64,000 nucleotides of DNA from Desulfatitalea sp. BRH_c12 (lineage in GTDB: Bacteria; Desulfobacterota; Desulfobacteria; Desulfobacterales; Desulfosarcinaceae): contig LADR01000042.1 of the NCBI GenBank assembly GCA_000961655.1, forward strand, positions 1-64,000. Reading direction: 5' to 3'. The notes beneath the pieces were generated by a model, which made no database searches, was not told the origin of the DNA, and was given only the letters and a program-made list of their open reading frames with translations. The position numbers and the translations under genes were made by a program. Positions 1 to 64,000 of this stretch are shown in pieces. The stretch's first letter is position 1. Every line of letters begins with the position of its first letter.

Positions 1-129
1 CGCGAACCACTGAATTCAGGTCATCGCACAAACTGGCGCGGCCTTTTTTCTCCCGCACCCATGATTGCCTGGCCTGCCGGCTTTGCACCCGCACCGGGCG
101 ACCGCCGGTCGCCCCTACAGGTGGGATCC
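1..129. repeat. Family A repeat, copy 1 (left end cut by window)
   Basis: These 129 bases recur without a visible mismatch at 337-465. The copy ends with a near-palindromic arm at 95-119 built on GGGCGACCGCCGGTCGCCC followed by CTACA. The matching left arm would lie just outside the window. Short reading frames across it are repeat-derived and have no coding signature. Confidence 0.9.
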
Positions 130-146
130 CCTGCGAGAACAATTTT

Positions 147-190
147 CAAATGCGGATACCCTGTCGCCCAGGGCAGGGTATCCGCATTTG
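147..190. repeat. Long perfect hairpin in repeat context
   Basis: Two 17-base arms (147-163 and 174-190) are exact reverse complements around a 10-base loop. The segment from about 180 onward also resembles the sequence just before the family A copy near 28118, so the hairpin belongs to a larger composite repeat. There is no T-tract, so it is not a clear terminator. Confidence 0.8.
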
Positions 191-311
191 CGTATGGGCC
201 GCATTTCAGAAATGGAACATCGTTCTTCCTCGAGAGCGAACCTTGTGCTCGCCCGATGCGTAATCGGTCAATCCCTGTGCGAATGGACACCGTGATAGTC
301 ACGGTTCCCGT

Positions 312-455
312 TGTAGGGGCGACCGGCGGTCGCCCGCGCGAACCACTGAATTCAGGTCATCGCACAAACTGGCGCGGCCTTTTTTCTCCCGCACCCATGA
401 TTGCCTGGCCTGCCGGCTTTGCACCCGCACCGGGCGACCGCCGGTCGCCCCTACA
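312..455. repeat. Family A MITE-like element, complete copy 2
   Basis: This 144-base unit is bounded by 25-base terminal inverted repeats (312-336 and 431-455) that are exact reverse complements. Each arm is itself almost palindromic (core GGGCGACCGGCGGTCGCCC). The interior is identical to copy 1 and diverged from copy 3 at 28284-28426. It encodes no protein, so it would be non-autonomous or a REP-type structure. From 466 to 659 nothing recognisable is seen. Confidence 0.85.
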
Positions 456-659
456 GGTGGGATCCTCTGCGATTGCACGGCGCCGAGGGTTCGCGCAAAG
501 GCACAGACGATCTCGTCCGCGCCTATAGAGCGGCGATCTCACAGGCGTTGCCTGGAAGCATGCACGGTTTTGAAAAACCGCTTGTTTTATGAGTGGATTC
601 TCGCTATATTTTGTCGGATTTATTAAATTAACTACATTATATAGTGTTGTGGGACGAAT

Positions 660-1274
660 ATGGGGCTGCTTTCAGCATCGACATCCGCCACGCGATACCG
701 CGTCGACGGCCAATTGGAAAATCCGGTTATCGAAACCATTGCCAATGGTTTAAAGAAAAATGTCATTACCGACATCGACAACCAACCTTCGGAACAAACG
801 GTTGGATGGACCAGTTTTCAAAAACCCTTTGAACCTGACTTCGAAAGCGTCGCGTTTCTGATTGGGACCTATATCGTATTTTCGTTGCGCATCGATAAAA
901 AGACGATTCCTCCCAAACTGCTGCAAAAACAGTTCGCGGCCGAATCGGCCCTGCGGCTGCAGGCGCTTGAGCGCGACTTTTTGTCGAATGACGAAAAAAA
1001 GGCTTTGAAGGACCAAATCGTTCAGCGCCTCAATCAGAAACTGCCGGCCACACCCAATGTGTATGATGTTATCTGGCAGTACGAAAATGGCGAACTGTGG
1101 TTTTTTTCCAATCTGAAGAGCGCGAATGAGCAACTGGAAACGATTTTTTTCAAATCGTTCGGTCTGCATCTCATGCGCATGATCCCTTACACCATGGCTT
1201 TGTTCAACCCGGAAATGTCGGATCCCCAGCGCGACTTCCTGGAAAAACTGGCTTTTGTCGAAAACACCGATTGA
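660..1274 (+). CDS. RdgC-like protein, N-terminal part
   Basis: The 204-residue product resembles the N-terminal two thirds of RdgC, a DNA-binding protein that modulates RecA-dependent recombination. The resemblance is in pattern: a beta-rich start, a GWTSF motif, a segment with KTIPPKLL, a charged helical stretch (about residues 95-125), and a [17 protein letters not shown] strand-turn near 145-160. Typical RdgC is about 300 residues; this protein stops early and the next gene, 9 bases downstream, looks like the missing C-terminal part. The ATG at 660 fits the family start, but the ribosome binding site is weak. The gene sits where dnaA might be expected before dnaN. The family call is made by eye. 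Confidence 0.68.
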
Positions 1275-1283
1275 TGGACCATC

Positions 1284-1817
1284 ATGCTTGATATTGCCGT
1301 TGCGTATAATCGCTACCGTTTTCTCGGAAATGAATTTTTAACCTGGCTATGGTATGCCATTGAAAATGATATGGAAACCATCCGCGGCTGTGATCCCGAC
1401 ATGCTGGACCTGGATGTGGGCAACCGCATGGTTCTGGAAAACCGCCTGGCCAACGGTAAAGAGAACATCACGATCAAGGGCGATGCTGCCGGGTGGGAAG
1501 AAGCGCTGCTCTCGCTGACCAAGGGCGCTTTGATCACTGATCTGCACCTGATTTACAAAAGCGGTTCAGTGCAGTGGCAGTTTGCCATCAAAGGCGAGGG
1601 GTTGACGTTTTCAGGGTTGAAGTTGCCGGAAACCGGCCCCATGGAAACCAGCGAGGACATGGAGGGGATCATTCTTGAAAAAATATATCTTTATGAGAAA
1701 CCCTTTGAGTTGCTCGACAGCCTCTATAAGACGTTCATAAAGTTGAGGCTCTCCGACGACTGGAGCAGCCAGAGCATTCCGGCGATTAAAAATTGGCTCC
1801 AGAGTTTGAAAGGGTAA
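1284..1817 (+). CDS. Conserved protein, probable C-terminal part of a split RdgC
   Basis: A 177-residue soluble protein starting ATG nine bases after the upstream RdgC-like gene, so very likely in one operon. A hydrophobic-aromatic motif near the start (LGNEFLTWLWYAIEN, about residues 13-27) and acidic surroundings resemble the region following the N-terminal domain in delta-proteobacterial RdgC proteins. No signal peptide, membrane segment or catalytic motif is visible. The reading is that one ancestral RdgC is encoded as two adjacent polypeptides; the alternative is an unrelated conserved protein that travels with RdgC. Confidence 0.6.
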   Translation: MLDIAVAYNRYRFLGNEFLTWLWYAIENDMETIRGCDPDMLDLDVGNRMVLENRLANGKENITIKGDAAGWEEALLSLTKGALITDLHLIYKSGSVQWQFAIKGEGLTFSGLKLPETGPMETSEDMEGIILEKIYLYEKPFELLDSLYKTFIKLRLSDDWSSQSIPAIKNWLQSLKG

Positions 1818-1857
1818 CGCTTTCAGATGAGCGGCCTCTTGATGACGCAAAAACCTG

Positions 1858-2085
1858 TGAACATACCCGTGGCGATAGTGTGTCAATAAGTCGATGGTTG
1901 TCGACATGTTTTACAAAGATGTTGGTAAGAGAGTCTTTATAAACGATCGTTCAGCTGAGTTATCCACAGGCGCCGAATCGATTAATGATTGTCAAAACAG
2001 CGCATTAAAGAGCTTATCGACAGGTTGAACCGACCCTATTCATTTTATTAAATCTTTTTAAACATTTATTAATAGGGATAGAGCG
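1858..2085. other. oriC: Putative oriC module, copy 1 (DnaA boxes plus AT-rich tract)
   Basis: Directly upstream of dnaN. It contains one perfect DnaA box, TTATCCACA at 1960-1968, and two related sites, TTGTCGACA (1898-1906) and TTATCGACA (2014-2022), all on the plus strand. A very AT-rich tract at 2038-2075 follows and could be the unwinding element; it also overlaps the dnaN promoter and leader. A diverged, ungapped second copy lies exactly 4854 bases downstream. The origin assignment rests on the boxes, dnaN/gyrB adjacency and the nearby parS site. Confidence 0.7.
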
Positions 2086-6417
<4,332 letters not shown>

Positions 6418-6711
6418 GGGGCAGGGGTATTGCGGATTCTACCTATGCGGTCAGCCAGCCGTTATAGTCTCCTATAGAGTTCCGGATTGGTTTCTTTACG
6501 CGCTTCATGGCTTTATCTCTATCACACCTTGCAATTTCTACACTGGTCCAACCTGGTGGCAGCATTGCGCTGCGGCCCCTCAGCCGTGTGTAGCGCCACT
6601 GGATCTTGCCATCCTCGATCGATACCGTTGTCCATCGGATACTGTGCCACGCCCAACCAGAATAGGGCGATCACAAGGCCCCTATGGGTGAAAAGTGGCA
6701 TTGTGCATCTA

Positions 6712-6950
6712 TGAACATCGCCATGGCGATAGAATGTTCATAAATCGATGGTTATCGACAGGTTTGAAGAAGGTGTTTGTAAAGGGGTCTGTATGAACGA
6801 TTTATCAGCTGTTTTATAGACAGGCACCTGATCGGTTTTGAATATGAGAATCAATACATTAAAGTGCTTATTGACAGTTTGAACAGACCCTAATCATTAT
6901 AATAGTTTCTTTTAATATTTTATTACTAAAGATGGCCCGCTGGATTTTAG
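6712..6950. other. Second oriC-like module, diverged copy of 1858-2085
   Basis: Within the gene-free stretch 6418-6979. From 6712 to about 6914 it aligns without gaps to 1858-2060 at an offset of 4854. The three box positions hold TTATCGACA (6752-6760), TTATAGACA (6814-6822) and TTATTGACA (6868-6876), with spacings of 62 and 54 bases exactly as in copy 1. An AT-rich tract (6891-6930) follows the last box as in copy 1. Bases 6418-6711 show no gene or clear signal. No gene starts downstream on this strand; asnS converges on it. Confidence 0.75.
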
Positions 6951-6979
6951 CCGGAATCGCACGCCAAGCTCAGCTGAGA

Positions 6980-8341
6980 TCAAAATTCAATGTTTTTAGG
7001 TGTGCGCGGAAAAGGGATGACGTCGCGGATGTTGCTGATGCCGGTGACCATCATCACCAGGCGCTCGAAGCCCAGTCCAAATCCGCTGTGCGGCACGCTG
7101 CCGTATAAGCGTGATTCCAGGTACCACCAGTATTTCTCTTTGGACAACCCCATCTGATCCATGCGCGTGGCCAGCATATCATAACGCTCTTCGCGCTGGC
7201 TGCCGCCGATGATTTCGCCGATGCCCGCCACCAGAACATCCATGGACGCCACGGTTTGCCCATCATCGTTCATCCGCATATAGAACGGTTTGATCGTTTT
7301 TGGAAAATCGTAGACCATCACCGGTTTCTTAAAATGGTGCTCGGTCAGGAAACGCTCGTGTTCCGATTGCATGTCGGTCCCGTACGCCACGGGATATTCG
7401 AATGATGCGCCGCTTTTTTCGAGGATGCGGATCGCTTCTGCATAGGGAATGCGCTCGAAAGCCGATCCGGTCAAAACGCCCAGTTGGGCCATCAGGTTTT
7501 TGTCGACAAAGCGCGCGAACAGGTTCAGGTCATCGGCGCAATGGTCGATGACATGGTTGGCCAGATATTTGATCATCTCCTCTGCCAGGTCCATGTCCTC
7601 TTGCAGGTCGCAGAAGGCCATTTCCGGTTCGATCATCCAAAATTCGGCCGCATGCCGGCGCGTATTGGAGTTTTCAGCCCTGAAGGTGGGACCGAAGGTA
7701 TAAACGTCGCCGAGAGCCGTGGCCAGCATTTCGGCTTCCAGTTGGCCTGAAACGGTCAAATTGGATTCGACTCCGAAAAAGTCGTTTTCAAGAAGGCGCT
7801 CACCGGGCGGCAAGGTGGTCACACGAAACAGTTCGCCCGCGCCTTCGCAATCGGATGCGGTGAGAATAGGGGTGTGAATGTAGCGAAAACCGCGCTCATG
7901 AAAAAAGCGATGCACGGCCAAAGCCAATTCGGAGCGAATGCGGAAGGCGGCACTATATTTGTTGGTGCGCGCCCGCAAATGGGCAATGCCGCGTAAAAAT
8001 TCATCACTGTGCCGTTTCTTTTGCAATGGAAAGGATTCGGGTGCCGCCCCGACCAGGGTTACGACAGCCGCCTGAAGTTCCCATTGCTGCCCGCTGCCCT
8101 GTGACGGCACCACCGCGCCTTCGACAGCCACCGAGGCACCGGTGGTGAGCTTGCGGATTTCTTCATAGTTGGGCAACTTTTCATCGGCCACGACCTGCAA
8201 GTTGGCAAGACAGGACCCATCATTGATTTCCAGAAAAGAAAATGTTTTGGAATCTCTTTTGGTGCGTACCCACCCTTTGACGAGAATCCGCTCGGCGGGC
8301 ACCTCAAATGCCATCAGTTGCTCAATTTTCGTACGTTTCAT
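6980..8341 (-). CDS. asnS: Asparagine--tRNA ligase
   Basis: A 453-residue class IIb aminoacyl-tRNA synthetase that charges tRNA-Asn. The N-terminal OB fold (about residues 15-105) has the [14 protein letters not shown] start typical of AsnRS. The catalytic domain contains motif 2 ([22 protein letters not shown], read as two short pieces around Phe-Arg-Ala-Glu) and motif 3 [11 protein letters not shown] near the C-terminus. The end [10 protein letters not shown] is characteristic of AsnRS and separates it from AspRS. It lies 78 bases downstream of degP on the same strand and may share its transcript. Confidence 0.95.
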
Positions 8342-8419
8342 TTGGATAATCCTTGTTGGCGGTCTGATCGACGGCGATGAAGTTACCGCCTGCGGCAGAC
8401 CGGCATGCCCTGCATCATC

Positions 8420-9796
8420 TCAGGTGCCCATGCGTACCGTCAGATAATAAACCTGATTATTGCGTTGGACCAGTAGCAGGACGGAAGATTTTAGCCTTGA
8501 ATTGATCATGGCGGTCGTGAAATCGGATTCATTGACAATGGTTTTCTCGTCGATCTGCAACAACACATCGCCGGGCCTGACGCCGATGTTGGCCAGATAA
8601 GACCCTTTGCGTACGGCCGTGATCGCCACACCCTGTTCGGCCTTAAGTTTGTACCTCTCGCGCAATGCCGGGGCGATGGTTTTGATTTCAATTCCCAAAC
8701 GCTGCCAGGCCAGTTGCGGAACGCGCTCCACGGGGAATGGTTTGGTGCGGATATCCAGTTCCTTGATGCCGCCGTCGCGCCACAAGGCTAAACGGATGCT
8801 TTGGCCCGGCGATACGCCGCGCGCCGCGGACAAATAGTCGCCAACCGATAGCAGTTTGCGGCGGCCCAGGGTCAAGATCAAGTCTCCGGGCGCAAGTCCG
8901 GCTTTTTGCGCCGGGCTGTCCTGCTCGACCTGCGTGACGACCACGCCCTGACTCTCTTTGAGGTCCAGGTAGGCGGCCATGCGCGGGTCCAGTTCCTGGA
9001 CAGCCAGTCCGATCCAGGCCTGAATGACATGGCCGAACTGGATCAAATCGGAAACGATCCGTTGGGCCTTGTTGATCGGAATGGCAAACCCGATGCCTTG
9101 GGCTTTGGCATAGATGGCGGTGTTGATGCCGATCAACTCACCGTTGATATTCAGCAAGGGACCGCCGCTGTTGCCCGGATTGATGGACGCATCGGTCTGA
9201 ATGAATTCGTGGAATACGCGTTCGTCGGTTTTGATGCTGCGGCCCATGGCGCTGACAACGCCGGTGGTGACGGTGTGCGAAAATCCAAAAGGGTTGCCAA
9301 TGGCGATGATCGTTTCACCGATCATGATATCATCCGAATCTCCCATGTTCACCGAAGGCAGCGGCGTATCCGATTCGATTTGCAGCACGGCCAGATCCGA
9401 ATCGGGGTCGGTGCCCACGATTCTCACATCGAACTGACGTTCATCCTGTAACACCACCTTGATGGCCGTGGCTCTTTCGATCACATGGGCATTGGTCAGA
9501 ATGAAGCCGCGCGCGCCGTCGATGATGACGCCCGACCCGAGGCTGGTGCGTTTCTGGGAGCGGCGTTCGAAAAAGTCCTGGAAAAAATTGTCGAACAACG
9601 GGTTGGCGCCGAACGGATTGCCCCTGTTGTTGACGATGTATTCCGAACTGATATTGACAACCGCGGGACCCACTTTGCGGACAGCCTGCACGACCGGGGT
9701 CTGGCGGTCAAAAGCCTGGCACGGCAGCGCCAGCAGCAGAAAACAGGCTGTCCAGAAAATGGTTTTGAGCTTGCGCTGAAGGCCAAAGTCTGCCAT
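8420..9796 (-). CDS. degP: Periplasmic serine protease, DegP/HtrA family
   Basis: A 458-residue DegP/Do-type protease for periplasmic quality control. An N-terminal signal peptide (hydrophobic about residues 13-27, ending in CQA) is followed by a trypsin-like domain with catalytic His104 (TNAHVIE), Asp134 (DSDLAVL) and Ser210 (GNSGGPL). Two PDZ domains follow (about 270-360 and 375-455), so the domain set is complete. The gene is divergent from the radical SAM gene at 9867 and upstream of asnS on the same strand. Whether it is DegP, DegQ or MucD in role cannot be told from sequence. Confidence 0.94.
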   Translation of the reverse strand: MADFGLQRKLKTIFWTACFLLLALPCQAFDRQTPVVQAVRKVGPAVVNISSEYIVNNRGNPFGANPLFDNFFQDFFERRSQKRTSLGSGVIIDGARGFILTNAHVIERATAIKVVLQDERQFDVRIVGTDPDSDLAVLQIESDTPLPSVNMGDSDDIMIGETIIAIGNPFGFSHTVTTGVVSAMGRSIKTDERVFHEFIQTDASINPGNSGGPLLNINGELIGINTAIYAKAQGIGFAIPINKAQRIVSDLIQFGHVIQAWIGLAVQELDPRMAAYLDLKESQGVVVTQVEQDSPAQKAGLAPGDLILTLGRRKLLSVGDYLSAARGVSPGQSIRLALWRDGGIKELDIRTKPFPVERVPQLAWQRLGIEIKTIAPALRERYKLKAEQGVAITAVRKGSYLANIGVRPGDVLLQIDEKTIVNESDFTTAMINSRLKSSVLLLVQRNNQVYYLTVRMGT

Positions 9797-9866
9797 GAGT
9801 ACCCTTTTTTCTTAATCTTCTCGAATAATTAAAGTAACGGCACACACTGTGAATAAAGATTTTAAC

Positions 9867-12380
9867 ATGCAACCTAAAGGCATTCAAGCCATCTTGGCTG
9901 AGGTCGAAAAACCCAGTCGTTACCTCGGCACCGAAGTCAACCGGGTGATCAAAGATCCGTCCGCCTGCGCAGTGCGCATGGCCCTGGCGTTTCCTGATCT
10001 TTATGAAATAGGCACATCGCATTTCGGTATTCAGATTCTCTACCATTTGCTCAACCAGGAAAAAGAGATCGCAGCAGAGCGCGTGTTCGCTCCGGCCAAG
10101 GACATGGAAGCCGCTTTGCGGCGCACCGGCACACCGCTATGCAGCCTCGAAAGCCAGACGCCCTTGCGGCAATTCGACATCGTGGGTTTCAGCCTGCTGT
10201 ATGAACTGAATTATACCAATGTGTTGAATATGTTGGACCTTGCGGATATCCCCTTGTACAGCGACCGGCGCGGCGATGGGGACCCGTTGATCATCGCCGG
10301 CGGTCCATGCGTCAGCAACCCGGAGCCCATGGCGCCCTTTTTCGATGCCATGGTGTTCGGTGATGGCGAAGAGGTCCTGCCGCGCATGGTCGCCACCTGG
10401 TTGGAATGGAAAAAGCAGGAGAGTGCATCGCGCGCGGATCTTTTGGCCCGGTGGGCGCGCCTGGAAGGGGTTTACATTCCCGCTTTTTTCGAAGCGACCT
10501 ACAATGCGGATGGGTTTCAAATCCTGACTCCCATCCGCGCCGAGTATTCGCGTGTTACCCGGGCCGTCGTCGCCGACCTGGATCGTACCTTTTTTCCCGA
10601 GCGTCCCGTGGTTGCGTTCGGAAACCCGATCCATGACCGGCTGCGGCTTGAAATTTCGCGGGGCTGCAGCCGTGGATGCCGTTTTTGTCAGGCCGGCATG
10701 ATCTATCGCCCGGTGCGCGAACGCGCCATGGGGACACTGCTTGATCTGTGCGACCGTTCGCTGGCCGCAACCGGCTATGAAGATCTGTCGCTGCTCTCGT
10801 TGAGCACCGGGGATTATACCTGCCTGTCGCCACTGATCGCGGCATTGATGCAGCGCTGCCAGTCCGATCGCGTCGCGGTATCGCTGCCCTCCATCCGCGC
10901 TGGCACACTCACGCCGGAATTGATGGCCCAGATCAAAAAGGTTCGCAAAACCGGGTTCACCATAGCCCCTGAAGCCGGCAGCCAACGCTTGCGCGACGTG
11001 ATCAATAAAAACATCCGTTTCGAAGATGTTGAGGCGACTGTCACAGACGCTTTTGCCTTGGGATGGCAGGTGATCAAGCTCTACTTCATGCTGGGTTTGC
11101 CGACCGAGACCGACGAGGATGTAGAGGCAATCACGCAAATGGTGACCGCCCTGAAAAAGGTCAAGGGACCGGCCAGGCGGCGCGGGCAACTCAACGTCAG
11201 CGTTACCACGTTTATTCCCAAGGCCCATACGCCGTTCCAGTGGGCCGCGCAACTCAGCATGACCGAGGCTTTTTCCAAGATCGAATCGATCAAGTCCAGC
11301 CTGCGCATGTCAGGGGTTCAAGTCAAATGGCAGCATCCGGCCATGAGCCAGCTTGAAGGGGTCATGGCGCGCGGTGACCGCCGCCTGGCACTGGTCATCG
11401 AGCGCGCCTGGCGTTCGGGCTGCACATTCGACGGCTGGACCGAGCACTTCAATTTCAATGTCTGGCAGCAAGCCTTCGATGAATGCGCTATATCGATCGA
11501 TTTTTTCACCACACGGGTGCGCGCGCTCGAAGAGCCGCTGCCTTGGGCGCACATGGACGCGCGCATCGATGCGGACTTCCTCAAAGCCCAATGGGCTGCG
11601 GCACAGGCGGGCCTCACGACCGACGACTGTCGGACGGGCGCCTGTCACCAATGCGGGGCATGCGATTTCCAAACTATTGCGCCACGGCGTTTCGCGCAGT
11701 CAGCCGATGACTCTGCACCGGTATCGATCTTGAAAAAAGATATCCCCATTCTGCTTTATCGACGCATGCAATTGCTCTACAGCAAACACGGTAATGCGCG
11801 CTTTTTCGGTCACTTGGAAGTGGCCAAACTTTTTGCGCGTGCGCTGCGCCGGGCACACATCGATGTGCTTTATTCCCAGGGCTACCATCCCATGCCCCGT
11901 ATCTCATTCGACGATCCGCTGCCACTGGGGATGGAAAGCTGCGGTGAGCGCATGTGGATTCGCGTGGCGCCCCAGGTGAGTTGTGAGGAACTGGTCGATT
12001 GTCTGTGCCGCCAGATGCCTGAGGGCATCCAGGTGTCCGACTGCCGCGTGATACCCGCCAATACGCCCAAAAGCCCTATCATGGCGGATCGCTATCACAT
12101 TGTGTGGGACCTGTCCGACGAGGACGCCGTCCTATTAGCGCAATTCTATCAGCAGGACGCCCATCCGTATACCCGCAACCGCAAGGGGAGTTCCCAGTCC
12201 ATCGATTTGAAGCAAAGCGTTCAACTGATTGAGAGAATCGATGCGCACATGCTGAGAATGGTCATCCTGCGCAACACCTCCTTCGCAATCCGGCCGGCCG
12301 ATGTGTTGCGCGGGGTGTTGCAAGCGGATGAAGAAAAATTGGCGCGGACGCGGATCATCAAACTGGCGCCGGAGTTCTGA
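9867..12380 (+). CDS. B12-binding radical SAM protein fused to DUF2344
   Basis: An 837-residue two-part protein of the type defined by TIGRFAMs as TIGR03960 plus TIGR03936. The N-terminal part (about residues 20-200) resembles a cobalamin-binding fold. The radical SAM core carries CSRGCRFC (about residue 265), the CxxxCxxC ligands of a 4Fe-4S cluster that cleaves S-adenosylmethionine. From about residue 628 a DUF2344 domain follows (LYSKHGNARFFGHLE). The family is typically found beside RNase G, as here, which has suggested an RNA-modification role; the substrate is unknown. ATG 9867 gives the family-like N-terminus; an in-frame GTG lies at 9849. Neither start has a strong Shine-Dalgarno sequence. 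Confidence 0.9.
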   Translation: MQPKGIQAILAEVEKPSRYLGTEVNRVIKDPSACAVRMALAFPDLYEIGTSHFGIQILYHLLNQEKEIAAERVFAPAKDMEAALRRTGTPLCSLESQTPLRQFDIVGFSLLYELNYTNVLNMLDLADIPLYSDRRGDGDPLIIAGGPCVSNPEPMAPFFDAMVFGDGEEVLPRMVATWLEWKKQESASRADLLARWARLEGVYIPAFFEATYNADGFQILTPIRAEYSRVTRAVVADLDRTFFPERPVVAFGNPIHDRLRLEISRGCSRGCRFCQAGMIYRPVRERAMGTLLDLCDRSLAATGYEDLSLLSLSTGDYTCLSPLIAALMQRCQSDRVAVSLPSIRAGTLTPELMAQIKKVRKTGFTIAPEAGSQRLRDVINKNIRFEDVEATVTDAFALGWQVIKLYFMLGLPTETDEDVEAITQMVTALKKVKGPARRRGQLNVSVTTFIPKAHTPFQWAAQLSMTEAFSKIESIKSSLRMSGVQVKWQHPAMSQLEGVMARGDRRLALVIERAWRSGCTFDGWTEHFNFNVWQQAFDECAISIDFFTTRVRALEEPLPWAHMDARIDADFLKAQWAAAQAGLTTDDCRTGACHQCGACDFQTIAPRRFAQSADDSAPVSILKKDIPILLYRRMQLLYSKHGNARFFGHLEVAKLFARALRRAHIDVLYSQGYHPMPRISFDDPLPLGMESCGERMWIRVAPQVSCEELVDCLCRQMPEGIQVSDCRVIPANTPKSPIMADRYHIVWDLSDEDAVLLAQFYQQDAHPYTRNRKGSSQSIDLKQSVQLIERIDAHMLRMVILRNTSFAIRPADVLRGVLQADEEKLARTRIIKLAPEF

Positions 12381-12403
12381 AGGCGTCCGGGCCGTCTGCG
12401 TGG

Positions 12404-12432
12404 TTGACAGCCCTTTGCGATCAAGATACCTT
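12404..12432 (+). promoter_or_regulatory. Candidate sigma-70 promoter for rng
   Basis: TTGACA at 12404-12409 and TACCTT at 12427-12432 are separated by 17 bases. The pair lies 34 bases before the rng start and after the radical SAM stop, so rng may have its own promoter in addition to read-through. Confidence 0.5.
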
Positions 12433-12465
12433 AATCACAACTGAAATTTAAAGAAAAAGCGAATC

Positions 12466-14022
12466 ATGGCCAACAAAAAAATTATTATCAACGACTTGCC
12501 CCACGAAACCCGGGTTGCCCTCCTTGAAGACGGTAACATCGTCGAATTGTTTATCGAAAGGCAAGGCGCCTCGGACAGCTCGGGCAATATCTATAAGGGC
12601 CGTGTTCAGCGCGTGCTGCCCGGCATGCAGGCCTCTTTTGTGGATATTGGTCTGCCGCAGGCAGCTTTTCTCTATGTCAATGATATCAAATCCGGAAACG
12701 ATGATCTGGAGGCAATCTTCAATGACAACGCCGACAGCAGCACCAGCTTATCCAATCCTCTGCCGAATTCGGGTCTGCCGCGGGCAAGCGAAAAAAGCCC
12801 TGTCAATATTGTTGATTTGATCAGCGAGGGGCAGGAAATTCTTGTCCAGGTGGCAAAGTCCCCGATGGGGACCAAGGGCGCCCGCATCACCTCCTACATC
12901 TCCTTGCCAGGGCGCTTTCTTGTACTGATGCCTACGTCCAAGCACGTCGGCGTTTCACGTAGAATCGACGATGAGGCCGAACGCATCCGGCTTAAAGAAC
13001 TGGTCTGCAATTTGCGCGGCGACGACACATCCGGCTACATCGTGCGCACGGTGGCCGAGGGCATCGGGCCAGAAAAACTTGCCCAGGAAATGACCTTTCT
13101 GAAAACACTCTGGGCCGGCATTCAGCGCAAATACCAGAGTGCACCGTCCGCCAGTCTGGTTCACCAGGAACTGGATATCAGTTTGCGGGCCGTACGGGAC
13201 TTACTGGTGCACGAAGCAGAAAAACTGATTATCGATTCACGCAGCGGGTGTCAGGAGATCCTCTCGTTTCTCGATACGTTCATGCCGAATCTCAAGGATT
13301 CGGTGGAACTGTATGAAGGTCACGAGCCTATTTTTGACGCCTACAATCTCGAAGGCGATATATTCAGGGCTCTTAAGAAAAAGATATGGTTGAAATCGGG
13401 TGGTTACATCGTTATGGAGCACACCGAGGCCTTGATGGCCATCGATGTGAATACCGGACGTTACGTGGGTAAGCACAACCTGGAAGAGACCATTCTGAAA
13501 ACCAATTTGGAAGCTGTCAAAGAGATCGCTTATCAAATCCGGTTGCGTGATGTCGGAGGCATCATCATCATCGATTTCATCGATATGGAAAAAAAGGCCA
13601 ATCAGGAGAAAATACACCATGCATTGAGTGAGGCCTTTTTAAAAGACCGCAGCAAAACACATATTCTGCCCATGTCTGAAATGGGACTGATTCAGATGAC
13701 GCGCAAGCGTATTCGCCAACCGTTGACACGCCAATTGTGTGAACCCTGCTTTTATTGCGAAGGCGAGGGCCACCTTCTTTCGGCCAAAACCATCTGTTAT
13801 AACATCCACCGCGAAATTCTCCGCAATGTCAGGGATATGGCAGGTGAGGGCCTGACCCTCAAAGTCAACCCGGCCATCGCGGAGCAGTTGCTGGGGGATG
13901 AATCTCAAATTATAACGTCCCTTGAAAAATGCCTTGACCGACAGATTACCATTTACCCTGAAGGTCGTTTTCACATGGAAGAATTCGATGTTCTGGAAAA
14001 TTATGGAACGTCGGGACGGTGA
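12466..14022 (+). CDS. rng: Ribonuclease G/E family endoribonuclease
   Basis: A 518-residue RNase G-type enzyme that cleaves single-stranded RNA, including 16S rRNA precursor 5' ends. The S1 RNA-binding domain starts at about residue 38 (GNIYKGRVQRVLPGMQASFVDIG begins there) and is interrupted by a polar insertion at about 85-110. The catalytic metal-binding acidic residues are visible in AIDVNTGR (about 326) and IIIIDFIDM (about 368). A zinc-link motif, CEPCFYCEGEGH, is near 425. It lacks the long C-terminal degradosome scaffold of RNase E, which supports RNase G. It follows the radical SAM/DUF2344 gene, a recurrent pairing. Confidence 0.94.
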   Translation: MANKKIIINDLPHETRVALLEDGNIVELFIERQGASDSSGNIYKGRVQRVLPGMQASFVDIGLPQAAFLYVNDIKSGNDDLEAIFNDNADSSTSLSNPLPNSGLPRASEKSPVNIVDLISEGQEILVQVAKSPMGTKGARITSYISLPGRFLVLMPTSKHVGVSRRIDDEAERIRLKELVCNLRGDDTSGYIVRTVAEGIGPEKLAQEMTFLKTLWAGIQRKYQSAPSASLVHQELDISLRAVRDLLVHEAEKLIIDSRSGCQEILSFLDTFMPNLKDSVELYEGHEPIFDAYNLEGDIFRALKKKIWLKSGGYIVMEHTEALMAIDVNTGRYVGKHNLEETILKTNLEAVKEIAYQIRLRDVGGIIIIDFIDMEKKANQEKIHHALSEAFLKDRSKTHILPMSEMGLIQMTRKRIRQPLTRQLCEPCFYCEGEGHLLSAKTICYNIHREILRNVRDMAGEGLTLKVNPAIAEQLLGDESQIITSLEKCLDRQITIYPEGRFHMEEFDVLENYGTSGR

Positions 14023-14039
14023 CAGGTCGTGGATTGATG

Positions 14040-14068
14040 TTGACAATCATGAAGGCATATGATTATTT
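14040..14068 (+). promoter_or_regulatory. Candidate promoter of the rpmH-rnpA-yidD-yidC operon
   Basis: TTGACA at 14040-14045 and TTATTT at 14063-14068 are spaced 17 bases apart. The leader to rpmH contains two short stem-loops, AGCATC/GATGCT at 14123-14139 and GTCG/CGAC at 14141-14155, the second just before the AAGGA ribosome binding site (14159-14163). Confidence 0.45.
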
Positions 14069-14172
14069 TCACGGGTTCATCATCCGTGTTAGCACTTAAC
14101 AGGTTGATATTTTGGAAGATCGAGCATCTCCGGGATGCTAGTCGTCACTTGCGACCATAAGGATAAAAAAAA

Positions 14173-14307
14173 ATGAAAAGAACGTACCAGCCGAGCAAGA
14201 TTAAAAGAGCGAGAACCCACGGATTTCGTAAAAGAATGTCAACGAAAGCCGGAAGACTTGTCATCAACCGACGCCGCGCGAAAGGTCGCAAACGGCTGGC
14301 CCTATAA
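14173..14307 (+). CDS. rpmH: 50S ribosomal protein L34
   Basis: A 44-residue, strongly basic protein. It begins [20 protein letters not shown] and ends RLAL, the standard L34 sequence pattern and length. L34 binds 23S rRNA in the large ribosomal subunit. AAGGA lies ten bases before the ATG. rnpA follows after 61 bases, the almost universal rpmH-rnpA arrangement. Confidence 0.98.
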
Positions 14308-14368
14308 TACCCCGACGGTGAATTGCAGAACAGGGGCCGGAAGATAGCAAGATAAGATAAGCAGCGGA

Positions 14369-14740
14369 TTGGAACACACAGCGCCAACAATCAGGCACCG
14401 ATTTAGCAAGGACGACAGACTGCTTGCACGAGCGGAATTCGTTCATTTGGCGACGAACGCCCCGAGGGTGAGCGATCGCTATTTTATCGCATTCTTCGCA
14501 TCCGCTAAAAAGCAGAACAGTCGCATCGGAATCACAGTCAGCCGTAAAGTGGGCAATGCCGTCACGCGCAATCGGATCAAACGGCTTGCGCGTGAGTTTT
14601 TTCGACACCACAGGAACATGCTCACTCGCCCACTGGACGTCCATTTGATTGCCAAAAGAGAAGCGGCCGGCAGTGGCGGTCAGACCGTTTTCCTGAGCCT
14701 TGAAAATATTTTCAGGCGGATAGAATCGTTCAAGAAATGA
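14369..14740 (+). CDS. rnpA: Ribonuclease P protein component
   Basis: A 123-residue basic protein, the protein subunit of RNase P that helps the catalytic RNA mature tRNA 5' ends. The start [13 protein letters not shown] matches the family N-terminus. The RNR motif [13 protein letters not shown] (about residues 71-83), which contacts the catalytic RNA, is preceded by the [11 protein letters not shown] segment. The start codon is TTG, as no ATG precedes the conserved N-terminus. The stop overlaps the yidD start (ATGA). Confidence 0.95.
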
Positions 14741-14961
14741 GTCAGCAGCCCAGTGCGATTATCGCCAAGGTGCTCATTCGCGCCTATCAGCTAACTGTCT
14801 CACCAATATTGGGACAGTGCTGCCGTTTTGTGCCATCTTGCAGTCAATACGCGATCGAGGCGATCGAGCGCTATGGTCTGCTCAAAGGCGGCTGGTTGGC
14901 GTGCAGGCGTTTGCTGCGTTGCCACCCCTGGTGTGAAGGGGGCTTCGATCCGGTCCCTTAA
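14737..14961 (+). CDS. yidD: Membrane protein insertion efficiency factor YidD
   Basis: A 74-residue protein with the YidD hallmarks: [30 protein letters not shown] and [17 protein letters not shown] with its conserved cysteines. YidD sits at the inner membrane and assists YidC-dependent insertion. The ATG overlaps the rnpA stop by four bases. The space before yidC (14962-15089) shows no clear gene. Confidence 0.95.
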
Positions 14962-15089
14962 TACGTGCGGCTGCACGACTATGAACGATTACTGTTTGTC
15001 CAACCGGCTGAATTCCGTGTGTCCTGCCTGCAGCGTCACCCCGAAGCTTTTGCGTCTCGCCGATTCACGGCAACATAGAGGAGAATTGT

Positions 15090-16751
15090 ATGGAACATAT
15101 GCGCCTACTGATCGCCATTGGCTTGTCTTTTGCCGTCTTTTTGCTATGGAGCATCTTTTTTGGGCCGGAACCCGTTCAGAAACCCGTTGCTCAAACGGAG
15201 CAACGCACTGAAAGCAAGAGCGAAGCACCACCGGAAAGCGCTACTTTGCCCGCACCGACGGTCCAAGCGCCTCAGACGCCGGTAACCGATCAAGGCGAGG
15301 CGCAACCCTCACGTCCCGCCCGCAAGATTGTTGTCAACACCCCTTTGTATCGTATGACCCTCTCCGAACAGGGGGCGGCGGTCGTCAGCATGATTTTACA
15401 AAATTACCGGGAAACCGTTCAGGAGGATTCACCGCGCAAAGAGCTGATTCCGGCGGGGTTGGATGGCGGCACTGCGTTGCTCTCCATGAGCGGTATCAGC
15501 GAGCCTGGTTTGTCCCAGGGTCTTTACGACGCGGATAACCCGGCGGACGAGATCACGTTGCGCGGAAAACCTGCTGAGATCCGTTTCAGTTATACCACCG
15601 GGCAGAATGTGCGCATCGAAAAAATCTACCGTTTCACACCGGACAGCTACCTCGTCGATCTGGTCGTCACCGTGCGCAATGGCAGCGACAAACCTCTGTC
15701 AGGTACGCTTGGGCTTGGCTTGCGCGATCTCTTTGGCGATAAAGTCAATGCCTACGGGTTTGAGGGTCCCAGCGGGCTGATCAACGGATCCCTCGAGCAG
15801 GTCAAAGTCAATGATATCGAAGAAGAGAACATGTTCGAAGGAAACATCCGTTGGGTGGCGATCGAACGATTGTACTTTATGGATGGCCTCATCAGCAAAG
15901 CGCCCGTCGATGCCCGCATGGTTCTGGCCAAAGAAGACAAGCTGATTTCCAGCGAGTTGGTTGCGAGTATCGGGGAGATCAAACCCAGTGACCAACGTTC
16001 TTTCGAATTCGGTCTTTTTATGGGGCCGAAAAGCATTTCCGTATTACGACAGGTCGGCAGCGAACTGGATCGGGCCATCAATTTCGGTTGGGTCGACTTA
16101 ATCGCAAAACCATGTCTGTGGTTCATGAACTTTATTTATCGCTTCATTCCCAACTATGGTATCGCCATTATTATTTTGACCATCGTCACACGGTTGCTTT
16201 TCTGGCCATTGGCTCAGAAGAGCTACAAATCCATGAACGATATGCGTAAATTGCAGCCGCTCATGCAAGAGATACGGGAAAAGTACAAAAATGATAAGGC
16301 CAAGATCAATCAAGAAACCATGGCTCTTTATCGAACTTATAAAATAAACCCCATGGGGGGGTGTCTGCCCATGTTGATCCAGCTACCGGTTTTCTTTGCG
16401 CTTTACCGCATGTTGTACCAGGCCATTGAACTGCGGCATGCACCATTTTTCGGCTGGATCAACGATCTTTCCGCTCCCGATAGATTGTTTCATTTCGGGT
16501 TTCAAATTCCGTTCATGGAAGCGCCCTACGGTGTTCCTGTCCTGACCCTGATCATGGGAGCTTCCATGCTTCTGCAGCAAAAAATGTCGCCGGCACCCGG
16601 CGATCCTACCCAGGCCAAAATGATGATGCTGATGCCCATCGTATTCACCTTTATTTTTATCAATTTTCCTTCCGGGTTGGTGCTCTATTGGTTCGTCAGC
16701 AATCTTGTATCTATCGCACAACAATATTACACACAAAAGAAGTTGGCCTAA
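15090..16751 (+). CDS. yidC: Membrane protein insertase YidC
   Basis: A 553-residue Gram-negative-type YidC. It has an N-terminal membrane anchor (about residues 4-23), a proline-rich linker, a large periplasmic domain (about 75-330) and the conserved C-terminal insertase region with NPMGGCLPMLIQLPVFFALY (starting near 415) and several membrane segments. It inserts inner-membrane proteins alone or with SecYEG. AGGAGA precedes ATG 15090 at good spacing. The full periplasmic domain supports a diderm cell envelope. Confidence 0.97.
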   Translation: MEHMRLLIAIGLSFAVFLLWSIFFGPEPVQKPVAQTEQRTESKSEAPPESATLPAPTVQAPQTPVTDQGEAQPSRPARKIVVNTPLYRMTLSEQGAAVVSMILQNYRETVQEDSPRKELIPAGLDGGTALLSMSGISEPGLSQGLYDADNPADEITLRGKPAEIRFSYTTGQNVRIEKIYRFTPDSYLVDLVVTVRNGSDKPLSGTLGLGLRDLFGDKVNAYGFEGPSGLINGSLEQVKVNDIEEENMFEGNIRWVAIERLYFMDGLISKAPVDARMVLAKEDKLISSELVASIGEIKPSDQRSFEFGLFMGPKSISVLRQVGSELDRAINFGWVDLIAKPCLWFMNFIYRFIPNYGIAIIILTIVTRLLFWPLAQKSYKSMNDMRKLQPLMQEIREKYKNDKAKINQETMALYRTYKINPMGGCLPMLIQLPVFFALYRMLYQAIELRHAPFFGWINDLSAPDRLFHFGFQIPFMEAPYGVPVLTLIMGASMLLQQKMSPAPGDPTQAKMMMLMPIVFTFIFINFPSGLVLYWFVSNLVSIAQQYYTQKKLA

Positions 16752-16772
16752 TGTGTGGAGGGTTTTAACAGT

Positions 16773-17564
16773 ATGACCGAATATACAGAATTTGAAGGTA
16801 AAAACGTAGACAAAGCACTGGAAAAAGCCAGTCAGGAGTTAAATCAAACCATCGATCAGTTGCAGTACGATGTCGTTTCCTACGGGTCGTCAGGCATTTT
16901 TGGATTAGTTGGTGTCAAAAAGGCCAAGATCAGAGTCAGGACTCAAAACGGTGGCAACCCTGCCACCCTTCAAAATGAAGCCAAGGCTCAGGCAAAAGGA
17001 CTGGTCAGCGACGCTTTTGATGATGAAAAAAACTCCGAAACACAGAAAACCGTCGAAAGGAAAGTTCAATCGCCGGACATTAACCCGGCCGACCTCGACC
17101 AAGCGGTCAAGGACGGCTGCGACGCCTTGCAACGGTTCGTGGATGTCATCTCTGAAGGGGCAACCATCGGAGCCGAGCATTCCGATGGACGCATCATTTT
17201 CAAAATTGAAAGCAGCAACAGTGCTCTCCTGATCGGAAAACGCGGACAGACCCTTGAAGCCATTCAATATCTTCTGGAAAAGATAATAAATAAGAAGAAT
17301 GAAGCGCGTATCCGTGTATTGGTCGATGTCGAAGGCTATCTTGAGGCCCGCAAAACGAATCTGGAGCGATTGGCCACTAAAATGGCTGACAAGGCCCAGA
17401 AAGCCAGTAAACCTGTAAGTATCGGACAGATGAATGCGTATGACCGCAGGATCGTTCACCTGCATCTGAAAGACAATCATGCGGTACGCACCCAAAGCAT
17501 CGGCGACGGCTATTATCGTAAACTGGTCATTTTCCCCAAAAAACGTCGGCGAAGTAAAACCTGA
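16773..17564 (+). CDS. jag: RNA-binding protein Jag/KhpB
   Basis: A 263-residue protein with the three Jag domains: Jag_N (MTEYTEFEGKNVDKALEKAS, residues 1-50), a KH domain with the GxxG loop in IGKRGQT (about 150-156), and an R3H domain (about 195-263, with DRRIVHLHL). It binds RNA and is linked to cell-envelope and division control in other bacteria. ATG 16773 is preferred over the in-frame GTG at 16755 because GGAGGG at 16757-16762 lies ten bases before it. The position between yidC and mnmE is the conserved one. Confidence 0.93.
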   Translation: MTEYTEFEGKNVDKALEKASQELNQTIDQLQYDVVSYGSSGIFGLVGVKKAKIRVRTQNGGNPATLQNEAKAQAKGLVSDAFDDEKNSETQKTVERKVQSPDINPADLDQAVKDGCDALQRFVDVISEGATIGAEHSDGRIIFKIESSNSALLIGKRGQTLEAIQYLLEKIINKKNEARIRVLVDVEGYLEARKTNLERLATKMADKAQKASKPVSIGQMNAYDRRIVHLHLKDNHAVRTQSIGDGYYRKLVIFPKKRRRSKT

Positions 17565-17743
17565 CATGTATTCTTTGAATCGCGCTCTCGACCCTTCGAG
17601 GTCGATCATATCGACGATCTTATACACAAGGCATCATGGCCGACGGTCGGGGGCGCGGCTCATAAACACACCTCACTATGCTCTCTAAAAAAAGCCCTCC
17701 CAATAAGGGGCAGGATCGTTCGACCGCGCTTTCAGCAAGCGGA

Positions 17744-19129
17744 ATGGCATCAGACACCATCGCCGCAATCGCAACTGCCGCTGGCAAAGGGGGAATCGGG
17801 ATTGTCCGTATTTCCGGCCCCGGCGCTCAAGACATCGCGCATTTACTTTTCAGAAAGCGTTCCGGCCAACAGCCCGCGACGTTCCAACCGCAATTTCTCT
17901 ATCACGGTTTTATTCAAGATCCGCGTACCGATCGAGTGCTCGACGAGGTGTTGCTCGTTCTTATGCGGGGCCCTCACTCCTATACGCGCGAGGATGTCGT
18001 CGAAATCCAATCCCACGGGGGTCCGCAGACCCTGAAAGCCATTTTGAGCGCTGTTCTGCACAACGGTGCCCGCCTGGCCGAACCCGGTGAGTTCACGCGG
18101 CGTGCTTTTTTGAACGGCCGCATCGATCTCAGTCAGGCCGAGGCTGTGGCCGATATCATCAACGCCCGTAGCGAAGAAGCCCTTCGGTTAGCGGTTGCGC
18201 AGTTACAGGGTGGTTTGACATCGAAGGTTCAGGATATCATCGACGCCATTACACATCTCATCGCTGAAATCGAAGCCGGGCTTGAATTTCCTGATGACGA
18301 TCTGGAGATATTGGAGACAAGGTCCTTCCAGCAAGCGTTGGATGAAAAGATCATCCCTGCTGTCCAGCAATTGATCGACAGCTACCAAAAAGGGCACTTC
18401 TTACGCAACGGCATCCGGATCGTTCTCGCCGGGCGCCCCAATGTTGGAAAATCCAGTCTATTGAATCAGTTGGTCGGTGTGGAAAGAGTCATCGTTACGC
18501 CCATTCCTGGTACGACCCGCGATACGGTCGATGCCGCTTCGATGATCGGCCACTTAAGTGCCGTCTTTACGGATACGGCCGGAATTCATCAAACAGACGA
18601 TCCCATTGAAATCATCGGCATCCGCCGGTCTGAAGAGAGTATTCAGGATGCCGACCTGGTTTTCTTCTTGGTCGATGCCACCCAACCGTTCAACCCAGAG
18701 GATTGCCTTGTTTTTCGCAAATTACAGCCCAAACGCGTCATTATCGTGGTAAACAAAATAGATCTTGTCGATAGCCCTTTGTCATTCAATGTTCCTCATA
18801 TTTTCAAAGAAGTTCCCATTGTAAAGGTATGCGCCACAAGTGGGGAGGGCATTCAGGCCCTGAAAGGGTTTACGCTGGAAATGTTCTCGGACAATGGATT
18901 TGGCGCAACGAACGATATCCCCTTGTCGGATGCGCGCCACAAGCAGTGCCTTGACGAAACACTCGAACATCTGATACGCGCCAGGGAGGCGTTCGAAAAA
19001 CGCGTTCCAGAGGACCTGATCAGTAGCGATTTGCAGCATGCGGCTGAGGCGCTGAAGAAAGTGACCGGAGCGCAGATAGCAACGGATGTGCTCGATGTTA
19101 TTTTTGAAAAGTTCTGTATAGGCAAATAG
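17744..19129 (+). CDS. mnmE: tRNA modification GTPase MnmE
   Basis: A 461-residue GTPase that, with MnmG, modifies wobble uridine 34 of certain tRNAs. The N-terminal folate-binding domain starts DTIAAIATAAGKGGIGIVRISG. The G domain shows GRPNVGKSS (about 230), DTAGI and NKID. The C-terminus CIGK supplies the conserved catalytic cysteine. ATG 17744 gives the typical family length; an in-frame ATG at 17678 would add 22 polar residues without family support. A 113-base gap follows jag. Confidence 0.95.
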   Translation: MASDTIAAIATAAGKGGIGIVRISGPGAQDIAHLLFRKRSGQQPATFQPQFLYHGFIQDPRTDRVLDEVLLVLMRGPHSYTREDVVEIQSHGGPQTLKAILSAVLHNGARLAEPGEFTRRAFLNGRIDLSQAEAVADIINARSEEALRLAVAQLQGGLTSKVQDIIDAITHLIAEIEAGLEFPDDDLEILETRSFQQALDEKIIPAVQQLIDSYQKGHFLRNGIRIVLAGRPNVGKSSLLNQLVGVERVIVTPIPGTTRDTVDAASMIGHLSAVFTDTAGIHQTDDPIEIIGIRRSEESIQDADLVFFLVDATQPFNPEDCLVFRKLQPKRVIIVVNKIDLVDSPLSFNVPHIFKEVPIVKVCATSGEGIQALKGFTLEMFSDNGFGATNDIPLSDARHKQCLDETLEHLIRAREAFEKRVPEDLISSDLQHAAEALKKVTGAQIATDVLDVIFEKFCIGK

Positions 19130-19160
19130 CTACTATACACCCAACCAAGACCCGATCGAT

Positions 19161-19176
19161 TGTTTCACGTGAAACA
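19161..19176. other. parS: parS centromere site
   Basis: TGTTTCACGTGAAACA is a perfect 16-base palindrome, identical to the canonical ParB-binding parS consensus. It lies in the intergenic space between mnmE and the next gene, 17 bases before that start. parS sites cluster near chromosomal origins, so this supports an origin-proximal location. parA and parB themselves are not in the window. Confidence 0.95.
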
Positions 19177-19192
19177 ATGAGGAGAATTTCAA

Positions 19193-19861
19193 ATGGATCT
19201 AAGTCCTTTTTTTGAACAATATGAAGCTCTGGTGAAGCAAGTAGATGCCGTTTTCGAGCTTGTTAAAAAAGACCACGCTGAGTGCGTACGATGTAAGGTT
19301 GGTTGCTCCGATTGCTGTAACGCACTCTTTGATTTGACACTGGTTGAAGCAATGTACGTCAAATCAAAATTTGATGCCCTCTATCAGGGGGAGGGGCGAG
19401 AGTTGTTGATAGACAGGGCCAATGAAGCCGATCGCAAAATTTACCGTCTCAAGCGCGAGGCTTTCAAGGATCATGAACAAGGAAAACCAGAGGCCGAAAT
19501 ATTGGAGAACATGGCAGCTCAGCGCGTACGTTGCCCTGCTTTGGGGGAGGACGACCGCTGCGCGATTTACGAGGCCAGGCCATTGACCTGTCGCATATAC
19601 GGCGTTCCGACAGTCATCGGGGGAAAAGCCCACACCTGTGGTGTTAGTGGTTTTGAAGAAGGAAAGTCATACCCCACGGTCAAATTAGATGCCATCTATC
19701 AACGCCTCTATGATATTTCATTCCAGTTGGCACAAACAATTAAAAGCCGCTATCCACAGTTAGCTGAGATGCTTGTTCCGCTGTCAATGGCATTGCTGAC
19801 CGACTATACCGAGGAATATTTAGGGGCTGCAGGGGCGCAAGCCTCCGAGCAAAAAGAATAG
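19193..19861 (+). CDS. YkgJ-family cysteine cluster protein
   Basis: A 222-residue cytoplasmic protein. An N-terminal coiled-looking segment is followed by a CVRCKVGCSDCC cluster (about residues 27-38) and later by RCPAL, CAIYEARPLTCR and a HTCG cysteine, the pattern of the YkgJ/Fe-S-or-zinc cluster family. Family members are thought to bind a metal, but the biochemical role is unknown. The ribosome binding site AGGAG precedes ATG 19193. The next small gene follows after eight bases, so they form an operon. Confidence 0.82.
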   Translation: MDLSPFFEQYEALVKQVDAVFELVKKDHAECVRCKVGCSDCCNALFDLTLVEAMYVKSKFDALYQGEGRELLIDRANEADRKIYRLKREAFKDHEQGKPEAEILENMAAQRVRCPALGEDDRCAIYEARPLTCRIYGVPTVIGGKAHTCGVSGFEEGKSYPTVKLDAIYQRLYDISFQLAQTIKSRYPQLAEMLVPLSMALLTDYTEEYLGAAGAQASEQKE

Positions 19862-19869
19862 GGGAAAAA

Positions 19870-20217
19870 ATGGAGCAGCCAAAAAATGAAACACAAGCGC
19901 GCAAACAGGCTATTTTCGACAGCATGTCCGAGCGCCGGCAAAAACATATTTTAAAGCGGGGATTCGATAAGTGGGATCCCTTTGAAGAGCCTAAGGATCC
20001 AATTGACATACGCAAGGATTCTACTCAGCGTACGACGCAACAACTTGTACGCGAGTTTTTGCAACAATGCGGGCAGGAAAAGTACAGCAATGCCTACAGC
20101 CGCGGTGTTCTCGAAATGGCACTGGGAATTATCAACGGGGATGATCGCTTCATTGGGATGTATGAATTTGCGAGCTGGTACACCGAACAATTGAAAAAAT
20201 TCGATTCAGAAGCGTAG
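19870..20217 (+). CDS. Small conserved protein of unknown function
   Basis: A 115-residue soluble, charged protein with an MSERRQKHILKRGFDKWDPFEEPKDP segment (residues 18-43, read in short pieces) and a helical C-terminal half containing YSRGVLEMALGIINGD. No family is recognised with certainty. It is coupled to the YkgJ-like gene (8-base gap, AGGGGA ribosome binding site) and followed by a hairpin terminator, so the two genes form a closed unit. Confidence 0.75.
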   Translation: MEQPKNETQARKQAIFDSMSERRQKHILKRGFDKWDPFEEPKDPIDIRKDSTQRTTQQLVREFLQQCGQEKYSNAYSRGVLEMALGIINGDDRFIGMYEFASWYTEQLKKFDSEA

Positions 20218-20244
20218 CAGCAGTCGCGACCTTCACTACAGACG

Positions 20245-20274
20245 ACGCCCCGAATAAGGGGCGTACGTATTTTT
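20245..20274 (+). terminator. Rho-independent terminator
   Basis: A 7-base stem ACGCCCC/GGGGCGT (20245-20251 and 20258-20264) with a 6-base loop is followed by ACGTATTTTT. It closes the 19193-20217 unit. Confidence 0.7.
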
Positions 20275-20300
20275 GGACTATCCTTTTAAAGGGAAGAGCG

Positions 20301-21116
20301 ATGATAGTGGAGACGTCACCCGAAAAATATGTCCGCTATCTTTTGCGGTCCACGCACGAGCGGTTAACACCGACCAGGATATTAAGGGCAGTTCAGGGGT
20401 ACGTTCCCGGCACAAGCAGGGCTGAAGTGCGCGCGATAATACGCGCGATGGTGACCCGCGGAGATATCAAGTACACCAGTCATTTTTCATCAACCTACCT
20501 TGAATGGGTGGGCACCCATCAAATATCCGATCGAATTACTGTAAGTGACGTCATGCGCGCAGCGCCACCGAGTGAAGGCCCCGCCATCACAGTAGTGATT
20601 TCAGGCGGTGCATCATTTGGTGGTGGAGAACACCCGACCACGCGTATGGCGCTGCGCGGGATCGATCACGTGACGCAGATCTTGGATTGCAAGACCCCCT
20701 TGGCCCAGACCGTGGGCTTGGATATTGGGACGGGCAGTGGGGTCCTGGCGATTGCCGCCGCAATGCTGGGTATGGGGAAAGTGTGGGCGGTTGATACCGA
20801 TCTTGTGGCATGTCACGAAGCAAGAATGAATGTATATCGCAATGGGGTGCAAGCAAAAGTAGATGTGGTTGGCGGGTCGCTGGAAAGTACTCCGGAGGGA
20901 TCGTACGATTTGATCATGGCCAATTTGCGGTCGCCAACGCTGGTCAGTCTTTTCGATGTGATGGCGAAAAGGACGCGCTCGGGCGGTTTTTGGGTTCTAT
21001 CCGGCTTTCGGCCGGAGGAGGGCAACACTCTATCGGGCTGTCTACCCGAAGGATCGCAAATCACCTGGCGCGATAGCGATAGGGCGTGGCAGGCCCTGCA
21101 GGTGCAGCTAAAGTGA
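20301..21116 (+). CDS. PrmA-like SAM-dependent methyltransferase
   Basis: A 271-residue protein. The N-terminal part (about residues 8-75) resembles a winged helix. The C-terminal part is a class I methyltransferase with SAM motif I in LDIGTGSGVLAIAAA (about 140-155), an acidic AVDTD strand end and MANLRSPTLVSL, the equivalent of the PrmA ANI motif. A GGGEHPTT segment before motif I also matches PrmA, the L11 ribosomal protein methyltransferase. The N-terminal domain is not the PrmA substrate domain, so the substrate may differ. AAGGGAAG precedes the ATG. Confidence 0.8.
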   Translation: MIVETSPEKYVRYLLRSTHERLTPTRILRAVQGYVPGTSRAEVRAIIRAMVTRGDIKYTSHFSSTYLEWVGTHQISDRITVSDVMRAAPPSEGPAITVVISGGASFGGGEHPTTRMALRGIDHVTQILDCKTPLAQTVGLDIGTGSGVLAIAAAMLGMGKVWAVDTDLVACHEARMNVYRNGVQAKVDVVGGSLESTPEGSYDLIMANLRSPTLVSLFDVMAKRTRSGGFWVLSGFRPEEGNTLSGCLPEGSQITWRDSDRAWQALQVQLK

Positions 21117-21220
21117 AGCAAAGGTCATGCTGGGCAGGTTTAAAGAAGGATCGAAAAAGGCATGTTATGGTATTGGCAAGGTGACGATCGTCCCAATTTG
21201 GGGCTGTAATGCGGTCGCCC

Positions 21221-21251
21221 CCGCAAACCCTTATTTGACGTGGGTTTGCGG
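21221..21251. repeat. Intergenic stem-loop between convergent genes
   Basis: CCGCAAACCC (21221-21230) pairs with GGGTTTGCGG (21242-21251) across an 11-base loop. It lies between two converging genes and could end transcription from either side, but has no T-tract. Confidence 0.45.
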
Positions 21252-21289
21252 AGACGGTGCCGTTGGCGGGCAGGGTGAAAGCGACAAGT

Positions 21290-22144
21290 CTACTTGCGGA
21301 ATACGAGTTTGCCGCCATACCAGCCCGCGACGCTCGCGGCCGCTAAGTTGACCAAGTGCAGAAGCAGAAAAAACCAGCTCGTGCTTAAGGCGGCGGTGTA
21401 AACTTCCGGTTGGACGATACCCCAAACTGTCAGCATGAAAGAAAGCAGTGTCACAATACCTGCGCAAACCATTTTTACTCGGAAGATATTCGTCAGGCGC
21501 CCCTTGAAACCGTTTATCCAATCCACAATGCCTGTACCGATAACAAGCGGCATGGATATGGCGACAAAACCGATATTGTACTGCGCTGCGATGGCCAGCG
21601 AACTGGAACTGAACAGTGCCGCCAAAAGCGTGAACAAAACGCTTATCGGAAGCACACCGTTGGGAATATGCACCGCGATGGGGTGCGCATGCCAACGCGT
21701 GAGTATCTGGGTGTATTTTGACGCCGCAATTTGTCTCTTGAAGGTGTCCATCGGACTTTCTTTTGAAGCAGATTCCGTCTGGGTCGATTCCTGGGTCGCG
21801 GAGGGGTCTTTTTTGAGCGGCGCCGTTTGTGCTGACGGCTCAGGCTCGTCAGGCGTAACGGTGTCATCGACGGGCACGAACTGACTGCGATCCGCGCCGC
21901 AGACGGGGCAGATTTCCGGTGGTTCGCTGCCTTGGTGAACATAGCCGCAAACAGTGCAGCGCCATTTTTTACTGCTATCGGCGTCGACCGAGGGTTCTAT
22001 GGCGGGGGAAGATGTGGTATCGCCGCTCCCGGTTTCATCCAATAGGACAAAAAGACTCTTGTCGGCGCCGCACACTGGACATTCATCGGGAGGCTCTTCG
22101 CCTTCATGGACGTAACCGCAAACAGTACACTGCCATTTTTTCAT
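21290..22144 (-). CDS. Double-rubredoxin DUF2231 membrane protein
   Basis: A 284-residue fusion. Residues 1-32 and about 61-91 are two short rubredoxin-like domains, each with CTVCGYVH and CPVCGAD, supplying four cysteines for one iron. A proline- and charge-rich linker follows (about 92-135). The C-terminal 150 residues are a DUF2231-type membrane domain with about four hydrophobic segments and an HPIAVHIPNG motif typical of the family. Rubredoxin domains carry single electrons, so the protein may pass electrons between a cytoplasmic partner and a membrane acceptor. This role is inference. It is transcribed alone, toward the methyltransferase gene. Confidence 0.85.
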   Translation of the reverse strand: MKKWQCTVCGYVHEGEEPPDECPVCGADKSLFVLLDETGSGDTTSSPAIEPSVDADSSKKWRCTVCGYVHQGSEPPEICPVCGADRSQFVPVDDTVTPDEPEPSAQTAPLKKDPSATQESTQTESASKESPMDTFKRQIAASKYTQILTRWHAHPIAVHIPNGVLPISVLFTLLAALFSSSSLAIAAQYNIGFVAISMPLVIGTGIVDWINGFKGRLTNIFRVKMVCAGIVTLLSFMLTVWGIVQPEVYTAALSTSWFFLLLHLVNLAAASVAGWYGGKLVFRK

Positions 22145-22483
22145 GATCTCTCCTCGTAAAATAGGTGGATGGCTGAATCCCGGCTATTATCCCTTTTCGG
22201 CAGATAAACTCAAGTACGAACTGTTCGTGATTTCATCGATAAGAGACACTGGAGAGCATGCCGATGGACGCTTAAAACCAAGATAGTGATACACGCAACT
22301 GCCTCTTAACAATAGAATAAGCAGAGGAAAAAACAAGGCCTAATTTCATTGACATCCAAGGGTATGAACCGTATGCTCCGCCACGCATAAGTGCCCCATC
22401 TCATGGTGTTCGCAATTTCAGCCGCGCTCGGCGCACCAATAAGGCGGGTTGAGTAGAATAAAAAGTAGAGTGCAGGAGTTTGC
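22145..22483. other. Gene-free divergent intergenic region
   Basis: About 340 bases between two divergent genes. AGGAG sits just before the pepD start and GAGGAGA just before the rubredoxin gene. Promoters for both should be here but no convincing -35/-10 pair was identified. No RNA gene is seen. Confidence 0.6.
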
Positions 22484-23929
22484 ATGCAAAGCAATATCGA
22501 CCGAATTCTCGCCTATTTCGAGCAGATCAATGCCATTCCACGCTGTTCGAAAAGTGAACGCGCGCTCGGCGAGTGGTTACATCAATGGGCAAAAAGCCAC
22601 GGTTTCGATGCGACCATGGATCCAGCCGGAAACCTGGTCGTGCGCGTACCGTCCAGTCCGGGAGGCAAGGTCCGGCCCACCGTCGTGCTGCAGGGGCATA
22701 TGGACATGGTTTGCGAAAAGACGCCGGATTCGGCGCATGATTTTTCAAAAGATCCTATTCGTTCTCACAGAGATGGCGATTGGCTGATGGCTGACCGCAC
22801 AACGTTGGGCGCAGATAACGGGATCGCCATCGCTTACGCCCTGGCTTTGGCTGAGGACGATACGATAACGCGGCCCCCATTGGAATTGCTGTTTACGGTG
22901 GATGAAGAAACCGGACTGAATGGCGTAAAAGCCATGGCGCCGGGCCTGATCAGCGGTACCATCATGATTAATCTGGATTCGGAAGACGAAGGTGTTTTTA
23001 CCATTGGTTGTGCTGGTGGTGTGGACACCACGCTGATGATGGCGTTGCAAAGGGACCCGCTGCCTTCCGAGTGGCCGCAATTCACCTTAACGGTGGGAGG
23101 TTTGAAGGGGGGCCATTCGGGTATCGATATTCACAAGCACCGGGCAAACGCCAACAAACTTCTGGCGCGCACGCTATCACGCATTGGTCAGGACAACCGC
23201 TTCCGCCTGATTTCAATCGATGGCGGCAGTCGCCACAATGCCATTGCCCGCGATGCCGTGGCATCGTTCGCCGTGGCGCCGGGCGCCGCGGAAACGATAG
23301 CTACCGCCGTTTCAGCAATGGAGCGAATTCTGCGACAAGAATATGCCGCTTCCGACAGCGATATTTTCTTAAAACTCGAGACAAGCCCGGTCAACGCACT
23401 GTTGGGTGCGACTCTGGAAAGCAGTGAACGCGCCATATCCCTGTTGCGCGCCCTTCCGCACGGTGTGGCCGGAATGTCGCCCACCCTGGAAGGTTTGGTG
23501 GAGACCTCAAACAATGTGGCCTTGGTCTCCTTCAAAGAGGACCGCCTGAGTATTCTTTCCAGTCAACGCAGTTCGGTGGCTTCGCGTTTGTCCGAGATAA
23601 CCGAAACCATTCATTCCGTGGCTGAATTGGCCGGGGCCCAGTTCAGGGATGAAAACAAATATCCCGCCTGGCAGCCTGATATGGCTGCCCCCCTGCTTGC
23701 CCAAGCGCAGACGATCTATCGTCGTTTGTTCTCCAAAGAGCCCGTTATCCAGGTGATTCATGCCGGTCTGGAGTGTGCGATCATCGCGGATCGTTATCCT
23801 GGAATGCAGATGATTTCCTTCGGCCCGACCATTCGAGACCCGCATTCGCCGACTGAGCGGATGCATATTCCTTCGGTCGCATTGGTAGGGCAGTTACTGG
23901 TAGGATTGCTCGAAGAACTGGGGCGATAA
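22484..23929 (+). CDS. pepD: Aminoacyl-histidine dipeptidase (PepD)
   Basis: A 481-residue M20-family metallopeptidase that hydrolyses dipeptides such as carnosine-type Xaa-His. The zinc-binding pattern is visible: GHMDMV (about residue 78), LGADNGI (about 110), DEETGLNG (about 141) and a C-terminal VIHAGLECA (about 423). The start MQSNIDRILAYFEQINAIPR is typical of PepD. AGGAG precedes ATG 22484. It appears to be a single-gene unit. Confidence 0.93.
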   Translation: MQSNIDRILAYFEQINAIPRCSKSERALGEWLHQWAKSHGFDATMDPAGNLVVRVPSSPGGKVRPTVVLQGHMDMVCEKTPDSAHDFSKDPIRSHRDGDWLMADRTTLGADNGIAIAYALALAEDDTITRPPLELLFTVDEETGLNGVKAMAPGLISGTIMINLDSEDEGVFTIGCAGGVDTTLMMALQRDPLPSEWPQFTLTVGGLKGGHSGIDIHKHRANANKLLARTLSRIGQDNRFRLISIDGGSRHNAIARDAVASFAVAPGAAETIATAVSAMERILRQEYAASDSDIFLKLETSPVNALLGATLESSERAISLLRALPHGVAGMSPTLEGLVETSNNVALVSFKEDRLSILSSQRSSVASRLSEITETIHSVAELAGAQFRDENKYPAWQPDMAAPLLAQAQTIYRRLFSKEPVIQVIHAGLECAIIADRYPGMQMISFGPTIRDPHSPTERMHIPSVALVGQLLVGLLEELGR

Positions 23930-24037
23930 TCTTATCGTGAAGCTTCGATAGGGTAGTTCAACCTGTATAGATTTGGATTTGTTGCGTTCAAGTGGTTTAA
24001 CAGCTGAACTTCGTATAAAGGATAGAATGGACGGACT

Positions 24038-24304
24038 ATGAAGGGTTCCTTGGACGATCTTTTGAAAAGACGCATTAAAACGCTGATTGTCGAAAATTGC
24101 GACCTGGACATTCAGATTGAAGACATCGACGACGAGGCGCCCTTGTTCGAAAGCGCTTCGATGTTGGAGCTCGATTCGATTGACGCATTGCAGATCTCGA
24201 TTGCCATCCAAAATACTTTCGGTATTGCCATCAGAGACAGTAAACAGATGCGCCGCGTCATGAAATCGATCAACAGCTTTGCCGACTATATCCAGCCGGA
24301 ATAG
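24038..24304 (+). CDS. Acyl carrier protein
   Basis: An 88-residue acidic acyl carrier protein. The phosphopantetheine attachment serine is Ser47 in LELDSIDALQ. The helical pattern and length fit ACP. Unlike the housekeeping AcpP, the motif is DSID rather than DSLD and the C-terminal half is more basic, which suggests a dedicated carrier. The ketosynthase gene follows after 8 bases; ACP, two ketosynthase-like proteins, a BtrH-like protein and a dehydratase lie within 5 kb, so this is likely the carrier of a specialised acyl chain. Confidence 0.92.
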   Translation: MKGSLDDLLKRRIKTLIVENCDLDIQIEDIDDEAPLFESASMLELDSIDALQISIAIQNTFGIAIRDSKQMRRVMKSINSFADYIQPE

Positions 24305-24312
24305 GGGTTCAC

Positions 24313-25479
24313 GTGAAAGACAAGGTCCATATTCGCGGTAAAGCGGCGCATTGTGCACTGGGCGATGATATTGACGCTATAGTAACGGCGATGCGCGAGC
24401 AGCGCGTATCGCTGAGCGATATGCCTTTGACGCTGATCAATATGGATTACAGCCGTCCGTATTTCAGGCTGTCAGCAAGCAGCGCCGGCGCTTCAACGGA
24501 TATGGAAACGCGCTTTTATGATGTGCTGTACCGGGTGATTGAAAAGGCCATTCGCGATGCAGGCCTGTCATCTCAGGAAACAGAGCGCATGGCCATTTTC
24601 TTTGGCAGCACATCGATTGATATTCCAATCTATGAAGAACATTACCGAAATGCGCAGCATGTCTTATCTCAAAGCGCTTCGGGGTACGGTAATATTGCCA
24701 GTGAAATAACCAAGCGCTTTCATACCGGCGCGGCCAGTTATACTTTTACCACGGCGTGTACCTCCAGCGCCAATGCGTTTTTATATGCGGCCGCCATGAT
24801 TTCACAAGGCTTTATCGAGCGCGCTTTGGTTGTGGGCTACGATCTTTTCAGCCATATCGGATTCTGCGGCTTCGAAGCCTTGAAACTGATCACAGCGCCG
24901 CCTTATCGGCCCTTCGACAAAAACCGGCAGGGCATCATTATGGGAGAGGGGTGTGGCGCGGTCGTGCTTGACAAAGCGGGTGGGTCCCCGGATGATTTTT
25001 ACTTTCTGGGAGGCGCCAATGCCTGTGATACCCACAGTGTCACCACCCATGATCCGCAGGGCGCAGCTATTGCCAAGGTGATGCGCGCGGCCTTGATGCA
25101 GGCCGGGGTAGATGCGCAAGCCATTGAAGCCGTCAAAGCACATGCCACTGGCAGTTATCACAACGATCTGACCGAATGCAACGGGCTGAAGCAGGTTTTC
25201 GGGAGCCAGATACCGCCGGTCACGGGCTTGAAGCCTTTCATCGGACACACCGTGGGGGCCTGCGGGGTGATCGAAATGATTCTTTTCAGCGAAGCGATCA
25301 AGGCTGGTTTTATTCCGCCTACGTTGGGCTATGAAATACACGACGAGGAGTTGGCCGTAGCCCCCTTGACCCAGGCACTGGCGATAAAAACCGGGACTTT
25401 TCTGCTCAACTATTTTGGTTTTGGCGGTAATTGCGTTTCCCTGGTCATTGCCAACCAAAAAAGCTTCGGAAACCCCTGA
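24313..25479 (+). CDS. Beta-ketoacyl-ACP synthase (KAS I/II type)
   Basis: A 388-residue thiolase-fold condensing enzyme. The Cys-His-His triad is complete: Cys149 in TACTSSANA, His277 in KAHATG and His312 in FIGHTVGA. It elongates acyl chains with malonyl-ACP. Start GTG 24313 follows AGGGG. It is slightly shorter than FabF (about 410) and its N-terminal region is unusual, so it is probably not the housekeeping FabF. The degenerate partner encoded next suggests a ketosynthase/chain-length-factor pair, as in type II polyketide and aryl polyene systems. Confidence 0.9.
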   Translation: MKDKVHIRGKAAHCALGDDIDAIVTAMREQRVSLSDMPLTLINMDYSRPYFRLSASSAGASTDMETRFYDVLYRVIEKAIRDAGLSSQETERMAIFFGSTSIDIPIYEEHYRNAQHVLSQSASGYGNIASEITKRFHTGAASYTFTTACTSSANAFLYAAAMISQGFIERALVVGYDLFSHIGFCGFEALKLITAPPYRPFDKNRQGIIMGEGCGAVVLDKAGGSPDDFYFLGGANACDTHSVTTHDPQGAAIAKVMRAALMQAGVDAQAIEAVKAHATGSYHNDLTECNGLKQVFGSQIPPVTGLKPFIGHTVGACGVIEMILFSEAIKAGFIPPTLGYEIHDEELAVAPLTQALAIKTGTFLLNYFGFGGNCVSLVIANQKSFGNP

Positions 25480-25538
25480 CGGATTTTCACGTTTACTTTC
25501 AACCCCGGCATAGCCGGCTATAGGCAGGTCCGTTCCCC

Positions 25539-26411
25539 ATGTATATCCACAGTTTCGGGCGTTTTGTCGGCCATCCCGTCGAAGATATCAAATACTACAA
25601 ACAGGACGTCAGCCAATATACCCAGTTGCATTTCCGGCGGGCCAACCGATTTGTTTTGCTCTCGCTGGCTGGCGCTTGCCGCTGTGTTCATGGCCGCGGC
25701 ATCGGGAAGGACACAGGTGTCTATCTGACCACGGAAAATGGGAACCTGGGCGACACGGAAGCCGTCCTCGACCAGATTTTTCATCAGCACCAATTCCCCA
25801 TGCCTTATAATTTCATCAACACCATGAGCAACACGGCTTCTTTTTACGTGGCCCAGAGCCTGGAACTCTTCGGGCGCAACCTGACGCTATCAAGCAAGCA
25901 GTTTTCTTTTGAAAGAGGGCTTGAACTGCTGCGCAGCGACCAGCTTTGCGGGGCTGTCAAGGAGGCGTTGATCGGTGGTGTGGATGAGGCTTACTTTTCA
26001 GGTCAGCAGTTCGCAACCAAATTCGAGCGCAATGCAGATACCATCGATATGGTCGAAGGCAGTTGTTGGCTGTTGATCAAAGATCGGGAAGAAGGTGCGC
26101 TGGGTCGCGTTGCTGCGATAGAGACATTCGCAAATATGTCCCAGGTGCTCTCCTGGATGAAGGCGCGTGCTTTCCAGGGGCCGGTGCAGGCGGGTTTTGG
26201 CCTGTTGATGTCCGCACCCGAGAAACAAGCCATTATCGTTGCCTTGCCCCATTCAAGTCCGTTTGATTACATCTCGGATTATGGCTATTACGACTCGGCG
26301 ACGGCCTGTGGTGTGACCGCTTTTCTGGAGCGCTACCAGGGCAATTGTCTGGTTCACGTCAACAAGGACTTCCTTGGACAATTCGTGGTGCTCGTCATCG
26401 AGCAACGATAG
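25539..26411 (+). CDS. Degenerate ketosynthase-like protein
   Basis: A 290-residue protein with thiolase-like features but no active-site cysteine: the equivalent region reads NTMSNTASFYVAQSL (about residues 92-106). Later segments IGGVDEAYFS (about 147-156) and DMVEGSCWLLI match the GG-D and EG-A pattern of ketosynthases. The second histidine region is missing and the protein is about 100 residues short. It is 59 bases downstream of the intact ketosynthase. The likely role is a chain-length-factor-like or scaffolding partner; a decayed enzyme is the alternative. Confidence 0.72.
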   Translation: MYIHSFGRFVGHPVEDIKYYKQDVSQYTQLHFRRANRFVLLSLAGACRCVHGRGIGKDTGVYLTTENGNLGDTEAVLDQIFHQHQFPMPYNFINTMSNTASFYVAQSLELFGRNLTLSSKQFSFERGLELLRSDQLCGAVKEALIGGVDEAYFSGQQFATKFERNADTIDMVEGSCWLLIKDREEGALGRVAAIETFANMSQVLSWMKARAFQGPVQAGFGLLMSAPEKQAIIVALPHSSPFDYISDYGYYDSATACGVTAFLERYQGNCLVHVNKDFLGQFVVLVIEQR

Positions 26412-26426
26412 ACCCTGCCGCATGGG

Positions 26427-26458
26427 CCGGGTGGATGCTGGCGCGGGCCACCACCCGG
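26427..26458. terminator. Stem-loop between converging genes
   Basis: CCGGGTGG (26427-26434) pairs with CCACCCGG (26451-26458) across 16 bases. It sits between the ketosynthase-like gene and the oppositely oriented BtrH-like gene, a position suited to a bidirectional terminator. There is no T-tract. Confidence 0.4.
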
Positions 26459-26540
26459 GCGCCGGTATGTGCTGGCGCACTTCAGACCTTTGGCCGACCC
26501 TGCTTACGGAGAGTATTTGAGTCGGCCAGTCGTCTTCCGC

Positions 26541-27551
26541 TCAGTGCGATCTATTCAACGACTTGAGCAAAGTATAGATCTGTCGCTCCGTTTCGCCGCA
26601 CTGGCGCAGCAGGTTGGCGATGTGGTCCGGAGCGGCCGCGTCCGGATTCTTTTTGACGACCCTGGCGCACGCCAGAGCGAAAAGCCGCCACTGGTCGCCG
26701 GCTTCGGTCATGCGCGCCGAGGCCTCTTGCAGTACAGGCCAACCGGTTGCAGCAAATGCTTCCTGCAAAAAAGAAGCATACATGAAACGAAAACCACCGC
26801 CACCTGTGCCGATTTCTTCTTGCATACGCACCACGTTGCCCAGAAACAAACGCGTATAGCGTTCATCCGCCTTATTGGCAAGTTGGGCCACGCGTCGCGC
26901 CAGCAAAAGGATGCCTTTGATACCAATCCAGGGTAAAGGCGCGTACAGCATCATGCGCACAGTCTTTTTGATGGAAAGTTTGATCAGTCGCGGAAGATCG
27001 AGTCCTGCCGGCGGGCCAAGAGGATAGTGGGCCAGTCCCTTGGGTGCGCTCAGTCCCTTGGCGAAACGGGCCAGTTTTAAATCGGCGACTTTGATGCGTT
27101 CGATGTGATCGAAGACAGGATCGCTGACCAGGTAGTCGTCCGCATCCTTGCCGATGATGATAATGTTGTGCGCGTTGAAGTGAAAGCGCATCTCGGGAGG
27201 AAAATACGTGGTGTAATACGCCGAGGTCTGCAAGCCGACCAAACGGCCCTCGCGCACATGCGCGTCCAGTTCGTCCATGGCTTGAGCCTGGTTGCGGTAG
27301 GTTTTAAGACAGTAGGGCATGCCCAGACGTTTGGGGAATTTTTTGACGATATGGCCGGGAAACATGCGATAAGAAACCAGGGGCATGTTGCCGAACTTCA
27401 TAAAAGGCAGATAGGCGAAGCACAACGTTCCGGAGAGGCCGAAAACCATGGGCTCGGAAAGTTCCACGCCTTGGTGCATCAACAGGGCCGACATGACACC
27501 ACTTTCACAGTGGGCAAAGTGTTGGTGCTGGAAATCAGGAATCTGGGTCAA
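26541..27551 (-). CDS. BtrH-like N-terminal domain protein, putative acyl-ACP acyltransferase
   Basis: A 336-residue protein whose N-terminal half has the papain-like arrangement of BtrH N-terminal domains: Cys15 in HFAHCESG, His128 in HFNAHNIII and Asp144 in YLVSDP as a possible triad. The C-terminal half (about 190-330) is helical and resembles DUF4872. BtrH in butirosin synthesis moves an acyl group from an ACP to an amine, so here the protein could unload the acyl chain from the neighbouring ACP. The start is TTG 27551, ten bases after AAGGAG; it overlaps the end of the upstream gene by 17 bases. Confidence 0.75.
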   Translation of the reverse strand: MTQIPDFQHQHFAHCESGVMSALLMHQGVELSEPMVFGLSGTLCFAYLPFMKFGNMPLVSYRMFPGHIVKKFPKRLGMPYCLKTYRNQAQAMDELDAHVREGRLVGLQTSAYYTTYFPPEMRFHFNAHNIIIIGKDADDYLVSDPVFDHIERIKVADLKLARFAKGLSAPKGLAHYPLGPPAGLDLPRLIKLSIKKTVRMMLYAPLPWIGIKGILLLARRVAQLANKADERYTRLFLGNVVRMQEEIGTGGGGFRFMYASFLQEAFAATGWPVLQEASARMTEAGDQWRLFALACARVVKKNPDAAAPDHIANLLRQCGETERQIYTLLKSLNRSH

Positions 27552-27960
27552 TGGTAGTATTCTCCTTGAAGTTCTTGAGCGCAGCAAGCTGGATGCGGAA
27601 CAGATCAGCATAACGTTGGAGCATGCGGTCATTGAGTTTTCTGAAGACCTTGGGGTTGAGATGACGCCGGACACGCCAGCGGGCGATCCCCATCGCCTGG
27701 GCCAATGCGGGGATATCCATCAGCCGCTTGTACACGAAGAATTCGATCGGCGAACTTTTTCCTTGCAGCACGCGTTGTTTGGCTTGCGCAGCCAGTACTT
27801 CAAAGTCGGCCAGCACATCCCGCAGGACCACCTCTTCGACTTCCCAGCCATTGGTGGCTGTTTTGGTATAGCGCCCCTTGGCGTCCACGGCATACACGGC
27901 TTTGGTGCCGTATCCTTTGAATGTCCGGATTTGATCCTGAGGGACATCGTCTATTTTCAT
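27535..27960 (-). CDS. Small protein coupled to the BtrH-like gene
   Basis: A 141-residue soluble protein of unknown family. A beta-rich start (GYGTKAVYAVDAKGRYTK) is followed by a helical, basic C-terminal half with MGIARWRVRRHLNPKVF and repeated hydrophobic heptads. ATG 27960 has GAGGAGA at ideal spacing. Its 3' end overlaps the start of the BtrH-like gene, so the two are translated together. Probably an accessory subunit of the acyl-transfer step; this is inferred from position only. Confidence 0.75.
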   Translation of the reverse strand: MKIDDVPQDQIRTFKGYGTKAVYAVDAKGRYTKTATNGWEVEEVVLRDVLADFEVLAAQAKQRVLQGKSSPIEFFVYKRLMDIPALAQAMGIARWRVRRHLNPKVFRKLNDRMLQRYADLFRIQLAALKNFKENTTIDPDS

Positions 27961-28283
27961 CGTATCTCCTCGACAGCGCCTTGGGCACAGCGGCAATCGG
28001 GTGGATCGCTTTCGTGCTTTACAGCCTGATTCAGTTACCGTATAAACACATTATAATAGCTTGTATTTACATGGGGTTCAACCCAAAAGCGCAAAAACGC
28101 GTTCGCCCCAGGATAACCGCATTTGCGTATGGGTCCGCATTTCAGAAAAGGCACATCGTTCTTTTTTAGGGGCCAACCATGAGTACGCGCGGTGCAAGGA
28201 GATGTCGGTTGATCTCTGGGGCGAATGGACACCTTGATGGTCACGCGGCTTATGGTCAGCATGCTTATGGGCACGATGCGCGC

Positions 28284-28426
28284 TGTAGGGGCGACCGGCG
28301 GTCGCCCGCGCAAACCCTTTGTGTTCGGACATCGCACAGGCTGGCGCGGAAATATTCACCCGCACGCATGCTTGCCGTAGATGGTGGTTTTGCACCCGCA
28401 CCGGGCGACCGCCGGTCGCCCCTACA
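28284..28426. repeat. Family A MITE-like element, copy 3
   Basis: The 25-base terminal inverted repeats (28284-28308 and 28402-28426) are identical to those at 312-455; the interior has diverged. The upstream stretch from about 28118 also matches the sequence around 183-230, so the mobile or amplified unit may be composite, about 300 bases. Confidence 0.85.
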
Positions 28427-28502
28427 GGTGGAACCCCTTGCGATAACCCCGCTGAAAAGGGCCTGCGCATGGTCCGCAGGAAAAAGGTGATAGCCGGTGA
28501 TT

Positions 28503-28946
28503 ATGAATATAGAAGATTTGCTACCCCATAGGGGGCGTATGCGCCTGATCGACACCATTCTGGAAGTGGACCAAGCGCATGCTGTCACCGAGGCGACGGT
28601 CGCAGCGCAGTGGCCGCTGACAACCGCACAAGGCGCGAGCCCGCTGGTGCTGATCGAACTGGCTGCTCAAACCGCTGGCGTGTGTTTCGGATGGCAGGAA
28701 TTGCAAAAGCCGGTTGATCTCAGAGATGCGGCCCGAGGATGGCTTGTGGGGGTTAAAAAAGCCCTGTTCCACATCGACCGAATCAGCTTTCCGTCCTGCA
28801 TTGTCACCCGCACGCAAACTTTTTTGCAGGTCGAACAGTACAAAGAAATTGTCGCTACGGCATCCCTTGGGGAGCGGACGATTGCAGAGATCCATCTGCA
28901 GGTGCTGCAGGCGGATCAAAGTGCTTTTCATGATCCGGCTGACTGA
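28503..28946 (+). CDS. Hotdog-fold 3-hydroxyacyl-ACP dehydratase-like protein
   Basis: A 147-residue single hotdog domain. LLPHRGRMRLIDTI (about residues 5-18) carries the FabZ/FabA-type catalytic His, and LIELAAQTAGVCFGW (about 50-64) carries the acidic residue of the central helix. It resembles ApeP-type dehydratases of aryl polyene clusters more than housekeeping FabZ. ATG 28503 is chosen; an in-frame GTG lies at 28497, with AAGGTG at 28484-28489 upstream of both. A family A repeat separates it from the BtrH-like operon, but it belongs functionally to the same acyl cassette. Confidence 0.8.
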   Translation: MNIEDLLPHRGRMRLIDTILEVDQAHAVTEATVAAQWPLTTAQGASPLVLIELAAQTAGVCFGWQELQKPVDLRDAARGWLVGVKKALFHIDRISFPSCIVTRTQTFLQVEQYKEIVATASLGERTIAEIHLQVLQADQSAFHDPAD

Positions 28947-28971
28947 GACAATCATAGAGCGCGACACGTTT

Positions 28972-29410
28972 CTACTCGTCACCTCAGCAACCGGATACCC
29001 AGTAATCTCAGTATCTATCCAGCCAGGTAGGGTGGGCATCGCCCAGGGCATCGCCCACCATGGTCTTATGTCGGTCGCCTCTATGATCGGCTCTACTCAA
29101 CGTTTCATTGCGATCCGGTGTCTATCCAGTCGCTCGGGCGAGATTCGTGTCAGAAACCGATGATATTGTTTTCGGGGAAGATTGGTGAGCAATGCCCACC
29201 CTACGTTCTACTCGTCACACAGCAACCGGATACCCATCTATCCAGCCAGGTAGGGTGGGCATCGCCCACCATGGTCTTATGTCGGACGCCTCTATGATCG
29301 GCTGTACTCAACGTTTCATTGCGATCCGGTGTCTATGCAATCGCTCGGGCGAGATCAGTGTCAGAAACCGATGATATTGTTTGCGGGAAGATTGGTGGGC
29401 AATGCCCCAT
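28972..29410. repeat. Tandem family B repeat block
   Basis: Two adjacent units (28972-29207 and 29208-29410) begin with CTACTCGTCAC and contain the family B element. Each element opens with GTAGGGTGGGCATCGCCC (29027 and 29250); the first closes with the inverted arm at 29184-29204, the second is cut off at about 29410. The first unit has small internal insertions. No coding content is supported. Confidence 0.8.
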
Positions 29411-29412
29411 TA

Positions 29413-29446
29413 TGTAATTATCCAATTCGCTCCAGTGACAATTGGT
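29413..29446. repeat. Family C repeat arm, fragment
   Basis: TAATTATCCAATTCGCTCCA followed by GTGACAATT matches one terminal arm of the family C elements at 36940, 39127 and 60121. It abuts the truncated family B unit, which suggests that one element inserted in or recombined with the other. Confidence 0.55.
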
Positions 29447-29552
29447 GTGGGATACTTTATACTGTTGCCTGGATTACACTACGAGCCCCATATCTGAGCC
29501 TCGCCATTTTTGGTAAAATTAACTTGGTTTTTTTCTATATCAGGAGGATCCA

Positions 29553-30638
29553 ATTAAGCGCCGTCTACGAAAATGGGCCGGTATTGCAACGGCAGCGGCA
29601 GCCTTGATCGTCGTTGCCTCCACGGTGTTACCTCTGATACGGTCGAACGAGTGGTGGATCAGGTGGTTTGATTTTCCGCGTCTTCAGATATTGGTGGTTG
29701 GATTTGCCGTGGTCGGTTTGCAGGTGCTGTTGGGAATGAAGATGGGTCGATTTCGAGCAGTTCTGCTTTCAGCACTGCTGCTATCGATCGGGTATCAGGC
29801 CTACCAAATATGTCCCTACACGCCACTGGCTGGTGTGCAGGTCAAGGACGCCATCGGACGCGACAATGACGTTGTCGTGCGTATCCTTACGGCGAATGTA
29901 TTGATGGACAACCGCGATGCCGAAAGCTACTTGTCAGTATTGGCGGATGCGGACCCGGACATCATTCTGACCACCGAGACCGACGACTGGTGGGCGGAGC
30001 AATTGAAAGTACTTGATCGGCTCTACCCTTACAAGGTGACCTACCCGCTTGAGAATACCTATGGCATGATCCTCCATTCACGATTCCCGCTGATCGAGCC
30101 TTCCGTCCAGTTTCTCGTTGAACCCATGGTGCCGTCGATACACACCGGCATGCGGCTGCCAGGCGGTGATCGGCTTCAACTTATCGGGCTTCATCCGCGC
30201 CCTCCCGGCCCGACTGAAAACGAGGAGAGCACGCAGAGAGATGCCGAGTTGATCATTGCCGGCAGATCTGTGAAGAGATCGGACAGGCCGGTTATCGTTA
30301 TTGGTGACCTCAACGATGTGGCGTGGTCCCATACGACTTCTCTTTTTCAAGAGATCAGCGGATTGCTCGATCCGCGGATCGGAAGAGGCATGTTCAATTC
30401 ATACCATGCGGATTATTTGTTCATTCGATTCCCTCTGGACCATATATTTCATTCGGAGCATTTTAAACTTATCGAAATGCGGCGACTGCCCCATATCGGG
30501 TCCGATCATTTCCCTATTTATGCTGCCTTGAGTTATCATCCGCGCAAAGATGCTGCGCAGCAACCGGATTCGCCGGACCCCGATGAACAAGAAGAGGCTG
30601 ACGAGACCGTTGAAGAAGCATTTGAAAAAAAGCATTAG
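29553..30638 (+). CDS. EEP-superfamily membrane-anchored phosphatase/nuclease
   Basis: About 361 residues with an N-terminal basic segment, two or three hydrophobic segments (about residues 8-90) and a C-terminal endonuclease/exonuclease/phosphatase domain. Visible motifs are TANVLMDN, TTETDDWW, GLHPRPP, VIGDLND and the final GSDHFPI with its catalytic His. Substrates of such membrane EEP proteins are unknown. There is no ATG, GTG or TTG between the upstream in-frame stop at 29520 and residue 18; a perfect AGGAGG (29542-29547) lies five bases before ATT 29553, giving a natural N-terminus. A TTG at 29604 is the conventional alternative. The C-terminus is acidic and charged. Confidence 0.8.
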   Translation: MKRRLRKWAGIATAAAALIVVASTVLPLIRSNEWWIRWFDFPRLQILVVGFAVVGLQVLLGMKMGRFRAVLLSALLLSIGYQAYQICPYTPLAGVQVKDAIGRDNDVVVRILTANVLMDNRDAESYLSVLADADPDIILTTETDDWWAEQLKVLDRLYPYKVTYPLENTYGMILHSRFPLIEPSVQFLVEPMVPSIHTGMRLPGGDRLQLIGLHPRPPGPTENEESTQRDAELIIAGRSVKRSDRPVIVIGDLNDVAWSHTTSLFQEISGLLDPRIGRGMFNSYHADYLFIRFPLDHIFHSEHFKLIEMRRLPHIGSDHFPIYAALSYHPRKDAAQQPDSPDPDEQEEADETVEEAFEKKH

Positions 30639-30688
30639 CCTGTCAGAGATTCAGGTCACAAACCATCCATTGGCGGAGAACGTTTTCC

Positions 30689-31207
30689 ATGGACATCTAC
30701 AAGACCATTTTATTTACATCGAACCTATCTGAAAACAGTCGCTATACTTTTACACATGCCGCTCGATTGGCCAAATGTTTCGGTTCGAAGATCGTTTTGC
30801 TGTATGTCATAGATGCGACCACAGGACAGCTTCACTATAGAATATCAGGGCTTTTCGGCGAGAACAGATGGAGGGAAATGCTTAAAGATCATATGAAAGC
30901 GGCCAAGCGGGCGCTGACGGGTAAAGTGTCTTCAAAGCAGTTGATTCAGGTAGCCCTGGATGCTTTTTGTAATGATGAAGGGATATCGGGAGCAGAGGTT
31001 GGGGTTGCAGGACATGAAGTCATCATCAAAGAAGGTGACGTTGTTAAAACAATTTTGGCGCAAAGTGAGCTGAGCCATTGCGATTTGATCATCATGGGAT
31101 CCAGTAAAGGCCTTTTAAGCGGAACAACTATAGGGAATACAATAAAGTCGGTGCTGAAAGGGTCGAAAGTTCCTGTGTTGGTGGTGCCGCCTGCACCAAC
31201 AGAATAG
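30689..31207 (+). CDS. Universal stress protein, UspA family
   Basis: A 172-residue single Usp domain. The N-terminus DIYKTILFTSNLSENSRYTF is typical. The ATP-binding loop GSSKGLLSGTTIGNTIKSVL (about residues 139-158) fits the G-2x-G-9x-G(S/T) pattern of nucleotide-binding Usps, followed by VPVLVVP. Such proteins help cells survive stress and often bind ATP. The gene begins 50 bases after the EEP gene and may be co-transcribed with it. Confidence 0.9.
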   Translation: MDIYKTILFTSNLSENSRYTFTHAARLAKCFGSKIVLLYVIDATTGQLHYRISGLFGENRWREMLKDHMKAAKRALTGKVSSKQLIQVALDAFCNDEGISGAEVGVAGHEVIIKEGDVVKTILAQSELSHCDLIIMGSSKGLLSGTTIGNTIKSVLKGSKVPVLVVPPAPTE

Positions 31208-31372
31208 GTCCGGTTCCACCTCCATCAATCGCATGTAGTAAATCACGCTGGCAGAATTTTTAAGGGGTATTTTTGATCCCAAACTGCTTTCAGGCGTTTG
31301 GTTTGTAAACCGCCTTTCAGGGATGCAGGTTACCGCCATGTGGCGTAGGATCCCGAAATTTTCCCTATCCAG

Positions 31373-31476
31373 GTAGGGTGGGCATCGCCCACCATTTATT
31401 TGCAACTGGTCATAGGTGATCAGTGGTGCGAATCCCTTCTATCCAGCGCCTATGGTGGTGGGCGATGCCCACCTAC
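31373..31476. repeat. Family B repeat, short copy
   Basis: A 104-base element with arms GTAGGGTGGGCATCGCCC (from 31373) and an inverted GGGCGATGCCCACCTAC end (31476). Its interior is shorter than in the other copies. It lies in the gene-free stretch 31208-31632, which otherwise shows nothing recognisable. Confidence 0.7.
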
Positions 31477-31632
31477 AACTCATAACAGCACGCAGCGTGC
31501 CAAGGTTTACATGCAATGGCCCTGGTTCCACCCCTTATACGACTTGAGAATGTCGAGAGGTTCGATTAGGGTGATCCCTCTGCCGCAATGCAATTCGATT
31601 GCAGACTATTACCAACCGCACCGTGAGCGGCT

Positions 31633-32493
31633 TTAGTTCACAAGGGTATCAACCGCTCTTACAAATTGATTCGCAGCTTCGATGTGCGGCAAGTGCCCGC
31701 ACTCTTCGAAAACGATCATACGGCCATTGGGTATACGCGAAAAAGCGGCATGGGCATGTTGCAAGGGGACGACTCTATCTTTTTCCCCCCATAACACCGC
31801 TGTCGGAATTTTTAGCGCTTCCAACTCGTCCAGGATGATCTGTTGTTCCCGTTGCCCTTTCACGCTCCCAATCTGTTTGGCACTGGCGACGGTTGCTTCA
31901 AGGTACCCAGGCATCCGGGCCATTTTCTTGAGCCCGTATGACCATACTCGGGGTGCCCGTGTTGGATGCGCGAATAGAAGCACGGTCGTTAACATCGCCC
32001 ACTGGTAGGCCCCGATGGCTGTTTTGTTCCATGCCGTCACCATTTTGCCGACCACAGGTAGGGTGAGCAGGCGAAGGACCAGGCTGACTTCAGATCCCAA
32101 ACCGGCGCTGCTGACAAGCCCCAGGGCGTTTATCCGTTCCGGCTTGCGCATTGCCACGCGGAACGCTATCAGACCGCCCAATGAATTTCCGACTAAGGCA
32201 GTGGTGTCGATTCCCATGACATCCAGAAATGCGTCGGTAAATGCTGTAAAAAAATCAGGCGAGTAGGATGCCTGGGGTTTGGCGCTCCGTCCAAAACCCG
32301 GAAAACTGACAGCATACACGCGATGCTTGAGCGCCAAAGGTTCGATGACCCACTGCCAGGAATAGGCGCTATCGCCTAAGCCGTGCAATAAAACAATCGG
32401 CGAACCCTCACCGGCTGCGAGGTAATGCGTCGAGAGTTGCGATCCATTGACCGGAACGGTGACATTGCCGACGGATAATTCGGTATTTTGCAT
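31633..32493 (-). CDS. Alpha/beta hydrolase
   Basis: A 286-residue alpha/beta hydrolase. HGLGDSAYSW supplies the oxyanion-hole region (about residue 35). The nucleophile elbow is GNSLGG (about 104), the acid is in WGEKDRVVP (about 232) and the catalytic His in ECGHLPHIE (about 262). No signal peptide is seen. The start ATG 32493 is fixed by AAGGAGT just upstream. It belongs to the esterase/meta-cleavage hydrolase-like branch; the substrate is unknown. Confidence 0.88.
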   Translation of the reverse strand: MQNTELSVGNVTVPVNGSQLSTHYLAAGEGSPIVLLHGLGDSAYSWQWVIEPLALKHRVYAVSFPGFGRSAKPQASYSPDFFTAFTDAFLDVMGIDTTALVGNSLGGLIAFRVAMRKPERINALGLVSSAGLGSEVSLVLRLLTLPVVGKMVTAWNKTAIGAYQWAMLTTVLLFAHPTRAPRVWSYGLKKMARMPGYLEATVASAKQIGSVKGQREQQIILDELEALKIPTAVLWGEKDRVVPLQHAHAAFSRIPNGRMIVFEECGHLPHIEAANQFVRAVDTLVN

Positions 32494-32894
32494 TTTAAAC
32501 ACTCCTTTATTAATAAAGATTTGAACACGGACGGGCCGCAACTCGCTGCGCTCAAACAGTGCGGCCCCAGGTCCTGCGCACCGCTTATGCCTCACTGAAT
32601 CTCATGGCTTGACTGTGGCGGACCACCCGCCCGGCTCGCCTCACTTCGTGCCAAGCCCGAAAGTTGAATTATAGTCCACATTGGGGTTTGGTAAGATCGG
32701 GTGTGGTAGGTATTCGGCAGGCGTCCTTCATTTATAGTGGTACATGGCGCTAGCCGATTAGGAATATTGTCTCTTGTGGAGAGCGAGATAGAATGGTGAA
32801 GGTGACAGAAAGGTGTTGTGGTAGAAATAAAAAAGCACCGCATCGAAAAGGATATCGCTGCGGCGCTTCTGTTGCCAAGGGTTGCCGGTTTTAC
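32494..32894. other. Gene-free region with hairpin and family C-like remnant
   Basis: GGGCCGCA (32533-32540) and TGCGGCCC (32560-32567) form a stem. Bases 32612-32680 resemble the interior of family C elements (GCGGACCACCCG, CGTGCCAA, CCGAA) but lack clear terminal arms. No gene is supported. Confidence 0.45.
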
Positions 32895-33275
32895 TTAACG
32901 CAAAATATCCTTGAATTGAACAGGATCGGTCGCATAGAGCACCGCCCGCTCCAGGGCCTGCTTACGCAATTCATGCACTTTCAGGTAGTCGGGGTCATTG
33001 GCCATCATGAGAAACGCTTTGCGGGACGGGTACTTAACGAGCATGACGATATCCCAACCCTCCGTACCGTTGAGCAGTTCATTGGCCTTTCCGAAATAGA
33101 GGACCTCTGCGCCGACACCCTTCACAAAAGGGCCTGATTCGGCGATATAACGCAGGTAAGCTTCCCGCCCGCCTTCCGATTTAAGTTTCAGCAGATTGAG
33201 CATGACGAAAGGCTCTTCGTTGGTGTTTGCTGCCAGGGCTTGAAACTGATCCGCGTTGGATTGAATGCCGCTCAT
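32895..33275 (-). CDS. DUF1330-like protein
   Basis: A 126-residue protein with a ferredoxin-like alpha/beta dimeric barrel pattern: PFVMLNLLKLK, EAYLRYIAESGPFVKGVG and WDIVMLVKYPSRKAFLMMANDPDY resemble DUF1330 family members. The function of the family is unknown. The start overlaps the stop of the upstream hydrolase gene (TAATG), so the two are translationally coupled and probably work on related substrates. Confidence 0.8.
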   Translation of the reverse strand: MSGIQSNADQFQALAANTNEEPFVMLNLLKLKSEGGREAYLRYIAESGPFVKGVGAEVLYFGKANELLNGTEGWDIVMLVKYPSRKAFLMMANDPDYLKVHELRKQALERAVLYATDPVQFKDILR

Positions 33276-34148
33276 TATGTGTGTTTCTCCTTTTGGAAAA
33301 AAACATTCATCAGCTGCGCCACTTCACGCGGTTTTTCTTCCTGGACGAAGTGGGCCGCTGTTATGGTTTCAACTTGAATCGAATCAAAACAATCTTCGAT
33401 ATGGTCCAAGTATTCCGGAATGATCACGGAATCCAGCGTGCCGTGGATATAGAGGGCCGGCATTGAAAACTTTGTTCCGCCCAGTGTGGCCCAGCGCCGG
33501 GCGTCATATTGCATGGCGCGGTAATAGGATGCGCCTGTGGCGGGGGTGTTTTCTATGCTGTAGCAGCGGATATACTCGGCGATGGCGTCGGGCGGGATGA
33601 TGCCTTCCAGGCCGGCTTTGCCGAAGAAGTAGCGAATCCAGATCTCCTCGTTGCCTTTGATCATGGCTTCCGCCAGTCCGGGCTGCTGCTGGAAATACTG
33701 GTACCAGAGGGGAACTGAGCCGCGGCTGTTAATAATCTCCCGGGCTTTGAGCGATCCCGCGACGTTCGTGATCACGGGGATATTCATAAGCACCAGTTTT
33801 TTTACCCGTTGTGGTATCAGCAGGGCAACCTCCTGGGCCACTATGCCGCCCCAATCATGGCCGACCAGGAAAAAAACGTCGACGTCGAGCGCGTCAATGA
33901 TCTCGATGACGTCCCGGGCCAGTTCCTGCTTTTGATAGGCTTTGACATCCAGGGTGCGATCGCTGTCGCCCAGGCCGCGCAAATCGGGAGCAATGACGCG
34001 CAACGATGGGTCGATATGCGTTGCGACCCCCACCCAGCAATAGGCGCTCTCGGGCCACCCATGCAGCATGACGACGGGAATGCCATCCGGATTTCCAGCC
34101 TCCCGGACGGTAAATAAGCCTCTTGGAACGTTAATTTTCCTTGGCTTC
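33275..34148 (-). CDS. Alpha/beta hydrolase, epoxide hydrolase-like
   Basis: A 290-residue alpha/beta hydrolase of the epoxide hydrolase/haloalkane dehalogenase type. HGWPESAYCW (about residue 27), DLRGLGDSDR, and the nucleophile elbow GHDWGG (about 97), which places Asp rather than Ser as nucleophile, support this class. A C-terminal AAHFVQEEKP supplies the catalytic His. ATG 34148 has AGGGGG seven bases upstream; ATG 34154 is an alternative. An SDR remnant lies immediately upstream, suggesting a formerly larger catabolic operon. Confidence 0.85.
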
Positions 34149-34220
34149 ATGGACATGCCCCCTTTCTTGCCTGTCTCCCCATGTTGGCACACTGGCGCCG
34201 CCTTCGTTCTTCGGTCAGCG

Positions 34221-34375
34221 TCAGAATGCGATTGTGGCGCCGCCATCCACATGGATAATATGCTCTGTGATTTAGGCGCCGGCTCTGCTGGCCAGCAGGA
34301 TGGTGCCGGCGATGTCTTCGGCTTGGCCCGATCGGTCCGCTTTATAATCGTACCCGTACTTGACACCCGCGCAAC
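34221..34375 (-). pseudogene. Remnant of a short-chain dehydrogenase gene (C-terminal end)
   Basis: Read on the minus strand, the segment gives AGVKYGYDYKADRSGQAEDI, then AGTILLASRAGA, an in-frame stop, then ITEHIIHVDGGATIAF and a second stop. This matches the C-terminal region of SDR enzymes (PEDIAGTILFLASRAG..ITGHIIHVDGG), with a stop where a Tyr is usual. The rest of the gene is absent, so this is a decayed fragment. Confidence 0.7.
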
Positions 34376-34478
34376 CGGCATCCGAGTACGAGTACGATTT
34401 ATGTGAGCATCGGTGTTTTTCAACTGTTCCATAAGGTAATCGCATTGACTTTAAACGGTCAGCTATCTTGAAACAGGG

Positions 34479-35591
34479 TTACACATAGCGTTGAGGAAAG
34501 CCTTTGATAATGTTTTGGGTTTCGTCCACGATCTGCGCCACCAAGTCCTTGACGCAGGGCATGTCGTTGATGCGTTGGGCGCATTCGCCGCCGGCGTAAA
34601 GCGCACGGCTTTCGTCGCCCTCGAAAGTGGCATCGATAGCCTCTCTCTCAAAATCAATCAGTTCCCGGGCCCCTTCACTCATGCCGTCATCCGGAACACC
34701 CAGGAAAACTCCCGGCGCTTTTTTCAACGTGTTTTCCTGGTGCTTGAGGCTGACGGGCGTTTTGATCCAACGCGCCGGTCCCACAAAACCCCGGGCCACG
34801 AGGGTGCCCCGGTCGCCGGCTTTGACGATGCCCTGTTTCCACAATTCGGCAAAATCGCTCTCCTGGGTTGCCAGAAAGCGCGTGCCCATCTGGGCCCCAG
34901 CCGCGCCCAGCGCCAGAGCCGCTACCAGGGTCTTGCCATCGCAGAATCCGCCGGCGCCCACGACGGGTACGCCGTGCGGCGCCATCGCCTCAACCACCGC
35001 GGGCAGCAGGATCATGCTGTGCACCGGTTCCCAGGAGGTATGAAAGCCGCCTTCGTGGCCTGAGGCCACGATCACGTCCACGCCCGCCTTCTGGCAGCGC
35101 TGGGCGCCCTTGACCGACGGTACCACGTGCAGCCATTTGAAACCGGCGCTTTTGATCTTTTCGCCCCAGGGCATGGGGTCGCCGGCCGAAGTAAAAATCA
35201 CCTTGAAGCGCTCACCCATTTCGGGATTTTCGCGTCGTTCCTGAATGGCCGTGTTGATGATCATTTCGGCAATGGGTTTGAGTTCGGCCGAGACCATCAC
35301 GTTGATGCCGAAGATTCCGCCGCTTTCTTTGGTATTTTCAAAGGTTTGCCTGAAAATTTTGCGAAAGATGGTTTCGGGCGTATCGTCCGGCGAGGCGCCT
35401 CCCGTTTCAGCGAAATGCTTGTAGATGGCCGGTTGGTTTGTCCGGGTGGTGATGCCGCTGGTGGAGAGCAGGCCCAGGACGCCCGCGTTGGCCGTGGCGA
35501 TACACAGTTTGTTGTTGCTGAACGGCCCCATACCGGCCTGAATAATGGGGTATTTGATGCCTAATGATTTGCAAAGCGCTGTATTGAGCAT
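34479..35591 (-). CDS. NAD(P)H-dependent flavin oxidoreductase, nitronate monooxygenase-like
   Basis: A 370-residue FMN-dependent TIM-barrel protein. The N-terminus TALCKSLGIKYPIIQAGMG matches the 2-nitropropane dioxygenase/enoyl-ACP reductase II superfamily. SGHEGGFHT and GAGGFCDG with GAQMGTRFLATQES are the usual FMN-phosphate binding stretches. ATG 35591 has AAGGAG nine bases upstream. It is divergent from the MerR-TetR regulator, which may control it. The physiological substrate in an anaerobe may be an enoyl or nitro compound rather than a nitronate. Confidence 0.88.
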   Translation of the reverse strand: MLNTALCKSLGIKYPIIQAGMGPFSNNKLCIATANAGVLGLLSTSGITTRTNQPAIYKHFAETGGASPDDTPETIFRKIFRQTFENTKESGGIFGINVMVSAELKPIAEMIINTAIQERRENPEMGERFKVIFTSAGDPMPWGEKIKSAGFKWLHVVPSVKGAQRCQKAGVDVIVASGHEGGFHTSWEPVHSMILLPAVVEAMAPHGVPVVGAGGFCDGKTLVAALALGAAGAQMGTRFLATQESDFAELWKQGIVKAGDRGTLVARGFVGPARWIKTPVSLKHQENTLKKAPGVFLGVPDDGMSEGARELIDFEREAIDATFEGDESRALYAGGECAQRINDMPCVKDLVAQIVDETQNIIKGFPQRYV

Positions 35592-35680
35592 GTTTGGAAT
35601 TCTCCTTTGATGTGCATCCGCGATGCGGTGCCCGGTCTTTATGCTGTGTAAAATGCGGCTCTGAACAATTGACTGTAACT

Positions 35681-35701
35681 TATCTTTAGTCAAAAAAGAT
35701 A
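35681..35701. promoter_or_regulatory. Candidate operator palindrome
   Basis: TATCTTT (35681-35687) and AAAGATA (35695-35701) form a perfect inverted repeat with a 7-base spacer, in the AT-rich divergent region between the flavin oxidoreductase and the MerR-TetR regulator. The architecture fits a TetR- or MerR-type operator. Confidence 0.4.
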
Positions 35702-35945
35702 GGTGTTTGTCAATTATAAAAACGAAGCGGGTCAACGGCCGGTAAGTATATAACTATATGATATAATTGATAATAATGTGTTAGGTAAAACGCCGTTTTC
35801 CTTTTGACGTATAGGTAATCAGCCGAAATATGGATTCAAAACTGTACATGCCAATAAATTTACTCTATAGTTTTACTTTATAATACACACTTGATAGATG
35901 GGTGCCCCTCAGTTGGGCGTCCATCGCTATGGGGAGCCCGCAGCG

Positions 35946-36866
35946 ATGAAGATCGGCGAATTGGAAAAGATAGCGGGCATACCGCGCTCGACGATTCACC
36001 ACTATGTGAATTATGGGCTGTTGCACCGTCCGGCCAAATCAGGGCAGACCATGGCCGAATACGACCACGCCCATGTGAAACGGCTCGAGGCGATCCAAAA
36101 AATCAAACTCGACTATTTAAAGGCTGCGAAAACATCTCGAATTCCGTTGGATTTTATCAAACACCAATTGAGCGAAAGCTATTCCCTGGTCAAGCCGGAG
36201 GCAGCCAGAACCAGAAGCCACTCGGAAAAAAACAGTAAAAAAGGAGCGGCTAAAAAAGAAGCGATTATTGAAGAGACTCTCAAGCTCTATGCCAATCGCG
36301 GATACTATTTAACCAACATCCGGGACATCACCAAAGCCGTGGGGATCTCTTCGCCGACCTTTTACCGTTATTTCAAGGACAAGCGCGAGCTTTTCGTGGA
36401 AACGATCGAGTATGTGGTCAGGAAGTTTAAAAAAGAAATCCGGCAAGCGCTAAAAGGTGAAAAGGATCTGACCCGCAGATCAAAGATCATGTTCGAAACG
36501 TTTTATGCCAATTACCCCAAAATCGGTGAAATCCTGAACCAGTTGAGATCGGGGGTCATCATCGGCGATTCGTGGGCCAAGGACCGCTTGTACCGGCTCT
36601 ATCGCGAAATGATGGAGAATCTGATCAAAGAGATTCAAGTCGCCATCAAAAACGGTATCATGCGGCCGGTGAATCCGGTTCTTCTGGCTTATTTGAATTT
36701 GGCGATCAACGAAGCCGCCATGCATCTGGCGTCCATGGATGACACTTACTCGATAGACGAGGTGATGTATTTTGTCGGGGATATGCTCAACAATGCCTTT
36801 TTAACGGGAAAAGGAAAAGAGATTTTCAATGTGTTCTACAAATCCAACCAAATGCCTGCAGATTAG
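35946..36866 (+). CDS. MerR-TetR fusion transcriptional regulator
   Basis: A 306-residue protein with two DNA-binding domains. Residues 1-70 form a MerR-type winged helix (MKIGELEKIAGIPRSTIHHYVNYGLL begins the protein). A lysine-rich linker follows (about 88-104). Residues about 104-155 are a TetR helix-turn-helix (ITKAVGISSPTFYRYFKDKRELF), followed by a helical ligand/dimer domain to the end. ATG 35946 is preferred because GGGGAG lies nine bases upstream. It is divergent from the flavin oxidoreductase gene and a likely regulator of that unit. Whether both HTHs bind DNA is unknown. Confidence 0.85.
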   Translation: MKIGELEKIAGIPRSTIHHYVNYGLLHRPAKSGQTMAEYDHAHVKRLEAIQKIKLDYLKAAKTSRIPLDFIKHQLSESYSLVKPEAARTRSHSEKNSKKGAAKKEAIIEETLKLYANRGYYLTNIRDITKAVGISSPTFYRYFKDKRELFVETIEYVVRKFKKEIRQALKGEKDLTRRSKIMFETFYANYPKIGEILNQLRSGVIIGDSWAKDRLYRLYREMMENLIKEIQVAIKNGIMRPVNPVLLAYLNLAINEAAMHLASMDDTYSIDEVMYFVGDMLNNAFLTGKGKEIFNVFYKSNQMPAD

Positions 36867-36939
36867 CAGGGTAAGAAACAGGCGCGCGCAACATTCCCTT
36901 ACAGTTCCGGCTTAAACGAAAAGCGCATTATCCGTATTG

Positions 36940-37022
36940 GGTTATCCAGTTCGCTCCAGTGATAATGAACGTTTTTTCGGAATTGGCACGGGGGGTGAGG
37001 CCGGGTGGGTTGTCCGCGCCAC
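36940..37022. repeat. Family C repeat, reverse orientation, one end missing
   Basis: GGTTATCCAGTTCGCTCCAG (from 36940) is a clear family C arm; the following TTGGCACGG and GCCGGGTGGGTTGTCCGCG match the interior of the element at 60121-60277 read backwards. No second arm is found. The rest of the gene-free stretch 36867-37195 shows nothing else. Confidence 0.6.
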
Positions 37023-37195
37023 GTCAGCTTTTAAAGGGCAACCCGCCCGCGGTTTCATTCAGGGACCTGATAGAGATCCACACCTTCAGTGTTCTTCCAT
37101 GCTGTACGGCGTAAGGGGCGGCATAAACAGCAAACTGAAATTTATTAGAAGCAAAAGTGTGATGCTGTAAGAATTGCTTCGGGATGTGGCGGCAA

Positions 37196-37681
37196 TCATT
37201 TTTTAGATGTTCTTTCATCGATTTCAAGTGCTTCGTAATATTTCGAACGCACGCTATTCATGCGTTTTCGATTGACCCCCAGATCAGAGTACCCCAGACG
37301 GGACGCCGATCGGATATGTATGAGCTGTTCATCGTTCGCGAAGTAGAATTCCACATCATCCACAAATCCCAAGTATCTGCTTTTGAATTCAACATGCAGG
37401 TAGTTGTCGGATTGCGCAATAATGGTGGCCGGGTCCAGTTCGGCAAGCACGCGTTGCAGCGTTCGGAATGCTTGCTGCTTTTCCGATGAATAGATGAACG
37501 GTTCGATATAGTGCCTTTGGTCTTCTGACATGCTGGATACACAATTGGGGCGTTTGGGACATGGAAAAAATTTACCGTCTGTGACGCCGACCGAAGCTGG
37601 ACGTTTGCCTGCGCAGCCTGACAGGATAACCGTTAAGATGATAGGAACACACACCAGCGTTATCGCCCATACCATTTTCAT
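37196..37681 (-). CDS. DUF1499 lipoprotein
   Basis: A 161-residue exported lipoprotein. The N-terminal signal (hydrophobic residues 4-20) ends in a lipobox LSGC, which gives the lipid-modified cysteine. The mature part has CPKRPNCVSS, FRTLQRVLAEL, YLHVEFKSRYLGFVDDVEF and HIRSASRLGYSDLGVNRKR, the DUF1499 family pattern of unknown function. ATG 37681 has AAGGAGG five bases upstream. The gene lies 34 bases after the ferritin-like gene in the same direction and may be co-transcribed with it and the sigma factor. Confidence 0.88.
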   Translation of the reverse strand: MKMVWAITLVCVPIILTVILSGCAGKRPASVGVTDGKFFPCPKRPNCVSSMSEDQRHYIEPFIYSSEKQQAFRTLQRVLAELDPATIIAQSDNYLHVEFKSRYLGFVDDVEFYFANDEQLIHIRSASRLGYSDLGVNRKRMNSVRSKYYEALEIDERTSKK

Positions 37682-37715
37682 GATACCTCCTTGAGCAGTT
37701 GGATGCCCTTTGACG

Positions 37716-38150
37716 CTATGCCGGAAACCACTGCCGGTAAAGCGCCGCATGGGCCTTTTCATCCGGAAGAATAGTCCGGAGCACCTGCACCAGGCCACTG
37801 TCTGCGCCTTCGCCCCCGGTCAGGGCCTTCTCGATATCGGCAACGGCCTGGGCTTCCACGTGGCTGAGCTTTTTCATCTTGGCTTTCAGCGGCAAGACCC
37901 GCATCATCAGAGCCATGCCGCTGCCCATGAAGCGCCAGAAGAGGCCCCCGCCGATGCTTTTGCCAAAGGCCTTCTGGTGGCACCGGTCGAACAGCCGGCC
38001 ATGCCGGTACTCCTGGCCGGCATAGGCCGTGAACTTGCCGCTCAATTTTGGCTGGCTTTGGCGATACTGCGCTGCCAAACTCCGGTAGACACCCGTTCCG
38101 ATCATCTCCATGCGGAAGGATTTGGCGATAGCCTTTTTCAACGCGTCCAT
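37716..38150 (-). CDS. Ferritin-like four-helix protein
   Basis: A 144-residue helical protein. Potential iron ligands recur in a di-iron pattern: EYRHGRLFDRCH (about residues 42-53), SHVEAQAV (about 93-100) and DEKAHAALY (about 130-138). This resembles the COQ7/rubrerythrin ferritin-like superfamily. ATG 38150 is one base after the sigma factor stop (TGAGATG), so translation is coupled. A role in oxidative or metal stress is suggested by context only. Confidence 0.72.
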   Translation of the reverse strand: MDALKKAIAKSFRMEMIGTGVYRSLAAQYRQSQPKLSGKFTAYAGQEYRHGRLFDRCHQKAFGKSIGGGLFWRFMGSGMALMMRVLPLKAKMKKLSHVEAQAVADIEKALTGGEGADSGLVQVLRTILPDEKAHAALYRQWFPA

Positions 38151-38151
38151 C

Positions 38152-39054
38152 TCATTCTCCCTGTATCGTTCGTTGATCATCGAGGTTGAAGATCTCCTTG
38201 AACGCATCGGTTTCAAGGAGCTTGCGCAACCAATCGGTCACGTCCGGCGAATCGTAAAAGGGCTGTTCGCGGAAGTTGGCCAGAAAGGGTGCATAATAGC
38301 TTTCCTGAAAATCCATGAGCCGTGCCCCGATCATCGCCTTCACCGGCCGCGTCATTGGCTGGTGATACCTGAGGCGTTGGGCGTCCATCATGCCCAGATC
38401 GAGAAACGACTTGACCTTGTGAGCGCAACGGCAGCGGTTGTCCGGATTGATTGCGCCGCACGTGCCGTGCATGTAATGGCGCACCTTTTTACGGGCGCGG
38501 GACAGTATCTGCCGGAAGTTTTCCCGGGAGATCGCCATGATCTCGGCGCCGACCGCATCCTGCACGCCGAACACGCCTCCCAGCAGAAAAACGATGCGCT
38601 CGGGTCGTTTCAGGCAAAGCAGCATGCCCAGCATGCACCCGGTCTTCACCTCTTCGGCCAGAAGCGCGGCCTCGGGATGAGAATAATCGCTGTGATCCGG
38701 CAACCGCTCGATGGCCGCCACGAAAGCATCAAAGTCGTTGATCCGGTGTTCGAACTTCTTTTTCTTCATGTTCAACACGTAATTGACCACGATGCGATAG
38801 ACCCACGTCCGAAAGGCACCTTTTTGCGGATCATACAAGGCCAGGTTCGTGATAATTTTGATGAGTATCTCCTGGGTGATGTCGCTGGCATCGTCGTTGT
38901 CCATCACCATGCGAAACGCGATGTTGTAAATCCAGGGCTGGTGCACGACGATCAGTTGCTCCAGGGCAGCCTTGTCGCCGTCCCGTGCTGCTTCCACCAG
39001 CGGCCGGTCAGGGTCGCCGGTTTCGATCGCCTCATGATGTAAGGGGCTTCGCAA
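38152..39054 (-). CDS. ECF-like RNA polymerase sigma factor with C-terminal extension
   Basis: About 300 residues. Sigma-70 region 2 spans roughly residues 30-105 (WIYNIAFRMVMDNDDASDITQEILIKI begins it). Region 4 is present but unusual (about 150-195, ending ENFRQILSRARKKVRHYM). A C-terminal extension of some 100 residues has a cysteine-rich patch CGAINPDNRCRC and could sense metal or redox state. TTG 39054 has GGAGGA five bases upstream and starts just before conserved sequence; an upstream in-frame start near 39114 is possible. No anti-sigma gene is adjacent; the coupled partner is the ferritin-like gene. Confidence 0.8.
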   Translation of the reverse strand: MRSPLHHEAIETGDPDRPLVEAARDGDKAALEQLIVVHQPWIYNIAFRMVMDNDDASDITQEILIKIITNLALYDPQKGAFRTWVYRIVVNYVLNMKKKKFEHRINDFDAFVAAIERLPDHSDYSHPEAALLAEEVKTGCMLGMLLCLKRPERIVFLLGGVFGVQDAVGAEIMAISRENFRQILSRARKKVRHYMHGTCGAINPDNRCRCAHKVKSFLDLGMMDAQRLRYHQPMTRPVKAMIGARLMDFQESYYAPFLANFREQPFYDSPDVTDWLRKLLETDAFKEIFNLDDQRTIQGE

Positions 39055-39126
39055 TTTGTTCCTCCATGGTCCTGTTACGGTCAATGATACAACCGAAGCG
39101 GGCGGGTGTGACAAATTTTGTTGTCT

Positions 39127-39236
39127 GGTGATCCACTTCGGTCAAGTGGGATACTATTTGAGTGATGGAGGATCACCTCCTTCGTGGCAATCCCGAATAC
39201 ACTTCGCCAATTGTCACTGGAGCGAACTGGATAACC
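39127..39236. repeat. Family C MITE-like element
   Basis: A 110-base unit with imperfect terminal inverted repeats: GGTGATCCACTTCGGTCAAG (from 39127) and CACTGGAGCGAACTGGATAA plus CC (to 39236). The interior GGATCACCTCCTTCGTGGCA matches the 60121-60277 copy. It lies between the sigma factor and helicase genes; 39237-39472 shows nothing else. Confidence 0.7.
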
Positions 39237-39472
39237 TGTTTTTGTTTGTTGAAGACCCGAAACAAGCCGTTGCCACAAGGTAGCGTTGCGCGCAACGCAA
39301 CTCGCCTCAGAGAATTCACAGGGGTCTATATAGAATTGGTTACGGCGACAATTTGGTACTCGAACCGGCGGGCCCTTTAAAAGTATGCCTTGAAAAAGAG
39401 GCCGATCTTTGACATTGGACGACCTCAATTTCAATTTTCATTGGTACGGCAAGCACCGTTATTAAGGAAGTT

Positions 39473-41332
39473 ATGGATCTCACAAAGCAACAAAATGAGG
39501 CGGTCAGGCATATGGGGAGCCCCGCCCTGGTCATCGCCGGGGCCGGGTCCGGAAAAACGCGCACGTTGACCGCCAAAATCTCCTATCTCATCGACAAGGG
39601 CTTTGATCCCGAGCGCATTCTGGCCATAACCTTTACCAATAAAGCGGCTGACGAAATGAAAAGCCGCCTGGTGCGGATCACCGGGCTTGCCCGGACCCGT
39701 TTTCCATGGGTACGCACCTATCATAGCGCCTGTCTGCAGATTTTGAAGGCCCATTATGCCCTGCTGGGGTTCAGCGCGACCCCTCAGATCTACCAGCCGC
39801 ATCAGCAGGAAAAAATCGTCAAAGAGATTCTGATCCAGCACAACTTTGACAAAAAGCATACCCGTCCGGTGCTGTACCAGATCTCTCTGGCGAAGAACTC
39901 GGCCGACCCTTACGGCTATTTTCGCCTTAATCCGACCTGCGCCTTTCTCATTGATATGGCCGAAATTTACACGCGTTACGAAACGATCCTCAAAGAGCGA
40001 ACAGCCGTGGATTTCGACAATATACTGTTGCTTACCCGGGACCTTTTGCGCGACCAAAAGGCGGTCCGCGAGGCTTACAAGGAACGTTTTGCCTTTGTCC
40101 TGGTAGATGAGTATCAAGATACCAACGACTTGCAGGAGCAGCTCACCGGGCTTTTAACGGCCAACGGCAATCTTTTCTGTGTGGGTGACGACTGGCAGGC
40201 GATTTATTCCTTCAGGGGCAGCAACGTCAACCACTTTCTGGCGTTTGAAAAAAGCTATCCGGGCGCTAAGCTCTTTCGGCTGGAACAAAATTTTCGATCT
40301 GTGGATGAAATCGTCCAGGTGGCCAACCGGGTTATTGCGCAAAATGAAACCCGGATGGACAAAACATGTTTTTCAAACAAAAAAGGCGGGGTGGTCGAGC
40401 TGCATAGCTTTCCCAATGAAGGCGATGAGGCCCGTTGGGTGGCATCCAAGGTAGGCGTGCTGCACCGGTCGGGCATCCCCTATGATAAGCTGGCGGTGCT
40501 CTACCGCACCAAATTCTGTTCACTCAGCTTTGAACAGACCTTCCGGGCGGCCCATATTCCCTACAAGATGATGGGCGGCAAAGGCTTTTTCGAGCGCAAG
40601 GAGATCATGGATCTGGTGAGCTATCTATCCCTGGCCCAGTTCGAAAAAGACGACGTTTCGCTGGAACGCGTCATCAATACACCCAAAAGGGGGGTCGGGC
40701 CGGGGACGCTCAAAAAATTCGCCGCACTGCGGATGGATGGCATGAGTCTTCTGGATGCATTGCGCCTGGCGATCTCCAACAAGATACTCTCCGCCAAACT
40801 CTACGATGGCCTCAAGGCTTTTGTGACCCTCATCGACGATATCAAGTGCATGACTCCCGATCAGGCCATTCGTGAAACCATCGTTCGGACGCGTTACATG
40901 GAACACCTGCAAGAGTATGCCAAAGGCGATTCGCGGGACATCACCGCCCGTCAGGAGAATATCGACCAGTTGATTTATTCGGCTTCCCAGAAAGCCACCC
41001 TGCAAGATTTTCTGGAGGAGGCCACCCTGTTCAGAGAAGATAAAGAAGAAGAACCCGAAGAAGATACCGGCGGCGTTCGGCTTTCAACCATACACGCCTC
41101 AAAAGGGTTGGAATACCACACCGTGTTCGTCATCGGCTGTGAAGAAAAACTTTTCCCGCACTGGAAATCCATGGACTACACCGCTGACATGGAAGAAGAG
41201 CGTCGCTTGATGTATGTCTCCATGACCCGGGCCGAACGCTGTTTGTATCTGAGCTCAGTCAGCTTTCGCCGCGGCCAGTACAATCCGCCCAGCCGGTTTC
41301 TTGGAGAAATCGAAGGCTATCTGCAGCAGTAA
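39473..41332 (+). CDS. UvrD/Rep-family ATP-dependent DNA helicase
   Basis: A 619-residue superfamily 1A helicase. Motif I is AGAGSGKT (about residues 22-29), motif Ia TFTNKAADEMK, motif II VDEYQDTND (about 212-220), motif III GDDWQAIYSFRG, motif IV near QNFRS, motif V STIHASKGLEYHTVFV (about 541-556) and motif VI YVSMTRAERCLYL. It is about 100 residues shorter than E. coli UvrD, lacking the C-terminal extension, and is closer to Rep. AAGGAAG precedes the ATG. Part of its 3' end is duplicated at 42043-42083. Confidence 0.93.
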   Translation: MDLTKQQNEAVRHMGSPALVIAGAGSGKTRTLTAKISYLIDKGFDPERILAITFTNKAADEMKSRLVRITGLARTRFPWVRTYHSACLQILKAHYALLGFSATPQIYQPHQQEKIVKEILIQHNFDKKHTRPVLYQISLAKNSADPYGYFRLNPTCAFLIDMAEIYTRYETILKERTAVDFDNILLLTRDLLRDQKAVREAYKERFAFVLVDEYQDTNDLQEQLTGLLTANGNLFCVGDDWQAIYSFRGSNVNHFLAFEKSYPGAKLFRLEQNFRSVDEIVQVANRVIAQNETRMDKTCFSNKKGGVVELHSFPNEGDEARWVASKVGVLHRSGIPYDKLAVLYRTKFCSLSFEQTFRAAHIPYKMMGGKGFFERKEIMDLVSYLSLAQFEKDDVSLERVINTPKRGVGPGTLKKFAALRMDGMSLLDALRLAISNKILSAKLYDGLKAFVTLIDDIKCMTPDQAIRETIVRTRYMEHLQEYAKGDSRDITARQENIDQLIYSASQKATLQDFLEEATLFREDKEEEPEEDTGGVRLSTIHASKGLEYHTVFVIGCEEKLFPHWKSMDYTADMEEERRLMYVSMTRAERCLYLSSVSFRRGQYNPPSRFLGEIEGYLQQ

Positions 41333-41380
41333 ATTTCCGTAAAACATTGTGGTTTGGTCGTAAAGTTCGCTCAAGTGACT

Positions 41381-42042
41381 ATTGGCGAAGTGTTAAGTGT
41401 AAAGTTTAAAGTGTAAAGGGAGGCATTCTGTCGATTTGATATGCTCACTTACCCATGCTGCATGCTTTTTGTTTAAAAATGACAACGTAACCTTTTTATG
41501 ACACCCCATACCAGTGACAGTTGGCAAAGCAAGGTAGGGTGGGCACCGCCCACCATTTGTCTTGTGTTGATCGCGCCTGTGATTGGCCGTATTTAACGTT
41601 TCATCACTATGTTCGCTCCGGTGTCTATCCAATCACTTGGTCGGGATTAGTGTCAGAAACCGATGATGTTGTAACCGCGCGGTGGTGGGCAATGCCCACC
41701 CTACCATTGGCTATTGGCGAAGTGTAAAGTTTAAAGTGTAAAGTGTAAAGGGAGGCATTCTGTCGATTTGATATGCTCACTTCCCCATGTTGCATGCTTT
41801 TTGTTAAAGACTTTTAAAATGACCTTCTTATGACACCCCATACCAGTGACAGTTGGCAGAGCCAGGTAGGGTGGGCACCGCCCACCATTTGTCTTATGTT
41901 GATTGCGCCTGTGATTGGCCGTATTTAACGTTTCATCACTATGTTCGCTCCGGTGTCTATCCAATCACCTGGTCGGGATCAGTGTCAGAAACCGATGATG
42001 TTGTAACAGCGCGGTGGTGGGCAATGCCCACCGTACCATTGG
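41381..42042. repeat. Two tandem 332-base units with family B elements
   Basis: Unit 1 (41381-41712) and unit 2 (41713-about 42042) are highly similar. Each starts with ATTGGCGAAG, runs through TAAAGTTTAAAGTGTAAAG-type short repeats and a GGGAGGCATTCTG block, and contains a complete family B element (41534-41704 and 41866-42036) with arms GTAGGGTGGGCACCGCCCAC and GGTGGGCAATGCCCACC. Small frames antisense to it are repeat-derived. The block fills most of the gene-free stretch 41333-42223. Confidence 0.88.
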
Positions 42043-42083
42043 CTGAGCTCAGCCGGCTTTCGCCGCGGCCAGTACAATCCGCC
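42043..42083 (+). pseudogene. Duplicated fragment of the helicase 3' region
   Basis: These 41 bases match helicase positions 41249-41289 with two differences (CTGAGCTCAG, then CTTTCGCCGCGGCCAGTACA). The fragment directly follows the second tandem unit, so it probably arose in the same recombination event. It is too short to encode anything. Confidence 0.75.
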
Positions 42084-42223
42084 ACCCGGATCACCGGGGT
42101 TTTTCTACGTCACCCCACACCCGTGGATAAACAGACATCGTAATTTTCTAAACGCAGGCAAGCACAAGGTCCCGCCCGATGTCCCCGTATTCCGGGAGCG
42201 GGCAGGGGCTCCGGCACCCCCTT

Positions 42224-43606
42224 TCAGTCGATGCCATACGTAGCCAATTTGCGCCGCAATGTATTCAACCCGATGTTCAGGACCTTGGCGGTTTGCGATT
42301 TGTTCTGGTTCAGCCGGTTGTAAACAGACATAATATACTCCTGCTCGACGTCGGCCAATGGTCGGAGAGCCGCGTTGTCCTCGGGGGCAACGGCGGCGGA
42401 GATGGCTCCGGGTTTGCTCTGCGCGGCCAGGTGCTCGGGCAGGTGGGGGACGTCGATGGCCTTGCCCTGGGCGAGATTGGCGGCCGACTGGATCACGGAT
42501 CTAAGTTCGCGCACGTTGCCCGGCCACCCATACCCCAGCAAATGCGCCAGTGCGGCACTGGTCACGCGGCGGGAGGCCTGCGTAGGTTTGTCGTAGCGTT
42601 TCAGGAAAAGATCGGCGAGCAGGGCGATATCCTCTGGGCGTTCGCGCAGGGGCGGCAGGTGGAGCAGGCCGCCGCGTATGCGGTAAAACAGGTCTTTGCG
42701 GAAGGCTTTGCGGGCGATCATGCGGTCAAGGTCTTCGTTGGTGGCGGCGATAAAACGCAGATCCACCTTGACCCTTTCGCTACTGCCCACGCGTGAAAAT
42801 TCGCCTTCCTGCAGTACCCGCAGCAGCTTTCCTTGTAATTCCAAGGGTAAGTCGCCGATTTCATCCAGAAAGAGGGTTCCCCGGTGGGTGTGCTCGAGAA
42901 AACCGGTGCGTGCAGCGTCCGCCCCGGTGAAGGCGCCGCGGGTGTGGCCGAAAAATTCCGCTTCGAAGAGGCCGGCGGACACGGAGGACATGTTGATGGG
43001 CGTAAAAGGAAACGGCGCGCGCGGGCTGGCCTGGTGAATGGCTCGCGCCAGCAGTTCTTTGCCGGTGCCGCTTTCTCCGGTGATAAGCACCGGCACATTG
43101 CTGGCGGCATGCAGTTCCGCCTCTTTGAGGATGCGCTGCATGGTCGGCGACTGGGTGACGATCGGCGCAAAGGGCAGGGGGTTGGACAAAGCCGGCAAGG
43201 TCTGGCCTTTTTCGAGGTCGAGAATATCCAGCAGCCGTTTGCGTTCCAATGCGCGCGGCAAGGTCAGCGCCAGAACATCCTTGGCAACCGGCTTTACAAG
43301 GTAATCATAGGCTCCTTTGCGCAGGCAATCCACGGCCGTGCGCGCTTCGTTGATGGCGGTCACCATGATGCATTCCGTGCCCGGACTGGTGTTTTTGATC
43401 AGTTCTAACAGCGCAAGGCCGTCCATGTCTGGCATGGTCATGTCGATCAGGGCCAGGTCAAAGAGGTCGCCGCGTTCAAAGGCCTCGACGGCTTCCAGGG
43501 GGTGGTCGGCCAGACGCAGGTTGTGGTAGCCCAGATCGCGCAGTTTGCCGGCCAGCAGTTCGAGGTAGTCCCGATCGTCATCGATCAAAATAATAGGGTT
43601 GCTCAT
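42224..43606 (-). CDS. Sigma-54-dependent response regulator, NtrC family
   Basis: A 460-residue three-domain activator. The receiver domain (about residues 1-120) has DDDRDY and the phospho-acceptor Asp in LIDMTMPDMDG (about 54). The AAA+ domain has Walker A GESGTGKE (about 170), the sigma-54 contact loop RGAFTGAD and a Walker B LFLDEIGDL. A C-terminal Fis-type HTH ends SQTAKVLNIGLNTLRRKL. It is transcribed divergently from the HdrA-MvhD-MetVF operon, which has a sigma-54 promoter, so it is the likely activator. The cognate kinase may be the hybrid kinase at 51303, though this is unproven. ATG 43606 starts the receiver domain. Confidence 0.94.
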   Translation of the reverse strand: MSNPIILIDDDRDYLELLAGKLRDLGYHNLRLADHPLEAVEAFERGDLFDLALIDMTMPDMDGLALLELIKNTSPGTECIMVTAINEARTAVDCLRKGAYDYLVKPVAKDVLALTLPRALERKRLLDILDLEKGQTLPALSNPLPFAPIVTQSPTMQRILKEAELHAASNVPVLITGESGTGKELLARAIHQASPRAPFPFTPINMSSVSAGLFEAEFFGHTRGAFTGADAARTGFLEHTHRGTLFLDEIGDLPLELQGKLLRVLQEGEFSRVGSSERVKVDLRFIAATNEDLDRMIARKAFRKDLFYRIRGGLLHLPPLRERPEDIALLADLFLKRYDKPTQASRRVTSAALAHLLGYGWPGNVRELRSVIQSAANLAQGKAIDVPHLPEHLAAQSKPGAISAAVAPEDNAALRPLADVEQEYIMSVYNRLNQNKSQTAKVLNIGLNTLRRKLATYGID

Positions 43607-43631
43607 GAAGCCTTGCTCCTGTCGCCGTATG

Positions 43632-43729
43632 CCATTTTGGAACAGTTCCCGGAATGTATTCCAATATGGACCATAGCTCATAGGGCCTTGTATTGACAAC
43701 ATTTATTGCCAAACATGGTCCATTTTGGA
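43632..43729. promoter_or_regulatory. Candidate enhancer (UAS) cluster for the NtrC-type activator
   Basis: Related sites lie in the divergent region: CCATTTTGGAA (43632-43642), TCCAATATGGACCAT (43660-43674) and ATGGTCCATTTTGGA (43715-43729). The last two are reverse complements with one mismatch. Two further palindromes, GGAACAGTTCC (43639-43649) and GGAATGTATTCC (43651-43662), overlap. They sit about 110-210 bases upstream of the sigma-54 promoter, a normal enhancer distance. Confidence 0.6.
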
Positions 43730-43841
43730 GTGATTCTGCTTTTCACACAGCCGATAGCGCCGGGCCGAGAAAATCCTCAAAAGAATCTCATCTATATGTT
43801 ATATATGCAAATACTAACGTAGTCCCAAAATCTGTTCGTTT

Positions 43842-43857
43842 TGGCATAGCTATTGCT
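43842..43857 (+). promoter_or_regulatory. Sigma-54 promoter of the hdrA-mvhD-metV-metF operon
   Basis: TGGCATAGCTATTGCT matches the -24/-12 consensus TGGCACG-N4-TTGCW with correct spacing: TGGCATA, four bases, TTGC, T. It lies 121 bases before the hdrA start. A palindrome CCAAAA/TTTTGG with an 8-base spacer (43825-43844) overlaps its upstream edge. Confidence 0.75.
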
Positions 43858-43977
43858 TTGAATGGGGATGCGCACGCGGCTCGGCGCTTTATTGAATGGC
43901 TCAGCGGACCCAGTGCTTTAACGGCCTGCTGAATTCAAGATAGCAACGAACTTAAATTTTTGAGCAGAGGGATTGTG

Positions 43978-46900
43978 ATGCAATCAGAACAAGGGTCCGA
44001 TACGAAAAAGAGTGTAATTGGCTCGGTCATGGTGGTGGGTGGCGGTATTGCAGGTATTCAGGCGTCACTGGATTTGGCCGACTCGGGGTACCTGGTTAAA
44101 ATGGTGGAGAGCAAAACCGCAATCGGCGGCGTCATGGCTCAATTGGACAAGACTTTTCCGACCAACGACTGCGCCATGTGCGTGATTTCGCCCAAGCTTG
44201 TGGAAGCCGGACGCCACTTGAACATCGATCTGTTCACGACCACCGAGGTGGAGAAGGTTGAAGGCGAGCCTGGCAACTTCAAGGTGACCCTGCTCGAGCG
44301 GCCCCGTTATGTGGAACTGGACAAGTGCACGGCGTGCGGTGAGTGCGCCAAGGTGTGCCCGATCGATGTGCCCAATACCTTTGATCAAGGCTTGCGCGAT
44401 CGCAAAGCCGCTTTCAAGCTTTACCCGCAAGGCATGCCCAGCGCTTTTGCCATCGAAAAGCGCGGCACGGCACCCTGCAAAGCCACCTGCCCGGCGCATG
44501 TGAGCATTCAAGGCTACATTGCCTTGATCAACGACGGCCGCTACAAGGAAGCTTTGAAACTGTTCAAGCAAGAGCATCCTTTTCCCGGCATATGCGGCCG
44601 CGTGTGCCATCACCCCTGCGAAGGCGAGTGCACGCGCAACGATGTGGACCAGCCTCTGGCCATTCGCGAACTGCATCGTTTTCTGGCCGATTACGAGCGC
44701 CAGAGCGGCGAGACCTACATTCCTAAAATCGAAGCGGAAAAACGTGACGAACGCATCGCCGTGATCGGCTCCGGTCCGGCCGGTTTGACTGCGGCCTATT
44801 ATCTGGCGTTGAAAGGGTACTCGGTTACCATTTTCGAGAAATTGCCCGAACCGGGCGGCATGATGCGCGTGGGTATCCCCGAATACCGCCTGCCGCGAGA
44901 TCTTCTGGCGGCCGAAGTGGATGTGATCCGTCAGATGGGCGTGCAGATCAAGTGTGGCGTGACATTCGGCCAGGACATCACCCTGGAAAGCCTGGAAAAA
45001 GAGGGTTTCAAGGCCTGCTTTATGGCTATCGGCCTGCATGGCGGGCGCCGATTGGGCGTGGAAAACGAAGATGCCGCCGGCGTTCTGCAGGGCGTTGAAT
45101 TTCTGCGCGATGCCGCCATGGGCAAACCGGTTGAGATCGGCGAGGATGTGATCGTGGTCGGCGGCGGTAACGTAGCCATCGATGTGGCCCTGACCGCCAA
45201 GCGTAAGGGCGCCAAAAACGTTACCTTGATCTGCTTGGAAAAACGCGAAGAGATGCCGGCCTGGGAACACGAGATCCGTGAAGCCCTCGAAGGGGACATC
45301 GCTATCGTCAACAGCTTCGGCCCCAAAGCCTTTTTCATCGACAAGAATAAAAAAGTTTCAGGTCTCGAATTCAAAAGCTGCACGGCCGTGTTCGATGAAA
45401 ACCGCCGTTTCAATCCGCAGTACGACGACAATGCCTGTCAGCCTTTCTTCGGCGACACAGTGATCATCGCCATCGGCCAGAGCACCGATCTGACCGGCAT
45501 CAAGGAGCAGAACATCGCCCTGTCCCGTCCCGGCGGGCTGCAGGCCGATCCGGTCACGCTGCAGACCCCCATCGAGTGGGTTTTTGCCGGCGGTGATGCG
45601 TTCTACGGCCCCAAGTCGGTGGTCGATGCCGTGGCGTGCGGCAAGGAAGCGGCCGAGAGCATCCATCGCTATGTCAACGGTCTGGATCTGACCGAGGGCC
45701 GCGACAAGAAATGGGAATTTGTCAAACCCGACACTGCCAGGGAGCCCCAAAAAGAACGCGTGACCGTGCGCTGTCTGGATCCGGCTGCGCGCGAGTGCAA
45801 CTTTCTGGAAGTCTCCTTTGGTTACGATGAAGCCGAAGCCAAGCACGAAGCCGAGCGCTGTCTGAAGTGCGGGATCTGCTCGGAGTGCTACCAGTGCGTG
45901 GATGCCTGCCTGGCCAAGGCGATCAATCACAACATGCAACCCAAGCGCACCGAGGTGCAAGTCGGTTCGATCATACTGGCGCCGGGATTTACACCCTACG
46001 ATCCGAGCAAGCACGAGTATTACGGGTATGCCAGTCACCCCAACGTGGTCACGTCCATGGAGTTCGAGCGTGTGCTGTCCGCATCCGGGCCCTACCAGGG
46101 GCACCTGATGCGGCCCTCGGACCACAAGGAGCCTGAAAAGATCGCCTGGCTGCAGTGCATTGGTTCGCGCGACATCAACAAGTGCGATCACAGCTACTGC
46201 TCGGGCGTGTGCTGCATGTACGCGGCAAAGCAGACCGTCATCGCCAAAGAGCACAGCAGCAAGACTCTGGACACGGCTGTTTTCTTTATGGACATGCGCA
46301 CCTACGGCAAGGATTTCGAACGCTACTACATGCGCTGCAAGAATGAAAAGGGCGTCCGTTTCGTGCGTTCGCGGGTGCACACCATCGATCCGGTCGATGG
46401 CGATAACCTGCGGTTGCGCTACGTCAGCGAAGACGGCGAGCTGGTCGAAGAGATCTTCGACATGGTGGTGCTGTCGGTGGGCCTGGCCCCCAATGACGAG
46501 GCCGTGCGGCTGGCCGGTACCATGGGCGTGGACCTCAACACGCACAAGTTCGCCCAGACCAGAGACCTGGCGCCGGTGGCCACCAACCGCGAGGGTATTT
46601 TCGTGTGCGGGGTTTTCCAGGGGCCCAAGGACATCCCCCAATCGGTGATGGAAGCCTCGGCGGCCGCCTCGTCCGCGGCCAGGAACCTGGCCTCCGCGCG
46701 CGGCACCCTGACGCGTACCAAGCAGCTGCCGCCGGAATTGGATGTCAGCGGGCAGGCGCCGCGCATCGGTGTGTTCGTGTGCAACTGCGGCATCAATATC
46801 GGCGGAGTGGCCGATGTGCCGGCCGTGCGCGAATATGCCAGGACCCTGCCGGACGTGGTGCACGTGGAAGACAATCTGTTCACCTGCTCGCAGGACACCC

Positions 46901-48438
46901 AGGACAAGATGAAAGAGGTCATCAAAGAAATGGGCATCAACCGCGTGGTGGTGGCCTCCTGTTCACCGCGCACCCATGAGCCGCTTTTCCAGGAGACCAT
47001 CCGCGAAGCGGGGCTGAACAAATACTTGTTCGAGATGGCCAACATCCGCGACCAAAACACCTGGGTCCATATGAACAATCCCCAGAAAGCCACTGAAAAA
47101 GCCAAGGATCTGGTGCGCATGGCCGTGGCCAAGGCCGCCTATGTGGAGCCGCTGCACCAGGTCAGCCTGAATGTCAAGCAGACCGGGCTGGTGGTGGGCG
47201 GCGGCGTGGCCGGCATGGAAGCGGCCTTAGGCATCGCCGAGCAGGGTTTTCAGACCTATCTGGTCGAGCGTTCAGCCCAGCTGGGCGGCAACGCTCTATG
47301 GCTGCGCGCCACCTGGCAGGGTGAAAAAATTGCCCCCTATGTGGAAAATCTGATCGAACGGGTCCGCAATCACGACAAAATCAAAACCTTCCTCGATTCG
47401 GAAGTCATCGAAACGGCCGGCATCCTGGGCAATTTCACCAGCACTGTGGCCACCGGCGGCGAGACCATGATCACCACGGCCATCGAGCACGGGGTTACGA
47501 TTCTGGCCACCGGCGGCCGGGAATATCAGCCCACTGAATTCAATTATGGCCAAAACCCCAACATTCTGACGCACAAGGAGCTGGACGAGGCCATGACGGC
47601 CGGCGATGCCCGCATTGCCGCGGCCGATACAGCCGTTTTCATCCAGTGTGTCGGTTCGCGTACCGAGCAGCGGCCCTCGTGCAGCCGCATCTGCTGCACC
47701 CACAGCGTAAAATCGGCGATCGTCCTCAAGGAACAGAAGCCTGATATGGATATCTTCATTCTGTATCGGGACATCCGCACCTACGGTTTCCGCGAGGATC
47801 TGTACCGCAAAGCCCGCGAAAAGGGCGTGATCTTCATCCGTTTCGACCTGGAGGCGCCGCCCCAGGTGACCAATGGCAGCGGCCAACTGAGCGTCACGGT
47901 CAAGGATCACATTTTGGGCCGGCCGATCGAATTGAATCCCGACTTATTGATACTGGCCACGGCCGTGCTGCCCAACGAGAACAAGGATCTGTTCGAACTG
48001 TTCAAGGTGCCGACCAACGCCGAAGGGTTCCTGGTTGAAGCCCACGCCAAACTGCGGCCGGTCGACTTTTCCTCCGAGGGCATTTTTATGGCCGGTCTGG
48101 CCCACGCCCCGAAATCGATCGATGAAACCATCGCCCAGGCCCAGGCTTCCGTATCGCGGGCATCGACCATCCTGAGCAAGGAGACCATCTGGGTCGGTGG
48201 GGTGACCGCGATCGTCGATCCCGATCGTTGCGCTGTCTGCCTGACCTGTGTCCGCACGTGCCCGTATCATGTCCCGTATATCGGCCAGGAGGGCTATGCC
48301 GTCATCGACCCGGCCGGTTGTCAAGGATGCGGGTGCTGCGTGTCTGAATGCCCGGGCAAGGCCATTACATTGAAGCATTTCACGGATGAGCAGATGATCG
48401 CCAAGACAGCGGCGCTGTTTGCGGTATGCCGGTCGTAA
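43978..48438 (+). CDS. hdrA: Giant HdrA-like flavoprotein with GltD/NfnB-like insertion
   Basis: A 1486-residue iron-sulfur flavoprotein. The N-terminus is an HdrA FAD domain (VVGGGIAGIQA about residue 15; TNDCAMCVISPKL) with a CTACGECAKVCP cluster (about 117). A GltD/NfnB-type module is inserted (about 155-570): CKATCPAHV, CGRVCHHPCEGECTR, FAD site GSGPAGLTAA (about 261) and NAD(P) site VGGGNVAIDV (about 391). HdrA sequence resumes (CLKCGICSECYQCVDAC about 628), followed by an HdrA-like second half (VFVCNCGINIGG about 932; FAD site GGGVAGMEA about 1073) and C-terminal 2[4Fe-4S] motifs (CAVCLTCVRTCP about 1418; CQGCGCCVSECP). HdrA is the bifurcating flavoprotein of heterodisulfide-reductase systems. 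ATG 43978 follows GAGGGA; TTG 43960 is possible. Confidence 0.9.
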   Translation: MQSEQGSDTKKSVIGSVMVVGGGIAGIQASLDLADSGYLVKMVESKTAIGGVMAQLDKTFPTNDCAMCVISPKLVEAGRHLNIDLFTTTEVEKVEGEPGNFKVTLLERPRYVELDKCTACGECAKVCPIDVPNTFDQGLRDRKAAFKLYPQGMPSAFAIEKRGTAPCKATCPAHVSIQGYIALINDGRYKEALKLFKQEHPFPGICGRVCHHPCEGECTRNDVDQPLAIRELHRFLADYERQSGETYIPKIEAEKRDERIAVIGSGPAGLTAAYYLALKGYSVTIFEKLPEPGGMMRVGIPEYRLPRDLLAAEVDVIRQMGVQIKCGVTFGQDITLESLEKEGFKACFMAIGLHGGRRLGVENEDAAGVLQGVEFLRDAAMGKPVEIGEDVIVVGGGNVAIDVALTAKRKGAKNVTLICLEKREEMPAWEHEIREALEGDIAIVNSFGPKAFFIDKNKKVSGLEFKSCTAVFDENRRFNPQYDDNACQPFFGDTVIIAIGQSTDLTGIKEQNIALSRPGGLQADPVTLQTPIEWVFAGGDAFYGPKSVVDAVACGKEAAESIHRYVNGLDLTEGRDKKWEFVKPDTAREPQKERVTVRCLDPAARECNFLEVSFGYDEAEAKHEAERCLKCGICSECYQCVDACLAKAINHNMQPKRTEVQVGSIILAPGFTPYDPSKHEYYGYASHPNVVTSMEFERVLSASGPYQGHLMRPSDHKEPEKIAWLQCIGSRDINKCDHSYCSGVCCMYAAKQTVIAKEHSSKTLDTAVFFMDMRTYGKDFERYYMRCKNEKGVRFVRSRVHTIDPVDGDNLRLRYVSEDGELVEEIFDMVVLSVGLAPNDEAVRLAGTMGVDLNTHKFAQTRDLAPVATNREGIFVCGVFQGPKDIPQSVMEASAAASSAARNLASARGTLTRTKQLPPELDVSGQAPRIGVFVCNCGINIGGVADVPAVREYARTLPDVVHVEDNLFTCSQDTQDKMKEVIKEMGINRVVVASCSPRTHEPLFQETIREAGLNKYLFEMANIRDQNTWVHMNNPQKATEKAKDLVRMAVAKAAYVEPLHQVSLNVKQTGLVVGGGVAGMEAALGIAEQGFQTYLVERSAQLGGNALWLRATWQGEKIAPYVENLIERVRNHDKIKTFLDSEVIETAGILGNFTSTVATGGETMITTAIEHGVTILATGGREYQPTEFNYGQNPNILTHKELDEAMTAGDARIAAADTAVFIQCVGSRTEQRPSCSRICCTHSVKSAIVLKEQKPDMDIFILYRDIRTYGFREDLYRKAREKGVIFIRFDLEAPPQVTNGSGQLSVTVKDHILGRPIELNPDLLILATAVLPNENKDLFELFKVPTNAEGFLVEAHAKLRPVDFSSEGIFMAGLAHAPKSIDETIAQAQASVSRASTILSKETIWVGGVTAIVDPDRCAVCLTCVRTCPYHVPYIGQEGYAVIDPAGCQGCGCCVSECPGKAITLKHFTDEQMIAKTAALFAVCRS

Positions 48439-48506
48439 ACGTTTGCCCGTCAACCCGCAAACAATGATACTATTAACGAGTCAAACGACAGAAGAAAGGA
48501 AAGGCC

Positions 48507-48926
48507 ATGAGTGCTACGTTTGAACCCCAAATCGTCGCCTTCTGCTGCAAGTACTGCGCTTATGCAGCCGGTGATCTGGCTGGTTCCATGCGGCTGAACT
48601 ATCCGTCCAATGTGAAAGTGATCCAGGTGCCCTGCACCGGCCGTGTGGATATCCTGCATTTACTGCGGGCTATCGAAGACGGGGCCGATGCTGTTTACGT
48701 GGCCGGCTGACTGGAGGGTGAATGCCATTTCCTGGAAGGAAATCTAAAAACCCGCCGCAAAGTCGAGTATGTAAAGCGCACCTTGAAAGAGATCTACATG
48801 GAGGAAGGCCGCGTAGAGATGTTCAATCTCTCTTCGGCCCAGGGGCCGCGGTTTGCCGAAATCGCAACCGAGATGACCGAACGGGCCCTGAAATTAGGCC
48901 CCAGTCCGCTGAATCCGTGTAATTAG
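48507..48926 (+). CDS. mvhD: MvhD-type iron-sulfur subunit, predicted selenoprotein (UGA 48708-48710 = Sec)
   Basis: Reading through the in-frame TGA at 48708 gives 139 residues with Sec at position 68. The N-terminal half has FCCKYCAYAA and VPCTGRVD; after the TGA the same frame continues LEGECHFLEGNLKTRRKVEY to a TAG at 48924. MvhD homologues have a Cys at the TGA position (VAGC..G.CH...GN). In methanococci the VhuD homologue is known to use selenocysteine. A stem-loop 17-33 bases after the TGA fits a bacterial SECIS. MvhD transfers electrons from a hydrogenase or other donor to HdrA; here it sits between HdrA and MetV. AAAGGAAAGG precedes the ATG. Confidence 0.88.
48727..48743 (+). promoter_or_regulatory. 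Putative bacterial SECIS stem-loop of mvhD
   Basis: ATTTCC (48727-48732) pairs with GGAAAT (48738-48743) around the loop TGGAA, inside the coding sequence. The apical loop begins 22 bases after the UGA, within the distance at which SelB-binding bSECIS loops act, and contains the required G residues. Confidence 0.65.
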
Positions 48927-49042
48927 AGCAGTGAAAAAAGGGAAAGTTTAGGTATGGGGTCGGTTGGACGCTTAATGACAACGCTCCATCCTCTTCGGCC
49001 GCGGGCCAACGGGCCAACGGGCAAACGGAAATGAGGTGAACC

Positions 49043-49711
49043 ATGATAATTGCTGATCGAAAGCCCCTGCAGGAGATCCAGGAGATGATCAAGCCTTACG
49101 ACAAGGTGATGCTGGTCGGCTGCAAGGGGTGTGTCACCGTCTGCAACGCAGGCGGATTGAAAGAGGTCCAGATTCTGGCCTCCACGCTGCGGATCGCCCG
49201 CAAGAAGGAAGGGCGGCCCCTGGTGGTCGAAGAACGGATGCTGGAGCGGCAGTGCGACCCGGAGTATATCGAGCAGCTGCGCGACAGCTACGATCAGTAC
49301 GATGCCGTGCTCTCGATGGCGTGCGGGGTCGGACCGCAATTTTTGTCCGAAGCCTATCCCAGCCAGCGTTTTTTCCCGACCGTGAACACCAAGTTCATGG
49401 GAGGTGCCGTTCAGCACGGCATCTGGGAAGAACGCTGCGCCGGATGTGGCACCTGCATCATTCATCATTTTGACGGCATGTGCCCGATTGCGCGCTGTTC
49501 GAAAAGCCTGCAGCATGGCCCGTGCGGCGGCAGTGCCGGCGGCCTGTGCGAAGTGTCCAAAGAGATTGTCTGCATCTGGGATTTGATCGTGCGCAAGAAG
49601 ATCGAACAAGGACGTTTGGACGACTTGCGAAAATACTGGGCTGCCAAGGATTGGCGCACAGCCCGTGATGGTGGACCGCGCAAGAGCATAAGGGAGGAGT
49701 TGGTAAAATGA
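49043..49711 (+). CDS. metV: MetV-like methylenetetrahydrofolate reductase C-terminal-domain protein
   Basis: A 222-residue iron-sulfur protein. GCKGCVTVCNAGG (about residues 27-39), a central ACGVGPQ segment, and a C-terminal cysteine block CAGCGTCIIHHFDGMCPIARC (starting about 133) with GPCGG match MetV, the zinc/Fe-S partner of MetF in acetogens. It links MetF to an electron carrier such as HdrA/MvhD. An upstream 116-base gap follows mvhD (48927-49042) with short GGGCCAACG repeats. The stop overlaps the metF start by four bases. Confidence 0.9.
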   Translation: MIIADRKPLQEIQEMIKPYDKVMLVGCKGCVTVCNAGGLKEVQILASTLRIARKKEGRPLVVEERMLERQCDPEYIEQLRDSYDQYDAVLSMACGVGPQFLSEAYPSQRFFPTVNTKFMGGAVQHGIWEERCAGCGTCIIHHFDGMCPIARCSKSLQHGPCGGSAGGLCEVSKEIVCIWDLIVRKKIEQGRLDDLRKYWAAKDWRTARDGGPRKSIREELVK

Positions 49712-50649
49712 GTGAAAACGGCTACAAATCGGGCAGCAACTTGGAAAAGGTGCTCAAAGCCGGTCATTTTGCCTTTACCGGCGAGTGTGGGCCCCCCAAG
49801 GGCGCCAACGTTGCGCACCTGAAGGAGAAGATGGAACCTTTGCGGGGCATGGTGGACGCCATCAATGTCACCGACAACCAGACCGCTGTCGTGCGCATGT
49901 CCAGCAAGGCGGCCAGCTGCCTGATGGTGCAGGCAGGCCTGGAACCCAATTTTCAGATGGTTTGCCGCGACCGCAACCGCATTGCGATGCAAAGCGATAT
50001 TCTGGGGGCCTCCGCCTTGGGAATCCGCAACATGCTATGCCTGTCGGGCGACCATCAATCGTTTGGAAACCATCCCGAATCCAAAAATGTATTTGACATC
50101 GACAGCATGCAGCTCATCGCCTTGGTCAAGAAAATGCGCGATGAGGGCCGGTTTCTCAACGATGAGGAGATCGACGAGCCGCCCAAGCTGTTTATCGGGG
50201 CAGCCAGCAATCCCTTCGGTGATCCGGTGGATTTCCGTGTGTACCGGCTGGCCAACAAAATAGATGCCGGCGCGGATTTCATCCAGACCCAGTGCATTTA
50301 CAACATGCCGCGTTTCCGCGAATTCATCAAACGCGCTGTCGATATGGGATTGACTGAGAAAACCTATATTCTGGCCGGCGTAACGCCCATGAAGAGCGCC
50401 GGTATGGCCAAGTACATGGCCCGCTCGGTACCCGGCATGGATGTGCCGGCCGACCTGATCAAGCGCATCGAAGGCGCCGGCAAAGGCAAGATGGCCGAGG
50501 AGGGCATCAAATTCGCCATCGAGCAGATCCAGGAGTTCAAGGAAATGAAGGGCGTCGCCGGCGTGCATCTGATGGCGATCGAATGGGAGCACAAAGTGCC
50601 CGAGATCGCAGAGAGGGCCGGCATGTTGCCGCGGCCCAAAGTCGATTAG
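49708..50649 (+). CDS. metF: 5,10-methylenetetrahydrofolate reductase
   Basis: A 313-residue MetF TIM-barrel flavoprotein that interconverts methylene- and methyl-tetrahydrofolate in the methyl branch of the Wood-Ljungdahl pathway. FTGECGPPKGANV (about residues 22-34) carries the catalytic Glu, followed by VTDNQ, LCLSGDHQ (about 111-118) and a C-terminal GVHLMAIEWEHKVPEI. ATGA overlap with metV shows coupling. Together with HdrA and MvhD this matches the HdrABC-MvhD-MetVF-type complexes of acetogens, but here HdrB and HdrC genes are missing. Confidence 0.95.
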   Translation: MSENGYKSGSNLEKVLKAGHFAFTGECGPPKGANVAHLKEKMEPLRGMVDAINVTDNQTAVVRMSSKAASCLMVQAGLEPNFQMVCRDRNRIAMQSDILGASALGIRNMLCLSGDHQSFGNHPESKNVFDIDSMQLIALVKKMRDEGRFLNDEEIDEPPKLFIGAASNPFGDPVDFRVYRLANKIDAGADFIQTQCIYNMPRFREFIKRAVDMGLTEKTYILAGVTPMKSAGMAKYMARSVPGMDVPADLIKRIEGAGKGKMAEEGIKFAIEQIQEFKEMKGVAGVHLMAIEWEHKVPEIAERAGMLPRPKVD

Positions 50650-50676
50650 CCGGCAGGGTTGCCCTTAACCGATGAT

Positions 50677-50709
50677 CGCGTTCCGGCCGATGAATATGGC
50701 CGGAACGCG
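50677..50709 (+). terminator. Strong stem-loop at the end of the metF operon
   Basis: A perfect 12-base stem (CGCGTTCCGGCC with GGCCGGAACGCG) encloses a 9-base loop, 27 bases after the metF stop. There is no T-tract, so it may protect the 3' end or work with Rho. Confidence 0.5.
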
Positions 50710-50741
50710 GGTTCCCACCCCAGCATGGACGAGTGTTTCCC

Positions 50742-51131
50742 ATGAGTATAAAAAAAAGAATTCTGGTGGTGGATGACGAACCCGATCAGTGTGCCCTTGT
50801 GCAGCGAATACTGGAAAAAGCCGGATATGTCGTCGATGTGGCCTATGACGGTTGCGAGTGTTTGCAAAAAGTCCGCGCGCATCCGCCGGATGCGATTGTG
50901 TTAGATGTGGTCATGCCGGAAACCGATGGCTACACGGTGTGCCGGACGCTCAAAACCAATCGAAAATACTGTCACATTCCCATCATGATTCTAACGGCGG
51001 AAGTTTCCCCCCTGACCGCGACCCGCTTTTCGCGCGACCCCGATCTTTACGCGGATGCCGATGACTACCTGCCCAAACCGGCCTCGGCCGAAGAGATTAC
51101 GCGCAGCCTGGATCACCTGCTGAATCGCTGA
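50742..51131 (+). CDS. Stand-alone response regulator receiver
   Basis: A 129-residue single CheY-like domain with no output domain. VVDDEPDQ (about residues 9-16) gives the acidic pocket, VLDVVMPETDG (about 52-62) the phospho-acceptor Asp, ILTAEV the conserved Thr and PKPAS the Lys. ATG 50742 is chosen; an in-frame GTG is at 50733 and the ribosome binding site is weak. It lies upstream of the hybrid histidine kinase and could exchange phosphate with it. Confidence 0.9.
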   Translation: MSIKKRILVVDDEPDQCALVQRILEKAGYVVDVAYDGCECLQKVRAHPPDAIVLDVVMPETDGYTVCRTLKTNRKYCHIPIMILTAEVSPLTATRFSRDPDLYADADDYLPKPASAEEITRSLDHLLNR

Positions 51132-51215
51132 TCGCTAAAATTTGTTATCCTGACCGCCGCGGCCGACGTGCGCCCCGCAGGTTCACGCTATTTGCCGGAC
51201 TGAATTGCCGCCTCC

Positions 51216-51237
51216 GCGCAAAGCCTTATCTTTGCGC
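51216..51237 (+). other. Stem-loop between response regulator and hybrid kinase
   Basis: GCGCAAAG (51216-51223) pairs with CTTTGCGC (51230-51237) around CCTTAT. It lies 66 bases before the kinase start and may be an attenuating or terminating structure; there is no clear U-tract. Confidence 0.35.
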
Positions 51238-51302
51238 AAAGGTCTTTGTTACCCAAAAATGAAAACCGCAATCCACCATACCCGGGCGAAAGGGCGGCTG
51301 TC

Positions 51303-54011
51303 ATGTCGGATTCCGTGAACAAACCGGTTGGCCAAACCGCGTATCCCCTCATCCATGTGGTGCGGTTTATCCTCACTGTCTCTTTTCTGCGCAACATGTT
51401 GCTGATCAACTTTGGATTGGCGGCATTGATTCCGCTTTATCTTTGGCTCAATCCACCGAGTGTGCTTGCGGTATGCCTGATCCCGGTCAGCATGATGGCA
51501 ATCGCGATGCTCATCGTGTTCAAGGCCGCGCAAGCGATGCTTGCCCATAATATCACCTATGAAGCCTTGCTGGATGCCCGCAAGCAACTGGAGAAGCGCG
51601 TCGCGGAACGCACGGCCGACCTGATCTGTTCCAATGCAGAGCTGCAACAGGAGATCGGGGAACGCCGTCAGGCCGAGGCGGCCTTGCGCGCCAGCGAAGC
51701 CCGGTTACGGATGGTGATCGAGACAATTCCTTACGGAATTCGTGAAATCGATCGACAGGGCATCATCACCTTCGTCAACTTGGCGCATGTGAAGATGTAT
51801 GGGTACAACGCGTCGGAAATCATAGGGAAATCGATGTTCGATCTGTGCGCCGACGTTAAGGAACGCAACGCGTCGCAGGCTTTTCTGGATTACATTATGG
51901 AGCAGATGCCGCAGGCCAACCCCTGGTTCGGCAAGGAGCGCACCAAGGATGGCCACATCATCGAGACCCAGGTGGATTGGAATTACAAGCGTGATGCCCG
52001 CGGGCAGGTGGTGGGATTGATAACCATCGTTTCGGATGTCTCCCACCGCAAGCAGGCCGAAAAAGCGCTGCTGGACAATATAAAATTCATGAACACCTTG
52101 ATCGACACCATTCCCAACCCGGTTTTCTTCAAGGACCAGGCCGGCTTTTATCTTGGATGCAATACAGCCTATGCCGAAACGATCGGCCTTGCGAAAGAGG
52201 ACATTCTGGGGCGCCGGGTCATCGATCTGACCGGCATCACGTTCCAGGATATGGCCGACCATTATCACCGCCAGGATATGAACATGATCCAATCACCCGG
52301 AATCCGGATCCATGAAGATCAGCAGATCTCGGCTGACGGCGAGCCGCGCGATTATATCCTGTTCAAAGCCACTTTTCGGGATGCCGAAGGCAAGGTGGCC
52401 GGACTGGTGGGCATTATGCTCGACATCACGGCCCGTAAAAAGGTGGAAAAGGAGCTCAAGGAGAGTAAAATCCTTTTTGAGGCGTTCATGCACCATCTGC
52501 CCGGCTTGGCGTTCATGAAAAACAGCCAGGGACAGTATATTTACGTCAACCGGGCCTTTTTGAATTTTACGGGCATGCTGGATACGCCCCTGGTAGGCCT
52601 GGGCGACGACCAGGTATGGGATGCGCCCACCGCGCAGCAGCTCCAGACCAATGATCAAACGGTGCTCCTGACACGCGCCGCTGCCAGTCTGATTGAAACG
52701 GTGCGCCTGCCCAATCGGCAGGAACGCCAGTTGCTCACGACGCGCTTTCCGGTATTCAAAGACGGTGAGCTGACAGGCCTGGGGGGCGTGGCCATCGACA
52801 TCACCGAGCGCAGCGAAGCCGACCACCGGCAGCAACAGCTGGAGCGCCAACTGCAGCAAGCCCAGAAAATGGAAGCCCTGGGCACATTGGCCGGTGGTAT
52901 CGCTCACGACTTCAATAACATACTGGCTGCCATTATCGGCTATACCCAAATCGCCTTGTCGGAAGTTCAAAAGGGATCCACGCTCCACGACTACTTGAAA
53001 CGCGTGCTATCGGCTGGCGAGCGTGCCGGCGATCTGGTCCGACAGATCCTGACTTTCAGCCGCAAAAGCGAAATCGAGCCCATCCCCCTGCAAACCAAAC
53101 CTATTATCAAAGAGGTGCTCAAACTGGTGCGGGCCACATTGCAGGTCACTATCGAAATGGTGCAGGAGATCGAAAGCGACGCCGTGATCATGGCCGATCC
53201 TGTCCAGATCCATCAGGTCATGATGAACTTGTGCGCCAATGCCGGTTATGCCATGCGCACCAAAGGCGGCCGGCTGACCATTCGCGTGAAGGACAAGCCG
53301 CTCGACGAATCCTTTACCTGCCACTACGTGGGCGCCAAACCCGGCGATTACCTGCAAATATCCGTGGCCGATACGGGGCAGGGGATAGCACCCGAGCATA
53401 TCGAACGCATTTTCGATCCATTTTTCACCACCAAGCCCAAAGGTGAAGGCACCGGGATGGGCCTGGCGGTGGTGCATGGCATCGTCACCAGTCTGGGAGG
53501 ATGGGTGACCGCGGAAAGTTTGCCCGGTCAAGGTGCGCGTTTCGACGTCTACTTGCCGGTAGTCAAAGGTCAAACCGCTCACATGAAAATGCGTTCGGTG
53601 GCCTTGCCCGAAGGCACGGAACAGCTTCTGCTGGTGGACGATGAAGTCTTTCAGACAGACATGCTCAAGCATATGCTGGGTCTGTTGGGCTATAAAGTTC
53701 AAACCTGCAACAGCGGCAGCGAGGCCCTGGATCTTTTTGCCAAAGACCCCTATGCCTTCGATATGGTGATCACCGACATGGCGATGCCTGGAATGACCGG
53801 CGATGATCTTTCCGAACACATGCTTCAGCTTCGTCCGGACTTGCCCATCATCTTATGCACCGGTTACAGCGAAAACATCACCGAAGAACGGGCACGGGCC
53901 ATGGGCATTCGCGCATTTGCCCTCAAGCCGTTGACCATGGAGGATTTGTCCCGATTGATCCGGCAGGTGTTGGAGGAGGTGGAAAGTGGCAAGCGCAAAG
54001 TGGAAGGTTAA
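51303..54011 (+). CDS. Membrane hybrid histidine kinase with PAS domains and receiver
   Basis: A 902-residue sensor. Two membrane segments lie near residues 23-75, then a short coiled coil with KRVAERTADL. Three PAS domains follow (about 120-260, 262-385, 393-515). The dimerisation/phospho-acceptor H-box is GGIAHDFNN (His about 532), followed by an ATPase domain with N box (NLCANAGYAM) and GTGMGLAVVHGI, then a C-terminal receiver with Asp in VITDMAMPGMTG (about 825). The periplasmic part is very small, so the signal is probably sensed by the cytoplasmic PAS domains. ATG 51303 has AAAGGG upstream; an in-frame TTG at 51246 is less likely. Confidence 0.93.
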   Translation: MSDSVNKPVGQTAYPLIHVVRFILTVSFLRNMLLINFGLAALIPLYLWLNPPSVLAVCLIPVSMMAIAMLIVFKAAQAMLAHNITYEALLDARKQLEKRVAERTADLICSNAELQQEIGERRQAEAALRASEARLRMVIETIPYGIREIDRQGIITFVNLAHVKMYGYNASEIIGKSMFDLCADVKERNASQAFLDYIMEQMPQANPWFGKERTKDGHIIETQVDWNYKRDARGQVVGLITIVSDVSHRKQAEKALLDNIKFMNTLIDTIPNPVFFKDQAGFYLGCNTAYAETIGLAKEDILGRRVIDLTGITFQDMADHYHRQDMNMIQSPGIRIHEDQQISADGEPRDYILFKATFRDAEGKVAGLVGIMLDITARKKVEKELKESKILFEAFMHHLPGLAFMKNSQGQYIYVNRAFLNFTGMLDTPLVGLGDDQVWDAPTAQQLQTNDQTVLLTRAAASLIETVRLPNRQERQLLTTRFPVFKDGELTGLGGVAIDITERSEADHRQQQLERQLQQAQKMEALGTLAGGIAHDFNNILAAIIGYTQIALSEVQKGSTLHDYLKRVLSAGERAGDLVRQILTFSRKSEIEPIPLQTKPIIKEVLKLVRATLQVTIEMVQEIESDAVIMADPVQIHQVMMNLCANAGYAMRTKGGRLTIRVKDKPLDESFTCHYVGAKPGDYLQISVADTGQGIAPEHIERIFDPFFTTKPKGEGTGMGLAVVHGIVTSLGGWVTAESLPGQGARFDVYLPVVKGQTAHMKMRSVALPEGTEQLLLVDDEVFQTDMLKHMLGLLGYKVQTCNSGSEALDLFAKDPYAFDMVITDMAMPGMTGDDLSEHMLQLRPDLPIILCTGYSENITEERARAMGIRAFALKPLTMEDLSRLIRQVLEEVESGKRKVEG

Positions 54012-54056
54012 CGTGCGCCGGCGTGTTGACCTCTTACAAAAAGGAGAAACGAATCT

Positions 54057-55523
54057 ATGATGACGCCTGAACACTATGAGCAGAGTATGCAGGATCTGAA
54101 CCTGGCCGTTTACATGTTCGGCAAACGCGTGAGCGATCTGGGGTCCGAGCCTCTCTTGCGGCCCTCCCGTAACGCCGTGGCCAAAACCTATGAAATGGCC
54201 CATCGCCCAGAGCATCAGGCCGTCATGACAGCCACGTCGCATTTGTCCGGCAAGCAGATCAACCGCTTTACCCATATCTTCCAGAATACACAGGATCTGG
54301 TTTTAAAAACCCGCATGGGGCGCCTGCTCGGAGCGCATACGGGGTGTTGCTTTCAGCGTTGCGTGGGCATGGATGCCCTGAATGTGCTTTCGATTATCAC
54401 CCACGCCATCGACCAGGCCAAAGGAACCTCTTACACCGAGCGCTTTAACCGGTTTCTGGCCCATGTACAGGAAAACGACCTGGTGTGCGACGGCGCCATG
54501 ACCGATCCCAAAGGCGACCGGTCGCTGGCGCCGCATGAGCAGGCCGATCCGGATTTGTACCTGCGCGTGGTCGAAGAACGCCGGAACGGCATCGTCGTGC
54601 GGGGCGCCAAGGCGCATCAGACCGGTGCGCTCAACTCGCACGAGGTGATCGTCATGCCCACAGCTACGCTGCGCGAAGCCGATCGGGAATATGCCGTTTC
54701 ATTCGCCGTGCCGGCGAACACCAGCGGAATCACCTATATTCTCGGCCGGCAATCCTGTGATACCCGCAGGAGTGAAAACAGCCCCATGGATATGGGCAAC
54801 CTCTATTTTGGCGGACATGAGGTCCTGATGGTCTTCGATGATGTCTTTGTGCCCTGGGAGCGCGTCTTCATGTACAAAGAATTCGAGTATACGGGCCCGC
54901 TGGTCGAAAAATTCACCGCCTACCATCGTCAGAGCTACGCCTGCAAAGTCGGTGTGGGCGATGTGCTGATCGGGGCCACGCAGACCGTTGCCGAATACAA
55001 CGGGGTGGCCAAAGCCTCGCATGTCCGGGACAAGATCGTCGAAATGAATCATCTGAACGAGTCCCTTTTTTGCGCCACACTGGCCTGTGCCTATGAAGGT
55101 CATGCGGAACCCGGCGGCACGTACATTGTCGATTCCCTGCTGGCGAATGTGTTCAAACACAACATCGCACAATTTCCCTATGTGCTGGCCCGGATCGCCC
55201 AGGATATCGCCGGCGGACTGGTGGTGACATTGCCGTCGGAAGCCGACTTCAGAGCACCGGTGACCGGACCGTTGATGCAAAAATATTATCGAGGCGCCGC
55301 AAGCGCCTCGACTGAAAACCGCATGCGGATTTTGCGATTGATCGAGGCGATGACCATGGGCTCGCTGGCCGTGGGTTATCTGACCGAATCCCTGCATGGC
55401 GCCGGCTCTCCGCAAGCGCAACGCATTATGATCGCACGATTGGTAAATATGAAAGAAAAACAATCCTTTGCCAAGAAGCTCTGCGGCATTCAAGAGGACC
55501 TGCCCGCCGATTATCAGCCGTGA
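54057..55523 (+). CDS. abfD: 4-hydroxybutyryl-CoA dehydratase family enzyme
   Basis: A 488-residue FAD and [4Fe-4S] enzyme of the 4-hydroxyphenylacetate 3-hydroxylase/4-hydroxybutyryl-CoA dehydratase superfamily. HTGCCFQRC (Cys97, Cys98, Cys102) and HRQSYACKVG (His290, Cys296) correspond to the cluster ligands known in AbfD (C99, C103, H292, C299), which oxygen-dependent hydroxylases lack. The AbfD reaction converts 4-hydroxybutyryl-CoA to crotonyl-CoA. AAGGAGA precedes the ATG. The His-to-Cys distance is one residue shorter than in the numbering of the characterised enzyme, so a related acyl-CoA substrate is possible. Confidence 0.82.
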   Translation: MMTPEHYEQSMQDLNLAVYMFGKRVSDLGSEPLLRPSRNAVAKTYEMAHRPEHQAVMTATSHLSGKQINRFTHIFQNTQDLVLKTRMGRLLGAHTGCCFQRCVGMDALNVLSIITHAIDQAKGTSYTERFNRFLAHVQENDLVCDGAMTDPKGDRSLAPHEQADPDLYLRVVEERRNGIVVRGAKAHQTGALNSHEVIVMPTATLREADREYAVSFAVPANTSGITYILGRQSCDTRRSENSPMDMGNLYFGGHEVLMVFDDVFVPWERVFMYKEFEYTGPLVEKFTAYHRQSYACKVGVGDVLIGATQTVAEYNGVAKASHVRDKIVEMNHLNESLFCATLACAYEGHAEPGGTYIVDSLLANVFKHNIAQFPYVLARIAQDIAGGLVVTLPSEADFRAPVTGPLMQKYYRGAASASTENRMRILRLIEAMTMGSLAVGYLTESLHGAGSPQAQRIMIARLVNMKEKQSFAKKLCGIQEDLPADYQP

Positions 55524-55600
55524 CGCCATAAAAAAGCAGTTGCCCCCAAGCGCCCACTTGAATAATAGTTCCCAACCATACTCGAATGAAGAGGAACGCT

Positions 55601-57319
55601 ATGAATTTGCCTCACCCATTATCGCTTGCGGACGAGCGCCCCCTGGTCGATTTGCTGGTGGACGCGGATCGGGCGGCCATATTGAAGGATCTTGCCACCC
55701 ACCTGAGTAGCATCACATTGAACGATCATCAGCTTTGCGATATCGAATTGCTCGCCACCGGCGCTTTCTCACCTCTGAAAGGTTTCATGAACCGCCCCGA
55801 TTATGAAAGTGTGCTGGACCGTATGCAGCTTCAGGATGGCACGCTCTGGCCACTGCCGATTTGCCTGGGCGTTTCCGAAAAGCAAGGTCGCCTGATTGAA
55901 AGTGGGCAATCGGTCGCCATACGGGATCCCGAAGGGTATCTGCTGGCGATTTTGCATGTCGAGGATGTCTGGCCGGTCGACAGAACCAAGGAAGCCCTTG
56001 CCGTATTAGGAACGGCGGACATGCAGCATCCTAGGGTGCGTTATCTCCACGAAAGAGAAGGCGCGTATTACGTGGGCGGCCCATTGGAGGTCGTGAGCCT
56101 GCCCCTGCACTACGATTTCAAGCAGTTGCGCCTTTCACCCAGCGAAGTTCGTGCTTTATACCGTAAATTCGGATGGAAACGGGTGGTCGGTCTGCAGACA
56201 CGCCATCCCATTCACCGTCCGCAGTTCGAAATGACCCTCAAGGCCATGCAGGCGTCCAAAGCCAATCTTCTTATTCTGCCGATCGTCGGACTGACCATGC
56301 CCGATGATTTTGATTATTATACCCGCGTGCGCTGCTACCAGGAGGTTATTCGCCACTATCCTCCGAATTCGACATTGCTGAATCTGCTGCCCCTGTCGGC
56401 CCGCATGGCCGGACCCAAAGAAGGCTTGATGCACGCCATCATCGCCAAAAATTATGGCTGCTCACACTTTATCATCGGTCACAATCACGCCAATCCCGGC
56501 ATCGACAGTTCCGGTCAACCCTATTATGAGAGCTGCGAAACCCGCCGTTTGGTGACCGAGTGGTCCGGGGCAATTGGCATTGACATTCTGCCGTTCGATG
56601 AATTGGTTTACCTGCCATTTGAAGATGAGTACCGAACACGCGATGATGTCGCGGAGGGTGTACAAACCATTTCGATGTCGGGAGACGATATTCGGCGTCG
56701 CATCCGATCAGGCCGGAGCATTCCCGAATGGGCTTCATTCCCCGAGGTGGTCACTCAGATCCGCAAAGCTTACCCAAGTCCCCGGCAGCAAGGGTTCACT
56801 GTCTTTCTGACCGGCTTGTCCGGGGCCGGCAAATCCACGATCGCCAAAGTGCTTTACGCGCAGATGCTGGAAATTGGGGAAAGGCCGGTGACGCTGCTTG
56901 ATGGTGACATCGTGCGGACCAATTTATCGAGTGAACTGAGTTTTTCCAAGGAACACCGCGACATCAATGTGCGCCGGATCGGGTTTGTCGCCAGCGAAAT
57001 CACCAAGAACCGTGGCATCGCTATCTGTGCCCCGATTGCCCCGTACGACAATACCCGCAAGGAGATCCGCAACGCCATCGAAGCCCACGGCGGATTTGTC
57101 GAGGTGCATGTCGCGACACCCCTGCAAGAATGCGAAAAACGCGATCGAAAGGGGATGTATGCCAAAGCCAAGGCCGGCTTGATCAAAGGTTTTACGGGGG
57201 TGGACGACCCCTATGAAATACCGCATGACGCTGAGTTGCGGATAGACACCAGTGGCATTTCGCCCGATGAAGCGGCCCAGGAAATCCTTTTGTTCTTGGG
57301 GCGGCGCGGCTACATTTGA
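55601..57319 (+). CDS. sat/cysC: Bifunctional sulfate adenylyltransferase/adenylylsulfate kinase
   Basis: A 572-residue fusion. The N-terminal ATP sulfurylase (about residues 1-390) shows QTRHPIHRPQFEMT (the QxRNPxHxxH-like active site) and GHNHANPG. The C-terminal APS kinase (about 395-572) has Walker A GLSGAGKST (about 405), DGDIVRTNLS and a lid with DRKGMYAKAKAG. It turns sulfate into PAPS. Dissimilatory Sat enzymes are normally single-domain, so this copy more likely serves assimilation or sulfation of polymers. ATG 55601 follows GAGGAA; ATG 55586 is an in-frame alternative. An exopolysaccharide locus starts 0.6 kb downstream. Confidence 0.92.
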   Translation: MNLPHPLSLADERPLVDLLVDADRAAILKDLATHLSSITLNDHQLCDIELLATGAFSPLKGFMNRPDYESVLDRMQLQDGTLWPLPICLGVSEKQGRLIESGQSVAIRDPEGYLLAILHVEDVWPVDRTKEALAVLGTADMQHPRVRYLHEREGAYYVGGPLEVVSLPLHYDFKQLRLSPSEVRALYRKFGWKRVVGLQTRHPIHRPQFEMTLKAMQASKANLLILPIVGLTMPDDFDYYTRVRCYQEVIRHYPPNSTLLNLLPLSARMAGPKEGLMHAIIAKNYGCSHFIIGHNHANPGIDSSGQPYYESCETRRLVTEWSGAIGIDILPFDELVYLPFEDEYRTRDDVAEGVQTISMSGDDIRRRIRSGRSIPEWASFPEVVTQIRKAYPSPRQQGFTVFLTGLSGAGKSTIAKVLYAQMLEIGERPVTLLDGDIVRTNLSSELSFSKEHRDINVRRIGFVASEITKNRGIAICAPIAPYDNTRKEIRNAIEAHGGFVEVHVATPLQECEKRDRKGMYAKAKAGLIKGFTGVDDPYEIPHDAELRIDTSGISPDEAAQEILLFLGRRGYI

Positions 57320-57963
57320 TGCTGGTCAAAGGATTCGCTGTCGGGTGGATTAAATGGGGGCTACTCTTGACAGGTACTTCGACATCCATATCTTTTTATA
57401 ACTCGCGCCGGTCGGTTCCACTCAATAAAGGCCTCGCATTGCGAGACTGAATATGCACTGCATTAACGTAAATGAAATATTAAAAATGTGATGGCTCTCG
57501 CGGGTAGATTTACATGTGCGGACGTGCCGCCGTTTATAATGCCAGATAACAAGATAACAGGAGACGACGGTCGGCCATGCTCTTTTATGCACCGGGTCAC
57601 TAACAAGGAAAAAGGAGCTCAATGATGACGGCAAATAGCGCATAACCATTAACCACTATATGATTCAAATGATTCAATGATTGTTTTTCTGCATTGCAAT
57701 CTGAAACCCATCGTCCCATTTCGTTCATCTCGCTCTGCCCTTCCAATCTTCATAAGCCAAACGGCTTGATCTCCATCATGTGCACGTTCTTGCAGCAGGC
57801 GCCGGCTTTTCGCTTCCCAATGACGGCCGTAACCTTACCGGCCTATTTGGCGTTCTCCCTGAAGATCAGGGGAACTTGGTGGTTACCTGTCTATGTGTAT
57901 TTGTTGACAGACGCGTAACCTATTGTTTTTGCGCTTACTTATTCAAAGGAGAGGTAAGTGACC
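57320..57963. other. Long gene-free leader before the exopolysaccharide locus
   Basis: About 640 bases without a supported gene. A small stem CTCGC/GCGAG lies near 57435-57450. An AAAGGAG at 57611-57617 precedes a seven-codon frame (57622-57645, MMTANSA), a possible leader peptide. No convincing promoter pair was found. AAGGAGAGG at 57946-57954 serves the next gene. Confidence 0.55.
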
Positions 57964-59193
57964 ATGCGGAGCTATGCAATGAAAATGAAATGGGTATGTG
58001 GCACAAGATCTCTACTGGCAATAATGATGGCGTTTGTTATTCTGCTGTTTTCAGGCGCCAACGACCGCCTGTATTGCGAAGGTCTGGAACTAGGGCGATT
58101 CAGAGTTTCCCCTAAGCTTTCCGTGATCGAGAGATACAGCGATAATATCTATCTCGAAGCCGACAATGAAGAAGATGACTGGTATACGGAAATTACTCCG
58201 GAGATTGCCTTCGATTTTGCCTTTGCCCCGCGCAATTATCTCTCACTGAAGTATATTGGAAATTTTTTCAAGTACAGTGACGCTGACAATTTTGACTCCC
58301 AACACCATTTGGGCGAATTGTCGTGGAATGTGGAAAGCGCCAAGGGCTCGACGTTGGTGGTGGGCGCGAGTTCTTCCGAGAATAGCATTCAACCTTATTC
58401 GCCAACCGAATCTTCCAAAGATTACAATCTGTCCCGTGCTTTTGCGGATGTTCTGCTCATGGCTGGCCAGGTGACGGCCGTGGGGGTCGCTTACGAACAT
58501 CAGTCGCGGCGATTCGATGAAGATGTATTTGATATCGATGACTACGACCGTGACCAATTCGATGCCAGCATCATCTACGGTCGTTCGCAGATTCTTCCAT
58601 GGCTGCTGCAATATCGTTACGTTAAACAGGATAACGAAAATATCTTGAGCGATGATGACATCATCAACAGGGATTTTGAAACACACTCTATCTTCACGGG
58701 TGCGCGCTGGTTGCCCTCGGGCAAAGTATCCGGGGCCTTCAGGGTCGGCTATACCTGGTCGGATTTCAAGGAATCCGGCATCGATGAGTTCAGCGGGTTC
58801 GGAATGGACACGAATGTGCGCTACATGTTCTCTCCGATCACGAACATCACCCTTATCGCACGCCGCGAAATCCGACCGACAACATTTACGGAAAGAGATA
58901 CCGGTACCTATTATGTTCTGACCAGCGGCGGCGTTCGCTTGACCCATCATCGTTGGGAGCGCATCGAGACCGAACTGCGCTACTATTATAATCACAGAGA
59001 TTTCGAAGGGGGCGCCTTCGGCGAGGAAGACCGGACCGACCGGGAACATGTGGCCGGGTTGACGGTTACCTATACCATGCGCAACTGGATCGCACTATCG
59101 TTGGGCTATCAATATAGAAATAACAACTCGGACGATGAAGGCGTGGATTTCAAGGAAAACCTGGTGCACGCCGGCGTGCTCTTGTCGATTTAG
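57964..59193 (+). CDS. Outer-membrane beta-barrel protein of the polysaccharide locus
   Basis: A 409-residue exported protein. The signal peptide has a basic start and a hydrophobic core (about residues 16-30). The mature protein is rich in alternating aromatic and polar residues with many acidic turns, the pattern of a transmembrane beta-barrel (repeated strands such as ILPWLLQYRYVKQ, GAFRVGYTWSDF and IALSLGYQYRNN). It resembles outer-membrane proteins commonly encoded at the head of Wza/Wzc-type loci in Desulfobacterota and may form a secretion pore. ATG 57964 is chosen, nine bases after AAGGAGAGG; GTG 57958 is an alternative. Confidence 0.83.
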   Translation: MRSYAMKMKWVCGTRSLLAIMMAFVILLFSGANDRLYCEGLELGRFRVSPKLSVIERYSDNIYLEADNEEDDWYTEITPEIAFDFAFAPRNYLSLKYIGNFFKYSDADNFDSQHHLGELSWNVESAKGSTLVVGASSSENSIQPYSPTESSKDYNLSRAFADVLLMAGQVTAVGVAYEHQSRRFDEDVFDIDDYDRDQFDASIIYGRSQILPWLLQYRYVKQDNENILSDDDIINRDFETHSIFTGARWLPSGKVSGAFRVGYTWSDFKESGIDEFSGFGMDTNVRYMFSPITNITLIARREIRPTTFTERDTGTYYVLTSGGVRLTHHRWERIETELRYYYNHRDFEGGAFGEEDRTDREHVAGLTVTYTMRNWIALSLGYQYRNNNSDDEGVDFKENLVHAGVLLSI

Positions 59194-59224
59194 TTTATTC
59201 CATGGACATAGAGGACCTTGAAAG

Positions 59225-60070
59225 ATGATCAGGAACTATAAAGTAAAATGGGTGTGGGTCAGCCTATTGCTTGGCCTTTTTACAGCCAACGCCATCGCGC
59301 AGAATGCCGAGAGCAAAGATTATATCGTCGGGCCGGGAGATGTATTGGAAATAGTGGTATGGGATCATGCAGATCTTTCCCGGACCTTGGAAGTTTCCCA
59401 GGAAGGCGACATCTCCTATCCTTTTATCGGGAAGGTGGCTGCAGCCAACAAATCGGTGTTCAGCCTGGAAAATCTCATAAGGGACAAATTGGCCGATGGC
59501 TACATCGTTTCTCCACAAATCAGTATCAAAGTGGCCGAATATATCAATCAGAAAATTTTTCTGTTCGGCGAAGTCAACCGACCGGGCAGCTTCACCCTGA
59601 AACGAAGAGTACACCTGCTGGAGCTGATTTCGGATGCGGGGGGCTTTACGGAAAACAGAGGATCTTTGGGAGTGATCGTGCGGCCTGCATCGGCCAAAAG
59701 CAAAGAAGGTCCTACAGCACTGGAAGCCGCCAAAAAAAACGAGATCATCGAATTGAACCTGGATGAATTGATCGCGGGCCAGCCAAATTCAAATAGCGCT
59801 TACGTTGTACCGGGTGACACAATCTACATCAAAGAGGCTGAAAGTGTTTACGTCATCGGTGAGGTTGGCCGTCCGGGTAAGTTCAAATGGGTGAAAGACC
59901 TGACCGTTTTGCAGGCAATATCGATGGCCGGTGGCGGAACGCCGCGCGCGGCCCTGAATCGGGTGAGCCTGGTCCGCAATGAAAACGGTGCGGAGAAAGA
60001 AGTTAAACCCAAGCTGAGCGAGAAACTGTTGCCCGATGACATCATAAAAGTACCCGAAAGCTATTTTTGA
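59225..60070 (+). CDS. Polysaccharide export protein, Wza-like
   Basis: A 281-residue periplasmic/outer-membrane protein. The signal peptide ends about ANAIA (residue 25), without a lipobox cysteine. YIVGPGDVLEIVVW (about 34-47) starts the Poly_export domain, and two SLBB domains follow with IFLFGEVNRPGSF (about 115-127) and VYVIGEVGRPGKFKW (about 208-222). It is shorter than E. coli Wza and lacks the C-terminal alpha-barrel helix, as in many Wza homologues in which another protein forms the pore. The beta-barrel gene upstream could supply it. Confidence 0.92.
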   Translation: MIRNYKVKWVWVSLLLGLFTANAIAQNAESKDYIVGPGDVLEIVVWDHADLSRTLEVSQEGDISYPFIGKVAAANKSVFSLENLIRDKLADGYIVSPQISIKVAEYINQKIFLFGEVNRPGSFTLKRRVHLLELISDAGGFTENRGSLGVIVRPASAKSKEGPTALEAAKKNEIIELNLDELIAGQPNSNSAYVVPGDTIYIKEAESVYVIGEVGRPGKFKWVKDLTVLQAISMAGGGTPRAALNRVSLVRNENGAEKEVKPKLSEKLLPDDIIKVPESYF

Positions 60071-60120
60071 TAAGAGCTGTACCGAAAGATCCGGTGCAAC
60101 CGGCGGTAGAAATTCTAATT

Positions 60121-60277
60121 GGTTATCCACTTCGGTCAAGTGAGATACGGGTGCTGGGTGACGTGTGAAAACCCGGTGATCCGGGTGGGTGGTCCGCGAC
60201 ACCCACCCGGATCACCTTCTCCGTGCCAATGCCGAATGCACTTCGGTTATAGTTCACTGGAGCGAACTGGATAAACC
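60121..60277. repeat. Family C MITE-like element, longest copy
   Basis: The left arm GGTTATCCACTTCGGTCAAG (from 60121) is the imperfect inverse of the right arm CACTGGAGCGAACTGGATAA plus ACC (to 60277). The interior carries GTGATCCGGGTGGGTGGTCC and an inverted ACCCACCCGGATCACC. It lies between wza-like and wzc-like genes and may affect their relative expression. Confidence 0.75.
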
Positions 60278-60301
60278 GAATATTTTATCAAGTTGGGGTA
60301 T

Positions 60302-62977
60302 ATGAAACCACAAGAAGCCATTGCCTATGAAGAATATCGCGAAGACAATCGCGGCCCACAGCTTTTCGACTACCTGCAGGCCATCAACCGCCGCAAGTGG
60401 TACATATTGTTATTTTTCATGATTGTTGTGGGGCTGGTGGCAGCCTATTCATTCAAAGCCAAACCGACCTATCGCGCGACAGCCCTGCTGATGGTCGACA
60501 AAAAGCCTTCTCCGATGAATCCATTGGGCGAGGGCGAGGACCGATCGCCTCATGCACTTGTTCCATATTACAATACCCAAATCAATCTTCTGAGTCACCG
60601 TACATTGATAGAATCGGTCATCGATGAACTGGATCTGAAGAAGTACTATGCCGCGCAACAAACCGAAAATGAGTTATCGGAGAGTCCGTCGCCGCAAGCG
60701 ATAGCCACAGCGGCAGATCTCGACCTATCTGAAAAGGATGACCCGGAAACTCTTGAATGGCGGATTCTGACACGCTATTATAAATCTTTGGAAGTCGAAC
60801 CGGTGCGCGAAAGCAATCTTGTCAGGATCAGCTTTGTTGGGCCGGATCGCGAAATGATCACTCGAATCATCAATACTCACGCAGTCAAAGCCATAGAAAG
60901 CGCCGTGGCCTTGCACAGGGAACACGCCGAAACAGCGCTGAAATGGATCAGATCCCAAGTAGAAAAGCAAAAAGCCGATGTCGAAAACTATCAGCGCCGC
61001 ATCTACGCTTTCAAAAAGCAAAACAACCTGGTTTCGTTAGACGATCCACGCAATATCTATTCCCAGGAACTGACCGAGTTGAATACGGCCCTTACCCGGG
61101 CGAAAGCTGAAAAAATTGCCAAGGAAACCGCCTATCTTCAGGCTGATAAAATTGCAGGCGACCAGGTGGATATCTTCCTGTCTCCTGAGCTGGCTGGAAA
61201 TTCGGTCATTGCAACACTCAGAAATCAACTGGTCCAGCTCAAAAGCCGGCAGATCGAATTAGCGACCAAATATGGTTCCAGACACCCCAAAATGATGGAG
61301 CTGAAGTCGGCTATCGCCCAAACGCAGGCGGATATGAAATCCGAAATAAATAGTTTGAAAAAAGCTTACAAAACAGAATCCGTTAAAGCCGCCGCCGTGG
61401 TAACGTCAATCGAAAAAATGCTGGATGAGCGGCGCAATAAAGCCTTGTCGCTAGGTGAAAAAGTGATCGAATACGATGTCTTGCAGCAACAGGCAATCAG
61501 CGCAAAGGAAATTTACGACTTTTTGCTGCAGCAGGCTGAAGAGATCAATCTATCGAGTGTTATGAGCAGCAGCAACCTGCGCGTCATCGATCCGGCCAAT
61601 GTTCCACTTCTACCGATTTCGCCGAAAGTGAAGTTGAATATACTCTTGGCTGCTTTTTTAAGTTTGGGATTCGGAATAGCGATGGCATTGTTTTTGGAGT
61701 ATTTCGATAATTCATTAAAAACACCCTCGGATGTGGTCAGGCATCTGGGCATTCCGGTTCTGGGCACGGTTCCCTATTACAAAAGCCTCAAAGCCAATGG
61801 CCATCACAAAATATTGCCTTGGGCCGATATCAAGCAATTGGAGTATAAAGACCAGCTGGAAGATCCGATTTCGAGCATCTCTAGCCGTTTGCCTGCTGAA
61901 TTGACCTCTCTGGGCGACGGCACACTGGGCAGGGTGATTGCTATTGAAAGCGTTACCATGGGAGAAGGCAAAACAATGACCATCACGAAGATCGCATCTT
62001 CTCTAAGCGAGGCGGGCCTGCGGGTTCTGCTGCTCGACTGCGATTTTCAACGATCCACGCTGAATAAAATTTTCGATAACGCGAATGGTGGCGGTCTTGA
62101 GAAAACCTTCACCCAGATCATGTCCCACCAGGTCACTTCAGGCAATCTGAAGGATTACAGCATGGACGATCTGTTTTTTCTCATTGGGCTGCACAAACTG
62201 AATGGAAGGCTGATCGTAAAGAATGAGGATCAGTTGCTGCATGCGCTGTTTCAGAACGGGAAGTTATTGCATATACAAAATAGCAACAACCCGCGATCGA
62301 ATCGAATCGGCACAATGCTGATGCAAGGAAATTTCCTTACCAAGGAGCAGTTGGATGATGCGCTCGAACGTCATCGGCGCACCGGGCAGCCACTCGGTTA
62401 CATTCTGGTTAACAGCGGTTACATCAGCGCGGATAAATTACGCGGCCCCTTACGTCTACAAATGGAAGAGCATATACAGCGTCTGTTCAGCTGGAAGTCC
62501 GGGCAATTTCATTTTAAACCTGAGGTGATCAGAATCTACGAAAACGAAAGGCTCTACTTCGGGGATAACTTCACCGCTATGATCCACGACTTGGGTAAAG
62601 TCTCCGGCAGTAAGCTGATTGAAAAGGAAATTCTCGCCAACGTCAAAAGCGGGTCGATGGAAAACCTGTTTTTTTTGCCAGCCAATTCATCGACCAAAAA
62701 GCCCATCGGGAGAATCAATCGGCATCTATTGAAAAAAGTGCTAGAGGTGGTCAAGGAGCGTTTCGACGTTGTTCTGATCGATACGCCGCCCCTGGATGCC
62801 CGTACGGGTGTCGAAACACTTTTCACATACGTGGACGGCGTGGTGTTGGTGATTGATGCGGGCAACCTGTCTTATCGGGTGATCAGCAACGCCGTAAACG
62901 ATTTGCCCAAGGATAAAATTATTGGTGCGATTTTAAACAAGGTGAAAACCAAGGCCAGCAATTACGCCTACTATTAA
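60302..62977 (+). CDS. Wzc-like tyrosine autokinase with DUF4388/MshEN-like insertion
   Basis: An 891-residue polysaccharide co-polymerase. A Wzz domain with a first membrane segment (about residues 35-55), a long coiled periplasmic part and a second membrane segment (about 443-466) lead to a BY-kinase domain with Walker A MGEGKT (about 552) and A' VLLLDCDFQRS (about 575). A block of about 180 residues interrupts it after A': a DUF4388-like part (GNLKDYSMDDLFFLIGLHKL, about 613) and a segment like GspE/MshE N-terminal domains (GTMLMQGNFLTKEQLDDAL, about 669; LGYILVNSGYIS). The kinase resumes with VVLIDTPPLD (Walker B, about 823) and ends in a tyrosine-bearing NYAYY. ATG 60302 is chosen; TTG 60293 is possible. 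Confidence 0.9.
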   Translation: MKPQEAIAYEEYREDNRGPQLFDYLQAINRRKWYILLFFMIVVGLVAAYSFKAKPTYRATALLMVDKKPSPMNPLGEGEDRSPHALVPYYNTQINLLSHRTLIESVIDELDLKKYYAAQQTENELSESPSPQAIATAADLDLSEKDDPETLEWRILTRYYKSLEVEPVRESNLVRISFVGPDREMITRIINTHAVKAIESAVALHREHAETALKWIRSQVEKQKADVENYQRRIYAFKKQNNLVSLDDPRNIYSQELTELNTALTRAKAEKIAKETAYLQADKIAGDQVDIFLSPELAGNSVIATLRNQLVQLKSRQIELATKYGSRHPKMMELKSAIAQTQADMKSEINSLKKAYKTESVKAAAVVTSIEKMLDERRNKALSLGEKVIEYDVLQQQAISAKEIYDFLLQQAEEINLSSVMSSSNLRVIDPANVPLLPISPKVKLNILLAAFLSLGFGIAMALFLEYFDNSLKTPSDVVRHLGIPVLGTVPYYKSLKANGHHKILPWADIKQLEYKDQLEDPISSISSRLPAELTSLGDGTLGRVIAIESVTMGEGKTMTITKIASSLSEAGLRVLLLDCDFQRSTLNKIFDNANGGGLEKTFTQIMSHQVTSGNLKDYSMDDLFFLIGLHKLNGRLIVKNEDQLLHALFQNGKLLHIQNSNNPRSNRIGTMLMQGNFLTKEQLDDALERHRRTGQPLGYILVNSGYISADKLRGPLRLQMEEHIQRLFSWKSGQFHFKPEVIRIYENERLYFGDNFTAMIHDLGKVSGSKLIEKEILANVKSGSMENLFFLPANSSTKKPIGRINRHLLKKVLEVVKERFDVVLIDTPPLDARTGVETLFTYVDGVVLVIDAGNLSYRVISNAVNDLPKDKIIGAILNKVKTKASNYAYY

Positions 62978-63039
62978 TCATACCGGTTTGGTTTGCTCTC
63001 GGCAGAACAGCTAATCAAAGGACTCTATAAATTAATCAC

Positions 63040-63393
63040 ATGAGAGAAAAAAGAGAAAAGCCCAATACATGCATTCACACACCGGTTTCGTTCAAAGTGT
63101 TAATTGAACAAGAGCGGGCGCGCGTGCACCGCAGCGGACATCATTTTACATTGCTTTTGTTCCGCCTTGCGAATAGCGACGCCCTTGAGGAGGATTTACA
63201 TAAAATCCTTTTTCCCACCATAATGCGAAGAATCAGAAAGATCGATCAACTCGGCTTATACGACGAAAACCATATTGGCCTTTTGCTGCCGCACACTGCC
63301 GTCGAGGGGGCGCGTAAATTAGCGGATGAGCTTTACCGAATTGTACCGATAGGGGAACACGTCGAAACGAGCGAGTTTTACGTTTATCCTTAA
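63040..63393 (+). CDS. Short GGDEF-like (nucleotidyl cyclase fold) protein
   Basis: A 117-residue protein that resembles part of a GGDEF domain: LIEQERARVHRSGHHFTLLLFRL (helix-strand start), RIRKIDQLGLYDENHIGLLLPHTAVEGARKLADEL. The GG(D/E)EF signature is replaced by LYDENHIGLL, so cyclase activity is unlikely. Similar small proteins occur next to sugar transferases in exopolysaccharide loci. It might bind c-di-GMP or another nucleotide as a regulator, which is inference. Confidence 0.65.
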   Translation: MREKREKPNTCIHTPVSFKVLIEQERARVHRSGHHFTLLLFRLANSDALEEDLHKILFPTIMRRIRKIDQLGLYDENHIGLLLPHTAVEGARKLADELYRIVPIGEHVETSEFYVYP

Positions 63394-63437
63394 CCCGGGT
63401 CCATGGCGGCCGGCCCATTTTTTTGAAAGGTGAACCA

Positions 63438-64000
63438 ATGTCTGTGTATCACGACTATGAGCCCGCACAGTTCAGGGCCCATGATAAAACGGATCTTCTC
63501 GCCGGTCCTTTCGACCGGCAAAATAAATCTTTGAGTGGCCTACTCTCAAAAAGGCCGGCTAGATGGAAGCGCCTCATTGATATAGCGGGCTCACTGGCCG
63601 GCCTTATTTGTCTGTTGCCATTGCTTCTCATTATTGGGGCTTACATAAAGGCCGTTTCGCCAGGCCCGGTATTATTCAGGCAGGTACGGGTTGGCCGGGG
63701 CGGCAAATCGTTCGAGTGCATTAAATTTCGGACAATGAAGCCGGATGCGGATGTCAGCCGGCATAAAACGTATCTGACCGATTTGATTAACGGCGGTGGT
63801 CAGACGCCGGATGGACAGCAGAAGATGACCAAATTGCACGATGATCCTCAGATTATTCCTTTCGGCAATGTTCTCAGAGAAATGGGGCTCGACGAATTGC
63901 CCCAATTGCTCAATGTCCTTCGCGGAGAAATGAGCCTGGTTGGACCCAGGCCACCAATTGCATACGAAGTAGAGCAATATAAACTCTGGTATAAAGATCG
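63438..64000 (+). CDS. Undecaprenyl-phosphate sugar transferase, C-terminus beyond window
   Basis: At least 187 residues, still open at the window edge. After an N-terminal polar segment comes KRLIDIAGSLAGLICLLPLL (about residues 50-69), a membrane helix, then SPGPVLFRQVRVGRGGKSF, IKFRTMKPDAD, and LREMGLDELPQLLNVLRGEM followed by SLVGPRPP, the bacterial sugar transferase signatures. Such enzymes start repeat-unit synthesis on undecaprenyl phosphate at the inner membrane. The protein lacks the four-helix N-terminus of WbaP, so it is the short form. AAAGGTGA precedes ATG 63438. Confidence 0.93.
   Translation, partial: MSVYHDYEPAQFRAHDKTDLLAGPFDRQNKSLSGLLSKRPARWKRLIDIAGSLAGLICLLPLLLIIGAYIKAVSPGPVLFRQVRVGRGGKSFECIKFRTMKPDADVSRHKTYLTDLINGGGQTPDGQQKMTKLHDDPQIIPFGNVLREMGLDELPQLLNVLRGEMSLVGPRPPIAYEVEQYKLWYKD

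Follow-up and report, generated by a model that had tools for sequence, protein, structure and literature searches.

An in-frame UGA in mvhD of a Desulfatitalea hdrL–mvhD–metV–metF operon is almost certainly read as selenocysteine

A stop codon inside a protein family domain raises the question of whether the gene is broken, whether translation ends there, or whether the stop is read as an amino acid. We asked this of mvhD (flpD) in a 64,000-nucleotide stretch of the Desulfatitalea sp. BRH_c12 genome (hereafter the window). The gene lies on the plus strand at 48507–48926, as the initial annotation had correctly placed it: it opens with ATG at 48507 behind a purine-rich ribosome-binding site (AAAGGAAAGG), meets a TGA at 48708–48710, and closes with TAG at 48924–48926. 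With the TGA (codon 68) read through, the product has 139 residues and reads MSATFEPQIVAFCCKYCAYAAGDLAG...VYVAG-U-LEGECHFLEGN...GPSPLNPCN, with 71 conserved codons following the TGA. We found that the full frame matched the FlpD/MvhD profile PF02662 at 154.3 bits (E = 1.9e-45; curated cut-off 22.3), covering all of profile positions 1–123, while the 67-residue product that ends at the TGA scored 82 bits and covered only positions 1–59, less than half of the profile. On the narrower VhuD model NF045873, the protein scored 148.5 bits, under the cut-off of 215. Solved MvhD/VhuD chains (for example 7bkb_F, E = 6e-36) align through the TGA site, where 7bkb_F and 9sw2_D carry cysteine and 9sfi_K carries a nonstandard residue, X. 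Thus, the UGA stands where homologues have cysteine, and the family sequence continues in frame beyond it, both as first proposed for this gene.

Bacterial selenocysteine codons are accompanied by a hairpin (SECIS) within the coding region, and a candidate was found at 48727–48743, with the sequence AUUUCCU-GGA-AGGAAAU and an apical loop at 48734–48736. Its first base falls 16 nt past the TGA, a small correction to the 17 bases originally given, and the hairpin itself proved to be beyond chance. The fold has a GGA loop beginning 23 nt past the UGA and a stem of 7 bp, with an energy of −14.8 kcal/mol over 53 nt, in agreement with published rules for bacterial SECIS elements (PMC13188914). The folding energy of this single sequence was only modestly unusual (z = −1.63, with 13 of 200 shuffles folding as well) and is too weak to decide the matter, so the case for the hairpin rests on comparison; an Rfam search of the region returned chance matches only, with no SECIS family among them.

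The comparison was decisive. The exact hairpin recurs in each of the 33 distinct clade members with TGA68, and over codons 74–79, the six that cover it, every same-residue codon comparison among these homologues was identical (3136/3136). Elsewhere in the same genes, same-residue codons agreed in 51% of comparisons upstream and 50% over codons 80–88, and in the cysteine homologues agreement over codons 74–79 was 46%. Across the wider set of 88 TGA homologues, residue 75 is tied to the codon used for Gly78: Phe75 (TTC) occurs with GGA in 36/36 and Tyr75 (TAC) with GGT in 52/52, counts that are not probabilities because related rows are not independent events, although genes with Phe and those with Tyr clearly fall in separate parts of the family. 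The swap exchanges a U-A pair for an A-U pair by way of a synonymous change at Gly78, and so the stem is kept by compensatory change. No link between codons 75 and 78 was seen in the cysteine homologues, in which Gly is encoded by any of its four codons, GGC most often. These alignments are direct evidence for selection on the paired RNA in the TGA-carrying genes, and in those alone; we regard the role of the hairpin as settled because synonymous conservation is complete and compensatory pairing holds in 88 of 88 genes.

Selenocysteine insertion further depends on dedicated machinery, whose absence would have counted against the reading. The complete set selA, selB, selC, and selD was found in the same genome: SelA (613.8 bits), SelB (379.5 bits), SelD (372.6 bits), and a tRNA-Sec with anticodon TCA on contig C75 (72.4 bits). 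From established knowledge, SelB carrying Sec-tRNA-Sec would bind the hairpin, so that selenocysteine would be inserted and termination avoided. The selD gene (C66:111700–112626, minus strand) itself contains one in-frame TGA, for which reason the selenophosphate synthetase of this genome is probably a selenoprotein as well. The genome holds 12 matches to PF02662, of which three, the window gene and two further copies, have a single internal TGA; in all three it falls at the codon matching residue 68, and the two further copies have matching hairpins. At another locus of the same genome (L003, C18:48241–48609), two mvhD genes are adjacent, one of them a cysteine homologue of the same MvhD clade. 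In relatives, such cysteine copies have no metV and metF neighbors. It is possible that the L003 gene is a selenium-independent counterpart.

We considered three other accounts of the TGA. Under the first, termination at codon 68 is regulated, and the 67-residue N-terminal piece is functional when selenium is limiting. The cysteine homologue at L003 fits such a scheme, as does the alternation of selenocysteine and cysteine isoforms with selenium supply in methanogens (PMC11097638); the piece, however, is missing Cys73 along with half of the domain, and we consider this account very improbable. A still less probable account is that UGA is reassigned, is read as tryptophan or cysteine, or is leaky, with no signal specific for selenocysteine. 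An in-frame TGA does not by itself tell which residue is inserted, but within this very operon TGA also serves as a genuine stop (metV ends in TGA at 49709–49711), the alignable TGA codons of the TGA homologues examined fall at cysteine positions 17 and 68 only, and a dedicated hairpin and a tRNA-Sec are present; on these comparative data code reassignment was rejected. Finally, a nonsense mutation or miscalled base truncating the protein at 67 residues would agree with the two short open reading frames that a standard gene caller would give (48507–48710 and 48722–48922), but it is excluded by the comparative data, since the same TGA recurs in 88 nonidentical homologues from many genera, the hairpin is tied to the presence of the TGA, and dN downstream of it is well below dS.

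That last comparison left out the hairpin codons and was confined to nearby TGA homologues. For the window gene, dN and dS after the TGA were 0.028 and 1.02 against one such homologue (L057) and 0.058 and 1.12 against another (L059), and dN/dS was well below one in all of those compared. The closest named relatives of the window are Desulfatitalea, which by itself would place the window most likely in or near that genus (Desulfosarcinaceae). Homologues in close relatives ending at the same place would have told against readthrough; among the relatives examined we found none that did, and in them the frame stays open with amino acid changes suppressed downstream. Together with the machinery and the paired hairpin, these data support the reading of UGA as selenocysteine first put forward for this gene. 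We conclude that the in-frame stop of mvhD is almost certainly read as selenocysteine, and, judging from the sequence comparisons, we put at about 97% the probability that its product is an MvhD with selenocysteine at residue 68. As the initial annotation had anticipated, automatic annotation would cut this protein short. Across dozens of relatives the same error would arise, and a functioning MvhD subunit in an electron path of the C1 metabolism of sulfate reducers would go unnoticed.

A role for the protein is suggested by the neighbors of mvhD, all on the plus strand. Upstream, in the window and in relatives also, lies hdrL (43978–48438), an HdrA-coding gene without internal TGA codons whose product carries a GltD-like, NAD(P)H-binding insert; the start of hdrL is uncertain between TTG at 43960 and ATG at 43978. 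Taken from 43960, HdrL is a large protein of about 1487 residues, with the glutamate-synthase-like NAD(P)H domain inserted in HdrA and no selenocysteine. Downstream follow a metV-like gene (49043–49711; PF12225, the methylene-THF reductase C-terminal family), whose genuine TGA stop overlaps the start of the next gene, and metF, encoding methylenetetrahydrofolate reductase (49708–50649; PF02219), assigned by profile match and by gene order in relatives. The order hdrL–mvhD–metV–metF was present in 30 of 34 TGA68 loci (three lack metV and metF, and one is cut upstream by a contig end), in 7 of 7 loci with a TGA at codon 17, and in 17 of 39 cysteine loci. On its upstream side, hdrL is flanked by a regulator gene of the opposite strand; in the window this gene (42224–43702, minus strand) appears by eye, from its translation only, to be a sigma-54-type response regulator. 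Farther downstream, the translation of 55586–57319 resembles, also by eye, a sulfate adenylyltransferase fused to an APS kinase.

Because these operon partners are conserved, we propose an electron path from MetVF through MvhD to HdrL, or the reverse: MvhD is probably the electron carrier that connects methylene-THF reductase with the NAD(P)H-linked HdrA. MvhD with its [2Fe-2S] cluster would join MetVF, acting on methyl- and methylene-THF, to HdrL as a flavoprotein linked to NAD(P)H and ferredoxin, and electrons would flow one way or the other according to the direction in which the Wood-Ljungdahl pathway is operating. The site of action of Sec68 would be the cluster or its immediate vicinity. 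In solved complexes, the [2Fe-2S] cluster of MvhD lies close to the bifurcating flavin (PMC12350162).

The position of the selenocysteine is not the same in every homologue. In a sample of 191 nonidentical homologues, seeded by the window protein and high-scoring family matches, TGA occurred at codon 68 in 88, at codon 17 with cysteine at 68 (CxxU) in 11, and at both codons in none. The codon 17 loci are L093 (6049–6051), L095, L108, L109, L116, L128, L133, L186, L193, L194, and L195; in each, the TGA is followed by a hairpin of a different sequence, GGACCU-GGC-AGGUUC, with its loop 20 nt past that TGA. A tree of the clade, built on few columns and with many forks lacking resolution, places TGA17 in two places and requires about seven changes for TGA68. 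In the solved MvhD-type chain 9sfi_K, the positions matching 17 and 68 both hold nonstandard residues, which are probably two selenocysteines; a literature search on PDB entry 9sfi found no paper. We tentatively propose, at somewhat less than even odds, that within one orthologous operon selenocysteine sits at 68 or at 17, each with its own SECIS and never both in the bacterial genes examined, so that selenocysteine would have moved during evolution between two cysteine sites of a cluster-bearing protein, as though a single selenium on either side of the cluster sufficed. Such exclusivity should not yet be generalized, given that the sampling was seeded; an archaeal representative, moreover, is listed with two selenocysteines. 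The alternation may be new: we found no description of it in the literature searched, the likeliest place for one, a 2007 paper on Olavius symbionts, lying outside that search. It would provide a natural comparison for the role of selenium at a [2Fe-2S] electron-transfer protein.

Selenocysteine MvhD is itself already known, in sulfate reducers since at least 2009 and also in archaea; it is for the archaeal form that published proof of the residue is cited, and the bacterial forms are, as far as we found, predicted from sequence. The initial annotation drew a parallel to the VhuD of methanococci. The parallel holds for the protein, which belongs to the same selenocysteine-bearing family and likewise has an HdrA partner, but not for the SECIS, which in methanococci is of the archaeal kind, mostly in 3′ untranslated regions (PMC13188914), whereas that of the window is bacterial and within the coding region. 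The close precedent is bacterial. For Desulfobacterium autotrophicum HRM2, the available part of the published account (PMC2702500) gives mvhD1, mvhD2, mvhD3, and mvhD5 as selenocysteine genes, and the likeness is broad: a member of the Desulfobacterales with UGA as selenocysteine in MvhD, mvhD following hdrA or hdrL, and full sel machinery. In that part, the partners of mvhD are, for example, dsrABC or formate dehydrogenase, whereas in the window they are metV and metF, and two HdrL copies (HdrL1 and HdrL3) are selenoproteins, unlike the HdrL of the window. In Desulfococcus multivorans DSM 2059 (PMC5109826), one selenocysteine mvhD is listed (dmul_C28840/50), which the annotation likewise splits at the UGA, with a SECIS following. 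PMC8318568 also lists, for a further marine deltaproteobacterium, a selenocysteine-containing methyl-viologen-reducing hydrogenase. For the operon as a whole, the nearest described analogue, as far as it is set out in two later papers (PMC6085437, PMC5736913), is the HdrCBA–MvhD–MetVF methylene-THF reductase complex of Moorella (Mock et al. 2014). On those descriptions, the two share mvhD together with metV and metF and differ in that the window has hdrL–mvhD–metV–metF only, with no hdrBC adjoining hdrL, and has HdrL with its GltD-like insert where Moorella has HdrA.
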